Below, piece by piece: positions 1 through 64,000 of a stretch of DNA of 64,000 bases. The notes beneath the pieces were generated by a model, which was given only the letters and a program-made list of their open reading frames with translations, searched no databases and was not told where the DNA came from. The DNA lies in assembly GCF_011067745.1 (NCBI RefSeq), contig NZ_JAAMPJ010000014.1, forward strand, positions 248,001 to 312,000. The letters run 5' to 3'. The stretch is from Lentzea alba. Its GTDB lineage: Bacteria; Actinomycetota; Actinomycetes; Mycobacteriales; Pseudonocardiaceae. Positions within the stretch are counted from its first letter, which is position 1. Each line of letters begins with the position of its first letter. The position numbers and the translations under genes were made by a program.

Positions 1-133
1 GGACCTGGTCCGGTTCGTCAACGGCGTGCTGGAGCGGATGCGCGGGGACGGTTCGTGGGCGGCGATCTACGCCCGGTGGCTCAACACGCTCGGACCGGCA
101 CCAGCGCCGCCTGTCGCTCGTTATCGGGACTAG
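1..133 (+). CDS. C-terminal end of an amino-acid-type ABC solute-binding protein (GlnH-like), truncated by the window
   Basis: An open frame enters from the left edge (first full codon at 2) and stops with TAG at 131-133, giving 43 residues. The piece carries the signature AAIYARWL near its end, as in the last helix of family 3 solute-binding proteins (glutamine/glutamate type). In mycobacteria the gene directly before pknG is glnH, a binding lipoprotein that feeds amino-acid sensing to PknG, and the same order is seen here (17 nt to the next start). The family call rests on a short tail plus gene order; the signal peptide and ligand-binding lobes lie outside the window. Confidence 0.6.
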   Translation, partial: DLVRFVNGVLERMRGDGSWAAIYARWLNTLGPAPAPPVARYRD

Positions 134-150
134 GGAGGGGGTCGCGCGAG

Positions 151-2280
151 ATGAGCGAGGACCTGGATCTGCCCGCGACCGGGCCCGCGACGTCGCCGGG
201 GACCGCACCCTGGTCGGTGTCGCAGGAGGCCGTGCGCTCGAGCTCGGGCCGGGCCCGCCGGGGCAGCGCGCGGTCGATGAGTCGCGGCCGGCTCGGCGCG
301 GGGCTGGTCGAGGTGCCGCGGGTGCCGTACCGGGATCCGAAGACCGCTGTGCTGGAGAACCCGGAGGTGCCGGAGGCCAAGCGGTTCTGCTCGAAGTGCG
401 GCAAGAAGGTCGGGCGGCGCGGCGACGGCAAGCCGGGCCGGGTGGAGGGGTTCTGCCCGCAGTGCGGGCACGCGTACTCGTTCACGCCGAAGCTGGAACC
501 GGGCGAGGTGCTGCACGACCAGTACGAGGTGCTGGGGTGTCTCGCGCACGGCGGCCTGGGGTGGCTGTACCTGGCGCTGGACCACGCGGTGAGCGACCGG
601 TGGGTGGTGCTCAAGGGCCTGCTCGACTCGGGTGACGCGGACGCGATGGCGGCGGCGCTGGCCGAACGCCGGTTCCTGGCCGAGGTCGAGCACCCGAACA
701 TCGTGAAGATCCACAACTTCATCCGGCACGCGGACCGCAAGACCGAGAACCTCGTCGAGTACATCGTGATGGAGTACGTCGGCGGCGAGTCGATCAAGGA
801 CATGATCACGCACCGGCGCCGGGAGGGCCGCGGCGACGAGGCGTTGCCGCTGGCGCAGGCCATCGCGTACGTGCTGGAGATCCTGCCCGCGGTCGGCTAC
901 CTGCACGGGGTGGGGCTGCTGTACTGCGACTTCAAGCCGGACAACATGATCCACACCGAGGAGCAGCTCAAGCTGATCGACCTGGGCGCGGTGCGGCGCA
1001 TCGACGACCACCACTCCCCCATCTACGGCACGATCGGCTACCAGGCGCCGGAGATCGGCACGATCGGGCCGTCGGTGTTCTCCGACATCTACACCGTCGG
1101 CCGCGCGCTGGCGGTGATGAGCTTCCCGTTCGACTTCCGCGGCCGCTGCAAGGACCGGTTGCCGACGGTGGACGAACAACCGCTGCTGGGCCGCTTCGAG
1201 TCGTTCCACCGCCTGCTGCTGCGCGCCACGAACCCGAACCCCGAGCTGCGGTTCTCCTCGGCCGAGGACATGGCCGACCAGCTCACGGGCGTGCTGCGCG
1301 AGGTGCTGGCGATCGAGGACGGCGTGCCGCGGCCCGGCCTGTCACGGCAGTTCACGCCGGAGCGCCGCCGCTTCGGCGTGGAGGGCGCGCTGGACCTGGC
1401 CGAGGTGGCGCAGGCGTTGCCGGCACCGAGCGTGAACACCTCGGACGCGGCCGCCTCGTGGCTGGCGACGGCGACGACGTCGGACCCGGCGGGGCTGCGC
1501 AAGGCGCCGGAGTACACCGTGGAGGTGCGGTTTCGGCTGGTGCGGGTGCTGATCGAGTCCGGGGACACCGAGGCGGCGCTGCGTGAGCTGGAGGCGCTCA
1601 CGGCGCCGTCGATGTTCGACGAGTCCGAACTGGACCCCGAGGACTGGCGTCCCGACTGGTACCGGGGCCTGGCCGCGCTGACCGACAAGCGTCCCGAGGA
1701 CGCGCGGGGGTTCTTCGACGCGGTGTGCTCGGCGGTGCCGGGTGAGGCGGCGCCGAAGCTCGCGCTGGGTGTGTGTCTCGAGGCCGTCGGCGACCTGGTG
1801 GCGGCGGCGGGCTGGTACGAGCTGGTGTGGCGAACGGACCACGCGTACGTGTCGGCGGCGTTCGGCCTGGCGCGAGTGCTGCTCGCGTGCGGGAACCGGG
1901 CACGGGCCGTCGAGGTGCTGCTGTCCGTTCCGGACACATCTTCACAACATCTGGCCGCGCAGATCGCGGCGGTGCGCGCGCAGCTCGGTCACAGCGACGC
2001 GGAGGACCTCGTGGCCGCCGGGGAACGGTTGCACGCCTTGGACATCGACGTTCACTCGCACACGCAGCTGGCGGCGGAGCTGCTGGAGGCGGCGTTCGAC
2101 TACGTGACCCGCAATCAGGCCGCCGAGGGCAAGGTGCTGGACTGTGCACTCTCCGAACACGAGCTTCGGCTGGGTCTCGAGCGGCGCTACCGCACGCTGG
2201 CCCGGTTCGCGGCCACGCCGGAGGAACGGATCGCATTGGTGGACCGCGCGAACGCGGTAAGGCCTAGGACGTTGGTTTGA
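151..2280 (+). CDS. pknG: Serine/threonine protein kinase PknG
   Basis: Cytosolic eukaryotic-type kinase of 709 residues (mycobacterial PknG is about 750). Order of parts: a disordered, Ser-rich N-terminus; a rubredoxin-like metal site with C80-x2-C83 and C102-x2-C105; a kinase domain with a glycine loop near 134-138, ATP lysine K155, a YCDFKPDN catalytic loop (D260) and DLG (277-279) in place of DFG; then a helical TPR-type tail from about residue 420. In mycobacteria PknG phosphorylates GarA and so controls glutamate and TCA-cycle flux. The ATG at 151 is chosen over the longer frame because GGGAGGGGG lies just before it and the upstream gene ends at 133. The PP2C gene follows with a 1-nt overlap. 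Confidence 0.93.
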   Translation: MSEDLDLPATGPATSPGTAPWSVSQEAVRSSSGRARRGSARSMSRGRLGAGLVEVPRVPYRDPKTAVLENPEVPEAKRFCSKCGKKVGRRGDGKPGRVEGFCPQCGHAYSFTPKLEPGEVLHDQYEVLGCLAHGGLGWLYLALDHAVSDRWVVLKGLLDSGDADAMAAALAERRFLAEVEHPNIVKIHNFIRHADRKTENLVEYIVMEYVGGESIKDMITHRRREGRGDEALPLAQAIAYVLEILPAVGYLHGVGLLYCDFKPDNMIHTEEQLKLIDLGAVRRIDDHHSPIYGTIGYQAPEIGTIGPSVFSDIYTVGRALAVMSFPFDFRGRCKDRLPTVDEQPLLGRFESFHRLLLRATNPNPELRFSSAEDMADQLTGVLREVLAIEDGVPRPGLSRQFTPERRRFGVEGALDLAEVAQALPAPSVNTSDAAASWLATATTSDPAGLRKAPEYTVEVRFRLVRVLIESGDTEAALRELEALTAPSMFDESELDPEDWRPDWYRGLAALTDKRPEDARGFFDAVCSAVPGEAAPKLALGVCLEAVGDLVAAAGWYELVWRTDHAYVSAAFGLARVLLACGNRARAVEVLLSVPDTSSQHLAAQIAAVRAQLGHSDAEDLVAAGERLHALDIDVHSHTQLAAELLEAAFDYVTRNQAAEGKVLDCALSEHELRLGLERRYRTLARFAATPEERIALVDRANAVRPRTLV

Positions 2281-3248
2281 TGGACACCCTGAAGTGCCCG
2301 GAGTGCTTCGCGCCCGTCGCGCCGGAGGACCGGTTCTGCGAGGCGTGCGGACGCAACCTGCTGGTCCGCCGCACGCCGCTGGGCGGGCCGACCGGTCCCG
2401 CGCAGGCCTCGTGCATCTTGTGCGGCTCACCCGACATCGATGACGAGGACTACTGCACTCAGTGCGGCCGTCACCAGCCATCGGCGCGTGACCGGGTCGA
2501 GTACACGCTGGGCGCGGTGTCCGGTGTGTCGGACCGGGGCAAGCGGCGGGCGCGCAACGAGGACTCGATGGCGTTCGGGCACGTCGCGGGCAAGGGTGTC
2601 GCCGCCGTGGTCTGCGACGGCGTGGCCTCGTCCGAACGCGCCGAGCAGGCGTCGCAGGCGGCCGCCGACGCCGCGGTGGACGTGCTGCTCAACGCGCTGA
2701 TCGACACCGCCGACCCGGAGCAGGCGATGATCGACGCCGTCGCCGCGTCGTGCTTCGCGGTCGAGCAGCTCGTGGAGAACGAGCCGATGGAGGCGGGCGG
2801 CCGGGGTGTGGCGCCGTCGTGCACGTTCGTGTCGACGCTGGTCACGGGGAACTCGGTGACGGTCGGCTGGGTCGGTGACTCGCGCGCGTACTGGCTGGCC
2901 GACGAGGGCTCGAAGCAGCTCACGACCGACGACACGTGGGCGGCGCAGCTGGTCGCCGAGGGCGTGCTGACCGAGGAGCAGGCGCGCACGGACCGTCGCG
3001 CGCACGTGCTGTCGCGGTGGATCGGCGCGGACGCCGGCCGGGTGGTGCCGCAGGTCGTGACGCTGCAGCCGACCGGGCCCGGGGTGTTCCTGCTGTGCTC
3101 GGACGGGCTGCACAACTACCGGCCGCAGCCCGAGGACCTGCAGCCGTTGCTGCCGTGCGGGCCGGAGGAGTTCGTGAAGGTCGCCCTCGAGGCGGGCGGC
3201 CACGACAACATCACCGTGGTGCTGGTGCCGTTCGCCCCGGCCTCCTAG
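2280..3248 (+). CDS. PP2C-family protein phosphatase with double zinc ribbon
   Basis: A 322-residue metal-dependent Ser/Thr phosphatase. The N-terminus has two CxxC pairs twice over (C6/C9/C20/C23 and C45/C48/C59/C62), which is a double zinc ribbon. The PP2C domain follows from about residue 80 with the motifs RARNEDS, VVCDGVAS, WVGDSRAYW, CSDGLHNY and GGHDNIT, so the Asp residues that bind the two metals are present. The frame could open at TTG 2277, but ATG 2280 overlaps the pknG stop by one base (TGATG), typical of translational coupling. The pairing suggests it removes phosphates placed by PknG or another kinase; that target is inferred. Confidence 0.88.
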   Translation: MDTLKCPECFAPVAPEDRFCEACGRNLLVRRTPLGGPTGPAQASCILCGSPDIDDEDYCTQCGRHQPSARDRVEYTLGAVSGVSDRGKRRARNEDSMAFGHVAGKGVAAVVCDGVASSERAEQASQAAADAAVDVLLNALIDTADPEQAMIDAVAASCFAVEQLVENEPMEAGGRGVAPSCTFVSTLVTGNSVTVGWVGDSRAYWLADEGSKQLTTDDTWAAQLVAEGVLTEEQARTDRRAHVLSRWIGADAGRVVPQVVTLQPTGPGVFLLCSDGLHNYRPQPEDLQPLLPCGPEEFVKVALEAGGHDNITVVLVPFAPAS

Positions 3249-3552
3249 GCCAACCTCCGAAGCAGCCTTCGTCCGTCGGCACCCACCGCACCCTTCACTC
3301 TCCCCAGTCCCGCCCCGCCTGCCGTCGGGTACGCGGGGGCCCTACGTCCGCTCCAGTAGTACGAAAGGTCCCCGCGTACTACGAGATGGGGCTGGTGGGG
3401 TTTGTGTGAGTGAATGCGGCGGCGGCTTTACCTCGGCACACGGCGTGGTGCACACGTTCTGGTGATTTCGCCCTGCGGCTGTGGACAGGTGTCGCGGCGT
3501 CCCGAGCTTCGGCTGGTCGACGAAGACGGGCAAGCGCTGCTGAAATGGGCTG
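3249..3552. other. Intergenic stretch with two overlapping inverted repeats
   Basis: This 304-nt gap holds no credible gene; the frames crossing it have no family match and poor starts. It contains the inverted repeat listed at 3329-3379 and a second, overlapping one, GTAGTAC (3356-3362) with GTACTAC (3376-3382). The two stems cannot form at the same time. No clear promoter for the hydrolase at 3553 is seen. Confidence 0.5.
3329..3379 (+). terminator. Inverted repeat, probable terminator after the pknG-phosphatase operon
   Basis: GTACGCGGGG (3329-3338) is the exact reverse complement of CCCCGCGTAC (3370-3379), a 10-bp GC-rich stem with a 31-nt loop. There is no T-run, as usual in actinomycetes. 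It lies about 80 nt after the PP2C stop. The competing GTAGTAC/GTACTAC pair in its 3' half makes a pure terminator role uncertain. Confidence 0.4.
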
Positions 3553-4320
3553 ATGGGCAGGCCGGTGTTGATCGCGGTGGCGGTGGTTGTCACCATCGTC
3601 GCCGTGGTCTTCGCCTTTCAGCGCAAGCTGGTCTACTTCCCCTCCCCTGGTCCGCTGCCGTCCGCCGAGGAGGTTCTGCCCGGTGGGCGGGACGTGCGGC
3701 TGGTGACGGCGGACGGCCTGCTGCTCGACGGCTGGCACTTCGAGGTGCCGGACGCGCCCGCGACGGTGATCGTGTTCCCCGGCAACGGCGGCAACCGGTC
3801 GGGCCGCGTGTCGATCGCCCGCGAGCTCACCGATCGCGGGTTGTCGGTGTTGCTATTCGACTACCGCGGCTACGGCGGCAACCCTGGCAAGCCCTCGGAG
3901 GAGGGGCTGACGTACGACGCGCGGGCGGCGCTGGACCTGATCGACGGCCCGGTGATCTACTTCGGCGAGTCGCTGGGCGCGGCGGTGGCCGTGGAGCTGG
4001 CGACGCATCGCGCGCCGGTGGGGCTGGTGCTGCGGTCGCCGTTCACCTCGCTCGCGGCCGTCGGGTCGCACCACTACCCGTGGCTGCCGGTGAAGATGTT
4101 GTTGCAGGACAAGTACCCGCTGCTCGAACGGGTGTCCGCTGTGGACGTTCCGACGGTCGTGGTGCTGGGCACCGCGGACTCGGTGGTGCCGCCCGCGCAG
4201 AGCCGTGAGGTGGCGACGGCGGCGCGGGCGAAGCTGGTCGAGATCGCCGGCGCCGACCACAACGACGAGGTGCTGTGCTCGGGTCCGCAGGTGATCGACG
4301 CGGTGCTGTCAGTCCGCTGA
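3553..4320 (+). CDS. Membrane-anchored alpha/beta hydrolase (BEM46/ABHD13-like)
   Basis: A 255-residue protein. The first 22 residues form one hydrophobic segment, then the FxRKLVYFPSPG-type entry common to BEM46-like hydrolases. The catalytic serine sits in GESLG (within YFGESLGAAVA), the likely acid is the Asp in GTADSVVP and the base is His in GADHND, so the triad is complete. The substrate is unknown; relatives are ester or thioester hydrolases at the membrane. The gene ends 12 nt inside the convergent LacI-type regulator. No good ribosome site is visible before the ATG. Confidence 0.75.
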   Translation: MGRPVLIAVAVVVTIVAVVFAFQRKLVYFPSPGPLPSAEEVLPGGRDVRLVTADGLLLDGWHFEVPDAPATVIVFPGNGGNRSGRVSIARELTDRGLSVLLFDYRGYGGNPGKPSEEGLTYDARAALDLIDGPVIYFGESLGAAVAVELATHRAPVGLVLRSPFTSLAAVGSHHYPWLPVKMLLQDKYPLLERVSAVDVPTVVVLGTADSVVPPAQSREVATAARAKLVEIAGADHNDEVLCSGPQVIDAVLSVR

Positions 4321-5343
4321 CGGCGCGATCTCGCCGGAGCCGCGGCGCACGAGCGCGGCAGGGACGACGGCGTGCACGGGTGGTGAGGTGTCGCCGTCGA
4401 TGCGGGCGAAGATGAGCTCGGCGGCTTTGCGGCCGATGCCGGGGACGTCCTGGCGCACGACGGTGATGCCGGGTTCGAGCATGTCGGCGAGCGGGAAGTC
4501 GTCGAAGCCGATGAGCGCGATCCGGCGTTGCAGGCCGCGGGCGCGCAGCACGCGCATGGAGCCGACGGTCACGAGGTTCTGCGCGGTGAACAGGGCCGTG
4601 GGTGGCCGGTCGAGGTCGAGCAGCGTGTTCGTGGCCGTTTCGGCGAGGTCGGCGCCGTGCAGGTCGGTGCGCACGAGTTCCTCGCGCAGGGTGAGGCCTG
4701 CCTGGGCGAGGCCTTCGAGGTAGCCGGTGTAGCGCTCCTGGCTGGTCCACAGGGTGCGGCGGTCGCCGAGGAAGGCGATGTCGCGGTGGCCGAGCGCGGC
4801 GAGTTGCAGGACGGCTTCGCGGGAGCTGTCGCGGTTGGTGGTGGTGACGCAGTCGGTGCTGCCGAAGGTGGGTGGCCGGTCGACGAGCACCATGGGGGTG
4901 CCGCGTTCGCGTTCCTGTTGCAGGGCGTCCTGGTGCCCGCCGGCGGCCATGACCACGACGCCGTCGACGCGGCGGGCGGCCAGGGAGACGAGCAGTTCGC
5001 CCTGCAGGGTGCGGTCGTCCTCGCTGCTGCCGGCGAGGACGAGGACGCCGCCTTGGCGGGCGCGGTCCTCGACGGCGCGCAGCAGGGCGGAGTCGAACGG
5101 GTTGGACAGGTCCTCGAACAGCACGCCGATGGTGGCGCTGCGGCGGTCGGAGCGGCGCAGGCTGCTGGCGGTGAGGTTCGGGCGGTAGCCCAGGGTGCGG
5201 GCGGCGGCGCGGACGCGGTCGACGACCTCCTGGCCTGCTCCGGGCAGTCCGTTGATGACACGGGAGACGGTCTTGGTGCTGACCTTCGCCAGCGCCGCGA
5301 CGTCGCGCATCGTGGGTTCGCGTCTTTCGCCTGCTTGATCCAT
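4309..5343 (-). CDS. LacI-family transcriptional repressor of the adjacent sugar importer
   Basis: A 344-residue regulator. The N-terminus is a LacI HTH (MRDVAALAKVSTKTVSRVIN, then the hinge helix region to about residue 60) and the rest is a periplasmic-binding-protein-like effector domain (VDGVVVMAAGG, IGFDDFPLA). The ATG at 5343 is chosen because the HTH normally begins within a few residues of the start and GAGGTGG lies upstream; the longer frame to 5412 would run through an operator. It is divergent from a ribose/fructose-type ABC importer, and palindromic sites lie upstream of both (5406-5423 and 5549-5566). The expected role is sugar-relieved repression of the importer and of itself; the sugar is not known. 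Confidence 0.88.
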   Translation of the reverse strand: MDQAGERREPTMRDVAALAKVSTKTVSRVINGLPGAGQEVVDRVRAAARTLGYRPNLTASSLRRSDRRSATIGVLFEDLSNPFDSALLRAVEDRARQGGVLVLAGSSEDDRTLQGELLVSLAARRVDGVVVMAAGGHQDALQQERERGTPMVLVDRPPTFGSTDCVTTTNRDSSREAVLQLAALGHRDIAFLGDRRTLWTSQERYTGYLEGLAQAGLTLREELVRTDLHGADLAETATNTLLDLDRPPTALFTAQNLVTVGSMRVLRARGLQRRIALIGFDDFPLADMLEPGITVVRQDVPGIGRKAAELIFARIDGDTSPPVHAVVPAALVRRGSGEIAPSAD

Positions 5344-5405
5344 GTCCACCCACCTCGGTAACGCTTGCGTAACGCCCGCTTGTCGCGTCTTCTCCTGGAA
5401 AGCTA

Positions 5406-5423
5406 GCGTCAACGATGACGTAA
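5406..5423. promoter_or_regulatory. LacI-type operator, proximal to the repressor gene
   Basis: GCGTCAACGATGACGTAA contains the half sites CGTCAAC and GATGACG around a central CG step, the usual LacI-family layout. It differs at one palindrome position from the copy at 5549-5566 and lies 63 nt before the repressor start. Confidence 0.7.
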
Positions 5424-5548
5424 TGGAATCCCCGGTTTCTCCACACCCGGCTCGAACGGGCCGGTACGACCAGGGGCTTCTGCACCACTTGGTTTGAGTA
5501 CTCGCGTAGCCGGGCCCGTTTCATCACCTCTCGCTCCACGCGGCCGGT

Positions 5549-5566
5549 TGCGTCAACGTTGACGTA
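5549..5566. promoter_or_regulatory. LacI-type operator, just upstream of the importer genes
   Basis: TGCGTCAACGTTGACGTA holds the perfect 14-bp palindrome CGTCAACGTTGACG (5551-5564). It ends immediately before the AGGAGGAG ribosome site of the binding-protein gene, so a bound repressor would block transcription at or just past the start point. Confidence 0.75.
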
Positions 5567-5575
5567 GGAGGAGTC

Positions 5576-6595
5576 ATGTCGCGCAGAGCGTTCGGGCTGA
5601 CGGCGGCGGCGTTGCTGACGCTGGCCGCGGCGGCTTGTGGCAACGGCGGTTCGTCGGGTGGTGGCGCCACGCTGGTCGGCCTGGTCACCAAGACCGACAC
5701 CAACCCGTTCTTCGTGAAGATGAAGGAAGGCGCGCAGCAGGCGGCGTCCTCGGCGGGGGCGACGGTGCAGTCGTTCGCGGGCAAGCAGGACGGCGACAAC
5801 CAGTCGCAGGTCGACGCGATCGAGAACCTGATCGCCTCGGGCGCGAAGGGCATCCTGATCACGCCGAGCGACTCGAAGGCGATCGTGCCGTCGGTGGACA
5901 AGGCGCGGGCGGCGGGGCTGCTGGTGATCGCGCTGGACACGCAGCTGGAGCCGGCGAGCGCGGCGGACGCGACGTTCGCGACCGACAACTACAAGGCCGG
6001 GTTGCTGATCGGGCAGTGGGCGAAGGCGAAGTTCGCCAAGGACGGCAAGCAGGCCAAGATCGCGCTGCTGGACCTCAACCCGAACCAGGTGTCCGTGGAC
6101 GTGCAGCGCGACCAGGGTTTCCTGGAGGGCTTCGGCGTCGACGTGAAGGACAAGAACAAGATCGGTGACGAGTCCGACCCGCGGATCGTGGGCCACGACG
6201 TGACCAACGGCGACCCCGCGGGTGGCCGCACGGCGATGGAGAACCTGCTGCAGCGCGACCCCGGCGTCAACCTGGTCTACACGATCAACGAGCCCGCGGC
6301 GGCCGGCGCGTACGAGGCGTTGAAGGCCGTGGGCAAGGAGAAGGACGTCGTGATCGTCTCGGTCGACGGCGGCTGTCCCGGCGTGAACAACGTCAAGGCC
6401 GGGGTGATCGGGGCGACCTCGCAGCAGTACCCGCTGAAGATGGCGCAGCTGGGCGTGGAAGCGGTCGCGAAGTTCGCCAAGGACGGCTCCAAGCCGCAGA
6501 ACACCGACACGGGCGTCACGTTGATCACCGACCAGCCGGCCGACGGGGTGGAGTCGAAGGACTCGGCGTTCGGCCTGCAGAACTGCTGGGGCTGA
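5576..6595 (+). CDS. Sugar ABC transporter substrate-binding lipoprotein (ribose/fructose type)
   Basis: A 339-residue type I periplasmic-binding-fold protein. It has a lipoprotein signal peptide with the lipobox AAAC at about residue 21, followed by a Gly/Ser linker. The body shows the features of RbsB/FrcB-like proteins: [15 protein letters not shown], a [12 protein letters not shown] stretch, and [11 protein letters not shown] in the hinge region. It would capture a monosaccharide outside the cell for the permease and ATPase that follow. A strong AGGAGGAG site precedes the ATG, and a LacI-type palindrome sits directly before that. The single-domain ATPase partner is more like the fructose system Frc than ribose Rbs; the exact sugar is inferred. 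Confidence 0.86.
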
Positions 6596-6598
6596 TCG

Positions 6599-7600
6599 AT
6601 GACAGTCGTGGTGGAGGAACGGGACCGCTCGCTGCTCACGCGCGTGCAGCACCTGTTGCACGCGCAGGCCACGATCGGACCGGCGGTGGTGCTGCTGGCG
6701 TCGGTGATCGTGTTCGCGTTGCTGTCGGATCGGTTCCTGACGCCGGGCAACATCTCGCTGATCCTGCAGCAGGTCGCGGTGGTGGGCACGCTCGCGGTGG
6801 GGCAGACCATCGTGATCCTGACCGCGGGCATCGACCTGTCGTGCGGCGCGATCATGGTGCTGACGTCGATCGTGATGGCCAAGGTGGCGGCGGAGACCGG
6901 GCTGCCGGGGTTGCCGGCGCTGCTGCTGGGGTTTCTGGTCGGCACGGTGTGCGGGCTGCTCAACGGACTGCTGGTGACGCGGCTGAAGCTGCCGCCGTTC
7001 ATCGTCACGCTGGGCACGCTGAACGTGTTCTTCGCGCTGAACCTCTGGTACTCCGGCAGTGCCACGATCCGCGGCACGGACATGCCGTCGCTGCTGTTGT
7101 GGACCGGGCAGACGTTCACCGTCGGCGGCACCCGCATCACCTACGGCTCGATCATGCTGGTGCTGCTGGTGGCGGCGATGGCGTTCGTGCTCAAGAACAC
7201 CGCGTGGGGCCGGCACGTCTACTCCACGGGTGACGACCTGGAGGCCTCGCGCCTGTCGGGCATCCGCACGGCGCGGGTGCTGCTGTCGGTGTACGCGACG
7301 GCGGGCCTGATCTACGCGGTGGCCGCGTGGACGCTGATCGGCCGGATCGCCTCGGCGTCGCCGCAGGCGGGTCAGACCGACAACCTGGACTCGATCACCG
7401 CGGTGGTGATCGGCGGGACGTCGCTGTTCGGCGGCCGCGGCGCGGTGGTGGGCTCGCTCATCGGCGCGTTGATCGTCGGTGTGTTCCGCAACGGTCTGGC
7501 GCTGGCGGGTGTCGACGTGCTGTGGCAGACGATGGCCGTGGGTGTGCTGATCATCGTCGCGGTGTCGCTGGACCAGTGGATCAGGAAGGTGAAGGCATGA
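6599..7600 (+). CDS. Sugar ABC transporter permease (RbsC/FrcC type)
   Basis: A 333-residue integral membrane protein with about eight to ten hydrophobic segments. It contains QTIVILTAGIDLSCGA, the conserved stretch of the BPD_transp_2 permease family, and a second family motif at DSITAVVIGGTSLFGGRGA. It forms the channel through which the sugar bound by the preceding lipoprotein enters. Start ATG 6599 lies 3 nt after the previous stop, and the stop overlaps the ATPase start as ATGA, so the three genes are one operon under the LacI-type repressor. Confidence 0.88.
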   Translation: MTVVVEERDRSLLTRVQHLLHAQATIGPAVVLLASVIVFALLSDRFLTPGNISLILQQVAVVGTLAVGQTIVILTAGIDLSCGAIMVLTSIVMAKVAAETGLPGLPALLLGFLVGTVCGLLNGLLVTRLKLPPFIVTLGTLNVFFALNLWYSGSATIRGTDMPSLLLWTGQTFTVGGTRITYGSIMLVLLVAAMAFVLKNTAWGRHVYSTGDDLEASRLSGIRTARVLLSVYATAGLIYAVAAWTLIGRIASASPQAGQTDNLDSITAVVIGGTSLFGGRGAVVGSLIGALIVGVFRNGLALAGVDVLWQTMAVGVLIIVAVSLDQWIRKVKA

Positions 7601-8364
7601 CCACGCCGGTGCTGCAGGCCCGTGGCCTGGTCAAGCGATACGGCAAGGTGACCGCGCTGGCGGGCTCGGACCTGGAGCTGCTGCCCGGCGAGATCCTCGC
7701 GGTGATCGGCGACAACGGCGCGGGCAAGTCGTCGCTGATCAAGGCCCTGTCCGGGGCGGTGATCCCGGACGAGGGCGAGATCTTCGTCGACGGCGACCCG
7801 GTGTCGTTCTCGACGCCGATCGACGCGCGGCGGGCCGGCATCGAGACGGTGCACCAGTCGCTGGCGGTGTCGCCGTCACTGGACATCGCGGCGAACCTGT
7901 TCCTGGGCCGCGAAAAACGCCGTGCTGGTGTGCTGGGTTCGGTGTTCCGGATGCTCGACCGTCAGGGCATGCGCGAGGAGGCTCGCCGCCAGCTCGACGC
8001 GCTGGGGATCATGACGATCCAGAACCCCGGCCAGGCGGTGGAGACGCTGTCCGGCGGCCAGCGCCAGGCCGTGGCGGTGGCGCGGGCGGCGGCGTTCGGC
8101 AGCCGGGTTGTGATCATGGACGAGCCGACCGCCGCGCTGGGTGTGCGGGAGTCGCGCGCGGTGCTGGACCTGATCCTGCAGGTCCGCGACCGCGGGTTGC
8201 CGGTGATCCTGATCAGCCACAACATGCCGCACGTGTTCGAGGTGGCCGACCGCATCCACATCCAGCGGCTCGGGCGGCGCAAGGCGGTGGTGGACCCGAA
8301 GTCGGTGTCCATGTCGGACGCCGTGGCGATCATGACCGGCGCCATGGAGCCGCCTGAGGCCTAG
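7597..8364 (+). CDS. Sugar ABC transporter ATP-binding protein (FrcA-like, single domain)
   Basis: A 255-residue ATPase with Walker A GDNGAGKSS, the ABC signature LSGGQRQAVAVARA, Walker B VVIMDEPTAALG and the switch His in LISHNMPHVFE. RbsA/XylG-type ATPases have two fused domains of about 500 residues; this one has only one, as in FrcA of the rhizobial fructose system, so it should act as a homodimer. The start is ATG 7597 by the ATGA overlap with the permease; the longer frame upstream lies inside the permease. A 16-bp hairpin follows at 8388. Confidence 0.88.
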   Translation: MTTPVLQARGLVKRYGKVTALAGSDLELLPGEILAVIGDNGAGKSSLIKALSGAVIPDEGEIFVDGDPVSFSTPIDARRAGIETVHQSLAVSPSLDIAANLFLGREKRRAGVLGSVFRMLDRQGMREEARRQLDALGIMTIQNPGQAVETLSGGQRQAVAVARAAAFGSRVVIMDEPTAALGVRESRAVLDLILQVRDRGLPVILISHNMPHVFEVADRIHIQRLGRRKAVVDPKSVSMSDAVAIMTGAMEPPEA

Positions 8365-8387
8365 CCCGCGCCGAACGGGTTGTCGAT

Positions 8388-8446
8388 CACGGCACCGCCA
8401 CCGGCCGTCCGCTCCCCCCGCGGGCGACGTCGGTGGCGGTGCCGTG
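8388..8446 (+). terminator. Strong hairpin terminator after the sugar importer operon
   Basis: CACGGCACCGCCACCG (8388-8403) pairs perfectly with CGGTGGCGGTGCCGTG (8431-8446): a 16-bp GC-rich stem with a 27-nt loop, starting 24 nt after the ATPase stop. There is no T-run. Confidence 0.75.
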
Positions 8447-8527
8447 TACGTCGCCGATGGTGCGCCAGATGGATGACTCCGCGACGGATGCGGCGATGTG
8501 CGGATGAGCCTCTGGGACTCTCCCGTG

Positions 8528-9022
8528 ATGAGCACTCCGCTGCCGACGACCAGAGAGCTGGTCTTGAAGTACGCCACGACCGTGGCTGCGGGTTTCGCGT
8601 TCTGGGGAACTGTCTGGAATCTCGTGTACGACAGGTTCCTCTACCGCTTCATCAAGATCTGCGTCGGCGACGTCGACCCCGGCAACCTGTCGTCGTTGAA
8701 CACCTGCAAGCCGATATCGCACGTCTCCTGGGTGCTGATCGTCAGCTGCGCGGTCCTCGGCGCCGGCCTGGCCGTTGGTCACGCCGTCGAGAGAGCGTCC
8801 CGCGCCGGTCAGTCGACGAGGGCGGCGCCAGGCCGTCCGGGCCCGCAGGTGAGCCCGTTCGCGGTCAACCCGCCCTGGCCGGCCACCTCGTCCGCAGCGG
8901 GCCGACCGGCCGAGCCACCGCCGGCGCGTGATCGGTTCGCGTTCTTCGGCGACAAGCGGCTGGTCGGCTTGTGGACGCTGTGCGGCGTGCTGGTCGGGAT
9001 CATCCAGATCTTCTTCCGCTGA
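8528..9022 (+). CDS. Hypothetical membrane protein with two membrane segments
   Basis: A 164-residue protein that I do not recognise. There are hydrophobic segments near residues 12-32 and 60-78, then a Pro/Ala-rich linker of about 50 residues and a third hydrophobic stretch at the C-terminus (LWTLCGVLVGIIQIFF). The start is uncertain: GTG 8498 and ATG 8504 are in frame, and none of the three has a clear ribosome site. ATG 8528 is a conservative choice. It stands alone between a terminator and a convergent gene. Confidence 0.5.
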   Translation: MSTPLPTTRELVLKYATTVAAGFAFWGTVWNLVYDRFLYRFIKICVGDVDPGNLSSLNTCKPISHVSWVLIVSCAVLGAGLAVGHAVERASRAGQSTRAAPGRPGPQVSPFAVNPPWPATSSAAGRPAEPPPARDRFAFFGDKRLVGLWTLCGVLVGIIQIFFR

Positions 9023-9028
9023 CGCCGG

Positions 9029-9583
9029 CTACTGGGCGAGGTCTCGCAGCACTGACTCGAGTGGCGCGAGGACGTTGCGGGAGATCTTGAGCTCTTCGGA
9101 GACGAGCACTTTGCTCGTGGTGAGCCGGCGCCAGAACTGGCCTGCGACGGGGATCTCGATGATGTCGAGCTCGAACACCGGCGGGTGGCCGAGTTCTTCG
9201 GTGAGCTGATCGACGACCTCGCGGAGCAGGTCCGAGAAGGCGGCCCTGGCGTCGTCGCGGCGCTGGGTGTTCTCGGGTGAGCGCCGGTCGGGCTCCCATT
9301 GTTCGTGGGCGCCGACCAGTTCTTCTGGCAGGCCGGCGGGCCAGCGGCCGGGTACGTGCTGGGCGCCGCCGGTGACGAGGGACTGCCTCCACCACCGGTC
9401 CCACTCGGCCCCGAAGGTCTCGGGCACCGTGACGCCGTGCAGCCGCGGCACCGGCGGCGTCAGGGGTGGGATGGCGTCGGCGGTGGGGGTGCTGATGCCG
9501 AGGGCGTCGCGGACGTAGAGGGCGAAGGTGTCGCCGGGGCCGCTCGACACCACCCATCTGTGCTTGCTCTGGTCGAGGTGCAT
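9029..9583 (-). CDS. Hypothetical soluble protein
   Basis: A 184-residue protein with no family that I can name. It is hydrophilic, has several Trp residues (EWDRWWRQS) and no signal peptide or membrane segment. It lies 21 nt downstream of hrpA on the same strand. It also has its own likely leaderless promoter, TACCGT eight bases before the ATG on the coding strand. A short hairpin GTAGC-GGCT-GCTAC (9594-9607) sits between the two genes. Confidence 0.55.
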   Translation of the reverse strand: MHLDQSKHRWVVSSGPGDTFALYVRDALGISTPTADAIPPLTPPVPRLHGVTVPETFGAEWDRWWRQSLVTGGAQHVPGRWPAGLPEELVGAHEQWEPDRRSPENTQRRDDARAAFSDLLREVVDQLTEELGHPPVFELDIIEIPVAGQFWRRLTTSKVLVSEELKISRNVLAPLESVLRDLAQ

Positions 9584-9604
9584 GTCATCCGACGGTAGCG
9601 GCTG

Positions 9605-12600
9605 CTACAAGGGCACGGCGTCCAAAGCCTTGTAGATGCGCTTGTCGCTGACGGTGTACCGCGTCCCGATGGTCTGGGCGAAGTACGACAGCCGCAGTTC
9701 CTCGATCATCCAGCGGATCTCGTCGAGCTCCGGCGCGGGTTCGTCGGCCGGGGTCTGCGCGCGCAGTTCCCGGTACTCGGCGTGGACCTGGTGGACCTTG
9801 CCGGTCCAGTCGAGGTCGCGGCGCGGGTTCTCGGGCAGTTTCTCGATGCGCCGGGAGATGCCTTTGAGGTAGCGCACGAGGTCGGGCAGCCGGTCGTAGC
9901 CGGTGTGGGTGACGAATCCCTTGTACACCAACGAGTTGAGCTGTGCGCGGATGTCGGCGACGGAGTCCGGTGCGCCCTTGAGCCCGGTCAGTTTCAGCTC
10001 GGCCTCGTGGGCGGCTTCGAGGACCTTGCGGACTTCCTGCACGACGACCCAGGTGGTGTCGTTCAGCGCGGCCTGGACCTTCTTCAGTTGCGCGGCATAG
10101 CTTCGAGCGTCCCACGCGGGTTCGCCCATGAGCCGGTCGACGGCGGCCATGATGCAGTCGGACAGCAGGTTCGCGACGCCGCCGTGCGGGTTGCGGGTCA
10201 GGGCGAGCTTGGCGGCGTTGTCGAGGTGGCGTTGCAGGTGTTTGACCGGTGAGTTGATGCCCAGCAGCAACAACCGGCGCACGCCGCGGCGGTGGGCGTA
10301 GGTCTGCCGGCCGGGGGTGTCGAGGACCTTGATCGCAACCGCGGAGCCGTGGTCGACGAGCGAGGGGTAGGCGGTGACGGTGATACCGGACTGCCGTTGC
10401 TCGATCGTTTTCGGCAGGGCGTCGAAGTCCCAGGTGGTGAGCCCGGTGCGTTCGAGGTGGCCGGCGGCCTGGCTGAGCGACTCGCGGACCTCGTCGCGCA
10501 GTTTTTCCTTGAGCGCGGCGATGTCCTTGCCCTCGGCCAGGGTGCGGTTCTGCTCGTCGACGACCTGGAAGGTGAGCTTGAGGTGGTCGGGGACGGCGTC
10601 GAACTGCCAGTCCTCGCGCTGCACGGTGACGCCGGTGAGTGCCCGCAGTTCGCGTTCGATGCCGCCGAGCAGGGACGTGTCGGCGGGTGTGAGGCGGGCG
10701 AGGACGGCGGTGGCGACGTCGGGGACGGGCACGAAGTTGCGGCGCAGCTGTTTGGGCAGCGACCGGATCAGCGCGACGACGAGTTCGTGGCGCAGGCCGG
10801 GGATCTGCCAGGAGAACGCGTCGTCGTCCAGGGTGGTGAGCGCGGGCAGCGGGAGTTGGACGGTGATGCCGTCCTTCTTGGTGCCGGGCTCGAAGTGGTA
10901 GCTCAGCGGCAGCGTGAGTTCGCCTTGGCGCCACTGGTCGGGGTAGGCGTCGGGGCTGACGTCGGCGCGGTCGTTGACCAGCATTTCCTTGGTGAAGGTC
11001 AGGAGGTTCTTGTCCTTCTGCTTCTTCCACCAGGAGTCGAAGTGCCGCGCGGAGACGACCTCGGCGGCGACGCGCTGGTCGTAGAACTCGTAGAGGGTTT
11101 CCTCGTCGACGACGATGTCGCGGCGGCGGGCGCGGTTCTCCAGTTCCTCGACCTCGTCGAGCAGGGCGCGGTTGGTGTGGAAGAACCGGTGGTGGGTGGT
11201 CCACTCCCCCTGCACGAGGGCGTGGCGGATGAACAGCTCACGGCTGAGTTCGGGGTCGATGCGGCCGTAGTTGACCTTGCGGCCGGCGACGATCGGCACG
11301 CCGTAGAGCGTGACCTTCTCCAGGGCGACGACGCTGCCGCGTTTGGTTTCCCAGTGCGGTTCGGAGTACTGGCGTTTGACGACGTGTTCGCCGAGGCGTT
11401 CGGCCCATTCGGGTTCGATCTTGGCGACGATGCGGCCCCACAGGCGGCTGGTCTCGACGAGTTCGGCGGCCATCACCCACTGCGGTGGTTTCTTGGCGAG
11501 CGCGGAGCCGGGGAAGATCGCGAACTTGGCGTTGCGGGCGCCGAGGAACTCGGTGAGGGGGCGGCGTTTCTCGCCGGGGGCCTGCTTTTTGAGGACGTCC
11601 TGGACGCCGATGTGGCTGAGCAGACCGGACAGCAGGGCGATGTGGATGTTGCGGGGGTCGCCGGGCTGGTCGGCGGGGTGCAAGCCGATCTGCTTGGCGA
11701 CCTGGCGCAGCTGCAGGTAGATGTCCTGCCATTCGCGCACGCGCAGGTAGTTGAGGAACTCGTTCTTGCACAGTTTGCGGAACTGGTTGCCGCTCAGCGC
11801 CTTCTGCTGTTCCTTGAGGTACTGCCACAGGTTCAGGAAGGTGACGAAGTCGGATTCCTTGTCGACGAACCGGGCGTGCTGCTGCGTGGCGGCTTCCTGG
11901 TGGTCGGCGGGCCGTTCGCGGGGGTCCTGGATGGACAGTGCCGCGGCGATGATCATGACTTCTTTGAGGCAGCCGGTGGTGTCGGCTTCGAGCACCATGC
12001 GGCCCAGGCGCGGGTCGACGGGCAGCTGGGCGAGCTTGCGGCCGGTCGGGGTGAGTTTCTGCTCCGATGATCCCTTCTGGGCGGCGTTGAGGGCGCCGAG
12101 TTCTTGGAGCAGGCCGATGCCGTCGTTGATGTTGCGCGAGTCCGGCGGGTCGATGAACGGGAACTTCGCGACGTCGCCGAGGCCGATGGCGGTCATCTGC
12201 AGGATGACGCTGGCGAGGTTGGTGCGCAGGATCTCCGCGTCGGTGAACTCGGGCCGTGCCTCGAAGTCCTCTTCGGAGTACAGGCGGATGCAGATGCCTT
12301 CGCTGACGCGGCCGCAGCGGCCCTTGCGCTGGTTCGCGGACGCCTGCGAGATCGGTTCGATGGGCAGTCGCTGGACCTTGAGGCGGTGGCTGTAGCGGGA
12401 GATGCGGGCGTTGCCGGGGTCGATGACGTACTTGATGCCCGGCACGGTGAGGCTGGTCTCGGCGACGTTGGTGGCGAGCACGATCCGGCGGCCGGTGTGG
12501 CGCTGGAAGACGCGGTGCTGCTCGCCGACGCTGAGCCTGGCGTAGAGCGGGAGGATCTCGGTGTTGCGGAGGTCTTCTTGTTTGAGGGCGTCGGCGGTGT

Positions 12601-13486
12601 CGCGGATCTCGCGTTCGCCGGACAGGAACACCAGGACGTCGCCGGGGCCTTCGGCCTGCAGTTCGTGGACGGCGTTGATGATGCCCTGGGTCTGGTCGTC
12701 GTCCTCGTCGAGCGGCCGGTAGCGGGTCTCGACGGGGTAGGTGCGGCCGGAGACCTCGATGATCGGGGCGTTCTCGAAGTGCTGGCTGAAGCGTTGCGGG
12801 TCGATCGTGGCGGAGGTGATCACGATCTTGAGGTCCGGGCGGCGCGGCAGCAGCTGTTTGAGGTAGCCGAGCAGGAAGTCGACGTTGAGGCTGCGTTCGT
12901 GGGCCTCGTCGATGATGATCGTGTCGTAGCGGCTCAGCGTCCGGTCGGTCTGGATCTCGGCGAGCAGGATGCCGTCGGTCATGAGTTTGACCAGGGTGTC
13001 GTCGCCGGACTGGTCGGTGAACCGGACCTTGTAGCCGACGGCGTCACCGAGTTTGGTGCCGAGCTCCTCGGCGACGCGTTCGGCGACGGTGCGGGCGGCG
13101 ATGCGGCGGGGCTGGGTGTGGCCGATCTGGCCGGTGACGCCGCGGCCGAGCTCCAGGCAGATCTTGGGCAGCTGGGTGGTCTTGCCGGACCCGGTCTCGC
13201 CGGCGACGATCACGACCTGGTGGTTCGCGATCAGCTCTTTGATGCCGTCCTTGTGCTGGCTGACCGGCAGTTCCTGCGGATAGGTGATCTTGGGAACGGA
13301 CTCCCGGCGCAGCTCGACCACGAGGGCGGCCTCGTCGATCTGGGCGGCGATCTCCTCGGTGATCTTCTTGCGGGCGAGCGGGTCTGTGACCCGGCGTACG
13401 CCGTCGAGGCGCCTGGCGAGCCGGCGTTGATCACGCGGCATGAGCTCGGGCAGGCGTTTGTGCAGTTCAGCGAGCGGGGTGTCCAT
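9605..13486 (-). CDS. hrpA: ATP-dependent RNA helicase HrpA
   Basis: A 1293-residue DEAH-box helicase, close to the 1300 residues of E. coli HrpA. Walker A is GETGSGKT (96-103), the DEAH box is D193-E-A-H196, motif III is SAT (VITSATID), and a QRKGRCGR motif VI follows. The ratchet/OB region and a long C-terminal DUF3418-like part complete the family layout. HrpA unwinds RNA and in E. coli helps rescue stalled ribosomes. The gene is divergent from the first DUF4240 gene with 75 nt between them. A TATCCT box lies 9 nt before the ATG, a plausible near-leaderless promoter. Confidence 0.93.
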   Translation of the reverse strand: MDTPLAELHKRLPELMPRDQRRLARRLDGVRRVTDPLARKKITEEIAAQIDEAALVVELRRESVPKITYPQELPVSQHKDGIKELIANHQVVIVAGETGSGKTTQLPKICLELGRGVTGQIGHTQPRRIAARTVAERVAEELGTKLGDAVGYKVRFTDQSGDDTLVKLMTDGILLAEIQTDRTLSRYDTIIIDEAHERSLNVDFLLGYLKQLLPRRPDLKIVITSATIDPQRFSQHFENAPIIEVSGRTYPVETRYRPLDEDDDQTQGIINAVHELQAEGPGDVLVFLSGEREIRDTADALKQEDLRNTEILPLYARLSVGEQHRVFQRHTGRRIVLATNVAETSLTVPGIKYVIDPGNARISRYSHRLKVQRLPIEPISQASANQRKGRCGRVSEGICIRLYSEEDFEARPEFTDAEILRTNLASVILQMTAIGLGDVAKFPFIDPPDSRNINDGIGLLQELGALNAAQKGSSEQKLTPTGRKLAQLPVDPRLGRMVLEADTTGCLKEVMIIAAALSIQDPRERPADHQEAATQQHARFVDKESDFVTFLNLWQYLKEQQKALSGNQFRKLCKNEFLNYLRVREWQDIYLQLRQVAKQIGLHPADQPGDPRNIHIALLSGLLSHIGVQDVLKKQAPGEKRRPLTEFLGARNAKFAIFPGSALAKKPPQWVMAAELVETSRLWGRIVAKIEPEWAERLGEHVVKRQYSEPHWETKRGSVVALEKVTLYGVPIVAGRKVNYGRIDPELSRELFIRHALVQGEWTTHHRFFHTNRALLDEVEELENRARRRDIVVDEETLYEFYDQRVAAEVVSARHFDSWWKKQKDKNLLTFTKEMLVNDRADVSPDAYPDQWRQGELTLPLSYHFEPGTKKDGITVQLPLPALTTLDDDAFSWQIPGLRHELVVALIRSLPKQLRRNFVPVPDVATAVLARLTPADTSLLGGIERELRALTGVTVQREDWQFDAVPDHLKLTFQVVDEQNRTLAEGKDIAALKEKLRDEVRESLSQAAGHLERTGLTTWDFDALPKTIEQRQSGITVTAYPSLVDHGSAVAIKVLDTPGRQTYAHRRGVRRLLLLGINSPVKHLQRHLDNAAKLALTRNPHGGVANLLSDCIMAAVDRLMGEPAWDARSYAAQLKKVQAALNDTTWVVVQEVRKVLEAAHEAELKLTGLKGAPDSVADIRAQLNSLVYKGFVTHTGYDRLPDLVRYLKGISRRIEKLPENPRRDLDWTGKVHQVHAEYRELRAQTPADEPAPELDEIRWMIEELRLSYFAQTIGTRYTVSDKRIYKALDAVPL

Positions 13487-13532
13487 TTGCGCTCAAGGAT
13501 AGTCAGGACGTTCAAATCGTTCGCGCCAATAA

Positions 13533-13555
13533 CTGTCGGACCCGGCCGCTAGCGT
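13533..13555 (+). promoter_or_regulatory. RecA-NDp (PafBC-type) promoter of the first DUF4240 gene
   Basis: CTGTCGGAC (13533-13541), an 8-nt spacer, then TAGCGT (13550-13555), then 6 nt to the ATG. The published RecA-NDp consensus is tTGTCRgtg-N8-TANNNT. The core TGTCR and the N8 spacing match; the last two bases of the first box are AC instead of tg. The start codon falls where transcription should begin, so the mRNA is expected to be leaderless. Confidence 0.65.
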
Positions 13556-13561
13556 GGCGGC

Positions 13562-14125
13562 ATGGACACCGGGGGCTTCTGGAGACTGGTCGATCACGCG
13601 CGGGAGAAGGCGGTTGACCTGGACGAACGGCGGGCGTGGCTGTCCGGGCGGCTGGCGTTGTTACCGGCCGGTGAGATCGCCGACTTCGCGGTGCGCCTGG
13701 ACGAGCAGCGGCGGCGGGTGGACACGTGGGCGCACTGGCAGGCGGCGACGCTGATCTGCCGGGGCCTGTGCGGCATGGACTCGTTCTTCTACTTCCAGGC
13801 GTGGCTGATCGGGCAGGGCCGCGAGGTGTTCGAGTCGGTCGTGGAGTCTCCGGACGCGCTGGCGTCCCTGCCCGCGGTACAGCGCTTGGCGTCGGCGGAC
13901 TCCGGGGCGGATGAGGACTGGCCGGACTGGGAGGCGCTGTACCGGGTGCCGGACGCGGCGTTCGAGGCGGTGTTCTCCGGTGATCTGGACGAGGTGCTGG
14001 AGTCGCGGGGGCAGACGCGGGCGTCGGATGTGTCGCCGGGCGGTGAGGACGTGAAGATGGAGGATCCCGCCGACATCGCGTGCCGGATTCCGCGGTTGTG
14101 GGCGTTGTTCGGGAATACGGCGTGA
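13562..14125 (+). CDS. DUF4240-domain protein, copy 1
   Basis: A 187-residue cytosolic protein of the DUF4240 family, whose function is unknown. Family marks are FWRLVDHAR at the N-terminus, TWAHWQAATLICRGLCG, and the FFYFQAWLIGQGREVFESV block near residue 80, followed by the PDALASLP stretch. Copies 2 and 3 follow directly on the same strand and share these blocks, so this is a local expansion. All three have their own copy of the same promoter, which argues against a single operon and for shared control. The start is ATG 13562, where the -10 box is 6 nt upstream and there is no ribosome site. Confidence 0.82.
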   Translation: MDTGGFWRLVDHAREKAVDLDERRAWLSGRLALLPAGEIADFAVRLDEQRRRVDTWAHWQAATLICRGLCGMDSFFYFQAWLIGQGREVFESVVESPDALASLPAVQRLASADSGADEDWPDWEALYRVPDAAFEAVFSGDLDEVLESRGQTRASDVSPGGEDVKMEDPADIACRIPRLWALFGNTA

Positions 14126-14150
14126 TCGTCCGATCGGCGCACCCCGAAAA

Positions 14151-14173
14151 TTGTCGGACCCGCCCGATAACGT
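14151..14173 (+). promoter_or_regulatory. RecA-NDp (PafBC-type) promoter of the second DUF4240 gene
   Basis: TTGTCGGAC (14151-14159), an 8-nt spacer and TAACGT (14168-14173), then 7 nt to ATG 14181. It matches the sites at 13533 and 14790 in both boxes and in spacing. Confidence 0.68.
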
Positions 14174-14180
14174 CGTCGGC

Positions 14181-14762
14181 ATGGACCTCGACGTCTTCTG
14201 GGACCTGCTCGACGAATCGACACATTCCGCCTCTGACCAGCGGGAACGCCGTGCGTGGCTGACGTCGCGGCTGGCTTTGCTGTTACCGGGCGACATTGTC
14301 GGTTTCGAGGTGCTGCTGAGCGCGTCACGCGGTCGGGTGAACACGTTCTCACACTGGCACGCGGCTTATGTTCTGTGCGACGGCTTGTGTTCGGCGGAGC
14401 AGTTCTTCGCATTCCAGTCGTGGTTGATCGGGCTGGGCCGCGACGTGCTGGGGTCGGTGGCGTCGTGCCCGGACGCGCTGGCGGAGGTGCCGGCGGTGCG
14501 GACGTTGCTGGCGGTCGGGGCACAGTCGTGGCCGGATGCGGCGTGGCCGTTGTGGCCGGGACTGGAGCGGGTGCCGCGCGAGGCGTTCTTCGCCGCGACG
14601 GGCCGTTCGCTCGACCGGGCGCTGGCGATCTTGGGGTGTGTGCCGGTGACGGACGCGGGCCCGTTCTCGGGTCCGGTGTGGGATTTGGACTCGCCGGTGG
14701 AGGCGGCGGTGCGGCTGCCGCGGTTGTGGGAGCTGTCGGGTGGGCAGGAGAAGGCCGCCTGA
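14181..14762 (+). CDS. DUF4240-domain protein, copy 2
   Basis: A 193-residue DUF4240 protein. It keeps VFWDLLDES, FSHWHAAYVLCDGLC and AFQSWLIGLGRDVLGSV but is more diverged than copies 1 and 3 in the C-terminal third. There it lacks the acidic EDWPDWE-type stretch and reads PDAAWPLWPGLE instead. The start ATG 14181 is taken from the alignment with the other copies and the leaderless promoter; the longer open frame from 14151 would translate the promoter itself. Confidence 0.8.
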   Translation: MDLDVFWDLLDESTHSASDQRERRAWLTSRLALLLPGDIVGFEVLLSASRGRVNTFSHWHAAYVLCDGLCSAEQFFAFQSWLIGLGRDVLGSVASCPDALAEVPAVRTLLAVGAQSWPDAAWPLWPGLERVPREAFFAATGRSLDRALAILGCVPVTDAGPFSGPVWDLDSPVEAAVRLPRLWELSGGQEKAA

Positions 14763-14789
14763 CCTGGTCCGATCCGCGGGCGTCAAAAA

Positions 14790-14812
14790 TTGTCAGACCC
14801 CCTCGCTAGCGT
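14790..14812 (+). promoter_or_regulatory. RecA-NDp (PafBC-type) promoter of the third DUF4240 gene
   Basis: TTGTCAGAC (14790-14798), an 8-nt spacer and TAGCGT (14807-14812), then 7 nt to ATG 14820. Of the three copies it is the closest to the published consensus in the first box. Confidence 0.7.
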
Positions 14813-14819
14813 GCTCGGC

Positions 14820-15371
14820 ATGGACCTGAACGCGTTCTGGGCCCTGGTCGAGAGGTCGTCCGCGGAGACCTCCGGGCAGGACGAGCGGCTGGAGTGGCTG
14901 ACCGCCGCTCTGTCCGGCGCGGATGCGTGTGAGTTCGCGCTCCGGCTGGACGAGGTGCGGCGGCGGGTGGACACGTGGGCGCACTGGCACGCGGCCGACG
15001 TGATCTGCGCCGGGCTGTGCTCGGACGACGGGTTCTTCTACTTCCAGGCGTGGCTGATCGGGCTGGGCCGGGAGGTGTTCGAGTCGGTGGAGTCGTCACC
15101 GGACGCGCTGGCGGATCTGCCGCACGTCCGGATGCTGGCCTCGCGTGGTGGCGTGCACGCGTGGGCGGATGACGAGTGGCCGGACTGGGAGGGCCTCGAC
15201 TACGTGGCGGCCGAGGCGTTCGACGGTGATCTGGAGTCGGTGCTGGCCTCGCGTGGCGTGGAGGTGCTGGTGTCTCCGGATCCGTCCGGTGAGCAGTGGG
15301 ATTTCGCGGATCCGGCGGAGATCTCGGCCCGGATTCCGCGGCTGGGCGCGTTGTTCGGGAAGGTGGCGTGA
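14820..15371 (+). CDS. DUF4240-domain protein, copy 3
   Basis: A 183-residue DUF4240 protein very similar to copy 1. It shares FWALVERSS, DTWAHWHAADVICAGLC and FFYFQAWLIGLGREVFESV, then DEWPDWEGLDYV and a closing ARIPRLGALFGK that parallels CRIPRLWALFGN in copy 1. The start ATG 14820 sits 7 nt after the -10 box. The stop overlaps the next start by one base (TGATG), so the following small gene is probably translated from the same message. Confidence 0.82.
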   Translation: MDLNAFWALVERSSAETSGQDERLEWLTAALSGADACEFALRLDEVRRRVDTWAHWHAADVICAGLCSDDGFFYFQAWLIGLGREVFESVESSPDALADLPHVRMLASRGGVHAWADDEWPDWEGLDYVAAEAFDGDLESVLASRGVEVLVSPDPSGEQWDFADPAEISARIPRLGALFGKVA

Positions 15372-15697
15372 TGGACATCCCGGTGGATGTCGTGGTGTGG
15401 CGGGCTCCGGGGCCGGCGTCGTTGCCGGAGGCGGCGGCGCGGTATGCGGAGCTGCGGTCCTCGCCGCTGGGCGCGTTCGACACCGCGGTGGCGGCGTTCG
15501 TGCGCGAGTTGCGGCAGACCTCACCGGACCCGGCCTCGCCGGTGACGTGGAACGAGGCGCTGACGGTGGGCACGGACGCGGTGATCGTGCACGTGGTGTG
15601 GCCGGGTCAGCGGCAGGTGCTGGACCTGGTGGCGTTGCTGGCGGCGCGGCACGGTCTGGTGTGTTACGAGCCGGCCCGCCAGGTGGCGATGTCCTGA
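15371..15697 (+). CDS. Hypothetical small protein coupled to DUF4240 copy 3
   Basis: A 108-residue soluble protein with no family I can name. The second half looks like an alternating hydrophobic sheet (DAVIVHVVWPGQRQVLDLVALLAARHGLVCY). The ATG overlaps the stop of the preceding DUF4240 gene by one base, so it should be expressed with that gene from the damage-type promoter. Its last 34 nt overlap the convergent adenosine-deaminase-like gene. Confidence 0.6.
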   Translation: MDIPVDVVVWRAPGPASLPEAAARYAELRSSPLGAFDTAVAAFVRELRQTSPDPASPVTWNEALTVGTDAVIVHVVWPGQRQVLDLVALLAARHGLVCYEPARQVAMS

Positions 15698-16638
15698 CGC
15701 AGCGCGGTTTTCGTGGCCGCGGGCGCGAAGGAGGCGTCGACGGCGTTGGTGGCGATCGCCGCGAGGGCGTCGTCGTCGAACCCGAGGACGTCGCGCAGCA
15801 CCCGGTACTCGTCGGTGAGGGTGGTGCCGGTCGTGGCGGGGATGTCGGTGCTGAGCGTGACGGTCAGCCCGGCCTCGACGAGTTGTGGCAGTGGATGAGA
15901 GGAGAGTGAGTCGACCAGTCCCAACGCTACGTTGGACGACGGACACGCTTCGAGCGGAATGGCGCGGTCCCGCAGCAGCGCGACGACCTCCGGGTCTTCG
16001 AGGGCGCGGAACCCGTGGCCGATCCGGTCGGCGAGCCCGACGGTCACGGCTTCGGCGACGCTCGGCGCCCCGCAGCACTCCCCCGCGTGGTGCACGAGCC
16101 CGATCCCGGCTTCCCGCGCGGCACGGAACACGGCGGCGAACGGCGTCAGCGGGTAGTCCTCCGCGCCCGCCATGCCGATCGCCACGACCCGTGGGTGCAG
16201 TGTCGCGAGCCGAAGCGAGGCCTCGAGTCGTTCGACCGACCGTTTCCGAGGGTGGTCCACGATCACACGGCATTCGATGCCGTGGGCGGCCTGTCCTGCG
16301 GCGAGCCCGGACAACACCGCCTCGAGCGGCATGTCCGGATCGGCGAGCCGTTCTCCGTGCGCTGCCGCGGTGAACGTGACCTCGGCGTACCGGGTCCCCT
16401 GCGCTGCTTCCTCGGCGCAGAACTCGTACGCGATCCGGTGAAAGTCCTCGGCTCGCCGCAGGCAGTCCCGCACTGCCCCGTTGTGGTCGGCGAACTGCGT
16501 GAAGTCGGCGAACGGCCCGGTCCGCGCCCGCACGTCGATGCCGTGGTGGTCGGCGAGCTCGGCGAGGGTGTCTGCCCGCACGGTGCTTTCCAGGTGCACG
16601 TGCAGGTGGGCTTTGGGCAACGCCGCAAGATCACGCAT
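15664..16638 (-). CDS. Adenosine-deaminase-family metal hydrolase with altered active site
   Basis: A 324-residue amidohydrolase. Zinc-binding HxH is in HLHVHLES (H13, H15), the catalytic His-Ala-Gly-Glu is in VHHAGECC, and RIGHGF gives the next active-site His. The final metal Asp is in LSTDIPATTG. Adenosine deaminases normally have two Asp there (TDDP), and the second, which contacts purine N7, is Ile here. Base deamination is still likely but the substrate may not be adenosine. ATG 16638 fits the family start and has TAGCGT 8 nt upstream (leaderless); the frame extends to 16902 without support. Confidence 0.8.
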   Translation of the reverse strand: MRDLAALPKAHLHVHLESTVRADTLAELADHHGIDVRARTGPFADFTQFADHNGAVRDCLRRAEDFHRIAYEFCAEEAAQGTRYAEVTFTAAAHGERLADPDMPLEAVLSGLAAGQAAHGIECRVIVDHPRKRSVERLEASLRLATLHPRVVAIGMAGAEDYPLTPFAAVFRAAREAGIGLVHHAGECCGAPSVAEAVTVGLADRIGHGFRALEDPEVVALLRDRAIPLEACPSSNVALGLVDSLSSHPLPQLVEAGLTVTLSTDIPATTGTTLTDEYRVLRDVLGFDDDALAAIATNAVDASFAPAATKTALRQDIATWRAGS

Positions 16639-16979
16639 GTGCGGCGACGCTACGCAGCGCCGCCGCACCACGCCCGGCATTTTCGGCGCGGCATTGTCGG
16701 CCCAGCCGCATGCGGGGTGCCACAGCACCGTGGGGAACCGCCGTGTCGAACCGCGGAGCCGCGGCACGGGTGCGGAACTGCCCTGTCGTGCCCTGAGGAG
16801 TAGGCCGCGTGTTCGCCCTGCTTCGGGGTGCCGGCCGCGTCGAACCACACGGCCGCCGAACCGTGGTGTCGCGCCCTGGGACGTGAGCCGCCCCGTCTTC
16901 AACCCGCCACCGCGGGCCAGCCGCGTCCCACAGGAACCGCGTCGAACCGCTCACCCGCCGCGTGCCCCGGAGGGCGGCG
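16639..16979. other. Intergenic stretch without a gene
   Basis: These 341 nt are GC-rich and crossed only by frames with no family match. The left end holds the leaderless -10 of the deaminase-like gene (forward strand ACGCTA, 16647-16652). The motif GTCGAACC occurs three times in loosely similar surroundings (about 16744, 16837 and 16938), and CCGCGG-AG-CCGCGG is a small palindrome near 16752-16765. I see no RNA gene. Confidence 0.4.
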
Positions 16980-17696
16980 TCACCCGGCGAGGAACCGGAC
17001 CGCGCTGTCCAGTTCGGACTCCGGCACCTCGCCGTGCCCGCCGGGGTTGGCGTGCAACGTCTTCTGCCGGGAGCCGAAGGCGTCGAACAGCGCGAGCCCG
17101 GCGTCGCGGGCGACCAGTTGGTCGTCCCACTGCAGCAGGAACCGCAGCGGCACCGTCACCTGTGCTGCCGCGGGCACGAGGTTCGGGGACGCGCCGACGA
17201 GTCCGAACACGGCCGCGCGGACTCGGGGTTCGGCGGCGGCGAGTGGGATGCCGATGGCGGCGCCCATGGACATGCCCCAGAACCGGGTGCCGGTGTCGCT
17301 GTCGATGTCGGGCAGGTCGAGCAGGTCGTCGAGCGCGGATCGCCATTCGGGGACCGCTTGTGCGGCCAGAACGGCGCAGTACTCGTCGAGGAGGGTCGTG
17401 GCGTCCTGGCCTGCCGCGGTGCGGGCCCTGATCTCGGTGATGAATCGGTCGTCCTGCGGGGATCGTGGGCGGTCGCCGTGTCCTGGCGAGTCGAGGGTCA
17501 CGACCGCCAGGCCGGCGGCGACGCAGCGGGCGGCCTGAGCGAGCGTTCTGGGGGCTCGTTTGTGCTGGCCGCCGCCGTGCGCGCCGAGGACGAGTGGTGC
17601 TGGGTGGCCGGGGGTCCACAGGACGCCGGGGACGCCGTCGTGGACGAAGTCGCGTTCGGTGATGCCGTCGGTGGGCGTCGTGGAGAGAAAGCGCAT
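16980..17696 (-). CDS. Alpha/beta hydrolase (dienelactone-hydrolase-like)
   Basis: A 238-residue single-domain hydrolase. The oxyanion region reads LGAHGGGQHK, the nucleophile is Ser in GMSMGAAIG, the acid is likely Asp in LQWDDQLV and the base is His in NPGGHGEVP. The order and spacing fit esterases of the dienelactone hydrolase/prolyl oligopeptidase clan. There is no signal peptide, so it acts in the cytosol. The ATG at 17696 has AAAGGCCGG upstream; the open frame to 17888 would overlap the divergent DUF4180 gene and is rejected. The substrate is unknown. Confidence 0.75.
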   Translation of the reverse strand: MRFLSTTPTDGITERDFVHDGVPGVLWTPGHPAPLVLGAHGGGQHKRAPRTLAQAARCVAAGLAVVTLDSPGHGDRPRSPQDDRFITEIRARTAAGQDATTLLDEYCAVLAAQAVPEWRSALDDLLDLPDIDSDTGTRFWGMSMGAAIGIPLAAAEPRVRAAVFGLVGASPNLVPAAAQVTVPLRFLLQWDDQLVARDAGLALFDAFGSRQKTLHANPGGHGEVPESELDSAVRFLAG

Positions 17697-17784
17697 GGAA
17701 GCCGGCCTTTCGGGCTCTGGGATCACCTGTGGCATCGGAATTGGCCGCGACAGCGGGAGTGTGGCGCCACTAGGTTTTCGTGTC

Positions 17785-18156
17785 ATGCCTGATGTTGTGC
17801 AGACGCGCCACGGCGCCACGGTCCTGATGTGCGCGCCGGACGGGCCGCCGATCGCCGACGAGCAGTCCGCTGTGGATCTGATCGGCACGTTGTGGGGTCA
17901 GGACGTGCAGTGGCTGGTGCTGCCGGTGGCGCGGCTGACCGAGGACTTCTTCGTGTTGCGCACGCGGGTGGCGGGTGCGGTGGTGCAGAAGCTGCAGCAG
18001 TACGGGTTCCGGGTGGTGGTGGTCGGCGACATCGCGCGGCACGTCGAGGCGAGCACGGCGTTGCGTGACTTCGTGTACGAGTCGAACAAGGGCCGGCAGT
18101 TGTGGTTCGTCGCGGACGAGGCCGAGCTGGACGCGCGACTGAGCGTGGCTGCCTGA
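17785..18156 (+). CDS. DUF4180-domain protein
   Basis: A 123-residue protein resembling DUF4180. It has an early VLMCAPDGPPI strand, WLVLPVARLTEDFFVLRTR in the middle and RVVVVGDIARHVEASTALRDFVYESNKG near the end (the residues RDFVxESN are the best family mark). Function is unknown and no catalytic set is evident. The ATG at 17785 is 8 nt after TAGGTT, so a leaderless message is likely; the frame open to 17560 overlaps the divergent hydrolase. It stands alone. Confidence 0.7.
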   Translation: MPDVVQTRHGATVLMCAPDGPPIADEQSAVDLIGTLWGQDVQWLVLPVARLTEDFFVLRTRVAGAVVQKLQQYGFRVVVVGDIARHVEASTALRDFVYESNKGRQLWFVADEAELDARLSVAA

Positions 18157-18173
18157 CCACCGCACAGCCGCTA

Positions 18174-18200
18174 TTGCAAGTTAGTTGCAACAGCTAGGCT
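18174..18200 (+). promoter_or_regulatory. Promoter with overlapping TTGCAA-N5-TTGCAA operator
   Basis: TTGCAA (18174-18179), GTTAG, TTGCAA (18185-18190) forms a perfect inverted repeat because TTGCAA is self-complementary. TAGGCT (18195-18200) is the -10 box, 6 nt before ATG 18207. The repeat covers the -35 region, the place for a repressor such as a MarR or TetR protein. No such regulator gene is adjacent. Confidence 0.55.
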
Positions 18201-18206
18201 CGTGGG

Positions 18207-19253
18207 ATGGACATCCGCCGTTCGTTGTCGAACCATTCCGGTGCGCGCCGGTCGCCGCACGAGGTGCTGAGGCGTCTCGCCGAGCGGATCACCCCGCAGA
18301 CGCAGCCGCAGGACCCGGTGCGGGAGCTGGAGGAACGGGTCGCGGACCTGCTGGGCAAGCCGCGCGCGTTGTTCTTCCCGTCGGGGACGATGGCGCAGCA
18401 GACGGCGTTGCGGGTGCACTCGGAGCGCACGGGCCGGCGCGCGTTCGCGGGGCATCCGCAGTCGCACATGCACGTGTGGGAGAACCAGGGTTACAGCGCG
18501 GTGCACGGTCTGCGGTTCCATCCGGCCGGCGACCGCCACGAACTGCTCACCCTCGACGACCTGAAGGCCGTCGGTGAACCGCTGGCGGCGATCGTGATCG
18601 AGCTGCCGCAGCGCGACATCGGCGGCCAGCTGCCGGCGTTCGCGGACCTCGCGGCGCAAACCCGATGGGCGCGGGACAACGGCGCGGCCGCACACTGTGA
18701 CGGCGCGCGGTTCTGGGAGGCGCAGACCGGGTACGACGCCACACCTGCCGAGATCGCGGACCTGTTCGACACCGTGTACGTGTCGCTCTACAAAGGACTC
18801 GAAGGCGTGCGGGGCGCGGTGCTCGCGGGGGACGCGGAGACGATCGAGCACGCGGCGGTGTGGCGGCGCCGGTTGGGCGGGGCGATCGTGGACGCGTGGC
18901 CGTTGGCGGCGATCGCGTTGATGGGCATGGACGAGAACCTGCCGCGGATGGCGGAGTTCAAGGCCCACGCGCAGGCGCTGGCGGCGGCGATCAACGCCGA
19001 CGGGTTCGCGCACACCACCCCGGAGGTGCCGGTCACTCCGGTGTTCCACGTTCATCTGCCGATGTCACGGGAGGCCGCGCAGCAGGCAGCGCAGAACCTG
19101 CTCGAGGACGCGGGGATCAAGCTGTTCCTGTACGCGCGGTCGAATCCGGATCCGCGGCGGTGCAGTTTCGAGGTGAGCGTGGGGGTCAGCGCGCTGGAGT
19201 TCACGCCGCGGGAGGTCGCGGAGTTGATCAGAGGGCTGCCGTCGCGCGCGTGA
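18207..19253 (+). CDS. Threonine-aldolase-like PLP enzyme (beta-eliminating lyase family)
   Basis: A 348-residue fold-type I PLP protein. The PLP lysine is in VSLYKGLEGV (normally SLSKGLG), preceded by the cofactor Asp in HCDGARFWEA, and LFFPSGTMAQQ is the phosphate-binding part near residue 57. These fit low-specificity threonine aldolases, which cleave threonine to glycine and acetaldehyde. The Ser-to-Tyr change beside the lysine makes another beta-hydroxy amino acid possible. The start is ATG 18207 with a -10 box 6 nt away and an operator-like repeat over the -35 region. Confidence 0.82.
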   Translation: MDIRRSLSNHSGARRSPHEVLRRLAERITPQTQPQDPVRELEERVADLLGKPRALFFPSGTMAQQTALRVHSERTGRRAFAGHPQSHMHVWENQGYSAVHGLRFHPAGDRHELLTLDDLKAVGEPLAAIVIELPQRDIGGQLPAFADLAAQTRWARDNGAAAHCDGARFWEAQTGYDATPAEIADLFDTVYVSLYKGLEGVRGAVLAGDAETIEHAAVWRRRLGGAIVDAWPLAAIALMGMDENLPRMAEFKAHAQALAAAINADGFAHTTPEVPVTPVFHVHLPMSREAAQQAAQNLLEDAGIKLFLYARSNPDPRRCSFEVSVGVSALEFTPREVAELIRGLPSRA

Positions 19254-19627
19254 ACCTGTGACCCAGGTCTCAGGCTGGGCGGTTAACTCTAAACAAGATC
19301 CCTCCGGTAGGGCTGCACCAACCGGAGCAGCATATTAGGCCGTCCGCACGGTCGGCACGGAAAGTTTCCGTTGTGTTTCCACGGTCGTTGAGCTGCTCTT
19401 ATGTCCACTATGCGGGCAAATTCCGGTCTCCTGACCAGCGACGCTGCGCAATTCGTGAAGCAATCTCGCAATTTGGGAGTGGCTGGTCGCATGCACTGAG
19501 AGCAATACGATCACCACGCCCGGTCATCGACGAGTGATCGACGATGACCGGGCTGTTCCACGGTGGTCGACCCGGCACCCCTGCACCGCCGGAGCGACCA
19601 CTCCCTGCAGCGGAACAAGGAGCGTTC
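19254..19627. other. Long leader/intergenic region before the secreted protease
   Basis: These 374 nt separate the aldolase stop from the protease start and hold no gene. A hairpin CCCGGTCATCG (19519-19529) with CGATGACCGGG (19542-19552), an 11-bp stem and 12-nt loop, lies about 75 nt before the protease ATG. It could be a terminator for upstream transcription or part of the protease leader. The part from 19300 to 19500 is less GC-rich than its neighbours, as promoter regions are. A protease site AAGGAG stands at 19617-19622. Confidence 0.45.
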
Positions 19628-21115
19628 ATGAAACGCACAACCCTGGGCATCACCACCGCCCTGCTGTCCGCGGCGGCACTGGCCGCCACGGGCACGCTCG
19701 GAGCCAACGCAGCCGAGCAGAACACGGCTGGGCAGGCGGGGACGATCTCCACCGCCCTCGGCCTGTCCGGCGGTGAGCAGCTCGTCCCGCGCGACGTCGT
19801 GCGCGACGCCGACGGCACGCACCACCTCCGGTTCGACCGCACCCTCAACGGCCTGAAGGTCATCGGCGGCGACCTCGTCGTCACGCAGAAGGCCGGCCAG
19901 CTCACCGGCGTCACCAAGGCGACCGAGGCCACCCTCGCGGGCCTCGACACCTCGGCGCCCGCCACGGCCCGCTCCGGCGCGACGCTCGTCGTGTTCGCCC
20001 TGGACCACGCGCCCGTGCTGGCGTGGGAGACCGTCGAGCACAGCGTCAAACAAGACCAGACGCCGAGCGAACTGCACACCTTCACCGACGCCAAGACCGG
20101 CGAGACGCTGCTGTCCTACGACGACATCCACGTCGCGGAGGGCACCGGCCAGTCCACCTTCAGCGGCGCGGTCGCCCTGAACACGACCCAGTCGGGCTCG
20201 ACGTTCCAGCTCAAGGACCCGGCGCGCGGCAACCAGGCCGTCAACAACCTCAACAACGGCTCGGGCACCGGCACGCTGTTCACCGACGCCGACAACAAGT
20301 GGGGCAATGGCACCTACACCGACAAGGCGACCGCCGGTGTCGACGCGGCGTACGGCGCGGCGAAGACGTGGGACTACTACAAGAACATTCACGGCCGCAG
20401 CGGCATCAAGAACAACGGTGTGGGCGCGCTGAGCAAGGTCCACTACGGCAACAACTACAGCAACGCGTTCTGGAGCGACTCCTGCTTCTGCATGACCTAC
20501 GGCGACGGAGCCCAGAACCGCAACCCGCTGACCTCGATCGACGTCGCCGCGCACGAGATGTCGCACGGCGTCACCTCGGCCACCGCGGGCCTGGTCTACT
20601 CCGGTGAGTCCGGCGGCCTCAACGAGGCCACCAGCGACATCTTCGGCTCCACCACCGAGTTCCACGCCGGCAACACCGCAGACGCCGGCGACTACCTGAT
20701 CGGCGAGAAGATCAACATCCGGGGTGACGGCAAGCCGTTGCGCTACATGGACAAGCCCTCCAAGGACGGCCGCAGCCTCGACTACTGGTCGGCCACGGCG
20801 GGCAACGTCGACGTGCACTACTCCTCGGGCATCGCCAACCACTTCTTCTACCTGCTGTCCGAGGGCAGCGGCCAGAAGACGATCAACGGCGTCGCCTACG
20901 ACTCCCCCACCGTCGACAACCAGCCCGTCACCGGCATCGGCCGCGCCAAGGCCGAGAAGATCTGGTACCGCGCGCTGACCACGAAGTTCACCTCCAGCAC
21001 CAAGTACGCCGCCGCCCGCACCGGCACCCTCGCCGCCGCGGCCGACCTCTACGGCGCCTCGTCGCCGGAGTACGCGGCGGTCAACCGGGCCTGGGCCGCG
21101 GTCAACGTCAAGTAG
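19628..21115 (+). CDS. Secreted M4-family (thermolysin-like) zinc metalloprotease
   Basis: A 495-residue preproenzyme. It has a signal peptide of about 29 residues ending ANA-A, an FTP/propeptide region to about residue 185, then the M4 catalytic domain. The zinc site is H309-E310-x2-H313 (AAHEMSHG) and E333 in GGLNEATSD, exactly 20 residues on as in thermolysin. The later His in VDVHYSSGIANHFFY is the transition-state residue. It is exported by Sec and matures outside the cell to degrade proteins. The ATG at 19628 has AAGGAG 6 nt upstream; the frame open to 19544 has no signal-like start. A strong hairpin follows. Confidence 0.92.
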   Translation: MKRTTLGITTALLSAAALAATGTLGANAAEQNTAGQAGTISTALGLSGGEQLVPRDVVRDADGTHHLRFDRTLNGLKVIGGDLVVTQKAGQLTGVTKATEATLAGLDTSAPATARSGATLVVFALDHAPVLAWETVEHSVKQDQTPSELHTFTDAKTGETLLSYDDIHVAEGTGQSTFSGAVALNTTQSGSTFQLKDPARGNQAVNNLNNGSGTGTLFTDADNKWGNGTYTDKATAGVDAAYGAAKTWDYYKNIHGRSGIKNNGVGALSKVHYGNNYSNAFWSDSCFCMTYGDGAQNRNPLTSIDVAAHEMSHGVTSATAGLVYSGESGGLNEATSDIFGSTTEFHAGNTADAGDYLIGEKINIRGDGKPLRYMDKPSKDGRSLDYWSATAGNVDVHYSSGIANHFFYLLSEGSGQKTINGVAYDSPTVDNQPVTGIGRAKAEKIWYRALTTKFTSSTKYAAARTGTLAAAADLYGASSPEYAAVNRAWAAVNVK

Positions 21116-21134
21116 CGACCCGCCCTCCCCGAGC

Positions 21135-21176
21135 GCCGAGGCCCGGACCGACCCCCTGCACGGTCCGGGCCTCGGC
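21135..21176. terminator. Bidirectional hairpin terminator
   Basis: GCCGAGGCCCGGACCG (21135-21150) pairs perfectly with CGGTCCGGGCCTCGGC (21161-21176): a 16-bp stem with a 10-nt loop. It lies between the convergent protease and SnoaL-like genes and can serve both. Confidence 0.82.
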
Positions 21177-21184
21177 ACACCTTT

Positions 21185-21634
21185 CTACGGCCGCAGATCG
21201 GTGGCCGCCAGGAACGACCCGTCCATGTGGAACGGCACCGACTGGTGCTCGTGCGTGACCAGCCACCGCCCGTCACGCCGCCGCAGCCCCACGGTCGTGC
21301 GCATCCACATCGAGAACCCCTCCGGATAACCGACCGGAACCGCCGCCATCCGCGACAGCCCGTGCACGAACGCCACGTCCCCGGACACCGCGATCTCCAG
21401 GCCGCGGTGCTCGATCGTGATCGGCCCGGTGAACCCGGCCATCCACCCCGCCAACGCCTCCGGGTCACGGGCGTCCAGACCGGTGTTGCGCAGCGGCGGA
21501 GCCAACGTGAACGTCACCGCGTCCGCGGCGTACCGGGCGACGACCCGTTCCGGTGAGCGTTCCCGCATGCCCTGCTCGAACTCGGTGAACACCGCCCGGA
21601 TCGCGGCCTCGTCCTGCACCAGCGTGCTCGTCAT
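21185..21634 (-). CDS. SnoaL-like/ketosteroid-isomerase-fold protein
   Basis: A 149-residue protein with the NTF2-like cone fold pattern. The N-terminal helix ends in FEQGMRERSPERVVARYAADAVTF, then alternating strands, IAVSGDVAFVHG and TTVGLRRRDGRWLVTHEHQSVPF near the end. Such proteins include polyketide cyclases, isomerases and many of unknown role; the catalytic type cannot be told from sequence. The ATG at 21634 has GGAGG upstream; the longer frame to 22057 would lie within the divergent DGPF gene. It is divergent from the DGPF/ECF42 pair, with 105 nt between them. Confidence 0.75.
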   Translation of the reverse strand: MTSTLVQDEAAIRAVFTEFEQGMRERSPERVVARYAADAVTFTLAPPLRNTGLDARDPEALAGWMAGFTGPITIEHRGLEIAVSGDVAFVHGLSRMAAVPVGYPEGFSMWMRTTVGLRRRDGRWLVTHEHQSVPFHMDGSFLAATDLRP

Positions 21635-21739
21635 CTCGAAACCTCCGTCAAGTCGGCTGACACACCGATGTCGAGACACGCCCCGCGGTCTCGACATGGC
21701 GGTGAGAAGATTTTTGGCAGCCACGAGCGGAGGCCCGAA

Positions 21740-22114
21740 GTGAAGTACCTGATCCTGATCTACAGCAACCCGAAGTCGCGGGCCGCGTGGGACAAGCTCA
21801 CCGACGAGCAGCAGATGCAGTTCGGCAAGGACCACTACGACCTCACCGACCGGCTGCGCGCGTCCGGGGAGCTGATCGTCAGCGAGGGCCTTCCCGGACC
21901 GGAGACCGGCAAGGGCGTGAGCATCCGCGACGGCGAGGTCGTGGTCACCGACGGGCCGTTCGCCGAGGCCAAGGAGTACCTCGCCGGCTTCTACCTGGTC
22001 GAGGCGGACACGATCGACCAGGTCATCGCGCACGCGGCCACGCTGCCGGACGCCCACAACGACGGCATCGAGGTCAGGCCGGTCTGGGACATGTCGATGC
22101 TGGACGACATGTGA
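21740..22114 (+). CDS. DGPF/YCII-domain protein, partner of the ECF42 sigma factor
   Basis: A 124-residue protein with the YCII fold. It carries the family motif DGPFAEAKEYLAGFYLVE near residue 75 and an N-terminal KYLILIY strand. Genes of this type sit next to ECF42 sigma factors, as here, and are their usual targets; the catalytic role is unknown. The start is GTG 21740 with GCGGAGG just upstream. The stop overlaps the sigma gene start as GTGA, so the pair is co-translated. Confidence 0.85.
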   Translation: MKYLILIYSNPKSRAAWDKLTDEQQMQFGKDHYDLTDRLRASGELIVSEGLPGPETGKGVSIRDGEVVVTDGPFAEAKEYLAGFYLVEADTIDQVIAHAATLPDAHNDGIEVRPVWDMSMLDDM

Positions 22115-23289
22115 GGACCACCCCGCGCGTCGAGAGCCTGCTGCGTGAACTCGCGCCGCAGGTCCTCGGCGTGCTCGTCCGCCGTCACGGGCAGTTCGAC
22201 GTGTGCGAGGACGCCGTGCAGGAAGCCCTGCTCGGCGCCGCCCAGCAATGGCCGCGCGACGGCGTCCCGGACAACCCCAAGGGCTGGCTGATCACCGCGG
22301 CCAGCCGGCGCTGGATCGAGCAGTACCGCTCGGACACCGCACGACGCCTGCGCGAGGAGAAGGTCGTCGCGCTGACACCGCCGCCGCCGGATCCGGTACC
22401 CGCGCAGGACGACACGCTCACGATCCTCGCGCTGTGCTGCCACGAATCACTCACCACCGCCTCGCAGATCGCGCTGACGCTGCGCGCGGTCGGAGGCCTG
22501 ACCACGGCCGAGATCGCCCGCGCGTTCCTGGTACCGGAAGCGACGATCGCGCAACGCATCAGCCGTGCCAAGCAGAAGGTCAAAGGCGCCCGGTTCCGGG
22601 CGCCGCACGACCTCACCGCGGTCCTGCACGTGCTCTACCTGATCTTCACCGAGGGCTCCACCGCGAGCTCCGGCGACGACCTGGTCCGCGTCGACCTCAC
22701 CGCCGAGGCGATCCGGCTGACCCGCCAGCTGCACCGCCGACGCCCCCACGACGGCGAACTCGCCGGGCTGCTCGCGTTGATGCTGCTCACCGACGCACGC
22801 CGGCCCGCCCGCACCGACGAGAACGGCGCACTGATCCCGCTCGCGGAACAGGACCGCGGCAAGTGGGACCGGCAGGCCATCAGCGAGGGCACGGAACTCA
22901 TCCAGAAAGCGCTCGAAACCGCGCAGATCGGCCCGTACCAGCTGCAGGCGGCGATCGCGGCCGTGCACGCGGACGCCAAGACCGCGCAAGACACCGACTG
23001 GCACGAGATTCTCGGCCTCTACGAGCTGCTGACCGTCACCGCGCCCGGCCCGATGGTGGCGCTGAACCGGATCGTGGCGGTCGCGATGGTCCACGGCCCG
23101 CGACAAGCGCTGGAAGAACTGTCCACACTGGACCTCGACCACTACCGCGTGCACGCCGTGCGAGCACATCTCCTTGACCTGCAAGGAGATCACGAACAAG
23201 CGAAAGCCGAGTACGAGAAGGCGGCGAAGCTGACGCTGAGCGTGCCCGAACGGCGCTACCTCAGCTCCCGGTCGCGCCGCCCACGGTAG
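22111..23289 (+). CDS. ECF42-type RNA polymerase sigma factor with C-terminal TPR extension
   Basis: A 392-residue sigma factor. Region 2 covers about residues 10-75 (CEDAVQEALLGAAQQWP, NPKGWLITAASRRWIE), and region 4 about 110-170 (LTLRAVGGLTTAEIARAFLV, then TIAQRISRAKQKVK). It is followed by about 220 residues of helical repeats. ECF42 members lack a classical anti-sigma gene and the C-terminal extension is thought to regulate them; their targets are the adjacent DGPF genes. GTG 22111 is set by the 4-nt overlap with the DGPF gene. The last 29 nt overlap the convergent phosphatase gene. Confidence 0.87.
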   Translation: MRTTPRVESLLRELAPQVLGVLVRRHGQFDVCEDAVQEALLGAAQQWPRDGVPDNPKGWLITAASRRWIEQYRSDTARRLREEKVVALTPPPPDPVPAQDDTLTILALCCHESLTTASQIALTLRAVGGLTTAEIARAFLVPEATIAQRISRAKQKVKGARFRAPHDLTAVLHVLYLIFTEGSTASSGDDLVRVDLTAEAIRLTRQLHRRRPHDGELAGLLALMLLTDARRPARTDENGALIPLAEQDRGKWDRQAISEGTELIQKALETAQIGPYQLQAAIAAVHADAKTAQDTDWHEILGLYELLTVTAPGPMVALNRIVAVAMVHGPRQALEELSTLDLDHYRVHAVRAHLLDLQGDHEQAKAEYEKAAKLTLSVPERRYLSSRSRRPR

Positions 23290-23953
23290 CGTCCGACGAC
23301 GGCTCCTCCTGCGGCGGCGCCGCGGGCACCACACCCGCGAGATCACCACCGTTGTCGTTGACCCGCAACACGAACGGCCGCGTCTGCGTGTACTGCACCA
23401 CCGAGATCGAACACGGATCCACCACGATCCGCTGGAACCCGTCCAGGTGCACACCCAGCGCGTCGGCCAGCACCGCCTTGATCACATCGCCGTGCGAGCA
23501 CAACACCCACACCGCACCCGGCCCGTGTTCCGCCGTGATCCGGGCGTCATGCGCGCGCACAGCGGCGACCGCACGGGCCTGCACGTGCGCGAGACCCTCA
23601 CCCTCGGGGAACACCGCGGCGGAAGGATGCTGCTGCACGACCGCCCACAACGGCTCGTTGAACAGGTCCTTCAACGCCTTGCCGGTCCACGCGCCGTAGT
23701 CCACTTCGGACACGTCCGGCTCCGCGACAGCTTCCAGCGCCCGGTCCGCCAGCAGCGGCGCCAGCGTCTCCTCGCAGCGCTGCAACGGAGACGACACCAC
23801 CGCGGCGACCGGAATGTCCTTCAACCGGCCCACGAGCGCCGCGGCCTGAGCCTGCCCGCGTTCGTCCAAACCCACGCCCAACGATCTTCCAGCGAGCACA
23901 CCGGAACCGTTGGCGGTGGAACGAGCATGTCGGAGCAGGATCACCGTGGCCAC
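23261..23953 (-). CDS. Histidine phosphatase family protein (MSMEG_4193 type)
   Basis: A 230-residue member of the phosphoglycerate-mutase-like superfamily. The phosphate-accepting His is in LLRHARSTANG (H9), the second Arg in SSPLQRCEETL, and the later catalytic His in LCSHGDVIK. The actinobacterial subgroup named after MSMEG_4193 has the same size and motifs. The substrate is unknown. The start is GTG 23953 with TAAGGT 6 nt upstream, so it should be leaderless, with the promoter inside the last codons of uppP. Confidence 0.8.
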   Translation of the reverse strand: MATVILLRHARSTANGSGVLAGRSLGVGLDERGQAQAAALVGRLKDIPVAAVVSSPLQRCEETLAPLLADRALEAVAEPDVSEVDYGAWTGKALKDLFNEPLWAVVQQHPSAAVFPEGEGLAHVQARAVAAVRAHDARITAEHGPGAVWVLCSHGDVIKAVLADALGVHLDGFQRIVVDPCSISVVQYTQTRPFVLRVNDNGGDLAGVVPAAPPQEEPSSDATVGGATGS

Positions 23954-23962
23954 GACATCACC

Positions 23963-24790
23963 TTAGATCGGCTGCAACAACCCCATCGACAGCAGCCCCA
24001 TCAGCACGAGACCCAACATCAGCCGATACCACACGAACGCCGAGTAAGAATGCTTCGACACGTACTTCAACAACCACGCGATCGTCGCGTACCCCACCAC
24101 GAACGAGATCAGCGTCGCCACGATCATCTGCGGAATCGACGCCTGCTCACCGCCACCCGAGCGCTCCAGCACGTCCGGGATCGAGAACAACCCCGCCCCG
24201 AACACCGCCGGAATCGCCAGCAGGAACGAGTACCGCGCCGCCGCCTCACGCGTCAGACCCAGGAACAACCCCGCGGTCAGCGTGCCACCCGAACGGGACA
24301 CGCCCGGGATGAGCGCCAGCGCCTGCGCCAGCCCCATCCCGACCGCGTCCTTCAACCGCAGCTCGTCGCGCTGCTGCTTGGCCAGGTGATCCGCCAGGCC
24401 GAGCAGCAGACCGAACACCACCAGCATCGTCGCGGTGATCCACAGGTTCCGCGCCGACGTCCGGATCTCGTCCTTGAACAGGTACCCGAGCACCGAGATC
24501 GGCACCGAACCGATGATCACGTACCAGGCGAGCCTGTAGTCCTTCTCCTTGCGCGCTTCCGCGCTGAAGAGGCCGCGGAACCAGGCGGAGATGAACCGCC
24601 CGATGTCCTTGGCGAAGTAGATCAGCACCGCCACCTCGGTACCCAACTGGATGACCGCGGTGAACGAGGCGCCCGCGTCGTTGCCGAAGAACAGCGTCGA
24701 CGTGATGCGCAGGTGCGCACTGCTGGAAATCGGCAGGAATTCCGTCAGTCCTTGGACCAGTCCGAGGACCAGAGCCTGCAACCAGCTCAA
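23963..24790 (-). CDS. uppP: Undecaprenyl-diphosphatase UppP (BacA)
   Basis: A 275-residue integral membrane enzyme with about eight membrane segments. It removes a phosphate from undecaprenyl pyrophosphate to recycle the lipid carrier of cell-wall synthesis and can raise bacitracin resistance. The two family motifs are present: [14 protein letters not shown] near residue 15 and [17 protein letters not shown] near 160, which together form the active site. The start is TTG 24790, which overlaps the stop of the LLM oxidoreductase gene by 4 nt (TTGA), indicating coupling. Confidence 0.93.
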
Positions 24791-25836
24791 CTACCCACTC
24801 CTGCCAGATCCAAAGCGTCGGCCGCGGCACGAAGGCCCGCGATCCCCTGCTCGAGATCTTGCAGCATCGGCGAAACGGACAGCGTGGTGACCCCCGCGGC
24901 GGCGAGAGCCTTCATCTTGTCTGCTATGCGCTCCTTCGGGCCCAGCAACGACGTCGCGTCCAGGAACTCCAGCGGGATCGCCGCCATCGCACCGGCGTAG
25001 TCACGGGCCAGGTACTTCTCCTGGATCTCCTCGGCCTCGGCCGGGAAACCCATCCGCACCATCAGGTTGTTGTAGAAGTTCTGCTTGCGCGACCCCATGC
25101 CGCCGACGTACAGCGCCGTGTACGCACGAACCGGGTCAGCGCACGCCTTCCAGTCCTCACCGACGATCAACGGCACGGTCGGGACGACGTCGAAGCCGTC
25201 CATCGTCTTGCCGGCCTTCTCGCGCCCGGCCTTGACACTGGCCAGGGACTCCGCCGAGTACTCCGGCGAGAAGAAGATCGCCAACCACCCGTCCGCGATC
25301 TCACCCGTGAGCTCCAGGTTCTTCGGACCCACCGCGGCGAGATAGATCGGAATCTGGTCACGCACGGGGTGCACGGTCAGCTGCAACGCCTTACCCGGAC
25401 CGTCCGGAAGCGGCAGCGTGTAGTGCTCACCCTCATAACGCAGCTTCTCGCGCGTGAGAGCCTTCTTCACGATCTCCACGTACTCACGCGTGCGCGCCAA
25501 CGGCTTGTCGAACCGCACACCGTGCCAGCCCTCCGACACCTGCGGACCCGACACGCCAAGACCCATCCGGAACCGCCCACCCGACAGGGTGTCCAGCGTC
25601 GCCCCGGTCATCGCCGCCATCGCCGGCGTCCGCGCCGGAATCTGGAAGATCGCGCTACCGACGTCGATCCGTTCGGTCTGCGCGGCCACCCACGCGAGCA
25701 CCGTCGGCGCGTCGGAACCGTAGGCCTCCGCGGCCCACACCACCGAAAAGCCGAGCCGGTCGGCCTCTTTGGCCAGCTCAAGGTTCGCGGCGTCGTTGCC
25801 GGCGCCCCAGTATCCGAGGTTCAATCCGAGCTTCAC
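24787..25836 (-). CDS. LLM-class, probably F420-dependent, oxidoreductase
   Basis: A 349-residue luciferase-like TIM-barrel protein. It opens with [13 protein letters not shown], has [17 protein letters not shown], and [20 protein letters not shown], all typical of the F420-dependent LLM family of actinobacteria. The likely reaction is hydride transfer from reduced F420 to an unknown acceptor. The start is GTG 25836; on the coding strand TAGGGT lies 8 nt before it, so the message is probably leaderless. It forms a two-gene operon with uppP, an order also common in related actinomycetes. Confidence 0.84.
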
Positions 25837-25895
25837 GAGCCGAGACCCTACCGGTCAGTAACACCGATTGCCAGGCTGAGCCGATGATCACCCCT

Positions 25896-25901
25896 TAGCA
25901 T
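25896..25901 (+). promoter_or_regulatory. -10 box of a leaderless promoter
   Basis: TAGCAT lies 7 nt before GTG 25909. The spacing puts the transcription start on the G of the start codon, and there is no ribosome site. Confidence 0.6.
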
Positions 25902-25908
25902 CGCGCAC

Positions 25909-26874
25909 GTGGAACAGCGATACCTCGGCCGCAGCGGCCTCCGCGTCTCCAGGACGGCACTGGGCACGATGACGTGGGGCCACGACACCGACGCGGACGA
26001 GGCCGCCACCCAACTCATGGCCTTCGCCGACGCCGGCGGCACCCTCATCGACACCGCCGACGTCTACACCGACGGCGAAGCCGAACGCATCCTCGGCGGC
26101 CTGCTCGGCGAAATCGTCCCCCGCGACGAACTCGTCCTCGCCACCAAAGCCGTCGCCCGCCGCACCGAAGGCCCGTTCGGCGGAGGAGCCTCCCGCGGCG
26201 CCCTGCTGTCCGCATTGGACGGCTCACTGCGCCGCATCGGCGTCGACCACATCGACCTGTGGCAACTGCACGCCTGGGACGCGGGCGTCCCCATCGAGGA
26301 GACCCTCTCCGCCGTCGACCACGCCATCTCCACCGGCAAGGTCCGCTATGCCGGGATCTCCAACTACAGCGGATGGCAACTCGCCACCGCCGTGCTCACG
26401 CCCTCCACCTACCCCCTGATCTCCACCCAGGTCGAATACTCCCTGCTCGAACGCGGCATCGAACGCGAAGTCGCCCCCGCCGCCCTGCACCACGGCCTCG
26501 GCCTGCTGCCGTGGGCCCCCCTCGGCCGTGGCGTCCTGACCGGCAAATACCGCAACGGCACCCCACCGGACTCCCGCGGCGCCTCCGCACACTTCGCCGG
26601 ATACGTCGAACAGCACCGCAACGAGCGTGCGGCCCGGATCGTGCAGGCCGTCGCCACCGCCGCCGACGGGCTCGGCACCTCACCACTGTGCGTCGCCCTC
26701 GCCTGGGTCCGCGACCGGCCCGGCGTCGTCGCACCGGTCGTCGGCGCCCGCGACACCAACCAGCTCATCGCCTCACTGGAAGCCGAGCAACTGACGTTGC
26801 CACCGGCCATCCGGGCAGCGTTGGACGACGTGAGCGCCATCGAGCTCGGCTACCCGGAACGCCCCATGCCTTGA
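25909..26874 (+). CDS. Aldo/keto reductase
   Basis: A 321-residue TIM-barrel NADPH-dependent oxidoreductase. The catalytic tetrad is complete: D48 (LIDTADVY), Y53, K80 (LATKAV) and H121 (WQLHAWD). GVDHIDLWQLH and the C-terminal VVGARDTNQL cofactor loop are typical. It reduces aldehydes or ketones in the cytosol; the physiological substrate is unknown. The start is GTG 25909, leaderless. It is divergent from the LLM oxidoreductase gene (72 nt between starts). Confidence 0.86.
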   Translation: MEQRYLGRSGLRVSRTALGTMTWGHDTDADEAATQLMAFADAGGTLIDTADVYTDGEAERILGGLLGEIVPRDELVLATKAVARRTEGPFGGGASRGALLSALDGSLRRIGVDHIDLWQLHAWDAGVPIEETLSAVDHAISTGKVRYAGISNYSGWQLATAVLTPSTYPLISTQVEYSLLERGIEREVAPAALHHGLGLLPWAPLGRGVLTGKYRNGTPPDSRGASAHFAGYVEQHRNERAARIVQAVATAADGLGTSPLCVALAWVRDRPGVVAPVVGARDTNQLIASLEAEQLTLPPAIRAALDDVSAIELGYPERPMP

Positions 26875-26922
26875 GCCACCCCGCCACATTAGACCGAACG
26901 GAGTAGGGCTACCTTGCGCGCC

Positions 26923-27612
26923 GTGCCCGAATTAACCCGCCGCGCCTTCGTCGGCCTCTCCGCAACCGCCCTGGTCACCACCCCCGCGGCCAACGCCCTC
27001 CCCACCAACCCCCGAGCAGCCCAAGACGCCTGGACCCGCCTCCTCGAAGGCAACAGCAGATTCGTCGAAGGCCGCCAGATCCACCCCCACGCCACCGGCC
27101 ACTGGCGCGAACAACTCGTCGACGGCCAGCACCCGTTCGCCTGCGTCCTCGGCTGCGCCGACTCCCGCGTCCCACCCGAGATCGTGTTCGACGACGGCCT
27201 CGGCGACATCTTCACCATCCGCGCCGCCGGCGAAGTCCTCGACTCCAGCGTCATCGGCAGCATCGAGTACGCCGTCGAACACCTCCACGTCCCGCTCGTC
27301 GTGGTCCTCGGACACGCCGGCTGCGGAGCCGTCAGCGCCACCATCGACGTCGTCCGCGGCACAAGCCACGTCACCGGCGACATCAGCACCCTCGTCCGCA
27401 CCATCGAACCCGCCGTCCGCGCCACCGCCCCACGCGCCGACCACCGCGAGTTCCTCGCCGCGTGCGTCGCCGAACAAGCCCTCCGCACCACCGAAGTCCT
27501 GCAGGAACGCAGTGTGATCATCCGCACCGCGATCGCCGAACGGGCCCTCGGCCTCGTTGCTGCTTCGTATGACTTGAGTTCGGGCAGGGTCGTTCAACTC
27601 GAAAAGCATTGA
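26923..27612 (+). CDS. Beta-class carbonic anhydrase with Tat-type signal peptide
   Basis: A 229-residue zinc enzyme that interconverts CO2 and bicarbonate. Zinc ligands are C78 in GCADSRVPPE and H131/C134 in GHAGCGAV, with the D80/R82 dyad present. The N-terminus LTRRAFVGLSA, then Ala-rich hydrophobic residues, is a twin-arginine export signal with cleavage likely after ANA, so it should act outside the membrane. GTG 26923 is preferred: TACCTT lies 7 nt before it, the leaderless spacing. TTG 26914 in the same frame is the alternative. Confidence 0.84.
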   Translation: MPELTRRAFVGLSATALVTTPAANALPTNPRAAQDAWTRLLEGNSRFVEGRQIHPHATGHWREQLVDGQHPFACVLGCADSRVPPEIVFDDGLGDIFTIRAAGEVLDSSVIGSIEYAVEHLHVPLVVVLGHAGCGAVSATIDVVRGTSHVTGDISTLVRTIEPAVRATAPRADHREFLAACVAEQALRTTEVLQERSVIIRTAIAERALGLVAASYDLSSGRVVQLEKH

Positions 27613-27617
27613 TTTTA

Positions 27618-27639
27618 GGCAACACTGAAGCAATCAAAT
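27618..27639 (+). repeat. Intergenic element, copy 1 of 3 (CAACACTGAAGC core)
   Basis: GGCAACACTGAAGCAATCAAAT shares CAACACTGAAGC plus an A/T-rich tail with copies at 30316 and 34156. It lies just after the carbonic anhydrase stop and about 110 nt before the lipoprotein gene. Confidence 0.5.
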
Positions 27640-27746
27640 CTACTGACCGAAGAAGCCGAACGGGTTTTCACCCCCACCCCTTGCGTGACCTGTGACCGCC
27701 TGTCAGGGATGCTGGAGAGGACGACTTCCGCGAAGGGAACCCGATC

Positions 27747-28403
27747 TTGCGCCGGCTCGCTGCTCTGCTCCTGACCACCGCCACGCTCGCAGCGTGCGGC
27801 CAGAGCGAGAGCTCACAAGACCCGCTGCAGGTCGCGGAAACCCTCGAGGCGGCCAAACCCGCCCACTCCCCCGCCCAGAACGCCACCCCGCCCGGCCAAA
27901 TCACCCCCGGCGGCACGTTCAGCGAAGGCGACCCCACGCAGAAGTTCCACGTCAACGGCCGTGACGTCGAACTCGACCGGCTGCGCAGCGCGGTCTTCGA
28001 AATGACCACCGACGACAAGGGCACCCCCACCCGAGGCGCCGGCATCAGAGCCGGCGACGGCGCCACCAACGGCGTACCCGACCGCTTCGGCCGGCTGCTC
28101 GTCGTCGACACCCGCGGCGGGGAGTTCATCGCCTTCTCGATCAACCCGCTGATCATGCGCCAGCGCTACCCCGTGCCCGGCGCGCCCTACGGCATCGCCT
28201 ACGACGCCAAGCGCGACATCGCGTGGATCACGCTCACCGAGCGCAACGAGGTCGTCGGACTCAACGTCGCCGGTGGCGAACCGACCGAGAAACACCGGTT
28301 CCCCACCGTGCGTCAACCCAACACGGTCAGCGTCGACCAGGAGACCGGACGTGTCACGGTCACGTCCGGCGACAACGGAGGGATACAGGTGATCTCGCCA
28401 TGA
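27747..28403 (+). CDS. Putative lipoprotein with beta-propeller-like repeats
   Basis: A 218-residue protein. The signal peptide ends in the lipobox TLAAC (Cys at about 17), so it should be lipid-anchored on the outer face of the membrane. After a low-complexity linker come short repeats of the YVTN/NHL type: GRLLVVDTRGGEFIAFSI, AYDAKRDIAWITLTERNEVVG, VDQETGRVTVTSGDNGG. That suggests a partial beta-propeller, perhaps for binding; no catalytic residues are evident. The start is TTG 27747 with GAAGGGAAC upstream. The stop overlaps the next start as ATGA. Confidence 0.65.
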   Translation: MRRLAALLLTTATLAACGQSESSQDPLQVAETLEAAKPAHSPAQNATPPGQITPGGTFSEGDPTQKFHVNGRDVELDRLRSAVFEMTTDDKGTPTRGAGIRAGDGATNGVPDRFGRLLVVDTRGGEFIAFSINPLIMRQRYPVPGAPYGIAYDAKRDIAWITLTERNEVVGLNVAGGEPTEKHRFPTVRQPNTVSVDQETGRVTVTSGDNGGIQVISP

Positions 28404-28612
28404 ACGAAGGGGTGATCGACGGGGACTGGGAATACCGGCCGCTGCGTCTGCCGCCGGGAATCTCACGCCGCACCGCGACCACGCAGTTGGCCATCCACGC
28501 CGAGTTCGCGGGCTGGGAACTCTCCCGCACGCTGCTCTACGGCGACGGCTCCCGCAAGATCTGGCTGCGCCGCAAGCGCCAGCCCGACCTCGTACCAGGC
28601 CTGATCACCTGA
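28400..28612 (+). CDS. Small DUF5703-like protein
   Basis: A 70-residue protein opening with a short lead and then DWEYRPLRLPPG, the hallmark of the actinobacterial DUF5703 family, and ending with a basic IWLRRKRQ stretch. Function is unknown. It has no signal peptide. ATG 28400 overlaps the lipoprotein stop (ATGA), so the two are co-translated. Its last 8 nt overlap the convergent aldo/keto reductase gene. Confidence 0.72.
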   Translation: MNEGVIDGDWEYRPLRLPPGISRRTATTQLAIHAEFAGWELSRTLLYGDGSRKIWLRRKRQPDLVPGLIT

Positions 28613-29540
28613 TCACGGCCTCACCGAACGCGAACGGGCTCGCCTCGCACTCCGCGATGAAGTCCGCCGGAAAGCCCCGCTCGAACGGGGCCGCCGCCGC
28701 AAGGCGCGCGACCGCTTCCGGCGGCAACTCCACCGAGCCCAGGCAGTCCGCGACCTGCTCCGGTGTCCGCGCGCCCACCAACGGCAACGCCCCCGAAGCA
28801 CGCACCCACGCCAACGCCACCTGAGCCGGCGTCGCCCCCAACTCCTCCGCGACCGCCCGCACGGCCTCCGCCACGCGTTCCTCCCCCGCCGAGAGCCGCC
28901 CCGCCCGCCGCGTCCCACCGGACAACTTCCCCGCGGCCAACGGCGACCACGCCGCCACGCTCATCCCCAGAGCCGACGCCATCGGCAGCAGCTCCCGCTC
29001 GACGTCCCGCCGAAGCAGGTTGTACGGCACCTGCAACCCCGCGAACGGCGTCCAGCCCCGCCACTCCGCCAGCGTGTTCGCCCGCGCCACGAACCACGCC
29101 GGCGCGTCCGACACCCCGACGTAGAGCACCTTCCCCGCCCGCACCACGTCGTCCAGCGCCCGCATCGTCTCCTCCGCGGGCGTGTGGCGGTCCCACAAGT
29201 GCACCCACAGCACGTCCACGTAGTCCGTGCGCAACCGCCGCAGTGACTGCTCCAGCGACAGCACCAGGTTCTTGCGGTGATTCCCGCCCGCGTTCGCATC
29301 CCGCACGTCCCGCGACAACGTGTACTTCGTCGCCAGCACGAACCGGTCCCGCCGCCGCAGCACCGCGCCGAGAACCTCCTCGCTCTCCCCGTACGCCGAA
29401 GCCGTGTCCAGGAAGTTCCCACCCGCGTCGGCGTAGACGTCGATCACCCGCCGCGCTTCCTCCTCCGCACGCAACGTCATCGTGCCCAGCAACAACTCCG
29501 AGACCCGCAGACCGGTCCGCCCGAACAGTCGGTATCGCAT
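28605..29540 (-). CDS. Aldo/keto reductase, second copy
   Basis: A 311-residue NADPH-dependent reductase with the tetrad D45, Y50, K72 (LATKYT) and H114 (LWVHLWD), and VGARTPEQVADCL near the C-terminus. It resembles the one at 25909 in layout but is a distinct subgroup (an FLDTASAYGESEEVLG stretch). The substrate is unknown. ATG 29540 gives the standard family start RYRLFGRTGLRVS; the two codons upstream add nothing. It is divergent from the XRE regulator at 29609, a position common for a target of such a regulator. Confidence 0.84.
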   Translation of the reverse strand: MRYRLFGRTGLRVSELLLGTMTLRAEEEARRVIDVYADAGGNFLDTASAYGESEEVLGAVLRRRDRFVLATKYTLSRDVRDANAGGNHRKNLVLSLEQSLRRLRTDYVDVLWVHLWDRHTPAEETMRALDDVVRAGKVLYVGVSDAPAWFVARANTLAEWRGWTPFAGLQVPYNLLRRDVERELLPMASALGMSVAAWSPLAAGKLSGGTRRAGRLSAGEERVAEAVRAVAEELGATPAQVALAWVRASGALPLVGARTPEQVADCLGSVELPPEAVARLAAAAPFERGFPADFIAECEASPFAFGEAVIR

Positions 29541-29608
29541 GATCCACAGCATCGCCGCCCACGACGACCACAGGGAGACCCGCTCAGGGCCCCTCTAAGC
29601 TCACGATC

Positions 29609-30331
29609 ATGGCCGACAACGCACTCGGCAGGTTCGTGCGCGCCCGCCGCGAAGCCACGACGCCGCCCACCCGGGAGCGCCGCCGCACACCAGGTCTGAG
29701 GCGCGGCGAGCTCGCCGACCGAGCTGGGATCAGCGTCGAGTACCTCACCCGCCTCGAACGCGGCACCGACCGCTCCCCGTCCGGCCAGGTCCTCACCTCC
29801 CTCGCCGACGCGCTCGACCTCACCGCCGACGAACGCATCCACCTGTACCGCCTGATCAAGGCGGACAGCACCTGCGAACCACCCAGTCCCCCGCAGCTGC
29901 GGCCAACCGTCCTCAAGACGCTCGAAGCGCTCGAACCCACCGCGGCGTGCGTGCTGAGCCCGGCAGGTGACGTCCTGGCGTCCACGGCGCAGTTCCACAA
30001 GATCTCGGGCCTCGGCGCCGAGCAGAACACCGTGCGCTTCGCCTTCAGCTCCGAGGCCAAGGCCCACTACCCCGACTGGGACCAGATCGCGAACCACCGC
30101 GCCGCCTCCCTGCGGGCAGCCGCCGACCTCGGCGACCACACCGCGGCCGCGCTCGCGTTCGAACTGTCCATCACCGCCGGCGCGGCCTTCGCCGACCGCT
30201 ACCACTCCTCCGCGTCGCTGCCACCCACCACCGGCACCGAACGGTGGGGCCCGCACGTCCTGGTGTTCGACACGCTGTACGTCCCAGGAGATGGCGAGCA
30301 CCGGTTGATGCTCTACTTCAGTCAACACTGA
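29609..30331 (+). CDS. XRE-family regulator with MmyB-like ligand domain
   Basis: A 240-residue regulator. An HTH lies at about residues 8-75 (LRRGELADRAGISVEYLTRLERG), and the rest is a PAS-like MmyB ligand-binding region (AACVLSPAGDVLASTAQF, then ALAFELSITAGAAFADRYHSS). Such proteins often sit beside the oxidoreductase gene they repress; here the neighbour is the divergent aldo/keto reductase 68 nt away. The ATG at 29609 is leaderless, with TAAGCT (29596-29601) 7 nt upstream. The 3' end runs into the repeated element at 30316. Confidence 0.84.
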   Translation: MADNALGRFVRARREATTPPTRERRRTPGLRRGELADRAGISVEYLTRLERGTDRSPSGQVLTSLADALDLTADERIHLYRLIKADSTCEPPSPPQLRPTVLKTLEALEPTAACVLSPAGDVLASTAQFHKISGLGAEQNTVRFAFSSEAKAHYPDWDQIANHRAASLRAAADLGDHTAAALAFELSITAGAAFADRYHSSASLPPTTGTERWGPHVLVFDTLYVPGDGEHRLMLYFSQH

Positions 30332-30340
30332 AGCTATTGA
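30316..30340 (+). repeat. Intergenic element, copy 2 of 3, with perfect inverted repeat
   Basis: CTTCAGT-CAAC-ACTGAAG (30317-30334) is a perfect 7-bp inverted repeat spanning the stop of the XRE gene and the start of the leader of the STAND-WD40 gene. Its right arm and centre recur at 27618 and 34156. Similarity to copy 3 continues weakly to the start codon. Confidence 0.55.
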
Positions 30341-30368
30341 GCATGACGAGCTGAAGCCGGATGGAAGA

Positions 30369-33300
30369 ATGTCCGTCATGCCTCGCCCGGAAAAACCGCT
30401 CGACCCGTTTGCCGGGCCCGTCGAACAGTTCGCGTTCGACCTGCGCAAGCTCCGCGAAAAGGCCGGCTCCCCCGGTTACCGGGAGCTCGGCAAGCTCAGC
30501 CACTACTCCGCCAGCACCCTCGCCGACGCCGCCCGCGGCCAGCGGCTGCCGAGCCTCGCCGTGGCGCTCGCGTTCGTCCGGGCCTGCGGCGGCGACGAGG
30601 AGGCGTGGGAACGACGCTGGCGTGACATCGGCGAGCAGGAAGCCGACGAACCCGCCTCCGCCTCCCCCTACGTCGGCCTCCAGGCGTTCACCGAACACGA
30701 CGCCGACCGCTTCTTCGGACGCGAGCGGCTCGTCGGCAAGCTGCTGGGCAAGCTCGAACACCAGGACACCGTGCTGGTCATCGGCGCGTCCGGATCGGGC
30801 AAGTCCTCACTGCTGCGGGCCGGGCTGCTCGCCCGCAGCGACGGCGAGCTGATCACCCCGAGCACCCACACCGCACTCCCCCGCACCGAGAAGCTGCTGG
30901 TCGTCGACCAGTTCGAAGAGATCTTCGCGCTGCCCCACCGCGACGAGTTCATCGCCGAGCTCACCCGACGCGGCCACCAGACGGTCATCGGCATGCGCGC
31001 CGACTTCTACGGCCACTGCGCCCGCTACCCCGACCTCGTCCGCGCCGTCGAGGACGCCCAGGTCCTGGTCGGCCCGATGAGCACCGACGAACTGCGCAAG
31101 GCCATCACCCAGCCCGCCGTCGAGGTCGGCTGCGCGCTCGAAACGGGACTCGTCGCCCGGCTGATCGCCGACGCCACCGGCGAACCCGGCGTCCTCCCCC
31201 ACGTCAGCCACGCCCTGCTCGAAACGTGGCACCGCAAGCGCGGCAACACCCTCACGCTCACCAGCTACCACGAGAGCGGCGGCATCGCCCGCGCCATCGC
31301 CAACACCGCCGAGCACGCCTACACCAGCCTCGACGAGCGGCAACGAACCCAAGCGCGCCAGGTGTTCCTGCGGCTGGTCACCCCCGGCGACGGCACCGAG
31401 GACACGAAACGCCGCGTCAAACGCACCGAGCTCGCCGCCGACGAGGTCGTCGAACACCTCGCCGCCGCACGCATCCTCACCGTCGACGACGACAGCGTCG
31501 AGATCAGCCACGAAGCCGTCATCCGCAGCTGGCCCCGCCTCAAGGACTGGCTCGCCGAGGCACGCGACGACCTGCGCGTGCACCGCCGGCTCACCGCCGC
31601 GGCCGCCGACTGGGAGGCCCACGACCGCGACCCCGGCTCGCTCTACCGGGGCGTGCCGCTCACCAGGGCCACCGACTGGGCCGACCGCGAACCCGGCGCG
31701 CTCAACGCCGAGGAGAAGGCGTTCCTGGACGCCAGCAAAGCCGCCGCCGAACACGCCGTGGCCGCCGGCAAACGCCGCACCACCAACCTGCGCCGGGTCG
31801 TCGCGCTGCTCGCGGTCCTGCTGCTCGTGGCCACCACCGCCACCGTGTTCGCCGTACGGGCGCAACGACAGGCCACCGAACAACAGACCTCCGCCCTCGC
31901 GCAAAAGGCCATCGCCGAGGCCAACGTGCTGCAGAACCAGGACCCCGGCCTCGCCTCCCAGCTGCGCCTGGCCGCCTACCGCCTCACCGGCCTGCCCGCG
32001 ACCCGCGACGCCCTGCTCAGCACGTTCGCCGCTCCCCCGGTCACCCTCGTCAAGGGCCACACCGACGCGACCTCCTACGCGGCGTTCCGCCCGGACGGCA
32101 AGGTCATGGCCACCGTCGGCGACGACAAAGCACTGATCTTCTGGGACCTCACCGACCCCCACCACCCCGCCGAGCTCAGCCGCGTCCACGCCGGCGACGA
32201 CGCCACCCACCACATGACGTTCAGCGCGGACGGCACCCTGCTCGCCACCGCGAACTGGGACGGCTTCATCCGGCTCGTCGACCTCCGCGACCCGCGCCAC
32301 CCCGTCGAGAAGGCACGGCTCAGCGGCCACGACGGCCAGGTGCAGGCCGTGGCGCTCACCAAGGACGCCCGCACGCTCATCAGCGCCGGCAAGGACCGCA
32401 CGATCCGCTTCTGGGACCTCACCGGCAACCACCCCACCCAGGTCCGCACCATCCAGGCCCACACCGACCTCGTGCACGGCCTCGCGCTCAACGAGGCGAA
32501 CACCGTCATCGGCACCGCGTCCTGGGACGGCACCGTCAAGCTCTGGGACCTCGCCACCGGCACCAACCTCAGCACCATCGACCCCAGCAACGGCGACTTC
32601 GCCAACGACTCGGTCGCCTTCTCCCCCGACGGCACCACCATGGCCACCGGCGCCGACAACGGCGAGCTCCGGCTGTGGAACATCACCGACCCGCGCAACC
32701 CGAGCGTGCTCAGCGCCAACACCGAGCACGTCTTCTCCGTGCACACCCTCGCCTTCTCCCCCGACGGACGGTTCCTCGCCTCCGGCGGCGGCGACAAGAG
32801 CACCCGGCTGTGGGACGTGCGCGACCCCAGGAACCTCCGGGCCGCCGCCGCGCTGACCGGCCACACGGACACCCTCTGGTCCCTCGCGTTCAGCTCCGAC
32901 AGCCGCTACCTCGTCTCCACCAGCACCGACACGGCCGTGCGGCTGATCGACCTGGCCGACCTCGCCTACCCCCGCCACACGTGGACGGCGTGGGAACTCG
33001 CCTACGACCCGCGCGGCCGGTTCTTCGCGACGGTCTCCACCGACGGCAGCATCAAACTGTGGCGCCCCCGGGACGGCCATCCCGAAGCGATCAGCAGCCT
33101 GCCGCTGCCACCCGGCACGGAGGCGACCGCGGTCGCGCTGCACCCCCACCGCGACGTGCTCTTCTCCTCCACCCTCGCCGGCAGCACGCTGTGGGACACC
33201 ACCGACCCCGCCGCGCCCCGCCGCATCGCCGACGTGCCCACCGGCGCCACCGAATGGATCGCCGCCGCCAGGTTCAGCCACGACGGCAAGCTGCTCGCGT

Positions 33301-34031
33301 TCGCGGAGAGCACCGGGGTGATCCAGCTCTGGAACGTCTCGGACCCGGCGTCCCCCACCCGCGCGGGCCAGTTCTCCGTCCCCGCCGTCGCGAACGTGGT
33401 CACCGTGCAGCAGATGCAGTTCACCGAGGACGACCGGGCGCTCGCCATCGCGGGCGGCAACCGGCAGCTCGAGCTGTGGGACGTGCGCGATCCCGCCCAG
33501 CCCCGCGCCTTCACCGCCATCGCCACCGACGAGGACGAACGGCCCATCCAGCGCGGCGGCCAGGCCGGACGGGACGTGGTCATGAGCGTCGCCGTCCACG
33601 GCACCGTGATGGCGTTCGCGAACATGGACAGCACGGCCACGCTCTGGGAGCTGGCCGACCCCGCCAAGCCGCGCAAGCTCGGCACCGTGCCGTACAGCGG
33701 CCCGCCGCTGCAGCGCCTGGCCTTCTCCCCCGACGGCAAGCTGCTCGCGGCCGGCACCACGGACGACCTCGTGCGCGTCTGGGACGTCAGCGACCCCGCC
33801 AAGCCGTCGGAACGCGCCGTGTTGCGCGGGCACACCGACCGCCTGTGGGGTGTCGCTTTCGCACCTGACGGTCACACCCTCGTGTCCACCGGCACGGACC
33901 GCACCGTCCGCGTCTGGGACATCGACGTCGAATCGACCGCCGCTCGCGTCTGCGCCACTACGACGGCGCACCTGTCCACTCATCAGTGGGAGCACTACTT
34001 CCCCGGTGTCGAACCGAGGCCACTCTGCTGA
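30369..34031 (+). CDS. HTH - STAND NTPase (nSTAND1) - WD40 repeat protein
   Basis: A 1220-residue signalling protein. An XRE-like HTH lies at about 20-85 (FDLRKLREKAG, YRELGKLSHYSASTLADA). The nSTAND1 entry YVGLQAFTEHDADRFFGRE is at 101-119, Walker A is GASGSGKSS at 139-147 and Walker B LLVVDQFEE at 176-184. One membrane segment is at about 478-500. A WD40 region of about a dozen blades runs from 545 to the end (LAFSPDGxxLA...xxWDxxD). STAND proteins act as ligand-triggered switches, and the propeller is the likely sensor. The target is unknown. ATG 30369 is used; ATG 30378 is 7 nt after AAGAAT and could be a leaderless start. Confidence 0.86.
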   Translation: MSVMPRPEKPLDPFAGPVEQFAFDLRKLREKAGSPGYRELGKLSHYSASTLADAARGQRLPSLAVALAFVRACGGDEEAWERRWRDIGEQEADEPASASPYVGLQAFTEHDADRFFGRERLVGKLLGKLEHQDTVLVIGASGSGKSSLLRAGLLARSDGELITPSTHTALPRTEKLLVVDQFEEIFALPHRDEFIAELTRRGHQTVIGMRADFYGHCARYPDLVRAVEDAQVLVGPMSTDELRKAITQPAVEVGCALETGLVARLIADATGEPGVLPHVSHALLETWHRKRGNTLTLTSYHESGGIARAIANTAEHAYTSLDERQRTQARQVFLRLVTPGDGTEDTKRRVKRTELAADEVVEHLAAARILTVDDDSVEISHEAVIRSWPRLKDWLAEARDDLRVHRRLTAAAADWEAHDRDPGSLYRGVPLTRATDWADREPGALNAEEKAFLDASKAAAEHAVAAGKRRTTNLRRVVALLAVLLLVATTATVFAVRAQRQATEQQTSALAQKAIAEANVLQNQDPGLASQLRLAAYRLTGLPATRDALLSTFAAPPVTLVKGHTDATSYAAFRPDGKVMATVGDDKALIFWDLTDPHHPAELSRVHAGDDATHHMTFSADGTLLATANWDGFIRLVDLRDPRHPVEKARLSGHDGQVQAVALTKDARTLISAGKDRTIRFWDLTGNHPTQVRTIQAHTDLVHGLALNEANTVIGTASWDGTVKLWDLATGTNLSTIDPSNGDFANDSVAFSPDGTTMATGADNGELRLWNITDPRNPSVLSANTEHVFSVHTLAFSPDGRFLASGGGDKSTRLWDVRDPRNLRAAAALTGHTDTLWSLAFSSDSRYLVSTSTDTAVRLIDLADLAYPRHTWTAWELAYDPRGRFFATVSTDGSIKLWRPRDGHPEAISSLPLPPGTEATAVALHPHRDVLFSSTLAGSTLWDTTDPAAPRRIADVPTGATEWIAAARFSHDGKLLAFAESTGVIQLWNVSDPASPTRAGQFSVPAVANVVTVQQMQFTEDDRALAIAGGNRQLELWDVRDPAQPRAFTAIATDEDERPIQRGGQAGRDVVMSVAVHGTVMAFANMDSTATLWELADPAKPRKLGTVPYSGPPLQRLAFSPDGKLLAAGTTDDLVRVWDVSDPAKPSERAVLRGHTDRLWGVAFAPDGHTLVSTGTDRTVRVWDIDVESTAARVCATTTAHLSTHQWEHYFPGVEPRPLC

Positions 34032-34155
34032 ACAACATCCTCACCCCTTCGTCTCACCGCATTTGTAGTGCGGAAACGTTGTGTGGTGTCGATGTCGGGG
34101 CGTCGTACAACAACGTCCAGGCAATCGCCCCGGGCAGCCGGGGAGAGCAGAATCA

Positions 34156-34180
34156 TCAGTCAACACTGAAGCAATAAAAT
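34156..34180 (+). repeat. Intergenic element, copy 3 of 3
   Basis: ATCAGTCAACACTGAAGCAATAAAA shares 17 of 18 leading bases with copy 2. It lies 58 nt before ATG 34219, close to the spacing of copy 2 from its gene (46 or 55 nt). A weak hairpin CCGCA-N7-TGCGG at 34057-34073 precedes it and may end the WD40 message. Confidence 0.55.
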
Positions 34181-34218
34181 ATACCGAACTGGTTGCAGAT
34201 GTGATCAGATTCCTTGTC

Positions 34219-34662
34219 ATGGAGCTCGTGCCGCACGAAGTCGGGGTCGCGCACAGCGCACTGCCGCACGACGAAACGTCCGCCCGAGCCCTGCTCGCCG
34301 AAGCCGCGACGCAGGGCCTGCACACAGTTGTGGTCACAGCCGAGGAAGGCGACGAACAGGCGATAGCCGTGCTGCGCGAACTGCGCGCGGAATGGCACAC
34401 CGAGGGCGGCCGGATCACCGCCCAGCTCGACACCGACGCCCAGGGCCAGCTCGCGCACCTGTGGGGCCTGTCGGCCGAGGAGCGCGCCGCGTGGCTCGCG
34501 GCGTTCCCCCGCCACGACGACCCGAACTGGTGGATGCACCGCCTGCTGGTGCTCAACCACCACCCGGAGTGGGCGCCGCTGAAGGACTGGCTGGTCGACG
34601 AGCACGTCCGGCTCTTCGGCCGTCCGCCGGGCAGACGCCGGTCCAGCGCGGCCGGTCGCTGA
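34219..34662 (+). CDS. Hypothetical protein sharing a leader element with the STAND-WD40 gene
   Basis: A 147-residue soluble protein with no family I recognise. Features: GLHTVVVTAEEGDEQAIAVL, a Trp-rich middle (HLWGLSAEERAAWLAAF, DDPNWWMHRLLVL) and a basic tail. ATG 34219 is preferred because CAGATT, one base off a TANNNT box, lies 7 nt upstream and the upstream codons cross the repeated element. It follows the STAND-WD40 gene by 187 nt, so it probably has its own promoter. Confidence 0.5.
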   Translation: MELVPHEVGVAHSALPHDETSARALLAEAATQGLHTVVVTAEEGDEQAIAVLRELRAEWHTEGGRITAQLDTDAQGQLAHLWGLSAEERAAWLAAFPRHDDPNWWMHRLLVLNHHPEWAPLKDWLVDEHVRLFGRPPGRRRSSAAGR

Positions 34663-34673
34663 GATCCCCCTGA

Positions 34674-34713
34674 CGTGACCGTGGGACCGGGTCGCCCCGA
34701 TCCCACGGTCACG
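34674..34713. terminator. Bidirectional hairpin terminator
   Basis: CGTGACCGTGGGA (34674-34686) pairs perfectly with TCCCACGGTCACG (34701-34713). The 14-nt loop can extend the stem further. It separates two convergent genes. Confidence 0.8.
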
Positions 34714-34714
34714 G

Positions 34715-35548
34715 CTACGCCTTGGCGGCCACCTCGCGGATCAGGTCCACCAGCTCCGCCGGCCGTTCCAGCGGCAGCATGTGCCCGGCATCGGCCAGGA
34801 CGATCGACGTCCCGCCGAACTTCGCCGCGTCCGTCTCCGGCACCAGCCGGTCCTCGTCTCCGACGACGGCGACCACGGCCTTCTCCCCCGCGACGGTCAG
34901 CCCCGCCTCCCGGTCGTACCGGTCCACCGCGGGCCGGAACAGCGCGACCGTCTCCGGCCAGTGCCCCCACACCATGTCCGCGGTCAGCTCCACGTCCTCG
35001 TCGGCCGGCTGATCACCGAACAGCCACCACCGCAGCCCCGCGGTCTTGGTCGGCTCGATCTTCTCCCGCACCGCCCGCACGATCGGCCCGAACGCCCGTT
35101 CCAGCTCCCGCACGAGCTTCCCGACCGCCTTGGGCCACGCCAGCGAGGTCTCGCTCATCCCGCTGGCCGCCGTGGACACGAAGACGTTGCCCAGCACCCG
35201 TTGCCGGAACAGCCGCGGCCGGCGCTCGGCCATCGCCAACGCCGCCATGCCCCCCATCGAATGCCCGACGACCACGACCTGCCCCTGCGGCACGGCCCGT
35301 TCGATCAGCTCCCCCAGGTCCTCACCGAGCTGCTCGATCGTCGCCGTCTCCTTGGTCGCCGCCGCCGACTTGCCGTGCCCGCGGTGGTCGTACGCGACGA
35401 CCTGGAAGTCGGCGGAGAGCTGCTCCACGACCTTGTGCCAGCTGCGGTGGTCGAGCGCGTAGCCGTGCGCCAGCACGACCGTCACCGGCGCCTCGGGGTC
35501 ACCCGCACGCACCACGTTGAGCTCGGTCCCGTCCTCCAGCCGCACCAT
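34715..35548 (-). CDS. Alpha/beta hydrolase (AB hydrolase 1 type)
   Basis: A 277-residue hydrolase with the oxyanion HG in LAHGYALDHRSW, Ser nucleophile in GHSMGGMAA, Asp in VGDEDRLVP and His in DAGHMLPLE. Residues DHRGHGKS precede the nucleophile, as in lipases and haloperoxidase-like members. It is cytosolic; the substrate is unknown. The ATG at 35548 has AGGGAA upstream. It ends against the terminator at 34674. Confidence 0.8.
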   Translation of the reverse strand: MVRLEDGTELNVVRAGDPEAPVTVVLAHGYALDHRSWHKVVEQLSADFQVVAYDHRGHGKSAAATKETATIEQLGEDLGELIERAVPQGQVVVVGHSMGGMAALAMAERRPRLFRQRVLGNVFVSTAASGMSETSLAWPKAVGKLVRELERAFGPIVRAVREKIEPTKTAGLRWWLFGDQPADEDVELTADMVWGHWPETVALFRPAVDRYDREAGLTVAGEKAVVAVVGDEDRLVPETDAAKFGGTSIVLADAGHMLPLERPAELVDLIREVAAKA

Positions 35549-35605
35549 GAGTTCCCTTTCGCCGTGTCGTCTGTTCGTCCTAACGAGACAACACGGGTTC
35601 GGTTA

Positions 35606-36358
35606 TCAAACGCGGCCGAGCACCACATCGGGTGGCCTGTAGGCCGAAGCGTGCCCGCCCGGCTGGATGATCCAGGCCTCCCCCGGTCCCCCGTCGGCCA
35701 GCACCGACTCCAGCGCGCCGGCGATGTCCCCCGGCGTCAGCAACGGCAACGAGACCGCGTCGAACTCCTCCTTGGCAGCCCCGAGCAACAGCGTGTCCAC
35801 GAACCCCGGGCACAGCGCGGTCACCACGATCCCGTCCGCGGCCAGCGCCTGCCCGGCCGCCCGCGTGTACCCGACCACCGCGTGCTTGGTCAGCGTGTAC
35901 AACGGATCCGCGGGCATGCCGACCAGCCCGGCCAGCGACGCGGTGATCACGATCTTGCCGCCGCCCTGCCGCCGCAACGCGGGCACCGCGGCGCACACGC
36001 CGTAGACCACGTGGTCGACGTTCACCCCGACGAGCTTGCGGTACCGCTCGACGTCCAGGGCGCCGTCGACCCCGGCCTGACCGCCGCCGATCCCGGCGTT
36101 CAGGTGCACGACGTCGAGACGCCCGAGCTCCTTCTCCACCTGTGCGACCACGGCGGGCATCGTCGCGGGGTCGGTGACGTCACCGACCACCGCGAGCCCG
36201 CCCACCGAAGAGGCGATCCGCTGTGCCCCTGCCGCGTCCAGGTCGAGCACCGCGACGGACGCGCCGAGCTCGGCCAGCCGCCGCACCACCGCGACACCGA
36301 TGCCTCCCGCGCCGCCCGTCACCAACGCGACCCGGCCAGTCAAGTCCACAGTGGACAC
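35606..36358 (-). CDS. Short-chain dehydrogenase/reductase
   Basis: A 250-residue classical SDR. The cofactor motif is TGGAGGIG near residue 14, VHLNAGIG gives the NAG motif, and the catalytic Ser and YxxxK are in TASLAG and YTLTKHAVV. An Asp after the second strand (VLDLD) points to NAD preference. It has a PGFVDT loop as usual. The substrate is unknown. The start GTG 36358 has GAGGAG upstream; the frame to 36445 overlaps the neighbour. It lies 10 nt after the M20 peptidase gene on the same strand, so the two are one operon. Confidence 0.85.
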   Translation of the reverse strand: MSTVDLTGRVALVTGGAGGIGVAVVRRLAELGASVAVLDLDAAGAQRIASSVGGLAVVGDVTDPATMPAVVAQVEKELGRLDVVHLNAGIGGGQAGVDGALDVERYRKLVGVNVDHVVYGVCAAVPALRRQGGGKIVITASLAGLVGMPADPLYTLTKHAVVGYTRAAGQALAADGIVVTALCPGFVDTLLLGAAKEEFDAVSLPLLTPGDIAGALESVLADGGPGEAWIIQPGGHASAYRPPDVVLGRV

Positions 36359-36368
36359 AGCGCACTCC

Positions 36369-37694
36369 TCAGCTGTTGCGAAGGAAACGGTCCAGAACGC
36401 GTACGCCGAACTTGAGCGCGTCCACCGGCACCCGCTCGTCCACACCGTGGAAGAGACCCGAGAAGTCGAGGTCGGAGGGCAGCTTCAACGGCGCGAAGCC
36501 GAAGTTGCGGATGCCGAGCCGCTGGAACGACTTGGCATCCGTGCCGCCGGAGAGCATGTACGGCAGCACGCGGGCGCCGGGGTCCTCGGCGATGATCGAC
36601 GCCGTCATGGCGTCCACGAGAGCGCCGTCGAACGTCGTCTCGACCGGCGGCAGGCCGATCCACTCGCGTTCGACGTCCGGGCCGAGCAGCTCGGCCAGCT
36701 CGCGGTCGAACGCCTCCTCGCGGCCCGGCAGGATCCGGCAGTCGACCGTGGCCTCCGCGACGGACGGGATCACGTTCGCCTTGTAGCCCGCGGACAACAT
36801 GGTCGGGTTCGCCGTGTCCCGCAGCGTCGCGCCGATCATCCGCGACAGCGCGCCGAGCTTGCCGATCGAGCCCTCGAGGTCGTCCTCGGGGAAGTCGAGG
36901 CCGGTGATCTCGGTGACGCCGTCCAGGAACTCCCGCACGGACGGGCGCACGATCAACGGCCACTTGTGCTGGTCCAGCCTGGTGACCGCGGCCGCGAGCT
37001 TCGCGACCGCGTTGTCGCGGTGGATCATGCTGCCGTGTCCCGCGGTGCCCTTGACCCGCAGCTTGAGCCACCGGATGCCCTTCTCGGCGGTCTCGACGAG
37101 GTATGCACGGACGTCGTCCTTCAGCGTGATCGAGAACCCGCCGACCTCGCTGATCGCCTCGGTGACACCCTCGAACAGCTCGGGGCGGTTCTCCACCAGC
37201 CACTTCGCGCCGAACAGGCCACCGGCCTCCTCGTCGGCGAGGAACGCGAACACGATGTCGCGCGGCGGCACGACGTTGTTGCGCTTGAAGTGCCGCGCCA
37301 GGGCCAGCGTCATGCCGACCATGTCCTTCATGTCGACCGCGCCGCGTCCCCACACGTAACCGTCCTGCACCGCGCCGGAGAACGGGTGCACGGACCACTC
37401 GGACGCGTCCGCGGGCACGACGTCGAGGTGACCGTGCACCAGGAGCGCGCCACGACTGGGATCCGAACCCGCCAGGCGCGCGATGACGTTGCCGCGGCCT
37501 TTGGCGCCTGATTCCACGTAGGTGGTCTCGTACCCGACCTCGGACAGCTTCTCCGCCACCCACTCGGCGGCCTTGCGCTCCCCCACGACCGTCGCGGGAT
37601 CACCCGTGTTGGTGGTGTCGATCCTGATCAGCTCGCTGACCAGAGTCACAGCCTCGTCTTCCGCCAGCGCCAGTGCGTTGCCCGTTGTGCTCAC
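36369..37694 (-). CDS. M20-family metallopeptidase (ArgE/DapE/ACY1-like)
   Basis: A 441-residue di-zinc hydrolase. Metal ligands are in LLVHGHLDVVPA, GRGAVDMKDMVG, FLADEEAGG (catalytic Glu pair) and near the end LSGGTDAKSF. The lid/dimerisation domain with KGTAGHGSMIHRDN lies in the middle. The group hydrolyses N-acyl amino acids or dipeptides; this size and the HGSM motif fit dipeptidase/acylase members. GTG 37694 is the start. It is the first gene of a pair with the SDR gene and follows glutaminase on the same strand after 38 nt. Confidence 0.87.
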   Translation of the reverse strand: MSTTGNALALAEDEAVTLVSELIRIDTTNTGDPATVVGERKAAEWVAEKLSEVGYETTYVESGAKGRGNVIARLAGSDPSRGALLVHGHLDVVPADASEWSVHPFSGAVQDGYVWGRGAVDMKDMVGMTLALARHFKRNNVVPPRDIVFAFLADEEAGGLFGAKWLVENRPELFEGVTEAISEVGGFSITLKDDVRAYLVETAEKGIRWLKLRVKGTAGHGSMIHRDNAVAKLAAAVTRLDQHKWPLIVRPSVREFLDGVTEITGLDFPEDDLEGSIGKLGALSRMIGATLRDTANPTMLSAGYKANVIPSVAEATVDCRILPGREEAFDRELAELLGPDVEREWIGLPPVETTFDGALVDAMTASIIAEDPGARVLPYMLSGGTDAKSFQRLGIRNFGFAPLKLPSDLDFSGLFHGVDERVPVDALKFGVRVLDRFLRNS

Positions 37695-37732
37695 CCCGTC
37701 TTCCTACCACCAGTTTCTTCCTGGCCGACCAG

Positions 37733-38623
37733 TCAGAACACCGACCAGCCCGTGAGAGTGGTGAAACGGTCCAGCGCGTCGACGCCCGCGACCGAGTTAC
37801 CCCGTGCGTCCAATGCTGGACTCCACACGCAGATCGCGCACTTCCCGGGAACCACGGCGACGATTCCGCCACCGACACCGCTCTTGCCGGGCAGGCCGAC
37901 CCGGTAGGCGAACTGTCCGGCCGCGTCGTAGGTGCCGCAGGTGAGCATCACGGCGTTGACCCGCTTGGCGCCGCTCACGCCCAACAGCCGTGTGCCGTCG
38001 TTGCGGACACCGTGTCGTGCGAGGAACAACGCCGAACGAGCAAGATCAGCGCAGCTCATCGCGATCGAGCACTGGCGGACGTACTCGTGCAGCACGACGT
38101 CGACGGAGTTGCGCATGTTGCCGTACGAGCCCATGAAGTGCGCGAGAGCGCGGTTGCGGTCGGAGTGGTCCAGCTCGGACTTGGCCACCTCGGGATCCAC
38201 GTCGACGCTCGCGTTGCCGCTCTCCTGCCGCAGGAAGCCGAGCAGCCGGTCGGCGGCACCGTGGCCGAGGTGGTCGGTGACGACGAGCGCGCCGGCGTTG
38301 ATGAACGGGTTGCGCGGGATGCCCTGCTCGGTCTCCAACTGGACCAGCGAGTTGAACGGCGAGCCGGACGGTTCACGGCCCACGCGCGTCCACACGTCGT
38401 CGTTCTCGGCGAGGGCCAGAGCCAGCATGAACGCCTTGGAGATGCTCTGGATCGAGAACGGTGTGCGGTAGTCCCCCGCGCCGAAGACCTCGCCGTCGAG
38501 TGTGGCGACGGCGAGGCCGAAGGCGTGCGGGTCGATCCTGGCCAGCGCCGGGATGTAGTCAGCGACCACACCGCTCGGCGTGACCTCGGCGGCAATGCGG
38601 TCCACCAGTTGCTGGAGCTGCAT
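37733..38623 (-). CDS. glsA: Glutaminase
   Basis: A 296-residue serine-dependent glutaminase of the beta-lactamase-like fold, which converts glutamine to glutamate and ammonia. The nucleophile and base are in SIQSISKAF near residue 60, with NPFINAGA, a later YxxxCS-type stretch (HEYVRQCSIAMS) and GVGGGIVAVVPG. The length matches GlsA of other bacteria (about 300). It is encoded upstream of the M20 peptidase on the same strand, which makes a small set of amino-acid catabolic genes. The ATG at 38623 gives the usual family start. Confidence 0.92.
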   Translation of the reverse strand: MQLQQLVDRIAAEVTPSGVVADYIPALARIDPHAFGLAVATLDGEVFGAGDYRTPFSIQSISKAFMLALALAENDDVWTRVGREPSGSPFNSLVQLETEQGIPRNPFINAGALVVTDHLGHGAADRLLGFLRQESGNASVDVDPEVAKSELDHSDRNRALAHFMGSYGNMRNSVDVVLHEYVRQCSIAMSCADLARSALFLARHGVRNDGTRLLGVSGAKRVNAVMLTCGTYDAAGQFAYRVGLPGKSGVGGGIVAVVPGKCAICVWSPALDARGNSVAGVDALDRFTTLTGWSVF

Positions 38624-38648
38624 GCCGCCATCCCATCACGGGAGGAGG

Positions 38649-39242
38649 TCAGGCCACCGGGAAGGAGTAGAACTGGGTGTTCTGGCCGGCCTTGACCGTG
38701 CACGGGACGGTGATCGTGCCGAGCCAGGTCGGGTCACCGTTCGCGTAGCGCGGCGTGAGCTTGAGCTCCGCGCTCCCGAGCGAGATCGTCGCCGTGCCGG
38801 CGTTGGCGAGCGTCATCGCCGGGAACGTGCCCGTGGCCGTCACGTCGAACGTGCCGCTGGCCGGCACCGGCGTGTTCGGGATGGTCGACACCGACGTCAG
38901 CGTCTGGGTGGCACCGCCGTTGGTCACTGGCACGTTGCTGGTCATCGTGCCGTCCACCGACTTCGCGCCGATCCAGGCCAGCGTGCCGGTGGCGCTCTCC
39001 GACACCGTGCTCGTCACCGTCGTGTCGGACGCCGCGGTCGGCACGCCGACCGTCGCGGAGTCCGGCAGGTTCGCGGAGCTGACCGTGGTAGGCATGTCCT
39101 GCGCACCGATGAGGGTGAAGTTGCAGGAATACACGATGTCCAGCGAGGCGGTCGCCGCCAGGCTGGGGCCGGCCATCGCCACGGTCAGCGCTCCGGTGGC
39201 CAGAACGCAGGCAGCGGCGCGTGCGAAAAGTCCGGTCTTCAT
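38649..39242 (-). CDS. Secreted DUF6801-like protein
   Basis: A 197-residue exported protein. The first 30 residues are a Sec signal peptide ending SLA-A. The mature part is Thr/Ser/Val-rich beta structure with two Cys (VYSCNF near the start, TVPCTV near the end) that may form a disulfide. It resembles the DUF6801 proteins of actinomycetes, whose function is unknown. A probable ribosome site AGGAGG stands upstream (forward strand CCTCCT at about 39250). It is likely monocistronic. Confidence 0.68.
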   Translation of the reverse strand: MKTGLFARAAACVLATGALTVAMAGPSLAATASLDIVYSCNFTLIGAQDMPTTVSSANLPDSATVGVPTAASDTTVTSTVSESATGTLAWIGAKSVDGTMTSNVPVTNGGATQTLTSVSTIPNTPVPASGTFDVTATGTFPAMTLANAGTATISLGSAELKLTPRYANGDPTWLGTITVPCTVKAGQNTQFYSFPVA

Positions 39243-39385
39243 CTGCAGGGACCTCCTGAGTACGGCATTGAACTGCAGGAAAGTGGTGTTGCTTTACTCG
39301 CCAGTAAACTAACCACCCCGCATTCCGCAGTGCAAGAGAAAACGCACTTTTGTCACTCCGGTACGAAATGACTCGGCGTGGTTTA

Positions 39386-40543
39386 TCAGTCCCGCTGCAA
39401 CAAATAGTGCGCACGCAGCGCCAGCTCCAGCGTGAACCTCTCCTCGGCGTCGTGCATTCGGTCGCCGAACAGTTCCTCCAATTGGTTCACGCGGTAGCGC
39501 ACGGTCTGCGGATGCACCTGCAGCCGCGCGGCGACCTCGGGTGCGCCGCCGCGCGCCGACAGCCACACCAGCAACGTCTCGGCGAGCTTCGTGCGTTGCA
39601 GGTCGGTCAGCGGCGCCAACGGAGCCAGCGCCCGTTCAGCCAGCTGCCGGGCCAGGAACTCGTCCGCGAGCACGGTCAGTTCGACGAGATGGTCCGCGCA
39701 GTCGAGGACGGGCCGGTCCGGCAGCACCTTCTCGCGCGCCAGCGTCAGCACGTGGCGAGCGCAGGCCAGCGAGCCGCGCGCCTGTGCGGGCACCACCGGG
39801 AGCCCGACCGCGGCCCGCCAGCCGGGCAACGCCCTGCGAACCCAGCGCGAGACCGCGGCCGGGTTCGGCACCAGCAGGTACGGCGTCGCGTCCTCGAAGT
39901 TGACCAGCACGTCGGCCGGCAGGTCGTGCACCGGCGCGGCAGACGGCTCAAGAGCCACCGCCGAGAGCCGGTCGGGCATCGGCCACGCCGCCGCGGCAGC
40001 CGCGTCCAGCACCGCCTGCCAGTTGGTCGTGGGATCGCCGACCAGGAGCTCCATCAGCTTGCGCCGCTTGCGTTCGAGCGTGCCCGCCGCACTCGCCTGC
40101 GCGGCCGCGTAGCCCTCGACCGACAAGCTCACCAGCTCGTCGACGTGGGCGATCATCGCCTCGCCGAGCACCGACATCTGGTGCAGCGACAGTTCCCGCC
40201 GCTCCGCGAACCCGCACACGTGCCGCCACGCGACCCTGGCCCCGATCCGGTACGCCGCCTGCAGGCTGTCCAGGCTGCGGCCGGACTTGAACTCCCACGC
40301 GCCGAGCTTGCGGTGGATGTCGTCGTGGGGGTCGCGTTCGGAATCCGGCGCGGCGATCATGTCCACGAACTTCACCAGCGCCTGTCGAATGCCGTCGACG
40401 ACGTTCTCGCGGAACTGGCTGTATTCTGGAATAGATTTCTCGATCGCCTCGAAAATGCTCGTCGCGACGGTCGCCACTTCCATTCGGAGCAACGGCGCCA
40501 GCTCCGGCGGGACGGATCTGCGCGGATCGCCCAGCTGTGTCAC
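39386..40543 (-). CDS. PucR/CdaR-family transcriptional regulator
   Basis: A 385-residue regulator. The N-terminal half is a helical RsbR-like or GGDEF-derived sensor region (FMDM-type start, WEFKSGRSLDSLQAAYRIGAR), and the C-terminus has the PucR HTH (TLLVWLSARGGAPEVAARLQVHPQTVRYRVNQLEEL, about 315-350). Members respond to small metabolites; the target is unknown. The start is GTG 40543; on the coding strand TACACT lies exactly 7 nt upstream, so it should be leaderless. Confidence 0.83.
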   Translation of the reverse strand: MTQLGDPRRSVPPELAPLLRMEVATVATSIFEAIEKSIPEYSQFRENVVDGIRQALVKFVDMIAAPDSERDPHDDIHRKLGAWEFKSGRSLDSLQAAYRIGARVAWRHVCGFAERRELSLHQMSVLGEAMIAHVDELVSLSVEGYAAAQASAAGTLERKRRKLMELLVGDPTTNWQAVLDAAAAAAWPMPDRLSAVALEPSAAPVHDLPADVLVNFEDATPYLLVPNPAAVSRWVRRALPGWRAAVGLPVVPAQARGSLACARHVLTLAREKVLPDRPVLDCADHLVELTVLADEFLARQLAERALAPLAPLTDLQRTKLAETLLVWLSARGGAPEVAARLQVHPQTVRYRVNQLEELFGDRMHDAEERFTLELALRAHYLLQRD

Positions 40544-40601
40544 GGTGGCGAGTGTAGGAGTAAAACGAAACGCGGTCGTTCAGCCAACTGGACCAAATGG
40601 T

Positions 40602-41264
40602 TCACAGGAAGAACAGCCGAGCGACGGCATCACGTGCCACCAGGAACCCGGCGATGCCGAGAATCCACCCGGTCGCGCCGGCGCCCTTCTCCGCGAACCA
40701 CGCGCTGATCCGGTTGAGGAACGGCTCGATCCGGCCGCGCAGCGCCAGCCGCCCACCCAGCAGCAGCACCGCCGGCAAGATCATGACCAGGCAGTATCCG
40801 CCGAGCAGCAGCCCGATCTGGGCCGGTCCGAGATCGGCGGCGCTCATCATCCCGATCGCGCCCAGGTACGGCAGCATCGTCGCGAGCTCGACCACGCCCG
40901 CGAGCACCGCGACGCCGGCCAGCGCGGGCGTCGATGCGTTGATCCGGTTCTGCCACTTCCCCGTGTCGAGTTTCTTCTTGCTGTCGAACCGGAAGCTGAT
41001 GACGAACAGGAACACGCCGATCACCAGTTGGATCCAGAGCGCGATCTTGCCGTCGAGGTGGTCGATCACCTGCGAGGCGCCGAGCACGATCAGCACGCCG
41101 ACCGCGAAGTAGAACACCACGATCGTGCCGAGGTACACGCCGAACCTCGGCAGCCGCAGCCGTCCGGGCGTGAGCATCAGCCAGATCGGGATGAACAGAG
41201 TCCCGATGCTCGTCGAGTCCAGCAGCGCCAACCCCGCCAGCGCGGCGACCAACCCCAGTGTCAT
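40602..41264 (-). CDS. GAP-family membrane protein (Sap/LysE-like)
   Basis: A 220-residue membrane protein with six hydrophobic segments. The opening ALLDSTSIGTLFIPIWLML and the central charged loop RFDSKKKLDTGKWQNR resemble GAP (sulfolipid-1-addressing, Sap) proteins of actinobacteria, which are thought to export lipids or small molecules. ATG 41264 has GGGGGGAA upstream. It is divergent from the SARP regulator (131 nt between starts). Confidence 0.72.
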   Translation of the reverse strand: MTLGLVAALAGLALLDSTSIGTLFIPIWLMLTPGRLRLPRFGVYLGTIVVFYFAVGVLIVLGASQVIDHLDGKIALWIQLVIGVFLFVISFRFDSKKKLDTGKWQNRINASTPALAGVAVLAGVVELATMLPYLGAIGMMSAADLGPAQIGLLLGGYCLVMILPAVLLLGGRLALRGRIEPFLNRISAWFAEKGAGATGWILGIAGFLVARDAVARLFFL

Positions 41265-41395
41265 TCGTTCCCCCCAGTATTTAGCACGACCGTGATAATA
41301 CGACCTGAAGCTGATCTTCGCAACCGGATCCGCGGTGGAGCGGCCATCTCCGTGAAACTTGCGCGTTCTGGAACAATCAGCTGGTCAGCGCTGGT

Positions 41396-44143
41396 ATGAC
41401 GGTCACAATGGAACTTCGTCTCCTGGGCGGGATCGCGGTGCTGGTCGACGGCCGCGCGCTCGACCTCGGACCGGCCCGGCAGCGGTGCGTGCTGGCCGCA
41501 CTGGCGGTGGACGCGGGCCACGTGGTCTCGGTGGACCGGCTGATGCGCAGGGTGTGGGGCGACGAGCCGCCGCTGCGGGCCAGGGCGACGTTGCGGAACT
41601 ACCTGTCCCGCCTGCGACTCCTGCTCGCCGAGGCAGGCTCGCCGGCACTGACCAGGCGGCCAGGTGGTTACGTCCTGGAGGTCGAGCGCTCCACGATCGA
41701 CCTGCACCGCTTCGACGAGCTGTGCGCCGAGGCCCGCGCCACCGACGACCACGACAAGCGCGCGGCCCTGCTGCAACGGGCGCTGGAGCAGTGGCGTGGT
41801 GAGGCGCTGACCGGTGTCACGGGTGACTGGGCGGCCGCCGAACGCGACCGGCTCGGCCAGCAACTCCTAGGCGCCGAGTGCGACCTGACCGACGCCCTGC
41901 TGAGCCTGGGTCACGGCGAAGACCTCGTGGCTCCCCTGAGTGCCCGCGCCGCCCAATGGCCGTTGGACGAACGCGTGAGTGCCCAGTTCATGCTCGCGTT
42001 GCACCGTGCCGGACGCACGGCCGACGCACTCGCCCACTACCGGCAACTCCGCGACCGGCTGGTCGAGCAGCTGGGCACCGAGCCCTGCGCCGCGGTGCAG
42101 GACCTGCACCAGCACATCCTCACCGGCGAAACACCGACACGGCCCGAGAGGCCCGTGCCGCGGCAACTGCCCGCGCCGCCGCGGTGGTTCACCGGCCGCG
42201 ACGCCGAACTGGAAGCACTCACGCTCAGTTCTGCCACGGTGGTCATCTCGGCAATCGGCGGGACGGGCGGGATCGGCAAGACGTGGCTGGCGCTGCGCTG
42301 GGCCCACCGCCACGCGGCGCAGTTCCCGGACGGGCACCTGTTCACCGACCTGCGCGGGTTCAGCGCGACCGAACAGCCGGTGACGCCGGACGCCGCGCTG
42401 TTCGGGTTCCTCACCGCGCTCGGCGTCGCCCCGCACCACGTTCCGGCGGAACTGCACGCCGCGGCGGCGCTCTACCGGACCACGATCGCGGAACGACGCA
42501 TGCTGATCGTGCTGGACAACGCGGCTTCTGCGGAGCAGGTCGTCCCGCTGCTCCCTGGCAGCCCGAGCTGCACCGTGCTGATCACCAGCCGGCACGAACT
42601 CGCCTCCCTGATCGACCGGCACGGCGCCCACCACCTGCGCCTGGACGTGCTGGCGCGGCACGAATCCCGTGCTCTGCTGACCGCACGACTGGGCGTCGAA
42701 CGCGTCGCCGCCGAGCCCGGTGCCGTCGACGAACTGATCGAGCTGTGCGGAGGATTCCCGCTGGCGCTCTCGATCACGACCCGCATCGCCACCCATCCCG
42801 GCACGACCTTGGCCGAGGTCGCCGCAGAACTGCGCGAGTTCGGCCTGGCGACGCTCGACCACGACACCGATCCCGCCGCCAGCCTGCCCGCCGTGCTCTC
42901 GTGGTCCCTGCGCTACCTCACCGACGAGCAGCGCACCCTGTTCGGACTGCTGGGCATCTCCCCCGGCCCCGACACGACGCTGCCCGCGGTGGCCTCGCTC
43001 ATCGGCCTGTCGCCGGCCCGCGCCCGCAAGGCTCTGACGGCGTTGGAGGAGGTGTCCCTGGTCGGCCGCCGGCACGACCGGTACGTGATGCACGACCTGA
43101 TCCGCGCCTACGCCGCCGACATCGCCCAGGGTCTGCCCGCCGATGTTCGTGAGTCGGCACTGGTACGGGTGATGGACTTTCACCTGCACACCGCCATCGC
43201 CGCCGACCGCCTGCTGGATTCGCTCCGCCCGCTCGTGCCGGTCGAGCCGCCCGCACCCGGCGTCCGTCCGCTTCCGCTGCCCGACGCCGCGACCGCGACC
43301 TCCTGGCTGGAAGCCGAGCACGCCACCCTCATCGCCACCCAGCGCACCGCCGCCGCCCTCGGTCGCCACGAACTCGTCTGGCAGCTGGCCTGGACGCTGG
43401 ACACGTTCCACATCTGGCAAGGCCACCGGCACACCGCCCTCACGATGTGGCAAGTCGCCCTGGACGCCGCGGCTCATCTGCCCGACCCGGCCCGCAGCCG
43501 CACTCACCGGCTGCTCGGTCGCGCCTGTTCCCGGACGGGTCTGCACGACGAAGCGGTCGGACACCTCGGCCAAGCCCTCGAACTGGCCGTGCGCCACCAC
43601 GACCTGACCGAACAGGCACACACCCACCGGTCGTTCGCACTTGCTTGGGACGCGCAGGGAAACGACCGAATGGCGTTGGAGCACGTTCGGCACGCCCTCG
43701 ACCTCTACCACTCCCTCGATCAGCCGAACTGGGAAGCGGACGCACTCAGCGCGGCGGGCTGGTACGCCGCGCGACTCGGCGAGTTCGACACCGCTCGTGA
43801 GCACTGCCTCGCCGCCCTCACCCTGCACCGGCTCCACCACAACCCGGCCGGCGAGTCAGCCACCCTGGACAGCCTCGGGCTCATCGCCCAGCAGACCGGC
43901 GACCACCAGCAGGCCATCGGCCACTACCGCGACGCCATCACCTCGTACCGAGCCCACGGCAACGCCTACTACTTCGCGGAAACCCTCGACCGCGCCGGCC
44001 AGTCCCACCTCGCGCTCGCCCAGCACGACCAGGCACGCGCGGTCTGGGAGGAGGCACTGGAGCTGTACCGGGACCAGGGCCGCGACGAAGACGCCGCACG
44101 GGTGCGGCGGCAGCTCGACGACCTGACGCAACCCCAGCCCTGA
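41396..44143 (+). CDS. SARP/AfsR-type transcriptional activator with NB-ARC and TPR domains
   Basis: A 915-residue regulator. A winged-helix OmpR-like DNA-binding domain (about 1-95; MELRLLGGIAVLVDGR) and a BTAD domain (about 100-245) are followed by an NB-ARC ATPase with P-loop GGTGGIGKT near 288-296. The ATPase also has LIVLDNAASAEQVVPLLPG. TPR repeats run from about 620. This is the AfsR layout (AfsR is about 990), used for activating secondary metabolism or stress genes. No biosynthetic cluster is next to it. ATG 41396 is used; ATG 41408 (MELRLL) is also possible and neither has a ribosome site. Confidence 0.86.
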   Translation: MTVTMELRLLGGIAVLVDGRALDLGPARQRCVLAALAVDAGHVVSVDRLMRRVWGDEPPLRARATLRNYLSRLRLLLAEAGSPALTRRPGGYVLEVERSTIDLHRFDELCAEARATDDHDKRAALLQRALEQWRGEALTGVTGDWAAAERDRLGQQLLGAECDLTDALLSLGHGEDLVAPLSARAAQWPLDERVSAQFMLALHRAGRTADALAHYRQLRDRLVEQLGTEPCAAVQDLHQHILTGETPTRPERPVPRQLPAPPRWFTGRDAELEALTLSSATVVISAIGGTGGIGKTWLALRWAHRHAAQFPDGHLFTDLRGFSATEQPVTPDAALFGFLTALGVAPHHVPAELHAAAALYRTTIAERRMLIVLDNAASAEQVVPLLPGSPSCTVLITSRHELASLIDRHGAHHLRLDVLARHESRALLTARLGVERVAAEPGAVDELIELCGGFPLALSITTRIATHPGTTLAEVAAELREFGLATLDHDTDPAASLPAVLSWSLRYLTDEQRTLFGLLGISPGPDTTLPAVASLIGLSPARARKALTALEEVSLVGRRHDRYVMHDLIRAYAADIAQGLPADVRESALVRVMDFHLHTAIAADRLLDSLRPLVPVEPPAPGVRPLPLPDAATATSWLEAEHATLIATQRTAAALGRHELVWQLAWTLDTFHIWQGHRHTALTMWQVALDAAAHLPDPARSRTHRLLGRACSRTGLHDEAVGHLGQALELAVRHHDLTEQAHTHRSFALAWDAQGNDRMALEHVRHALDLYHSLDQPNWEADALSAAGWYAARLGEFDTAREHCLAALTLHRLHHNPAGESATLDSLGLIAQQTGDHQQAIGHYRDAITSYRAHGNAYYFAETLDRAGQSHLALAQHDQARAVWEEALELYRDQGRDEDAARVRRQLDDLTQPQP

Positions 44144-44204
44144 CCACGCGCCGAACACGGTGATCACCGAGATCCGGGGGGTCTGTCACCCGTAGACGGG
44201 CGCG

Positions 44205-44276
44205 ATGACATCTGTCATGGGTTTCTGGTGTGTGGCGGCACTGCCCACGGGCGATGTTTCCCGAGATCGTGATCTC
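44205..44276. promoter_or_regulatory. Two inverted repeats upstream of the ABC exporter operon
   Basis: ATGACA-TC-TGTCAT (44205-44218) and GAGATC-GT-GATCTC (44263-44276) are both perfect. The second ends directly against ATG 44277, where a ribosome site would be expected and none is seen. They are candidate operators for the response regulator encoded at the end of this operon or another factor. Confidence 0.45.
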
Positions 44277-45161
44277 ATGACAGTGATCGAGGTGAGCGGG
44301 CTGACTCGCCGGTACAGCGGGGGTTTCGAAGCTGTGCGGGGCATCTCCTTCGAGGTCGAGCGGGGCGAGATGTTCGCGTTGCTGGGCACGAACGGTGCGG
44401 GGAAGACTTCAACGGTCGAAGTGGTGGAAGGGCTCTCAAGTCCTGCGGCGGGCTCGGTGTCGGTGCTGGGCCACGATCCGTTCCGCGAGCGCTCTCTCGT
44501 GCGGCCGCGCATCGGCGTGATGCTGCAGGAAGGCGGTTTCCCGCCCGACCTGACCGTGGCCGAGGCCACGAAGATGTGGGCGGGGACCCTGACTTCTCCG
44601 CGTCCGGTTGACGAGGCGTTGTCGCTCGTCGACCTGACGCATCGGGCTTCCGTGCGGGTGAAGCAGTTGTCGGGCGGCGAGCGCAGGCGGTTGGACCTCG
44701 CGTTGGCGTTGCTGGGAAAACCCGAGGTGCTGTTCCTCGACGAGCCGACGACCGGGCTCGATCCGGAGAGCCGGCGCAACACGTGGGAACTGATCCGCGC
44801 GCTGCTGCACGAAGGCGTGACCGTCCTGCTGACCACGCACTACCTGGAGGAGGCGCAGACGCTGGCCGACCGGCTCGCGATCATGCATCGAGGCCGGATC
44901 GTCGCGCAGGGAACGGTTTCCGAGGTGGTGGACGCGTATCCGTCGCGCATCTCGTTCGTCGCACCGCGTGGCGTCGCGCTGCCTGTGGTGGCTGATACCG
45001 ACGCGGCGGGGCGCGTGACCGTGCGGACCAACAACCTGCAGGAGACGCTGCACGAGCTTCTTGCGTGGGCGCACGTCAACTCGGTGGAACTGTCCGGTTT
45101 GGACGCTCGGTCGGCGTCCCTGGAGGAGGCGTTCCTGGCGATCGCGGAGGAGGCGGCATGA
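44277..45161 (+). CDS. ABC transporter ATP-binding protein (drug-export type)
   Basis: A 294-residue ATPase with Walker A GTNGAGKTS, signature LSGGERRRLDLALALLG, Walker B VLFLDEPTTGLDP, switch His in LTTHYLEEA. The extra C-terminal 70 residues are as in the DrrA/CcmA export subfamily. With the next gene it should form an ATP-driven exporter. ATG 44277 begins the conserved domain; the frame open to 44205 would translate both inverted repeats. The stop overlaps the permease start (ATGA). Confidence 0.87.
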   Translation: MTVIEVSGLTRRYSGGFEAVRGISFEVERGEMFALLGTNGAGKTSTVEVVEGLSSPAAGSVSVLGHDPFRERSLVRPRIGVMLQEGGFPPDLTVAEATKMWAGTLTSPRPVDEALSLVDLTHRASVRVKQLSGGERRRLDLALALLGKPEVLFLDEPTTGLDPESRRNTWELIRALLHEGVTVLLTTHYLEEAQTLADRLAIMHRGRIVAQGTVSEVVDAYPSRISFVAPRGVALPVVADTDAAGRVTVRTNNLQETLHELLAWAHVNSVELSGLDARSASLEEAFLAIAEEAA

Positions 45162-45868
45162 GGGCCGTGGCTGTGGGGCAGGCTGAGCTGACGTTGTTCT
45201 GGCGCAACAAGACCGCGCTGTTCAACTCGCTGGCGCTGCCGTTGCTGCTCGCGCCGGCGCTGATGGCCGCCGCGAACGCCGAAGGCAAGCCGCTGATCGT
45301 CGGGCTGATCGGGTTCGTGCTGGTGATGGCGGTGTACTACAACCTCGTCACCACGTTCGTGGCGCGGCGCGAAGAGCTCGTTTTGAAACGTCTTCGCGTC
45401 GGGGAGCTGACGGACCCGGAGATCCTGCTCGGTGCGTCACTGCCGTCCGTGGTGGTGGCTTTGGGACAGATCGTGTTGTTCTCGGCGATCGTCGCCGTGA
45501 TGACCGAGGTCGCCGTGCCGACGCGACCGTGGTTCCTGGTCTTGGGTGTCGCAGGTGGCGTGGCGGTGTTCGTGTTGCTGGCGGCGGCCTCCTCGGCGTT
45601 CACCCGCACCGTCGAGATGGCACAGGTGACGTCTCTGCCGATCCTGGTGGCGTGCCTGCTCGGGTCGGGGCTGTTCTTCCCGCTGTCGATGCTGCCCGAG
45701 GGCGTCGCTTCGGCGATGCGCCTCCTGCCGCTGAACCCGGTGCTCGACCTGGCACGAGCGGGGTGGGACGGCGGCCCGGTGCTGCAGCCGATGATCGTTC
45801 TGGCGGTGTGGATCGTCCTGGGCACCTACGCTGTACGCCGGTGGTTCCGCTGGGATCCTCGGAGGTGA
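45158..45868 (+). CDS. ABC transporter permease (ABC-2 type)
   Basis: A 236-residue membrane protein with six hydrophobic segments. The middle holds EELVLKRLRVGELTDPEILLG, the characteristic cytoplasmic loop of ABC-2 permeases, and the last third LGSGLFFPLSMLPEGVA. It partners the ATPase encoded upstream. Overlaps of 4 nt at both ends (ATGA and GTGA) join it tightly to the ATPase and the histidine kinase. The exported compound is unknown. Confidence 0.86.
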   Translation: MRAVAVGQAELTLFWRNKTALFNSLALPLLLAPALMAAANAEGKPLIVGLIGFVLVMAVYYNLVTTFVARREELVLKRLRVGELTDPEILLGASLPSVVVALGQIVLFSAIVAVMTEVAVPTRPWFLVLGVAGGVAVFVLLAAASSAFTRTVEMAQVTSLPILVACLLGSGLFFPLSMLPEGVASAMRLLPLNPVLDLARAGWDGGPVLQPMIVLAVWIVLGTYAVRRWFRWDPRR

Positions 45869-47004
45869 ACTTGCTCGGCTGGTGGCGGTCCCGCGGCAAC
45901 GCGGCGCGGTTCGACTTCTACGTCCGCGCCACGTTCTACCTCAGTTACCTGGTCCTGCCACCACTGCTGATCATCGGCGTGGTTCCCGAGATCAGCACTG
46001 TCGCCCTCGTCGCGATCGGGACGGCAGTGCTGATCCACACCGCGCTGGGCGTGCGACTGGTCCACTTCGGCATCGAGCACCACCTCGGCCGGACCCCGTA
46101 CCCGCGCCGGCTGCTGGTGATCTTCCTGGTCGTCACCTGCGCCGTGCTGGCCGCAGGTCAGCTCGCCTTCCCGGACCCGCCACCGGGCAAGCCCGACAGC
46201 CCCGCCGACGGCATCGCGTTGATCTTCCTGGTGCTGACGATCACGTCCCTCTCCGCAGTGCTCCGTCCGCGCACCGTCGTGCTGGCATCCCTGGCCGGCG
46301 GTGCCTTCCTGCTGCTCACCGCCCCCGCGAGCAACGCGATGTTCGGCACGTTCATGCTGCTGCTGGTCGCCTTCGCGTTCCGCACGACGCTGTGGATGCT
46401 CGGCCTGGTGTGGGAACTGGACCGCTCTCGGGTGGTCCGCGCCAACCTGGCCGTGGCCGAGGAGCGTCTCCGCTTCGCCCGCGACCTGCACGACGTCGTG
46501 GGCCGCAACCTCTCCGTCGTGGCCCTGAAAGCCGACCTGGCGGCACAACTGGCACGTCGCGGCCGTGACGAGGCGATCGACGAAATGTTGGAAGTCCGCC
46601 GCATCGCCCACGACTCGTTGGACGAACTCCGCGCGGTGGTCAGCGGCTACCGCACCGCCGACCTGTCCGTCGAACTGGCCGGCGCCCGCTCACTTCTCGC
46701 GTCCGCCGGCATCGACTGCCGCGTGATCGGCGAGCCCTCCTCCGAGGGAGAGTCCGCAGGCGCGCTGGGCTGGGCCGTCCGCGAGGGCGTGACGAACATC
46801 CTGCGCCACAGCGAAGCCCGCACGTGCACGATCACGTTGCGAGGCAACGTTCTCACCATGTCCAACGACGGCACCTCCGCGTCCGGCATCCGCTTCGGCA
46901 GCGGCCTGACGGGCCTGCGCGAACGCGTCTCAGCCCTGGGCGGTTCGGTAACCGCGTCCCCCGAACCCCCGAACCGCTTCGTGCTGACCGTGGAGCTCCC
47001 GTGA
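45865..47004 (+). CDS. Sensor histidine kinase (DesK/NarL-partner type)
   Basis: A 379-residue membrane kinase. There are five or six hydrophobic segments to about residue 185, then a HisKA_3 dimerisation helix with the phosphorylated His H209 in ARDLHDVVGRN, then a small HATPase domain (AVREGVTNILRHSEA, SGLTGLRERV). The sensor part is mostly membrane, as in kinases that sense lipids or membrane-active drugs. GTG 45865 overlaps the permease stop. Together with the next gene it would control the exporter. Confidence 0.87.
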   Translation: MNLLGWWRSRGNAARFDFYVRATFYLSYLVLPPLLIIGVVPEISTVALVAIGTAVLIHTALGVRLVHFGIEHHLGRTPYPRRLLVIFLVVTCAVLAAGQLAFPDPPPGKPDSPADGIALIFLVLTITSLSAVLRPRTVVLASLAGGAFLLLTAPASNAMFGTFMLLLVAFAFRTTLWMLGLVWELDRSRVVRANLAVAEERLRFARDLHDVVGRNLSVVALKADLAAQLARRGRDEAIDEMLEVRRIAHDSLDELRAVVSGYRTADLSVELAGARSLLASAGIDCRVIGEPSSEGESAGALGWAVREGVTNILRHSEARTCTITLRGNVLTMSNDGTSASGIRFGSGLTGLRERVSALGGSVTASPEPPNRFVLTVELP

Positions 47005-47606
47005 TCCGCATCCTGCTGGCCGACGACGAACACCTGATCCGCGGCGCCATGGCCGCCCTGCTCTCGCTGGAAGACGACCTGGAAGTAGTAGCCCAAGCCG
47101 CCACCGGCGCCGAAGCCCTGGCCACCGCCCGCGTGGTCCGCCCCGACGTGGCCGTGATCGACCTGCAAATGCCAGACCTGGACGGCGTCTCCGTGGCCCA
47201 AGCCCTGGCCAGCGACCTGCCAACGTGCTCAACCATGATCGTCACCAGCCACGGCCGCCCAGGCCACCTGAAACGAGCCCTGGCCGCCGGCGTCCGAGGC
47301 TTCCTCCCGAAAACCGTGTCCTCCGACGTCCTGGCCACCGTGGTCCGCACCGTCCACAACGGCGGCCGCTACGTAGACCCCGCCCTAGCCGCCGAAGCCA
47401 TCAGCGCGGGCGACAGCCCCCTAACCCCAAGAGAAGCCGACGTCCTGGAACTGGCCCTGGAAGGCGCCCCCATCGACGAAATAGCCCGCCGCGCCTCCCT
47501 CTCCCCAGGCACGGTCCGCAACTACCTCTCCTCAGCCGTGGGCAAAACCGGCGCCTCCAACCGCCACGAGGCCGCCCGCCTCGCCCGAGCCCGAGGCTGG
47601 ATCTAA
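47001..47606 (+). CDS. LuxR/NarL-type response regulator
   Basis: A 201-residue regulator. The receiver domain has the acidic pair D8/D9, phosphoacceptor D54 (VIDLQMPDLDG), Thr/Ser in VTSHG and Lys in LPKTV. The C-terminal HTH is LTPREADVLELALEG...IARRASLSPGTVRNYLSS. It is the partner of the preceding kinase (GTGA overlap) and likely controls this operon, perhaps through the inverted repeats at 44205-44276. Confidence 0.9.
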   Translation: MIRILLADDEHLIRGAMAALLSLEDDLEVVAQAATGAEALATARVVRPDVAVIDLQMPDLDGVSVAQALASDLPTCSTMIVTSHGRPGHLKRALAAGVRGFLPKTVSSDVLATVVRTVHNGGRYVDPALAAEAISAGDSPLTPREADVLELALEGAPIDEIARRASLSPGTVRNYLSSAVGKTGASNRHEAARLARARGWI

Positions 47607-47951
47607 CCGTCCCACCACTCAAGAACCCGCGTGCCGAAGAACGTGAGCCACACCAGATCCCTCTCAACCTGCCTCCGCAAGGCGGGACCAGAGTTGAGCA
47701 ACCACTTCGTCAACCCACTCACCCCCGCGACCCCAACCTCGCCAGCCGCCCGCTCCAGCCGTGCACAACCCGCCAGCCCCTCCGACGCCCCCGTCTGCAG
47801 ACTGCGTGATCGACTTTCCGCTGGCTCACCAGCCCGGCCCACAACGCCCCCACCAGCACAAACACCAGCCAACCACCCCGATTTTGGCGCGCGTCGACGA
47901 TCATGTAATCTATCCACACACCACGGCGCGAGCCGAGGCAGAACTGAATAC
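47607..47951. other. Intergenic stretch with a doubtful minus-strand membrane-protein reading frame
   Basis: These 345 nt lie between the response regulator and the tRNA. On the minus strand a frame from 47919 gives a hydrophobic segment (WLVFVLVGALWAGLVS). A second frame (47917-47603) gives a helical stretch ending RDLVWLTFFGTRVLEWWDG and a stop that overlaps the regulator by 4 nt. The two halves are in different frames, so this is either a small frameshifted gene or chance. The 60 nt before the tRNA are less GC-rich and should hold its promoter. Confidence 0.3.
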
Positions 47952-48034
47952 GTCCGGGTGGCGGAATGGCAGACGCGCTAGCTTGAGGTGCTAGTCCCCG
48001 AAAGGGGGTGGGGGTTCAAGTCCCCCCTCGGACA
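47952..48034 (+). tRNA. tRNA-Leu (anticodon GAG), attachment site of the mobile element
   Basis: An 83-nt class II tRNA. Acceptor arm GTCCGGG pairs with CTCGGAC (one G-T). The anticodon stem CTAGC/GCTAG encloses loop TTGAGGT with anticodon GAG at 47985-47987. There is a long variable arm (GTCCCCGAAAGGGGGT) and a T-arm with GTTCAAG. CCA is not encoded. Its 3' 19 bases overlap the end of the serine integrase gene, which marks it as the insertion point. Confidence 0.95.
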
Positions 48035-49764
48035 CGAGCGTTATTCACCCCCACGGGGTTGATGGAGACATCAGCTTCGTGGGGGTTTTGCTTGTACCGA
48101 ACTTGCAGGTCTATCGCCTCGTACAGCTCTTCCAGTCTCGTCGGCGCGCTGCCTCTCAGTGCCGCGCTGACGTCTCCTATCAGGTCGATCGCCGCGTAAA
48201 TCTCAGCGACGTCCACCTCCACCGGTGCTGGGACGTTGTCCAGGGCCGCTCGTGACGCGAGCCTCTCGGCCTGCACCTCGTTGATCGCCTCGACCAGCGC
48301 CGCAGGGTCCACACCGGCCATGATCGCGTTCTGAAACCTGGTCAGCTTGGCTTCCGCCTCAGCGAGCCTCTTCTTCGCGGCATCGCGACCGATCTGGATG
48401 ACCGGCTCTTGCGAATCCATCAACGCGGCAACGGTCCGGTCGCGGTTCTTCCGGTCGAAGACATGCCCCAGCCAGCCATTCACCGCATCCTGAAGAGCGT
48501 CCTCCCTCAAATAGACCGCGCCAGGATGCGACGTGAGCACGGGCGATCCCGGAGCCAACGTGCGCGCAGGACACCGGTAATACATCGCCTTCTTTCGCGG
48601 ACTGCCCTCCATCTTCCGACCGCAGATGTCGCACCGGATACGACCGCGGAACAGGTAGCGGTGTTTCAGCGCACGCCCCGACCGCTCCGTCTTCCGCGCG
48701 CTCCGCAAGCTGCCCTTCGACTTCCGCAGAAGCTGCGCAGCCGTGAAGTCCTCAATCTCCACGATCTTCGGATGCGCCGGATTCCGCGACCGGACCACTC
48801 GATCCGGGCTGGCCTTCCGAAACCGCACCACGTGACCAGCCGACACGTCGTCAGGGTCGAGCAGCGTCTCGAACTTCGTAGAGCGACCGAAGAACGCATA
48901 GCCGGTGTAACGAGGGTTCTCCACAATCGCCCGCACCGTGCCGCCCTGCCAACCATCGCCGGGCCGATGCTTGTTCTGATCCGGCCGGCGCGCGGACGGG
49001 CACAGAATCTGGTCACGGTTGAGCCCGTTCGCGATGGCCCGGTCACCCATACCGCTCAAGTACTCGGCAAAGATGCGCTGGACGACCCATGCGGACTCGT
49101 CATCGATCGCGAGCACGCGCAACCGGTAGCCCTCCGCTGACTTGCGCGGATTCGGATGCGGACCGCCGTCGACCGTCACGTACCCGTACGGCGCTCGGCC
49201 GCCCTGGTGACGTCCCTCGTTGAGCACCTGCGTATCCATCGCGGCCCGAACACGAGCCTGCACGTGCTGACGCTCGGACTCGCTCATGCCACCGAGCACG
49301 CTCATCAGCATCTTGTGCGATGGGTTGCGCGGGTTGTACTTCCCGCCCAACTCCGGAACCCACAGGTCAACGCCGTATGCCTCGAACCGAGGAGCGATCA
49401 ACGAGAACTGGTTGCCGAACCAGCACCTCGTCCCCTCCCCCACCACGACGGCGTTCCAACCACGGTGCGGGTTCTTCAGCGCGGCCAGCAACCGTGAGGC
49501 TTCGTCCCGCCGTTCCCACGGCACGGACCGCGACTTGCCGATGTCGAAGAACTCCTCAACGATCCGGCCGCCCAACGGCCCGACGAACTTGTCCGCGTTG
49601 CCGAACTGCCAGCCGCGCGACGTCTCGGGGTCCTGGTTGTCCTCTGTCGAGCACCGCCCATAACCCGCTACTGGGCCGATGCCGTCATCCACGACTTCGC
49701 TGACCTCGATGCCCCACAGGTCATCGAGCGTCGCCCACGGGTCTCGGCTGATTTCAACAGTCAT
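48016..49764 (-). CDS. Large serine recombinase (site-specific integrase)
   Basis: A 582-residue phage-type serine integrase. The catalytic Ser is in GYGRCSTEDNQ near residue 38, followed by the resolvase domain (LLAALKNPHRGWNAVVV). Then come the recombinase domain (about 190-310, GGRAPYGYVT) and a zinc ribbon (IRCDICGRKM...YYRCPA) with a coiled-coil region after about 450. It integrates and, with a directionality factor, excises the element. ATG 49764 has GGGAGGGAGG 4 nt upstream; GTG 49767 is the alternative. The stop lies inside the tRNA, so the C-terminus is set by the attachment site and may differ in the excised form. Confidence 0.9.
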   Translation of the reverse strand: MTVEISRDPWATLDDLWGIEVSEVVDDGIGPVAGYGRCSTEDNQDPETSRGWQFGNADKFVGPLGGRIVEEFFDIGKSRSVPWERRDEASRLLAALKNPHRGWNAVVVGEGTRCWFGNQFSLIAPRFEAYGVDLWVPELGGKYNPRNPSHKMLMSVLGGMSESERQHVQARVRAAMDTQVLNEGRHQGGRAPYGYVTVDGGPHPNPRKSAEGYRLRVLAIDDESAWVVQRIFAEYLSGMGDRAIANGLNRDQILCPSARRPDQNKHRPGDGWQGGTVRAIVENPRYTGYAFFGRSTKFETLLDPDDVSAGHVVRFRKASPDRVVRSRNPAHPKIVEIEDFTAAQLLRKSKGSLRSARKTERSGRALKHRYLFRGRIRCDICGRKMEGSPRKKAMYYRCPARTLAPGSPVLTSHPGAVYLREDALQDAVNGWLGHVFDRKNRDRTVAALMDSQEPVIQIGRDAAKKRLAEAEAKLTRFQNAIMAGVDPAALVEAINEVQAERLASRAALDNVPAPVEVDVAEIYAAIDLIGDVSAALRGSAPTRLEELYEAIDLQVRYKQNPHEADVSINPVGVNNARVRGGT

Positions 49765-49918
49765 CACACCTCCCTCCCGGAGGCCAATTCAGGGCCTCCG
49801 CCTCGCTCAGCTCGAACAGGATGTCTAGCAGTATGCGGCTTACTCGCCTGGTGAGGACAGGCAACTCCGCCGGAAGGTTGACCTTCAGCTCTCCCCGTTC
49901 CGGATCATCGCCGGTCAT
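49754..49918 (-). CDS. 54-residue protein between the translocase and integrase genes
   Basis: ATG 49918 overlaps the stop of the FtsK-like gene (ATGA) and the frame ends at 49754, 11 nt inside the integrase gene. The product is acidic at its N-terminus (MTGDDPERGELKVNLP) and has a helical middle (RVSRILLDILFELSEAEAL). No family is recognised. The frame also carries the integrase ribosome site. Its place in a chain of overlapping genes is the best evidence that it is real; a directionality factor is one possible role but there is no direct sign of it. Confidence 0.6.
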   Translation of the reverse strand: MTGDDPERGELKVNLPAELPVLTRRVSRILLDILFELSEAEALNWPPGGRCDDC

Positions 49919-51993
49919 AGCTGGTCCACGCCCAGTAGACCAGACGAGCCGATTTCAACAATCGCAGCTCGGATGTCCGCCGTCAGGTAGCCACGGACCC
50001 GCCGCGTGCCCTCTTCCTCTTGGACGTACTGCCTCGTGGGTCGACAACCAAGGTCGCCCATGTCCTTCCCGAACGTCGTCGGCTCGACGTCCAGCGCCTC
50101 AACCAGCTCGGCCGTGGGCACGAACTCCCGCTCGTCCAGTCCGTCACCGAGGTAGTCCACAACCGCCGACAACGGCTCAGGCAGCTCAATCTCGTCGCGA
50201 CTAGACCCACCGATCTCCTGCACGACCTCCGCACGATGGAGCAACGGCGCGTCTTGCCCAGCAGCCTGACCGGTCAACGTGCCGTCAACCTCGCGGAGCG
50301 CACGGCCTCGTTCGCAGATAGCCCGCCAGTCCTCGTTGGGCATGTAGAACGTCCGAACAGTCAGCGCGAGCACATCGGCCCCAGCCTGCGTCTCACCGTC
50401 CGGCCGCAGGATGCCGACGCCCTTGTGCGACGGGAGCAACCGGCTGCTGTCGTACCCGCGGGTGTTCATCTGCTCCCCGAGCACGATGTTGCTGTCCCGC
50501 CAGTCCATGACCCGCAACGCGAACCGCGACCCGAGCACCGCCCGCAACTTCGACGGAATCGTGTTGCTGTCCGGCCGCTGTGTAGCGAGCACCAGGACCA
50601 GGCCGGCCGCCGGAGCCTTCTTTGCGAGCCACGTCAGCAGCTCGCCGATCTGCTCCCCTGCCGTGAGCTTCTTCCCTTGCACCACAACAGGAGTGCGATC
50701 CTCCAGTGCAATGTGGACCTCGTCGACGATCAACGCCGTGATCGGCATGTCCAGCGACGGATCACGCGACATCGCCGGAGTCACCTTCGACTCAGGACAC
50801 ATCACGTCGTCCAAGTCCTGCATCCGCCGATACCGCCGCTGAACGTCCGCGACCAGCTCAACGAGCCAGTCCAGGAACGCCAACACGTGCTCACTGTCGT
50901 CACCGGCCATGAACCGGTGCGCGACCTGCTCCGCAGCCTGCCAGTCCTTCCCGTTCTTGAAGTCGGCGACGTACAGCCGCGCATACGGATCGAGAATCAA
51001 CCCAGCAGCAGCCAACCGTTCGGCCATCGTCTTGCCCTGCCGAGGAATCGCGCCGATGAGCACCGACGTCCACACCAACGGCAAGTCGATCCGCCGTCCA
51101 CGCGCATCGGTACCGAACGGCACCGGCCGCCACGCGTCCCAACGCTCGACCGCGAGCAACGGCGTTCCGATCGGCGGTGAGGCGTACGGATCCTCATCAG
51201 CCACCCACATCGCCACACGCCCGGCATGACCGCCATTGCCGCGCACGCGCTCAACACTCAGCTGGATCTCGTCCACCGCCAGCGCCGACGCCAGGTCCTC
51301 CCGGTGCTTCACGACGTCGGCCGCCTTGCGCGTAGCGGGCAGATCCACCGTGATAGCCCAACCAGCGCCCTGCCGAGACGCCCGCTCAACCAGCCGCAGC
51401 GACTCGTCCTTCCCGATCAACTTCGCATCCCGGAACGCGTCAACCAGCACCTGAGAATCCATCGTCCACGTCAGCGTGCGCGGTCCGGCGAGCACGGACT
51501 TCCGACCTGGTGAGCCGTCCTTCGCTCGTCCAACGATCGCCAGCACAGCCGCACCGACGCCTCCAACGCTCCACAACACCAAGTCGCCGTAGAGCACCCA
51601 AGCCACGGTGATCACCGCACCACCAGCAAGCAGCACGGTCCCGGTGACCTTCCACCGGAACAGCGTCAGCGCGCGGATCTCAACGAACTTGTCCGCCAGC
51701 TTCTCCGACTGCTCGGCAGCGTCGCGGTAGTCCCGCACCCGAACCCAGTTCCGCCAGCCACGCGCCGCAACCACCAGGCCACGACCGACCGCACTCATAC
51801 ACCGGAGCGGAGCCCGAAGCACCCACGCGAGCACATCCTTCGCGACGAGCTTCAACGCCTTCCGAGACTTCAGGGCCGGAGGCACCACACGCGAGTAGCG
51901 CCAGGTCGTCTCGATCCGCCGGACGAGCGCCGCACGCTCGTCGACCAGTTCCCCTTCGATGACCTGCTCCGCAGGCACCAGCTCACCGGTCAT
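49915..51993 (-). CDS. FtsK/SpoIIIE-like DNA translocase (Tra protein)
   Basis: A 692-residue transfer protein. Two hydrophobic segments lie at about 110-155, then the motor domain with a P-loop of the form GAIPRQGKT near 313-322, Walker B ITALIVDEVH and VLVLATQRPD. A winged-helix tail near 620-690 (EFVPTAELVEALDVE) may bind specific DNA repeats, like the C-terminal part of TraB. In Streptomyces ICEs this single protein moves double-stranded DNA to the recipient. ATG 51993 overlaps the preceding stop (ATGA); the upstream extension is rejected. Confidence 0.86.
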   Translation of the reverse strand: MTGELVPAEQVIEGELVDERAALVRRIETTWRYSRVVPPALKSRKALKLVAKDVLAWVLRAPLRCMSAVGRGLVVAARGWRNWVRVRDYRDAAEQSEKLADKFVEIRALTLFRWKVTGTVLLAGGAVITVAWVLYGDLVLWSVGGVGAAVLAIVGRAKDGSPGRKSVLAGPRTLTWTMDSQVLVDAFRDAKLIGKDESLRLVERASRQGAGWAITVDLPATRKAADVVKHREDLASALAVDEIQLSVERVRGNGGHAGRVAMWVADEDPYASPPIGTPLLAVERWDAWRPVPFGTDARGRRIDLPLVWTSVLIGAIPRQGKTMAERLAAAGLILDPYARLYVADFKNGKDWQAAEQVAHRFMAGDDSEHVLAFLDWLVELVADVQRRYRRMQDLDDVMCPESKVTPAMSRDPSLDMPITALIVDEVHIALEDRTPVVVQGKKLTAGEQIGELLTWLAKKAPAAGLVLVLATQRPDSNTIPSKLRAVLGSRFALRVMDWRDSNIVLGEQMNTRGYDSSRLLPSHKGVGILRPDGETQAGADVLALTVRTFYMPNEDWRAICERGRALREVDGTLTGQAAGQDAPLLHRAEVVQEIGGSSRDEIELPEPLSAVVDYLGDGLDEREFVPTAELVEALDVEPTTFGKDMGDLGCRPTRQYVQEEEGTRRVRGYLTADIRAAIVEIGSSGLLGVDQL

Positions 51994-52583
51994 CGCTGGT
52001 CCCCGTTCAGCTCGGCTGCCAGCTTCGAGGACAGCCCGCGCGAACACCCCGTGACCTCACGAACCCAGGCCGGCGAGACCTTGGCGCTCGACTTCCGAGC
52101 CTTGCGCGCCACCGCCATGTACTCAGCGAACGACGTCCGCGGAGCCGGTGCCACGGCCTCCACCGTGGCACCCGCAGCGGTCCCAAGCTTGTCCCGCAAC
52201 TCCGTCACAGCCTCAGCAGCAACGAACACAACGAGCGGCGGCACCGAGTGCAACACCACAAGCGCCGCAGACCCGGCCACGAACGCACTCCAGGTGTTCA
52301 TGACGTACGTAGCCCCGAGCGTGAACCACTTGGCGGCCCGTACCCATCCACCGAGCCGCACTCCGTGCCGAGCCGTCACTTGCTCGGCACGGAGGATCGC
52401 CAGCAGGACCAGCGACACCATCGGGTCCAACAGCCACGCTGCGAACCAGGCCAGCGACCACACCGCGGCACCAGCCGCCGCGAACTGCTGAACGTTGGTC
52501 ATCGTGAACGCGAGTCCCAGCAGAATCCCGGTCCAGCACAACCGGTCCACCTGCACCGCAACTCGCTCGATCGGCTCGCTCAT
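51990..52583 (-). CDS. DUF2637-like membrane protein of the transfer operon
   Basis: A 197-residue protein with four hydrophobic segments in the first 115 residues (TMTNVQQFAAAGAAVWSLAWF, then DPMVSLVLLAILRAE). A cytoplasmic tail follows, ending in a short helical part (AWVREVTGCSRGLSSKLAAEL) that looks like an HTH. It resembles DUF2637/SpdB-type proteins found in actinomycete transfer regions, which are linked to spreading of the element along hyphae. Overlaps of 4 nt at both ends show coupling. Confidence 0.68.
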   Translation of the reverse strand: MSEPIERVAVQVDRLCWTGILLGLAFTMTNVQQFAAAGAAVWSLAWFAAWLLDPMVSLVLLAILRAEQVTARHGVRLGGWVRAAKWFTLGATYVMNTWSAFVAGSAALVVLHSVPPLVVFVAAEAVTELRDKLGTAAGATVEAVAPAPRTSFAEYMAVARKARKSSAKVSPAWVREVTGCSRGLSSKLAAELNGDQR

Positions 52584-52912
52584 TTCCGATCACCACCACG
52601 GCGATGAGGCTCATACGTGGTCACCGTGAGCGCCTTCGTCAGCGTGTAGGACGCGAGCAATGCCGGCACTCCGAGCACCGCGAACAACAGCCAGCCGTTC
52701 CCGCCGTGCGTCACGACCACCCACTGAACGATCACGATCAACACGGCGTTCACGACCACGCGCCCACCAAGCGACATCAACCGGACGCTCGTCCGCGCCG
52801 CGCTCGCCGCCGCCTTTGCCCGACGAGAGCCAGCCCGCCAGACCAACACCAGAACCAAGAGCACACCGACCGCAGCCAGCACCTGCGTAGGCGTCACGCT
52901 GATGGCGTTCAT
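52580..52912 (-). CDS. Small membrane protein of the transfer operon
   Basis: A 110-residue protein with three hydrophobic segments (VLAAVGVLLVLVLVW, VVVNAVLIVIVQWVVV, WLLFAVLGVPALLASYTL) separated by basic stretches. No named family, but small multi-pass proteins of this kind (Spd) are common beside tra genes. Both ends overlap neighbouring genes by 4 nt. Confidence 0.65.
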   Translation of the reverse strand: MNAISVTPTQVLAAVGVLLVLVLVWRAGSRRAKAAASAARTSVRLMSLGGRVVVNAVLIVIVQWVVVTHGGNGWLLFAVLGVPALLASYTLTKALTVTTYEPHRRGGDRK

Positions 52913-53247
52913 GAACGCGGCCCCCTCTCGGCCCGTTCACCGCGCTGAAGCCAGTGCTGGTGCACCTCGCGCCGCTCGTCCTCCGGCAGCGCACCCCACA
53001 CACCGACCGTCTCAGCGCCAGCCGTGCGCAACTCCAGCTCCAAGCACTCGTCCCGCACGGGACACCCGGAGCACTGCCGCTCGGCCAACTCCCGATCGGT
53101 CATCTCCTCGTCCGCCCACGGCGGTTCGCCCGTGAACGCCCACATGCACAGCCCGTCGCTCTCAACGACGTCGGTCAACTCATCGGTCGGCACCCATCGC
53201 AGGTGGTCCAGCGACCAGGCGATCTCGACCAGGCGCAGATCAGTCAC
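52909..53247 (-). CDS. WhiB-like iron-sulfur regulator
   Basis: A 112-residue Wbl protein. The four cluster ligands are C34, C59, C62 and C68 (LCMW, then CSGCPVRDEC), in the family spacing, followed by the turn GVWGALPEDERR and a basic C-terminus for DNA contact. Wbl proteins bind a [4Fe-4S] cluster and usually the principal sigma factor. Carried here by a mobile element, it may link transfer to host development or redox state (inference). The start is GTG 53247; the gene overlaps the HTH gene by 8 nt and the next by 4. Confidence 0.85.
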   Translation of the reverse strand: MTDLRLVEIAWSLDHLRWVPTDELTDVVESDGLCMWAFTGEPPWADEEMTDRELAERQCSGCPVRDECLELELRTAGAETVGVWGALPEDERREVHQHWLQRGERAERGPRS

Positions 53248-53428
53248 GAAGCACCCCCGGCTCCGAGAGCACTCGCCGAAGCGAGCTACCGGGGACGACG
53301 AGACGCCCGTACTGGCGCTCAGCCGTCAGCACCCCGAGCCGGATCGCCCGGAACACCGCAGACTGGCTGACACCGAGCACCCAAGCGGTCTCACTGATGG
53401 TGTGAACAGAAGACACAGAAGTACGCAT
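53240..53428 (-). CDS. Small HTH protein (excisionase/MerR-like fold)
   Basis: A 62-residue DNA-binding protein with ISETAWVLGVSQSAVFRAIRLGVLTAER, a helix-turn-helix followed by the short wing YGRLVVPGSSLRRVL, as in excisionase and HTH_17 proteins. It is the first gene of the coupled minus-strand operon. Two roles are possible: recombination directionality factor, or activator of the operon. The ATG at 53428 has TGAAGGGCCT in the upstream leader. The nearby inverted repeats (53452-53487) could be its targets or those of the divergent XRE protein. Confidence 0.7.
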   Translation of the reverse strand: MRTSVSSVHTISETAWVLGVSQSAVFRAIRLGVLTAERQYGRLVVPGSSLRRVLSEPGVLRD

Positions 53429-53451
53429 AGGAATAGGCCCTTCAAAGAGTG

Positions 53452-53487
53452 AGCTGACGATTTCAGCTCTATCTGATTGATTTCAGC
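53452..53487. promoter_or_regulatory. Operator region of the mobile element
   Basis: AGCTGA-CGATT-TCAGCT (53452-53468) is a perfect inverted repeat, and GATTTCAGC recurs exactly 20 bp on (53459 and 53479), within CTGA-N6-TCAG. The sites lie between the transfer operon (start 53428) and the XRE gene (start 53596). TAATAT (53560-53565) may be a -10 box for the latter. Confidence 0.55.
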
Positions 53488-53595
53488 GCACACAAAGGCG
53501 CGTTTGATCGCGCACAGCGCGAAATGCGCCGTGTCACGCCTCCAAACAACGCAAGGCGGCTAATATCAGCGCCGAGGCGGAACGCGGAGGAATAC

Positions 53596-53979
53596 GTGTC
53601 GGAGGATTGGGCGGCAGTCGCCAGAGCCATCAACGAGCGCGTGAACGAGCTCGGCTGGCGTCAACGCGAGCTCGCAGAACGCTCGAACGTCTCCCAGGCG
53701 ATCGTCCGCGAGATCCAGCACCACACAGTGGAGCGCCGGCGGGGGCCGCGGACGCTGGAATCCTTGTCTACAGCCATGGGCTGGCACCCGATGCACCTCG
53801 ACGCGGTGCTGCACGGCCGTCGCCCACCCGAGCGAGACGAGCCGATCACCGACCCCGGCGACTCGCTTTGGTCGCGTTTGGACAGTGTCGAACAGCGCCT
53901 GATCGACATCACCGAACGCCTCGACGACCTGAAGTCGGACCTCGCGTCGGTAGCGAAGCAAGTCCGCGAGAACCGGTAG
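53596..53979 (+). CDS. XRE-family repressor-like protein of the element
   Basis: A 127-residue protein with an N-terminal HTH (VARAINERVNELGWRQRELAERSNVSQAIVREI, about 8-45). The tail is a probable coiled coil (SLWSRLDSVEQRLIDITERLDDLKSDLASVAKQV) that would make it a dimer or larger. GTG 53596 has GGAGG 5 nt upstream; the frame to 53524 runs through the promoter region. It is divergent from the transfer operon and is the natural candidate for the regulator that keeps it silent. Confidence 0.78.
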   Translation: MSEDWAAVARAINERVNELGWRQRELAERSNVSQAIVREIQHHTVERRRGPRTLESLSTAMGWHPMHLDAVLHGRRPPERDEPITDPGDSLWSRLDSVEQRLIDITERLDDLKSDLASVAKQVRENR

Positions 53980-54051
53980 CGCGGTGCGTTTCTGCTGGTT
54001 GAGCGCTTTGATTTCCATGCACCAATTCCAGCGTGAATCGCCGCCCGAACC

Positions 54052-54084
54052 CATGCATGTCCAATGCAAGTTCAATGCAGGTTC
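54052..54084 (+). repeat. Three tandem 11-bp direct repeats before the first HTH-Nudix-like gene
   Basis: Units CATGCATGTCC (54052), AATGCAAGTTC (54063) and AATGCAGGTTC (54074) follow each other without spacers. Units 2 and 3 differ at one base; unit 1 matches unit 2 at eight of eleven. A period of 11 bp places each on the same DNA face. Confidence 0.6.
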
Positions 54085-54107
54085 TGCGCTCCGGGGGTAG
54101 CGCGAGC

Positions 54108-55679
54108 ATGAGCGAGAACACTGAGTGGACCGGCCAATCAGCGCGCTGCCTCCAAGCAGCACTACGCATGACTCACGAAGCCTTCGCCGAACACCTCGGC
54201 ATCGGCGTGCGCACAGTTGCCTCGTGGCACCAGAAGCCGGACACCAAACCGCGCTCGGGCATCCAACGCGAGCTGAACACCGCCCTGGCCAACGCACCCG
54301 ACGACGTCGTCGACCGCTACCTCGAACTGGTAAGCGGCGGTCCGCTGAACCTCCCAGACGGCGCCTCCGAAGACGCCGAACTCCGCCTGAGTGAAGACGC
54401 CACGATCGTCGCCGCCCTCAACTGGCTCGACGAGCGAGCAGACTGGGACCCCGGCACAGCACGCCGCGAGGTAGCCGCGCGCCTAGCAGCCCTGGACCTT
54501 CACGCCCTCCAGGACCGTGGCGTGCGCCGCGGCCGTGTGAACCAACGCGACACGGCGCGCGCACTCGCCGCCTACTACGGCAGCTCGGCGATCGGCCACG
54601 GCCGTTACACAGCCACGTTCGGCGCGAACACGTCTGCCTCAACCACGGTCCTGACTCATCCGAACTGGCTCGACCTCGACTGCCCACTGTTCCCCAAGCA
54701 CGACAAGCTGAAGCTCGCCGGCGTAACCCCAGCCGACAACATCACGATGGACGAGGCGAGCGCAGACCGCGCCGCGCAACGGCTGGCCGAAACGCTGGCC
54801 CTGGGACACCGCATGGTGAACATGCCGCTGTTCCGGCTGCTCGACGTGGACATGCGGAAGCACCAGCTCGTGGGCACCGTGGGCGTGACGGACTTCGTGG
54901 GGTACGTGGTGACGATGGACCTGCTCGAAGGCGAGCTGGTCGACGCGCTAACCACCGATCAACCGACCAGCCCCGGTGCACTCCCCCTCCGCGACACCTA
55001 CATGCCGAACCTGATGGCCGCGCTCAACGTCGGCGACCGAATGTGCGCAGGCGGAGCCCTCGCGCTCACAGCGATCGCCCGCCCCGCGGACGCATTCCGC
55101 AGCGAACCGGACTATCTCCTGCTCGTCCAGGAACGCTCAGGCCACGTGATCAACGCGGCCCGCCGCCTGGCCGTGATCCCCAAGGGCTTCCACCAGCCGC
55201 TAACGGACTTCCGCGCCGACACACAGGTAGGCGCGACCCTCCGTCGCGAGATGGAAGAGGAACTGTTCGGCCGCGAAGACGTCGACAACACGGTCGGCGA
55301 GCAGCGCCACGCGGACCCGATGCACCCAAGCCGGCTGTCTGAGCCGATGCGCTGGCTACTGGCCGAACCAGGCCGCCTTCGTATGGAGTGCACAGGCTTC
55401 GGCCTGAACCTCGTGAGCGGCAACTTCGAGTTCGCCAGCCTCATCGTCATCGAAGACGAGGAGTTCTGGACCCGCTACGGCGGAGACGTCCAAGCCAACT
55501 GGGAAGCGTCCCGTCTGCACCAGTACTCCAGCCACGACGCGGAGCTCCTGGACGAACTCGTCAACGATGTAGCTTGGAGCAACGAAGGGCTCTTCGCCCT
55601 TCTGCAGGGCCTACGCCGCCTCCGCGAAATCGGAGGCACCCGCGTAGACCTGCCAGAGATCGAATGGGAGATCAGGTGA
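54108..55679 (+). CDS. HTH regulator with Nudix-like C-terminal domain, copy 1
   Basis: A 523-residue protein. An HTH lies at about 10-60 (MTHEAFAEHLGIGVRTVASWHQKP), then a middle domain shared with copy 2 at 56014. The C-terminal part contains GATLRREMEEELFGREDVD, close to but not an exact Nudix box (the last Gly is displaced). IPKGFHQPLTDFRAD, MECTGFGLNLVSGN and EGLFALLQGLRRLREIGG are nearly the same in both copies. It might sense a nucleotide or nucleoside-diphosphate ligand; activity is not certain. ATG 54108 is the start, the frame to 54033 being inside the tandem repeats. The cupin frame follows with a GTGA overlap. Confidence 0.72.
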   Translation: MSENTEWTGQSARCLQAALRMTHEAFAEHLGIGVRTVASWHQKPDTKPRSGIQRELNTALANAPDDVVDRYLELVSGGPLNLPDGASEDAELRLSEDATIVAALNWLDERADWDPGTARREVAARLAALDLHALQDRGVRRGRVNQRDTARALAAYYGSSAIGHGRYTATFGANTSASTTVLTHPNWLDLDCPLFPKHDKLKLAGVTPADNITMDEASADRAAQRLAETLALGHRMVNMPLFRLLDVDMRKHQLVGTVGVTDFVGYVVTMDLLEGELVDALTTDQPTSPGALPLRDTYMPNLMAALNVGDRMCAGGALALTAIARPADAFRSEPDYLLLVQERSGHVINAARRLAVIPKGFHQPLTDFRADTQVGATLRREMEEELFGREDVDNTVGEQRHADPMHPSRLSEPMRWLLAEPGRLRMECTGFGLNLVSGNFEFASLIVIEDEEFWTRYGGDVQANWEASRLHQYSSHDAELLDELVNDVAWSNEGLFALLQGLRRLREIGGTRVDLPEIEWEIR

Positions 55680-56025
55680 CCGCCAACTGGCAAGCCGGCA
55701 ACGCCGCGGACGACAGCACGGAAACCCGCGGCTGGCTGGTCGGACACTTCATCGACCCGTCGATCGGCGTCCGCTCCCAAAGGACGTCGAAGTGAAGTGG
55801 GGAACCCACCCCGCGGGCGACAAGCGTCCAGATTGGACCGCAGACGACCAGCGCACAACTCTGGTCCTGTTGGTAGAAGGCAACTTCCGCGTAGACACCA
55901 CCGACGGCAGCAAGACCATGAGCCGCCAGGGCGACTACATCATGTGGGGACCGGGCGTAGACCACTCCTGGGAAGCCCTCGCGGACTCCGTCGTCATGAC
56001 CGTCCGCTGGCCGTCACAGACCTGA
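55676..56025 (+). pseudogene. Small cupin protein, apparently split by a frameshift
   Basis: Two frames seem to be halves of one protein of about 115 residues. GTG 55676 (GTGA overlap with the HTH-Nudix gene) gives 39 residues, ending at TGA 55793-55795 (TRGWLVGHFIDPSIGVRS). The second, opening at GTG 55792, gives 77 residues with cupin features (KWGTHPAGDKRPDW, TTLVLLVEGNFRVD, GDYIMWGPGVDHSW). Codons of the second frame just before 55792 read KDVEVKW, as expected for a continuous cupin, so the shift is near 55778-55782. The overlap GTGA could still give two separate chains. It may be a mutation, a recoding site or a sequencing error. Confidence 0.55.
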
Positions 56026-57564
56026 CAGCTCAAAGCTCGGCAGCTTCACCCGCGAGCCACCGACTTCACGCAACCGCCGGAGCCCTTGGAGCAACGCGAA
56101 CAACCCTTCGTTGCTCCAAGCCTCCTGCTGCACCAGGTCCGTGATGAGTTCGGCGTCCAGGCTTGAGTACAACGTCAGCCCGGACGCCTCCCAGTTCGCC
56201 TCAAGCTGCCCGCCGAACCGCGGCCAGAACTCCTCGTCTTCGATCACCACGAGCGTTGCGAACTCGTAGTTGCCGCTCACGAGGTTCAGCCCGAACCCGG
56301 TGCATTCCATCCGCAACCGGCCCGACTCGTCCTCCAGCCACCTCATGGGCGCAGACCAGCGACCTGGATGCATGGGCGATGCCGCCCGCGTGGCGCCCAC
56401 TGTCGTGTCCACGTCACTGCGCCCGAACAACTCTTCCTCCAGCTCTCGCCGGAGCGTGGCACCGAGCCGGACATCAGCCCGAGGATCGGTGAGCGGCTGA
56501 TGGAAGCCCTTCGGGATGACCGCCAACTTCCCAGCGGCGTTCACCACCTGACCCGACCGCGTCTGCACAATCAACGCGTAGTCCGCGGCACCTCGGAACG
56601 GGTCCGTCGGCCGCGCAATCGCCACAAGCGACAGAACCCCACCCGCACAGACGCGCCCAGCGACATCGAGCACAGCATCCATGTCCGGCAAGTACTTGTT
56701 CCGCAACGGGTGCAGCACGCCGGAACCGCTCGCCACCGCATCCGCCAGCTCCGCTTCAAGCAGGTCCATCGTCAGCGCGTACTCGACAAAGCTCCCCACG
56801 TCGACGGCCCCACCGATGCCCCGTGAGCCGACGTTGATCTCTGCCAACCGGTACAGCGGCAGGTTCGCGAACCGCACACCGAGAGCAGCAGTCATCACAA
56901 GCCGCTGGACAGCCGCCTCCGCGCAGCCTGCGTCCAAAGCAGGCACCGCCCCAGCTCGCTGCACGAGAGCCAGTCGCTCGTCGCCAGTGTCGAGCGACAG
57001 CCCGAGGTCATTCCATTCGGCCCGCGTGAACACGCTGGTCCGAACATCCAAGTCCAGGCCACGGACCCCGAACGTGGCGTCGGTTCGGTAGTACCGCCTC
57101 ACAACGTCCGCGATCTGACTCCGGCCGATCCCACCCCGCCGTGCCCGCCGTCCCTGGAGCACCCCAACGTCAGCGACCTTCAACCCGGCACTCAGCTTCG
57201 CCGCGGCCGAACCTGACGGCCAGCCAGCCGCACCGTCCAGCCACTCGAACGCACCCGCCAAACCTGGATGAGCCGACGCGCCAACCGCGCTTTCCGCAGG
57301 ACCGCGCTCCACCGGCGGAGACAGCAACACCTCGACCGTCGCACCGAACATGCTCTCCAGCAGTCGGGCGGTACTCGCCTTCACCTGACCAAGAGGCTCG
57401 CCTCCAGACCGACGACCAGCAACAAGCCTCTGCAGGTGCCGGAGCCCGAGCGTGCCAGGCTCCCGATGCTCTCGCGCGTACAGCTCGGCTTCCTCGACAA
57501 ACTCCTCCAGCGTCAGCCGACGTTCCCAAATCCGCTGCTCAAGCACGGTGCGAAACGTTCGCAT
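56014..57564 (-). CDS. HTH-type regulator with Nudix-like C-terminal domain, copy 2
   Basis: A 516-residue paralogue of the protein at 54108, encoded on the other strand. The N-terminal 110 residues differ (a helical region with RLTLEEFVEEAELYAREH and GTLGLRHLQRLVAG that may be a diverged HTH). From about residue 120 on the two align, including IPKGFHQPLTDPRAD, GATLRRELEEELFGRSDVD and MECTGFGLNLVSGN. ATG 57564 has AGGAGGGG upstream. The 3' end overlaps the cupin frame by 12 nt. So the cupin is enclosed by the two copies, and the three probably work together. Confidence 0.72.
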   Translation of the reverse strand: MRTFRTVLEQRIWERRLTLEEFVEEAELYAREHREPGTLGLRHLQRLVAGRRSGGEPLGQVKASTARLLESMFGATVEVLLSPPVERGPAESAVGASAHPGLAGAFEWLDGAAGWPSGSAAAKLSAGLKVADVGVLQGRRARRGGIGRSQIADVVRRYYRTDATFGVRGLDLDVRTSVFTRAEWNDLGLSLDTGDERLALVQRAGAVPALDAGCAEAAVQRLVMTAALGVRFANLPLYRLAEINVGSRGIGGAVDVGSFVEYALTMDLLEAELADAVASGSGVLHPLRNKYLPDMDAVLDVAGRVCAGGVLSLVAIARPTDPFRGAADYALIVQTRSGQVVNAAGKLAVIPKGFHQPLTDPRADVRLGATLRRELEEELFGRSDVDTTVGATRAASPMHPGRWSAPMRWLEDESGRLRMECTGFGLNLVSGNYEFATLVVIEDEEFWPRFGGQLEANWEASGLTLYSSLDAELITDLVQQEAWSNEGLFALLQGLRRLREVGGSRVKLPSFELSGL

Positions 57565-57577
57565 CGCCCCTCCTAGC

Positions 57578-57607
57578 TTCCCAGGTCGCAGCAGGTCGTC
57601 CCAGGTC
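57578..57607 (-). repeat. Three tandem 10-bp direct repeats before the second HTH-Nudix-like gene
   Basis: Forward-strand units TTCCCAGGTC (57578), GCAGCAGGTC (57588) and GTCCCAGGTC (57598) abut. All end in CAGGTC, and two share CCCAGGTC. They lie 14-43 nt before the start codon on the coding strand, overlapping the expected leader. Confidence 0.55.
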
Positions 57608-57639
57608 ACCCACAGGCCGTTCCGCTGATCGAGCGCTGA

Positions 57640-57655
57640 TGAAATCTTGATTTCA
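57640..57655. promoter_or_regulatory. Perfect palindromic operator TGAAATC-TT-GATTTCA
   Basis: Two 7-bp arms around TT, 76 nt upstream of the second HTH-Nudix-like start. The arm GATTTCA is shared with the two GATTTCAGC sites at 53459 and 53479, and a partial form (TTTGATTTCC) stands near 54007. One regulator may bind all of them. Confidence 0.55.
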
Positions 57656-57769
57656 GTCTGACACGCCCGCTCAACATCCGTCAGACCGTCCGGTGACGTG
57701 AGGACTCCGCGTCCGCCTCAACCACGTCACCGGACACCCCAAACGCACGCCTGCGGGAAGGGAGTCGCC

Positions 57770-57895
57770 ATGACCGCGATCACGGTCGTCTTCGGCGTTG
57801 TAGCAGCGGCGACATGGTCATGGGTCATCGGCGACCACTTCGACTGGTGGCAACGAGCAGCCGCACGCCGACGTCACCAGAGCTCTAGCCACTAG
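57770..57895 (+). CDS. 41-residue single-pass membrane peptide
   Basis: A short protein with one hydrophobic segment (ITVVFGVVAAATWSWVIG) and a basic, His/Ser-rich tail (RAAARRRHQSSSH). ATG 57770 has GGGAAGGGAG just upstream. No family is recognised. It is divergent from the second HTH-Nudix-like gene and followed by a doubtful small gene and regulators. Confidence 0.5.
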   Translation: MTAITVVFGVVAAATWSWVIGDHFDWWQRAAARRRHQSSSH

Positions 57896-57908
57896 GCCGG
57901 TCGCTCAG

Positions 57909-58166
57909 ATGGACGGCCTCACAGCCGAAGCGATCGGCGAGAAGTGGTTGTCGCTCACCAACGAGCAGCGGTCCGAGTTGCTGTCACAGCGACGCGAGAA
58001 CCAGCTCAACGAGAAGGCACTCGACGAGGCGCCCACCAACCACGGCGAGAACGAACAGCCCTCCAGGTCGGCGAGCACGCCGATCCCGAGCTTCTCACCA
58101 AGTTCTTCGCACCAGAGCAAGGAATTGCGACATGCCCAAGAGGTACTCCACCGCACGCGGCCGTGA
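57909..58166 (+). CDS. Small hypothetical protein, possibly frameshifted
   Basis: An 85-residue frame opening at ATG 57909 with a protein-like first half (LTAEAIGEKWLSLTNEQRSELLSQ). From about 58066 the GC-rich third-position pattern moves to another frame, which reads GEHADPELLTKFFAPEQG, more protein-like than this frame (SRSASTPIPSFSPSSSHQ). It may therefore be a gene with a frameshift near 58060. Its end overlaps the DUF5753-type gene that follows. No family is recognised. Confidence 0.35.
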   Translation: MDGLTAEAIGEKWLSLTNEQRSELLSQRRENQLNEKALDEAPTNHGENEQPSRSASTPIPSFSPSSSHQSKELRHAQEVLHRTRP

Positions 58167-59031
58167 GTTCGGCGAGAGGCTGCGAGCGGCCATCGCGCAA
58201 GCGGGCATGACATCCCGACAGCTCGCCGACCTGCTGTGCTGGCAGGAGGCCAAGGTCTCGGACATGGTGAACGGCAAGGGAGGGATCACCACCTTGGAGC
58301 TCGCGGTGGTACTCGGCATCTGCCGAGTACCTGAGCCCGAACGCGAGTACCTGCTCAGCCTCTTCCCCGCCACCGAGCTGAACGGCTGGTGGCAGCCACA
58401 CGGCAAGCGCGCACCAGTCCGATCGCACACAGCCCGCACCAACCTTGCCGCGGCTAAGACCCTGGTCAGCTGGCAACCTCATGCGATCCCGGACCTCCTC
58501 CGGACAACGGACTACGCGCGTGGAGTGCTAGCTGCTTCAGCCACCGTGCCGACGACCGAACTGGACGAGCGGCTGCGTGCGTTGCACGAGATGCAGGAGC
58601 TGCTCCGCAACGGCCTCGACTGCACGTTCTATATCCACGAGTTCGCCCTTGAACTCCAGGTCGGTGGGCGCGAAGGGCACATCGCCCAGCTGCAACACCT
58701 CATGCGCATGGCGGCCTGGAGGAAGATCCGGATCTTGATCGTGCCCGCGGCAGCTGGCGCGCATGCCGGCATGGCTGGACCGTTCACGCAGCTCACGTTC
58801 CCGAAGTACCAGCCGCTGATCTGGACCATGACAGAGAACTCCAGCCTCTTCGTCGAAGAGGAACACGCGGTCGAAGGCTACGAAGCAGTCGTCCAGGCAC
58901 TCGACGCGATCAGCCTCGACGAGGACCAGTCGCTGAAGTGGATCTCCCGCCGATGCGTGCGCCTCCAGGAGTCCGACGGAGCCGAGGACGTGATCCGCGA
59001 AGACGAGGACGAGCCCTTTCCGCCGCTGTAG
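58132..59031 (+). CDS. XRE-family regulator with DUF5753 domain, copy 1
   Basis: A 299-residue regulator. An HTH lies at about 10-60 (GREFGERLRAAIAQAGMTSRQLADLL) and the DUF5753 region from about 105 (VSWQPHAIPDLLRTTDYARGVL, later TVPTTELDERLRAL and an HAGMAGPFTQLTFP stretch). These proteins are abundant in actinomycetes and usually pair with a small DUF397 gene; none is seen here. ATG 58132 has AAGGAATTG upstream, a weak ribosome site. Role unknown. Confidence 0.82.
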   Translation: MPKRYSTARGREFGERLRAAIAQAGMTSRQLADLLCWQEAKVSDMVNGKGGITTLELAVVLGICRVPEPEREYLLSLFPATELNGWWQPHGKRAPVRSHTARTNLAAAKTLVSWQPHAIPDLLRTTDYARGVLAASATVPTTELDERLRALHEMQELLRNGLDCTFYIHEFALELQVGGREGHIAQLQHLMRMAAWRKIRILIVPAAAGAHAGMAGPFTQLTFPKYQPLIWTMTENSSLFVEEEHAVEGYEAVVQALDAISLDEDQSLKWISRRCVRLQESDGAEDVIREDEDEPFPPL

Positions 59032-59094
59032 GCGACAAGCGCTTCGCCACCGAGATGAGAGCGAGCAGACTGATCGTGAGGCGTCGATCTCCTC

Positions 59095-59937
59095 ATGCCT
59101 AAGGACTTCCGAGCCACTGCGCTCGAACGCGCTGTCGGCCGAAAGCTGGTCAAGTGGCGAGACGAACGCGACCTCAGCCTCGTCGAAGCAGGCAGTCGCG
59201 TAGGTTTCAGCAGCGCCAAGCTGTCCATGATGGAGAACGCGATACAGCCCTCTGCGGTCATCGACATCATGGCACTGGGCTACGTCTACAAGGTGCCCAC
59301 ACCTGAGTGGCAGTTCGTCATGTCGCAGGCGCAGCACGCCGCGGACCTGAGAGCACTCCGGCAGCCCCAAGCGGCCATCTTCGACCCGGCTGAGGACTTT
59401 CCCCTTCTGCTTGCTGATGCGACACAGCTGCGGACGTGCGCCACGGACATGGTGCCGGCTATCTTCCAGCTCGCCGACTACACCACAGCAACGACGCAGC
59501 GGAACGACCCGGCCAGAGCCGCCCAGCTCTCGCGCGCTAGGGAGACATGGGCAACCCGTTCAAGCGGGGACGACCCCCTTGCGGTCGAGGCAATGTTTCC
59601 GGAGGCGGTGCTGCGGCAGGTCGTAGGCGGAAGACGCGTGCTGAAGGCACAGCTGCTTCACCTCATGGAGGTGAGCGAGCTGCCAAAGGTGAGCCTTCGG
59701 GTCGTGCCGCACTCGGCTGGCGCCTATCCCGCGATGAGCTGCCCCGTCACTTGGCTGAGCTTTCCGCACCGACAGCACAACGACGTCGTGTACACGGAAA
59801 CGTTCCTTCGCACCGAGTACGTGGAGACCCACTCCCAGATCGGACGGGTGGCCGAGCGGTTCTCCGCGTTGCGTACGCTGGCGCTCGACGAGGCCGAGTC
59901 ATTGGAACTCATCGCCGAGGCTGCCACGTGCATCTAG
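59095..59937 (+). CDS. XRE-family regulator with DUF5753 domain, copy 2
   Basis: A 280-residue regulator with an HTH at about 12-60 (LVKWRDERDLSLVEAGSRVGFSSAKLSMMENA) and a DUF5753 region from about 105 (AIFQLADYTTATTQ, then VVPHSAGAYPAMSCPVTWLSFP). It is only distantly similar to copy 1, so the two are not a recent duplication. There are 63 nt between them. No DUF397 partner follows. The ATG at 59095 starts 15 residues before the HTH, typical of the family. Confidence 0.82.
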   Translation: MPKDFRATALERAVGRKLVKWRDERDLSLVEAGSRVGFSSAKLSMMENAIQPSAVIDIMALGYVYKVPTPEWQFVMSQAQHAADLRALRQPQAAIFDPAEDFPLLLADATQLRTCATDMVPAIFQLADYTTATTQRNDPARAAQLSRARETWATRSSGDDPLAVEAMFPEAVLRQVVGGRRVLKAQLLHLMEVSELPKVSLRVVPHSAGAYPAMSCPVTWLSFPHRQHNDVVYTETFLRTEYVETHSQIGRVAERFSALRTLALDEAESLELIAEAATCI

Positions 59938-60250
59938 GCCACGACCACCAAACGACCACCGCACTGTGCCGCAGCCGATGCACATGCACCAGGCCCAGAC
60001 CAGCCCCGGGGGGAGGCTCTGGCTCCATCTTGGTGACCGTGCGGGGAACACGGAACCGCCCGGGGCCTTCCTGCACACGAATACATGCCAGGCGTCGCTC
60101 TCGGACTGGCGACCGGGCAGGTAGGACACGATCGTCAGCCGACCACACTGGGCAGCAGCAGCCGCTTACAGCGGGCTTTACCCCGCGTTGATCACTGGTT
60201 CAGAGATGTCTCCTGATGGGGTGACATACCGCATCGCTTGGACGACACGG
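59938..60250. other. Intergenic stretch between the regulators and the Gabija pair
   Basis: No credible gene is seen in these 313 nt; the crossing frames have no family features. A hairpin-like AGCCGCT-TAC-AGCGGGCT with TTT after it lies at about 60160-60179 and could end transcription from either side. Base composition changes here from GC-rich to more mixed. Confidence 0.4.
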
Positions 60251-61888
60251 TCAGCGTACATTCTCCGGGCCGAACCACCGTCTGGCAGTCTCAACCGCGC
60301 CAGCTGGCGGTTCACTCAGGAAAACGACGGCCAGCCCCCGCCTGGCACGCGAACAACACACGTAAAACAAGTTGCGCGATCGCTCTCGCCGCTGCGGAAG
60401 ACGCTCGGTTCCAGCCATCATCTCGCCCATGTCGTACTGGTTCCACGCACCATCGTCGACGACAACGATCACGTCGTCGTATTCCGTGCCCTTGACGCCG
60501 TGCTGCGTGGAGAACGGCGTCCGCTCGTCACGAAATCGTGAGAACGCCATGACTTCGCTGTAGGGGATTGCACGCAACGCGGTGACGAAGTCGCGCAGCA
60601 CCTCGTCAGTCCCGTCCAGTTCCTCGGCCGCGATGCGCTCCTCCACATCGCGCAACCGTCGTGGCCGACCGAGTAGCTGGTTCTCCACGACGAAGTCCAG
60701 AACGGTACCGATGTCCGAAGACTGCCTCAGATTCGTCAGCTCTTGCATGAAGGCGGCGATCTTGGCCTTCTCCGAGTGTCGGACGATCCTGGTGCCGTCG
60801 CGGCCGACCAGGCGAATTACCTCCCCGTAGTCCTTGGACTCATAGGCCTGGCAGAGCTTTTCGATCTCCTGGAAGAACTGTGCGTGAGGATCATTGCCTT
60901 CGAGCAGATCGTCGCGCCCCCACTTGCTGCGCTTGGCGTAGAGGGCGAACAGTCGTTCGTACTCCAGGGTTCCCGCAATTCCGCGGTGGGTGAGCATCAA
61001 GGTCTTCGCCTCATCCACGTTCCAGCCCAGCCCCGCGAGGATTTGCCGCGCCACTTCGAGCCGTCGCACCCCTTCAGGAGTTCCTGCACCAGAGAAGAAA
61101 TGGACTTCACCCGCTGCGTTCTCCCCGGCAGGAACCTGCTGAAGCTCGGGACGCATCTGATTCAGCACTCCGATGACCGACCGCGAGCATCGGAAGTTCT
61201 CGTGTTTCGTAATTTGCCGCAACTTCTCGTGGTCCACCGCCCCGACACCGCGCTGGTAGATCTTTTGCATAGAGTCACCGAAGAAGCCGACCACCGACTT
61301 CGACACACCTGAACCGCAGAAATGTTCGACGATGAGCTCCACAGTCTCCGGGGCGGTATCCTGGTACTCGTCGATGAACAGAAACGGATACTTGTCGGCG
61401 GCAATGCGGGAGATCTTCGGATACTCGACGAAGAGGTTATACGCAAAGGCGATGACCTCGTCGTGCGAGATCCTGCCCTTTTCGAGCTTCCTGCCGCGGT
61501 CGCTATACACGATACGCACACTTTGGAGCGCCTGTTCAAGTCCTTCGGCAGGCTTCTTCAGTTGCCCGTTGAGAACGACTACCTCAGCCTTCAGCTCCTC
61601 CTGATAGTTCTCGATCAGGCTCCACATGAACTCGTGGATGGTGCCCACGAAAACCAGAGGATCGTCCGCGATCCGCTCCGAGATCTCACCCTTGGCGACG
61701 TTCGTGTAGGTGATGCAGGCGACGCGACGCCCTCTGCGTTCGAGCTCGTCGCGCTGGGTTCGCAAGATGTGACGAAGCCCGTGCACGAGCGCAAACGTCT
61801 TGCCAGAACCCGCGCCCGCCTCCACCAGGAAGCTCTGCCGACTGTCGATGGCCTCCTCGACCTGCTTCAGAGCGTCGCGCTCAGCCAT
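60251..61888 (-). CDS. gajB: GajB-like UvrD/Rep-type helicase of a Gabija defence system
   Basis: A 545-residue superfamily 1A helicase. Walker A is EAGAGSGKT (23-31), motif Ia ITYTNVAKGEI, motif II FIDEYQDTAP near 175, motif III GDSMQKIY, and motif VI-like FYVCCSRARRGLAV near the C-terminus. UvrD-like proteins directly behind an OLD nuclease are GajB in Gabija, where they sense DNA ends made by GajA. B. cereus GajB is 494 residues. ATG 61888 overlaps the gajA-like gene by 22 nt. Confidence 0.82.
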   Translation of the reverse strand: MAERDALKQVEEAIDSRQSFLVEAGAGSGKTFALVHGLRHILRTQRDELERRGRRVACITYTNVAKGEISERIADDPLVFVGTIHEFMWSLIENYQEELKAEVVVLNGQLKKPAEGLEQALQSVRIVYSDRGRKLEKGRISHDEVIAFAYNLFVEYPKISRIAADKYPFLFIDEYQDTAPETVELIVEHFCGSGVSKSVVGFFGDSMQKIYQRGVGAVDHEKLRQITKHENFRCSRSVIGVLNQMRPELQQVPAGENAAGEVHFFSGAGTPEGVRRLEVARQILAGLGWNVDEAKTLMLTHRGIAGTLEYERLFALYAKRSKWGRDDLLEGNDPHAQFFQEIEKLCQAYESKDYGEVIRLVGRDGTRIVRHSEKAKIAAFMQELTNLRQSSDIGTVLDFVVENQLLGRPRRLRDVEERIAAEELDGTDEVLRDFVTALRAIPYSEVMAFSRFRDERTPFSTQHGVKGTEYDDVIVVVDDGAWNQYDMGEMMAGTERLPQRRERSRNLFYVCCSRARRGLAVVFLSEPPAGAVETARRWFGPENVR

Positions 61889-63891
61889 TCGAGCCCCTCC
61901 TCGATGTACAGAGGCGTTCGCCAGCCGCCAAGTCGCATCACGTCAAAAGCGAAATCTGTCTTCTTGTCCAATGCGTCCGCGATCTCGTACGACGCCGCCC
62001 TAATCGCATCGGGCGAGAAAACCGTGCCGTCCTTCGCGGTGAACACCTTACCTAGCGCAAGTTTGTTCGCGTCCTGACTCAGTTTCTCAGCATTGGCGAT
62101 GATGAAGGCCTCCTCGAAGCTGCGGCCACACGGACCGCCTTCTTCTTCCGGCTGCTGGTAGGCGACCCGGACTCGGCCTTTGATCTTCCGGTCGACATTA
62201 AGCGCGACCAGCTTCGCTATCTCCGACTCACCGGGCAGCCAGTTCTTGATCGTCGCGTTCGAGCTGACCGCGCCCTCGTGAGCTGTTGGGCACCTTCTGC
62301 GCTTGTCTGCGGCGTCAACGGAGTCGATGTCGGTGATGATTAGCGTTGCGACGCCGATGAACTCCAACAGCTCTTTGAACTTGTCCGCGTACGCGCCACC
62401 CACCTCGATGACCGAGACATACCTGTGCTTGAGGCTCGGCGCGGACTTGGCGATCATCTCCGGCAGCAGTAGGCGTTCAACCGCGCCCTCGATCATAATG
62501 ACCATATCCGCGAAGAACATGTCACACCGATGAAGCACCATGTACTGGAAGAGAAAGCGGTAGGTCTCTGACCCGTCCGGAGTGCTGCCGTCCTTGCTCG
62601 GCAGGATGGACTCCTTGAACCTGCAGAGATCTTTGACCTTCAGGCCTTCCCCCGTGCAGGCGAAGTACCGGATGCCGTCGAAGCCGCTACTGGTGACGAT
62701 GTGGGAGGAGTGCGTGGTGATGACGACCTGGACGTTCCAGCCCGTTTTTCCTTCGATGAAGTCGCGAATGTTCTTGATGAACGCCTCCTGCATCTGTGGA
62801 TGCAGGTGCGCCTCCGGCTCCTCGATGAACAGGATCTGAAATCCGGGTTGCGGCGACAGACGTTTGTAGTTCTCGTAGAATCCGACGACCTGGAGGATTG
62901 TGAAGATGAGCTTTGTGTACCCCAGGCCGTTGTGCCCTTCGGGAAGGAGGTAGTCGTCCTCTCCGGACGGATACCGGATCCGGGTGGAGTCGCGGAGGAT
63001 CTCGTCGGCTTCCAGAAGTGACACGATTCTCAGCTTCTGCACCGGGGTGATGGTGTCCAGACCGAAACTATTCAGGTCGTCGAAGATGGGCCGGAAGAGC
63101 TTCTCGTAGTTCTCGTCGAGCTGAACAGAAACGGTGGCGAGCGCTTTGTCGATCGTCTCCACGTTCTCGTTGCCCAGGTCGCCGCTGTTGGTCTTGTAGT
63201 ACGTCTCGAAGGTGCGCGACAGGTTATTCGTGCGGTCGGTTGACGAGTCATCGAACTTGTTCTGCGCGTAGACGAACTTGGCACAGAAGATCCGGTCAAT
63301 GACGGCCCTGCTGACCTCTTTCCGGTGACTCGCCCGACGTGCGTCAACCGCAAAGTATCGAACGGCGAAGACCCGCTGAAAACCTCGCTCCAGATACTTA
63401 TCGATCGCGATGTCAGCCGACTGACGCTCCGCCAGATACCGCGCGAAGAACTCCAGAGGCTTGGCAACCTCGACGGTTGCTTCCACGACCGCCTCGTAGC
63501 AGTTCTCATCGAGATCGAGGATCACATCGGCGAGCGCAGCCAGGTCATCTGACTCGTCGTAGCCGATCGTCAGCGTGAGTCGAATGACTGGCAGCTTGCC
63601 GATAGCACGATCAAGCAGCCCCTTCGCCGCTTCACCGTCTCCCTGCGCACGTCCGGACTCCGACTCCGCGTACAGATCGATCGCCTCTCGCAGATCGGCG
63701 ATCCTCTGCGTGGAGAAGTCCTCCAGCACGAAGCGCGCATCGCGAGATCCAAAGAACTTGCAGAAGAGGTCCACAAAAGACGTTTTTCCGGTGTTGTTCC
63801 TGCCTACCACCAACGTAGTTAGCGGATCGATCTTCACCTCGACGTCCACGAGGGACCGAAAGTTCTGAATTGACGCAGACTTCAGCAGCAC
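61867..63891 (-). CDS. gajA: GajA-like OLD-family nuclease (ABC ATPase plus TOPRIM) of a Gabija defence system
   Basis: A 674-residue class 2 OLD protein. Walker A is GRNNTGKTS (30-38), signature-type and Walker B regions include LFIEEPEAHLHPQMQ, with switch His in VITTHSSHIV. The TOPRIM nuclease has MIEGAVERLLLPEM near 465 and IITDIDSVD near 520. In Gabija GajA cuts DNA when nucleotide levels fall during phage attack. It is longer than B. cereus GajA (578). GTG 63891 has GGAGG 5 nt upstream; the frame to 63978 has no site. Codon use is visibly less GC-rich than in genes at the left, consistent with transfer. Confidence 0.82.
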   Translation of the reverse strand: MLLKSASIQNFRSLVDVEVKIDPLTTLVVGRNNTGKTSFVDLFCKFFGSRDARFVLEDFSTQRIADLREAIDLYAESESGRAQGDGEAAKGLLDRAIGKLPVIRLTLTIGYDESDDLAALADVILDLDENCYEAVVEATVEVAKPLEFFARYLAERQSADIAIDKYLERGFQRVFAVRYFAVDARRASHRKEVSRAVIDRIFCAKFVYAQNKFDDSSTDRTNNLSRTFETYYKTNSGDLGNENVETIDKALATVSVQLDENYEKLFRPIFDDLNSFGLDTITPVQKLRIVSLLEADEILRDSTRIRYPSGEDDYLLPEGHNGLGYTKLIFTILQVVGFYENYKRLSPQPGFQILFIEEPEAHLHPQMQEAFIKNIRDFIEGKTGWNVQVVITTHSSHIVTSSGFDGIRYFACTGEGLKVKDLCRFKESILPSKDGSTPDGSETYRFLFQYMVLHRCDMFFADMVIMIEGAVERLLLPEMIAKSAPSLKHRYVSVIEVGGAYADKFKELLEFIGVATLIITDIDSVDAADKRRRCPTAHEGAVSSNATIKNWLPGESEIAKLVALNVDRKIKGRVRVAYQQPEEEGGPCGRSFEEAFIIANAEKLSQDANKLALGKVFTAKDGTVFSPDAIRAASYEIADALDKKTDFAFDVMRLGGWRTPLYIEEGLEWLSATL

Positions 63892-64000
63892 AGAATCCTC
63901 CGCTCTGCGCGCTCGATCACAGACGAGCTGGCCTTCAGCGCACGGCAGAACGTCTACCACTAAACAACAGCAGCTCACGGCAGGCGATGGCCTACGTCCG

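What the first reader, a model, noticed from the sequence alone, without database searches (positions are those of the whole stretch)
13533..15371. Three DUF4240 paralogues each with a DNA-damage-type (RecA-NDp/PafBC) leaderless promoter
Before each gene the sequence reads yTGTCRGAC, exactly 8 nt, TARCGT, then 6-7 nt to ATG. The layout equals the published RecA-NDp promoter (tTGTCRgtg-N8-TANNNT) used by PafBC in mycobacteria. The genes are tandem copies but the promoters are kept nearly identical while the spacers differ, which argues for selection on the boxes. This would place DUF4240, a family of unknown role, in the DNA-damage response, beside an RNA helicase gene. No database search was done.
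Basis: partly seen in the sequence, partly recalled or inferred. Interest (0 to 1): 0.72.

Follow-up and report, generated by a model that had tools for sequence, protein, structure and literature searches.

The report
DNA-damage promoters on DUF4240 genes
Three neighbouring bacterial genes of unknown job each carry their own copy of a switch that actinobacteria use to turn on DNA-repair genes, and many relatives of these genes carry it too, so this unnamed protein family probably takes part in the response to DNA damage.

Summary
Observation confirmed: TGTCRGAC-N8-TARCGT, then 6, 7 and 7 nt to ATG, stands before three DUF4240 genes; 3 matches in the window, none in 100 shuffles. Interpretation supported by comparison, untested by experiment. 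TGTCRGNS-N8-TANNNT occurs 85 times in this Lentzea-like genome (reversed control 7). Of 34 non-DUF4240 genes starting 4-11 nt behind it, 30 were scanned and 18 are replication/repair families, including RecA, UvrB, UvrC, PolA. Overlapping PafB-like and PafC genes exist. Among 80 kept relatives (of 470), 36 DUF4240 genes have the strict box at spacing 8, none at 12 other spacings; 1 of 780 other ORFs there has it. A wider set of 122 gives 20 versus none. A 39-row clade, probably Streptomyces, lacks it. The helicase neighbour is kept only in Lentzea and Umezawaea. The protein model is all-helical (pLDDT 96.8) without PDB match. Best reading: PafBC-activated, leaderless, DNA-damage-inducible genes; biochemical role unknown. 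No paper in the library searched holds the word DUF4240.

The parts
13534..13555 (+). RecA-NDp/PafBC-type promoter 1: TGTCGGAC (13534-13541), N8, -10 TAGCGT (13550-13555); 6 nt to ATG
13562..14125 (+). DUF4240 paralogue 1, 187 aa
14152..14173 (+). RecA-NDp/PafBC-type promoter 2: TGTCGGAC (14152-14159), N8, -10 TAACGT (14168-14173); 7 nt to ATG
14181..14762 (+). DUF4240 paralogue 2, 193 aa
14791..14812 (+). RecA-NDp/PafBC-type promoter 3: TGTCAGAC (14791-14798), N8, -10 TAGCGT (14807-14812); 7 nt to ATG
14820..15371 (+). DUF4240 paralogue 3, 183 aa; modelled structure all-helical, mean pLDDT 96.8
15371..15697 (+). 108-aa ORF whose ATG shares one base with the stop of paralogue 3, probably co-transcribed with it (inference); found in all 13 Lentzea loci (in one as two pieces); no Pfam, NCBIfam or PADLOC match; model of low confidence
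9605..13486 (-). HrpA-type DEAH helicase (DUF3418, HA2, OB domains), divergent neighbour; not judged part of the unit

Best explanation
Each DUF4240 gene has its own PafBC-dependent (RecA-NDp) promoter. After DNA damage, single-stranded DNA activates the PafB-PafC dimer; the dimer joins RNA polymerase-sigmaA, reads the TGTCRGAC element (about -26) in place of a -35 box, and transcription starts at or within a base or two of the ATG, so the mRNA is leaderless. The third unit probably also carries the 108-aa ORF. DUF4240 is thus an accessory effector arm of the actinobacterial DNA-damage response, acting without a widely conserved partner gene, and kept as separately promoted paralogues. SHOWN here: boxes, exact spacing, position, enrichment at DUF4240 genes in several genera, boxes of the same kind at repair genes of this genome, presence of PafB/PafC homologues. 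INFERRED: PafBC binding, damage induction, start point, leaderless translation. The protein's biochemical activity is unknown; my guess is an enzyme or binding protein using the conserved polar residues S68, D69, D70, R84, D95 and E124.
For: Exact boxes at all three genes. A fourth DUF4240 gene of the genome (C29) has TGTCAGAC-N8-CAAGCT and a GTG 7 nt on; the fifth lies directly behind it without a box. 85 genome-wide matches versus 7 for the reversed pattern. Of 36 listed genes starting 4-11 nt behind a match, 29 start at 6 or 7 nt; 34 are not DUF4240, 30 of these were Pfam-scanned, and 18 are replication/repair families: RecA, UvrB, UvrC, PolA, two NAD ligases, UvrD-like, SMC_N (RecN-like), RNase H, RecQ, SbcD, RadA-like, DnaN, DnaX, DinG-like, two PDDEXK_1, RNase_T (the '-like' names are my reading of the Pfam domains). 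recA, uvrB, uvrC and polA carry the TGTCAGAC form. PafB-like (WYL+WCX) and PafC (HTH_PafC 6e-44) genes overlap by 4 nt. Relatives: 36 of 80 strict at spacing 8, 0 at 12 other spacings; 20 of 122 versus 0; 1 of 780 other ORFs. On the tree the box label needs 25 changes, at least 13 forced by starred branches. Gene neighbourhoods mostly differ between genera while the box stays. In two genomes that are probably Streptomyces the motif with YANNNT is found 185 and 193 times against 41 and 43 in the reversed control. Papers: consensus tTGTCRgtg-8-TannnT (PMC5656591, passages); PafBC acts through RecA-NDp (PMC6789036 and PMC8223512, passages); -26 element and ssDNA activation (PMC11804915, passages); a RecA-NDp gene reported UV-inducible in Streptomyces coelicolor (PMC5087735, passages).
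Against: No expression or binding data. Under the strict rule 44 of 80 and 102 of 122 DUF4240 genes lack the box; some have near forms by eye (for example GATACT or GATGCT at the -10 place), but a clade of 39 rows has none and the five relatives from outside actinobacteria (or unplaced) lack it. If only two of the three -10 letters are asked for, the spacing control is less clean: 44 of 80 at spacing 8, but 21 at 10, 12 at 5 and 7 at 11; 22 of 122 at 8, 6 at 10, 5 at 5. Many boxes in the Streptomyces and Micromonospora relatives have CANNNT, not TANNNT. The element ends in AC where the mycobacterial consensus has TG. [quoted passage not shown] smegmatis PafBC motif is not conserved in S. venezuelae (passage). 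12 of the 30 scanned genes behind such boxes have another family (8) or no Pfam match (4), so a box alone does not make a repair gene.
Confidence: 0.85

Rival explanations
1. The boxes are real and regulated, but by another factor that reads a similar element, such as ClgR or another WYL-domain activator of this genome, so the signal need not be DNA damage.
For: PMC5656591 recounts a report that ClgR recognises the same promoter (passage). Eight PafC-HTH matches, most of them weak, exist in the genome. PMC10693628 describes a further WYL activator answering genotoxic stress in mycobacteria (title and start of abstract).
Against: The TGTCRGAC form stands before recA, uvrB, uvrC, polA, one of two ligase genes and a radA-like gene here, and only one gene matches HTH_PafC strongly (6.5e-44, next 4e-6).
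Confidence: 0.1
2. The promoters are copies left by tandem duplication and act as ordinary weak leaderless sigmaA promoters; DUF4240 has no link with DNA damage.
For: The three genes are tandem paralogues (47-57% identical); -10 boxes of the TANNNT kind are common at leaderless actinobacterial genes (general knowledge, recalled).
Against: A fourth paralogue on another contig, and relatives in Umezawaea, Allokutzneria, Actinokineospora, Embleya, Microtetraspora and Streptomyces (Micromonospora with one mismatch), also have the upstream element at exactly 8 nt, mostly in different gene neighbourhoods; the strict box is at no other spacing.
Confidence: 0.04
3. Chance resemblance in GC-rich DNA.
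For: The loose layout is expected 0.53 times per window, and 4 of 100 shuffles reached three matches.
Against: 0 in 100 shuffles for the exact form; spacing and neighbouring-ORF controls.
Confidence: 0.01

Closest known systems
RecA-NDp / PafBC-dependent promoters of mycobacteria (recA P1 and the PafBC regulon)
   Same: TGTCR element, 8-nt spacer, TANNNT -10, sites before repair genes, PafB/PafC homologues in the genome
   Different: The upstream element is TGTCRGAC(C) rather than TGTCRGTG; the target is DUF4240, for which no genome of family f8 (probably Mycobacteriaceae, inferred) is among the 69 genomes with a match; induction untested
SCO6735 macrodomain gene of Streptomyces coelicolor (RecA-NDp promoter, reported UV-inducible; PMC5087735, passages)
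   Same: A gene outside core repair, linked to DNA damage through a RecA-NDp box
   Different: Unrelated protein; for DUF4240 no experiment was found
Pfam PF14024 (DUF4240)
   Same: All three proteins score far above the family cut-off
   Different: Pfam names it a protein of unknown function and the paper library searched does not hold the word; its regulation is the new information

Membership tests
RecA-NDp / PafBC promoter | TGTCR(GTG) element | tested here: met
   TGTCRG present in all three; the last two bases are AC, not TG, but recA, uvrB, uvrC and polA of this genome have the same form
RecA-NDp / PafBC promoter | exactly 8 nt then TANNNT | tested here: met
   strict box at no other spacing among relatives
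RecA-NDp / PafBC promoter | -10 placed so that transcription starts at or next to the start codon (my addition; not checked as a defining feature in a paper) | tested here: inconclusive
   6-7 nt gap fits; start sites not mapped
RecA-NDp / PafBC promoter | pafB and pafC encoded in the genome | tested here: met
   WYL+WCX gene overlapping an HTH_PafC gene by 4 nt; a neighbouring pafA was not identified
RecA-NDp / PafBC promoter | PafBC occupancy and RecA-independent induction by DNA damage | not testable with these tools
   needs ChIP and expression data
PF14024 DUF4240 | profile score over the curated cut-off of 27 bits | tested here: met
   114.7, 82.1 and 115.1 bits
LexA/SOS regulon | SOS-box-like palindrome near the genes | tested here: not met
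   a simple GAAC-N4-GTTC-type scan of the window found sites only near 663, 35089 and 60946; weaker boxes would be missed; consensus recalled
Known anti-phage defence proteins | match to a PADLOC model | tested here: not met
   no match up to E 1 for paralogues 1 and 3 or the 108-aa ORF; paralogue 2 not scanned

The most novel reading that the evidence does not exclude
DUF4240 is a so far unrecognised, patchily distributed effector family of the actinobacterial DNA-damage response: a compact helical fold not matched among solved structures, with a conserved polar site, placed under PafBC control in many lineages and multiplied as independently promoted paralogues, acting directly on damaged DNA, on nucleotides or on a genotoxin.
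Probability: 0.35. Interest if true: 0.75.

Novelty: new member of a known kind. Interest (0 to 1): 0.55.

Why it matters
It gives a first, testable biological setting for a domain of unknown function and suggests that PafBC targets outside mycobacteria can be read from sequence. PMC9380542 leaves open whether such a response exists in Streptomyces (passage); the boxed Streptomyces DUF4240 genes offer reporters for that question, and their CANNNT -10 suggests that a search with the mycobacterial consensus alone may miss sites. As no genome of family f8 (probably Mycobacteriaceae) is among those with DUF4240, the well-studied mycobacterial regulons would not have shown this.

Tried and rejected
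Link with the RNA helicase: rejected; hrpA is divergent and lies beside DUF4240 in 15 of 80 loci, all Lentzea or Umezawaea. Conserved partner genes within about 6 kb: none that is widespread; apart from the family itself one cluster covers 3 genera (8 loci) and eight cover 2 genera. Fold relatives: Foldseek against PDB and viral models gave nothing at E 0.001 or better (best 1.7 and 1.6); a profile search of PDB sequences gave 0 up to E 1; all 54 aligned members match DUF4240 in Pfam, other families only weakly in one or two members. NCBIfam: none for paralogues 1 and 3 and the 108-aa ORF. Phages: one partial hit of 33% identity in 50,697 records; plasmids: 9 of 72,556 records, 8 Streptomyces and 1 Nonomuraea. 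The 108-aa ORF: model of low confidence (pLDDT 70.4), no match at E 0.001.

Rows left out before counts: the 122 genes are the 129 distinct matches minus seven weak or partial ones (G115, G231, G250, G038:C23, G015:C1:5777040, G077:C11, G045:C39). The 80 loci are the best of 470. The tree has 187 of 202 rows after short, stop-holding, four hand-picked doubtful (L177, L193, L203, L210) and identical rows were dropped; it is a FastTree tree with many open forks, and its box label uses the relaxed rule (5 of 6 letters). Four of 34 leaderless genes were not Pfam-scanned (L011, L031, L042, L085). ORFs come from a simple script, not a gene caller, and the start-codon windows differ slightly from those used for DUF4240. 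Only passages, abstracts or search listings of papers were seen, none whole.

Full report
WHAT IS THERE. The window carries three tandem DUF4240 genes at 13562-14125, 14181-14762 and 14820-15371, all + strand and all PF14024. Before each stands TGTCRGAC, 8 nt, TARCGT, and 6, 7 and 7 nt to ATG. The exact pattern is found three times in 64 kb and in none of 100 shuffles. The looser published layout finds the same three sites only, with 0.53 expected and 4 of 100 shuffles reaching three.

THE GENOME. The nearest named relatives are Lentzea (92% identity, L. kentuckyensis), so the window is from Lentzea or close to it (inference). TGTCRGNS-N8-TANNNT occurs 85 times in the 10.2-Mb genome against 7 for the reversed pattern. 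Thirty-six matches have an ORF of at least 100 aa starting 4-11 nt downstream, 29 of them at 6 or 7 nt; 34 are not DUF4240. I scanned 30 of the 34: 18 are replication or repair families, among them RecA, UvrB, UvrC, PolA, two NAD ligases, RecQ, SbcD, a RecN-like SMC_N protein and DnaX; 8 have other families and 4 have no Pfam match at the limit used. The TGTCAGAC form before DUF4240 paralogue 3 is the form at recA, uvrB, uvrC and polA here, so the AC ending looks like a lineage form of the element rather than a departure from the regulon. PafB-like and PafC genes overlap by 4 nt on contig C29.

OTHER DUF4240 GENES OF THE GENOME. There are five in all. The fourth has TGTCAGAC-N8-CAAGCT and GTG 7 nt on; the fifth lies immediately behind it without a box. 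So all four head genes have the element, three with the full TANNNT.

RELATIVES. From two family searches (101 genomes of the order, 26 with DUF4240; 394 of the class, 69 with DUF4240) I examined 122 of 129 genes: 20 have a perfect TGTCRG and YANNNT at spacing 8, and none at spacings 3-7 and 9-15; with one mismatch allowed in TGTCRG, 30 against 0 or 1. A second search in named genomes kept 80 of 470 relatives: 36 perfect at spacing 8 and none at the other spacings; relaxed, 45 against 0 or 1. When only two of the three -10 letters are required the control is less clean (44 at spacing 8, 21 at 10, 12 at 5, 7 at 11; 22 at 8, 6 at 10, 5 at 5), so the case rests on the full box. In the same 80 loci 1 of 780 other ORFs has the perfect box at spacing 8; Fisher p 4.5e-40, which ignores kinship between rows. 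On a tree of 187 proteins (73 with the relaxed box) the label needs 25 changes, at least 13 forced by starred branches, and one 39-row clade, all of family f33 (probably Streptomyces), has none. Gains and losses cannot be told apart, but the box is neither a single local accident nor a family-wide trait. Few neighbouring genes are shared across genera: apart from DUF4240 itself, one cluster in three genera and eight in two.

FOOTPRINT IN LENTZEA. Of 28 DUF4240 copies found in 13 Lentzea and 2 Umezawaea loci, 25 keep the box; box columns average 1.88 bits, the 8-nt spacer 1.32, upstream 0.62, downstream 0.56. The exceptions are one L. nigeriaca copy whose two boxes are 10 nt apart, one fragment that is probably the rest of a boxed gene, and one Umezawaea copy with TGTCGT.

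MECHANISM. From the passages read: PafBC activates through RecA-NDp, is switched on by single-stranded DNA, and acts on RNA polymerase-sigmaA through a -26 element. Counting from a -10 hexamer at -12 to -7, the TGTCRGAC element falls at -28 to -21 and the start falls on or next to the ATG (my arithmetic). I therefore infer leaderless, PafBC-activated transcription of each paralogue. A UV-inducible Streptomyces gene with a RecA-NDp box is a precedent. Against this stand the lack of expression data, the CANNNT -10 in many Streptomyces relatives, and a report that an initial search did not find the mycobacterial motif conserved in S. venezuelae. On the other side, two genomes that are probably Streptomyces hold the motif (YANNNT form) 185 and 193 times against 41 and 43 in the reversed control.

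THE PROTEIN. AlphaFold2 gives a confident all-helical model of paralogue 3 (pLDDT 96.8, pTM 0.91). No solved or viral structure matches at E 0.001 or better, nor any PDB sequence. Across 187 relatives W7, D70, F72, G83, P94, D95, E124 and P173 are each kept in at least 92% of the rows with a letter there, and S68, D69 and R84 in 89%. This hints at a functional site; what it does is unknown.

NOVELTY. The promoter type and regulator are known; the target family is new to it as far as I could search. The word DUF4240 is in none of the 5.39 million open papers held, and a search for PafBC with Streptomyces and regulon listed 14 papers, none with DUF4240 for the same reason; most subscription papers are not in that library.

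Noticed in passing
L322-L328 (own genome; contigs C1, C12, C29, C31): A dispersed repeat of about 64 nt (7 places, 82-100% identical over the matched part) joins, in 6 of 7, a PafBC-type box with CTGAGTA to a strong hairpin (GCAGGGGT...ACCCCTGC, -28.9 kcal/mol); at least three copies lie inside long open frames. It looks like a small mobile or regulatory element carrying a damage-type promoter.
   Followed up: partly
L027, L072, L073 (own genome): Three WGR-domain proteins (Pfam PF05406) follow PafBC-type boxes at 31, 43 and 41 nt, so DNA-damage control may extend to WGR proteins.
   Followed up: partly
L120-L147 and others, the 39-row clade: This DUF4240 lineage (family f33, probably Streptomyces) has no PafBC box but a different recurring upstream stretch (GCGTGCG ... 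GATGCTGG ... GTGATGGACGAGACG, by eye).
   Followed up: no
window 15371-15697: A 108-aa ORF overlapping the stop of DUF4240 paralogue 3, found in all 13 Lentzea loci and in none of the other 67 at E 0.001, without any family match.
   Followed up: partly
L218 (Lentzea nigeriaca) about 5426-6020: Both DUF4240 copies look damaged: one has a changed box spacing and low identity, the other a frame break near its start.
   Followed up: no
L008, L012, L020, L037, L074, L077 (own genome): Non-repair genes also start 6-7 nt behind a PafBC-type box: a lectin-domain protein, a glyoxalase-like protein, a protein kinase, a GyrI-like protein, an ABC ATPase, an AraC-type regulator.
   Followed up: no
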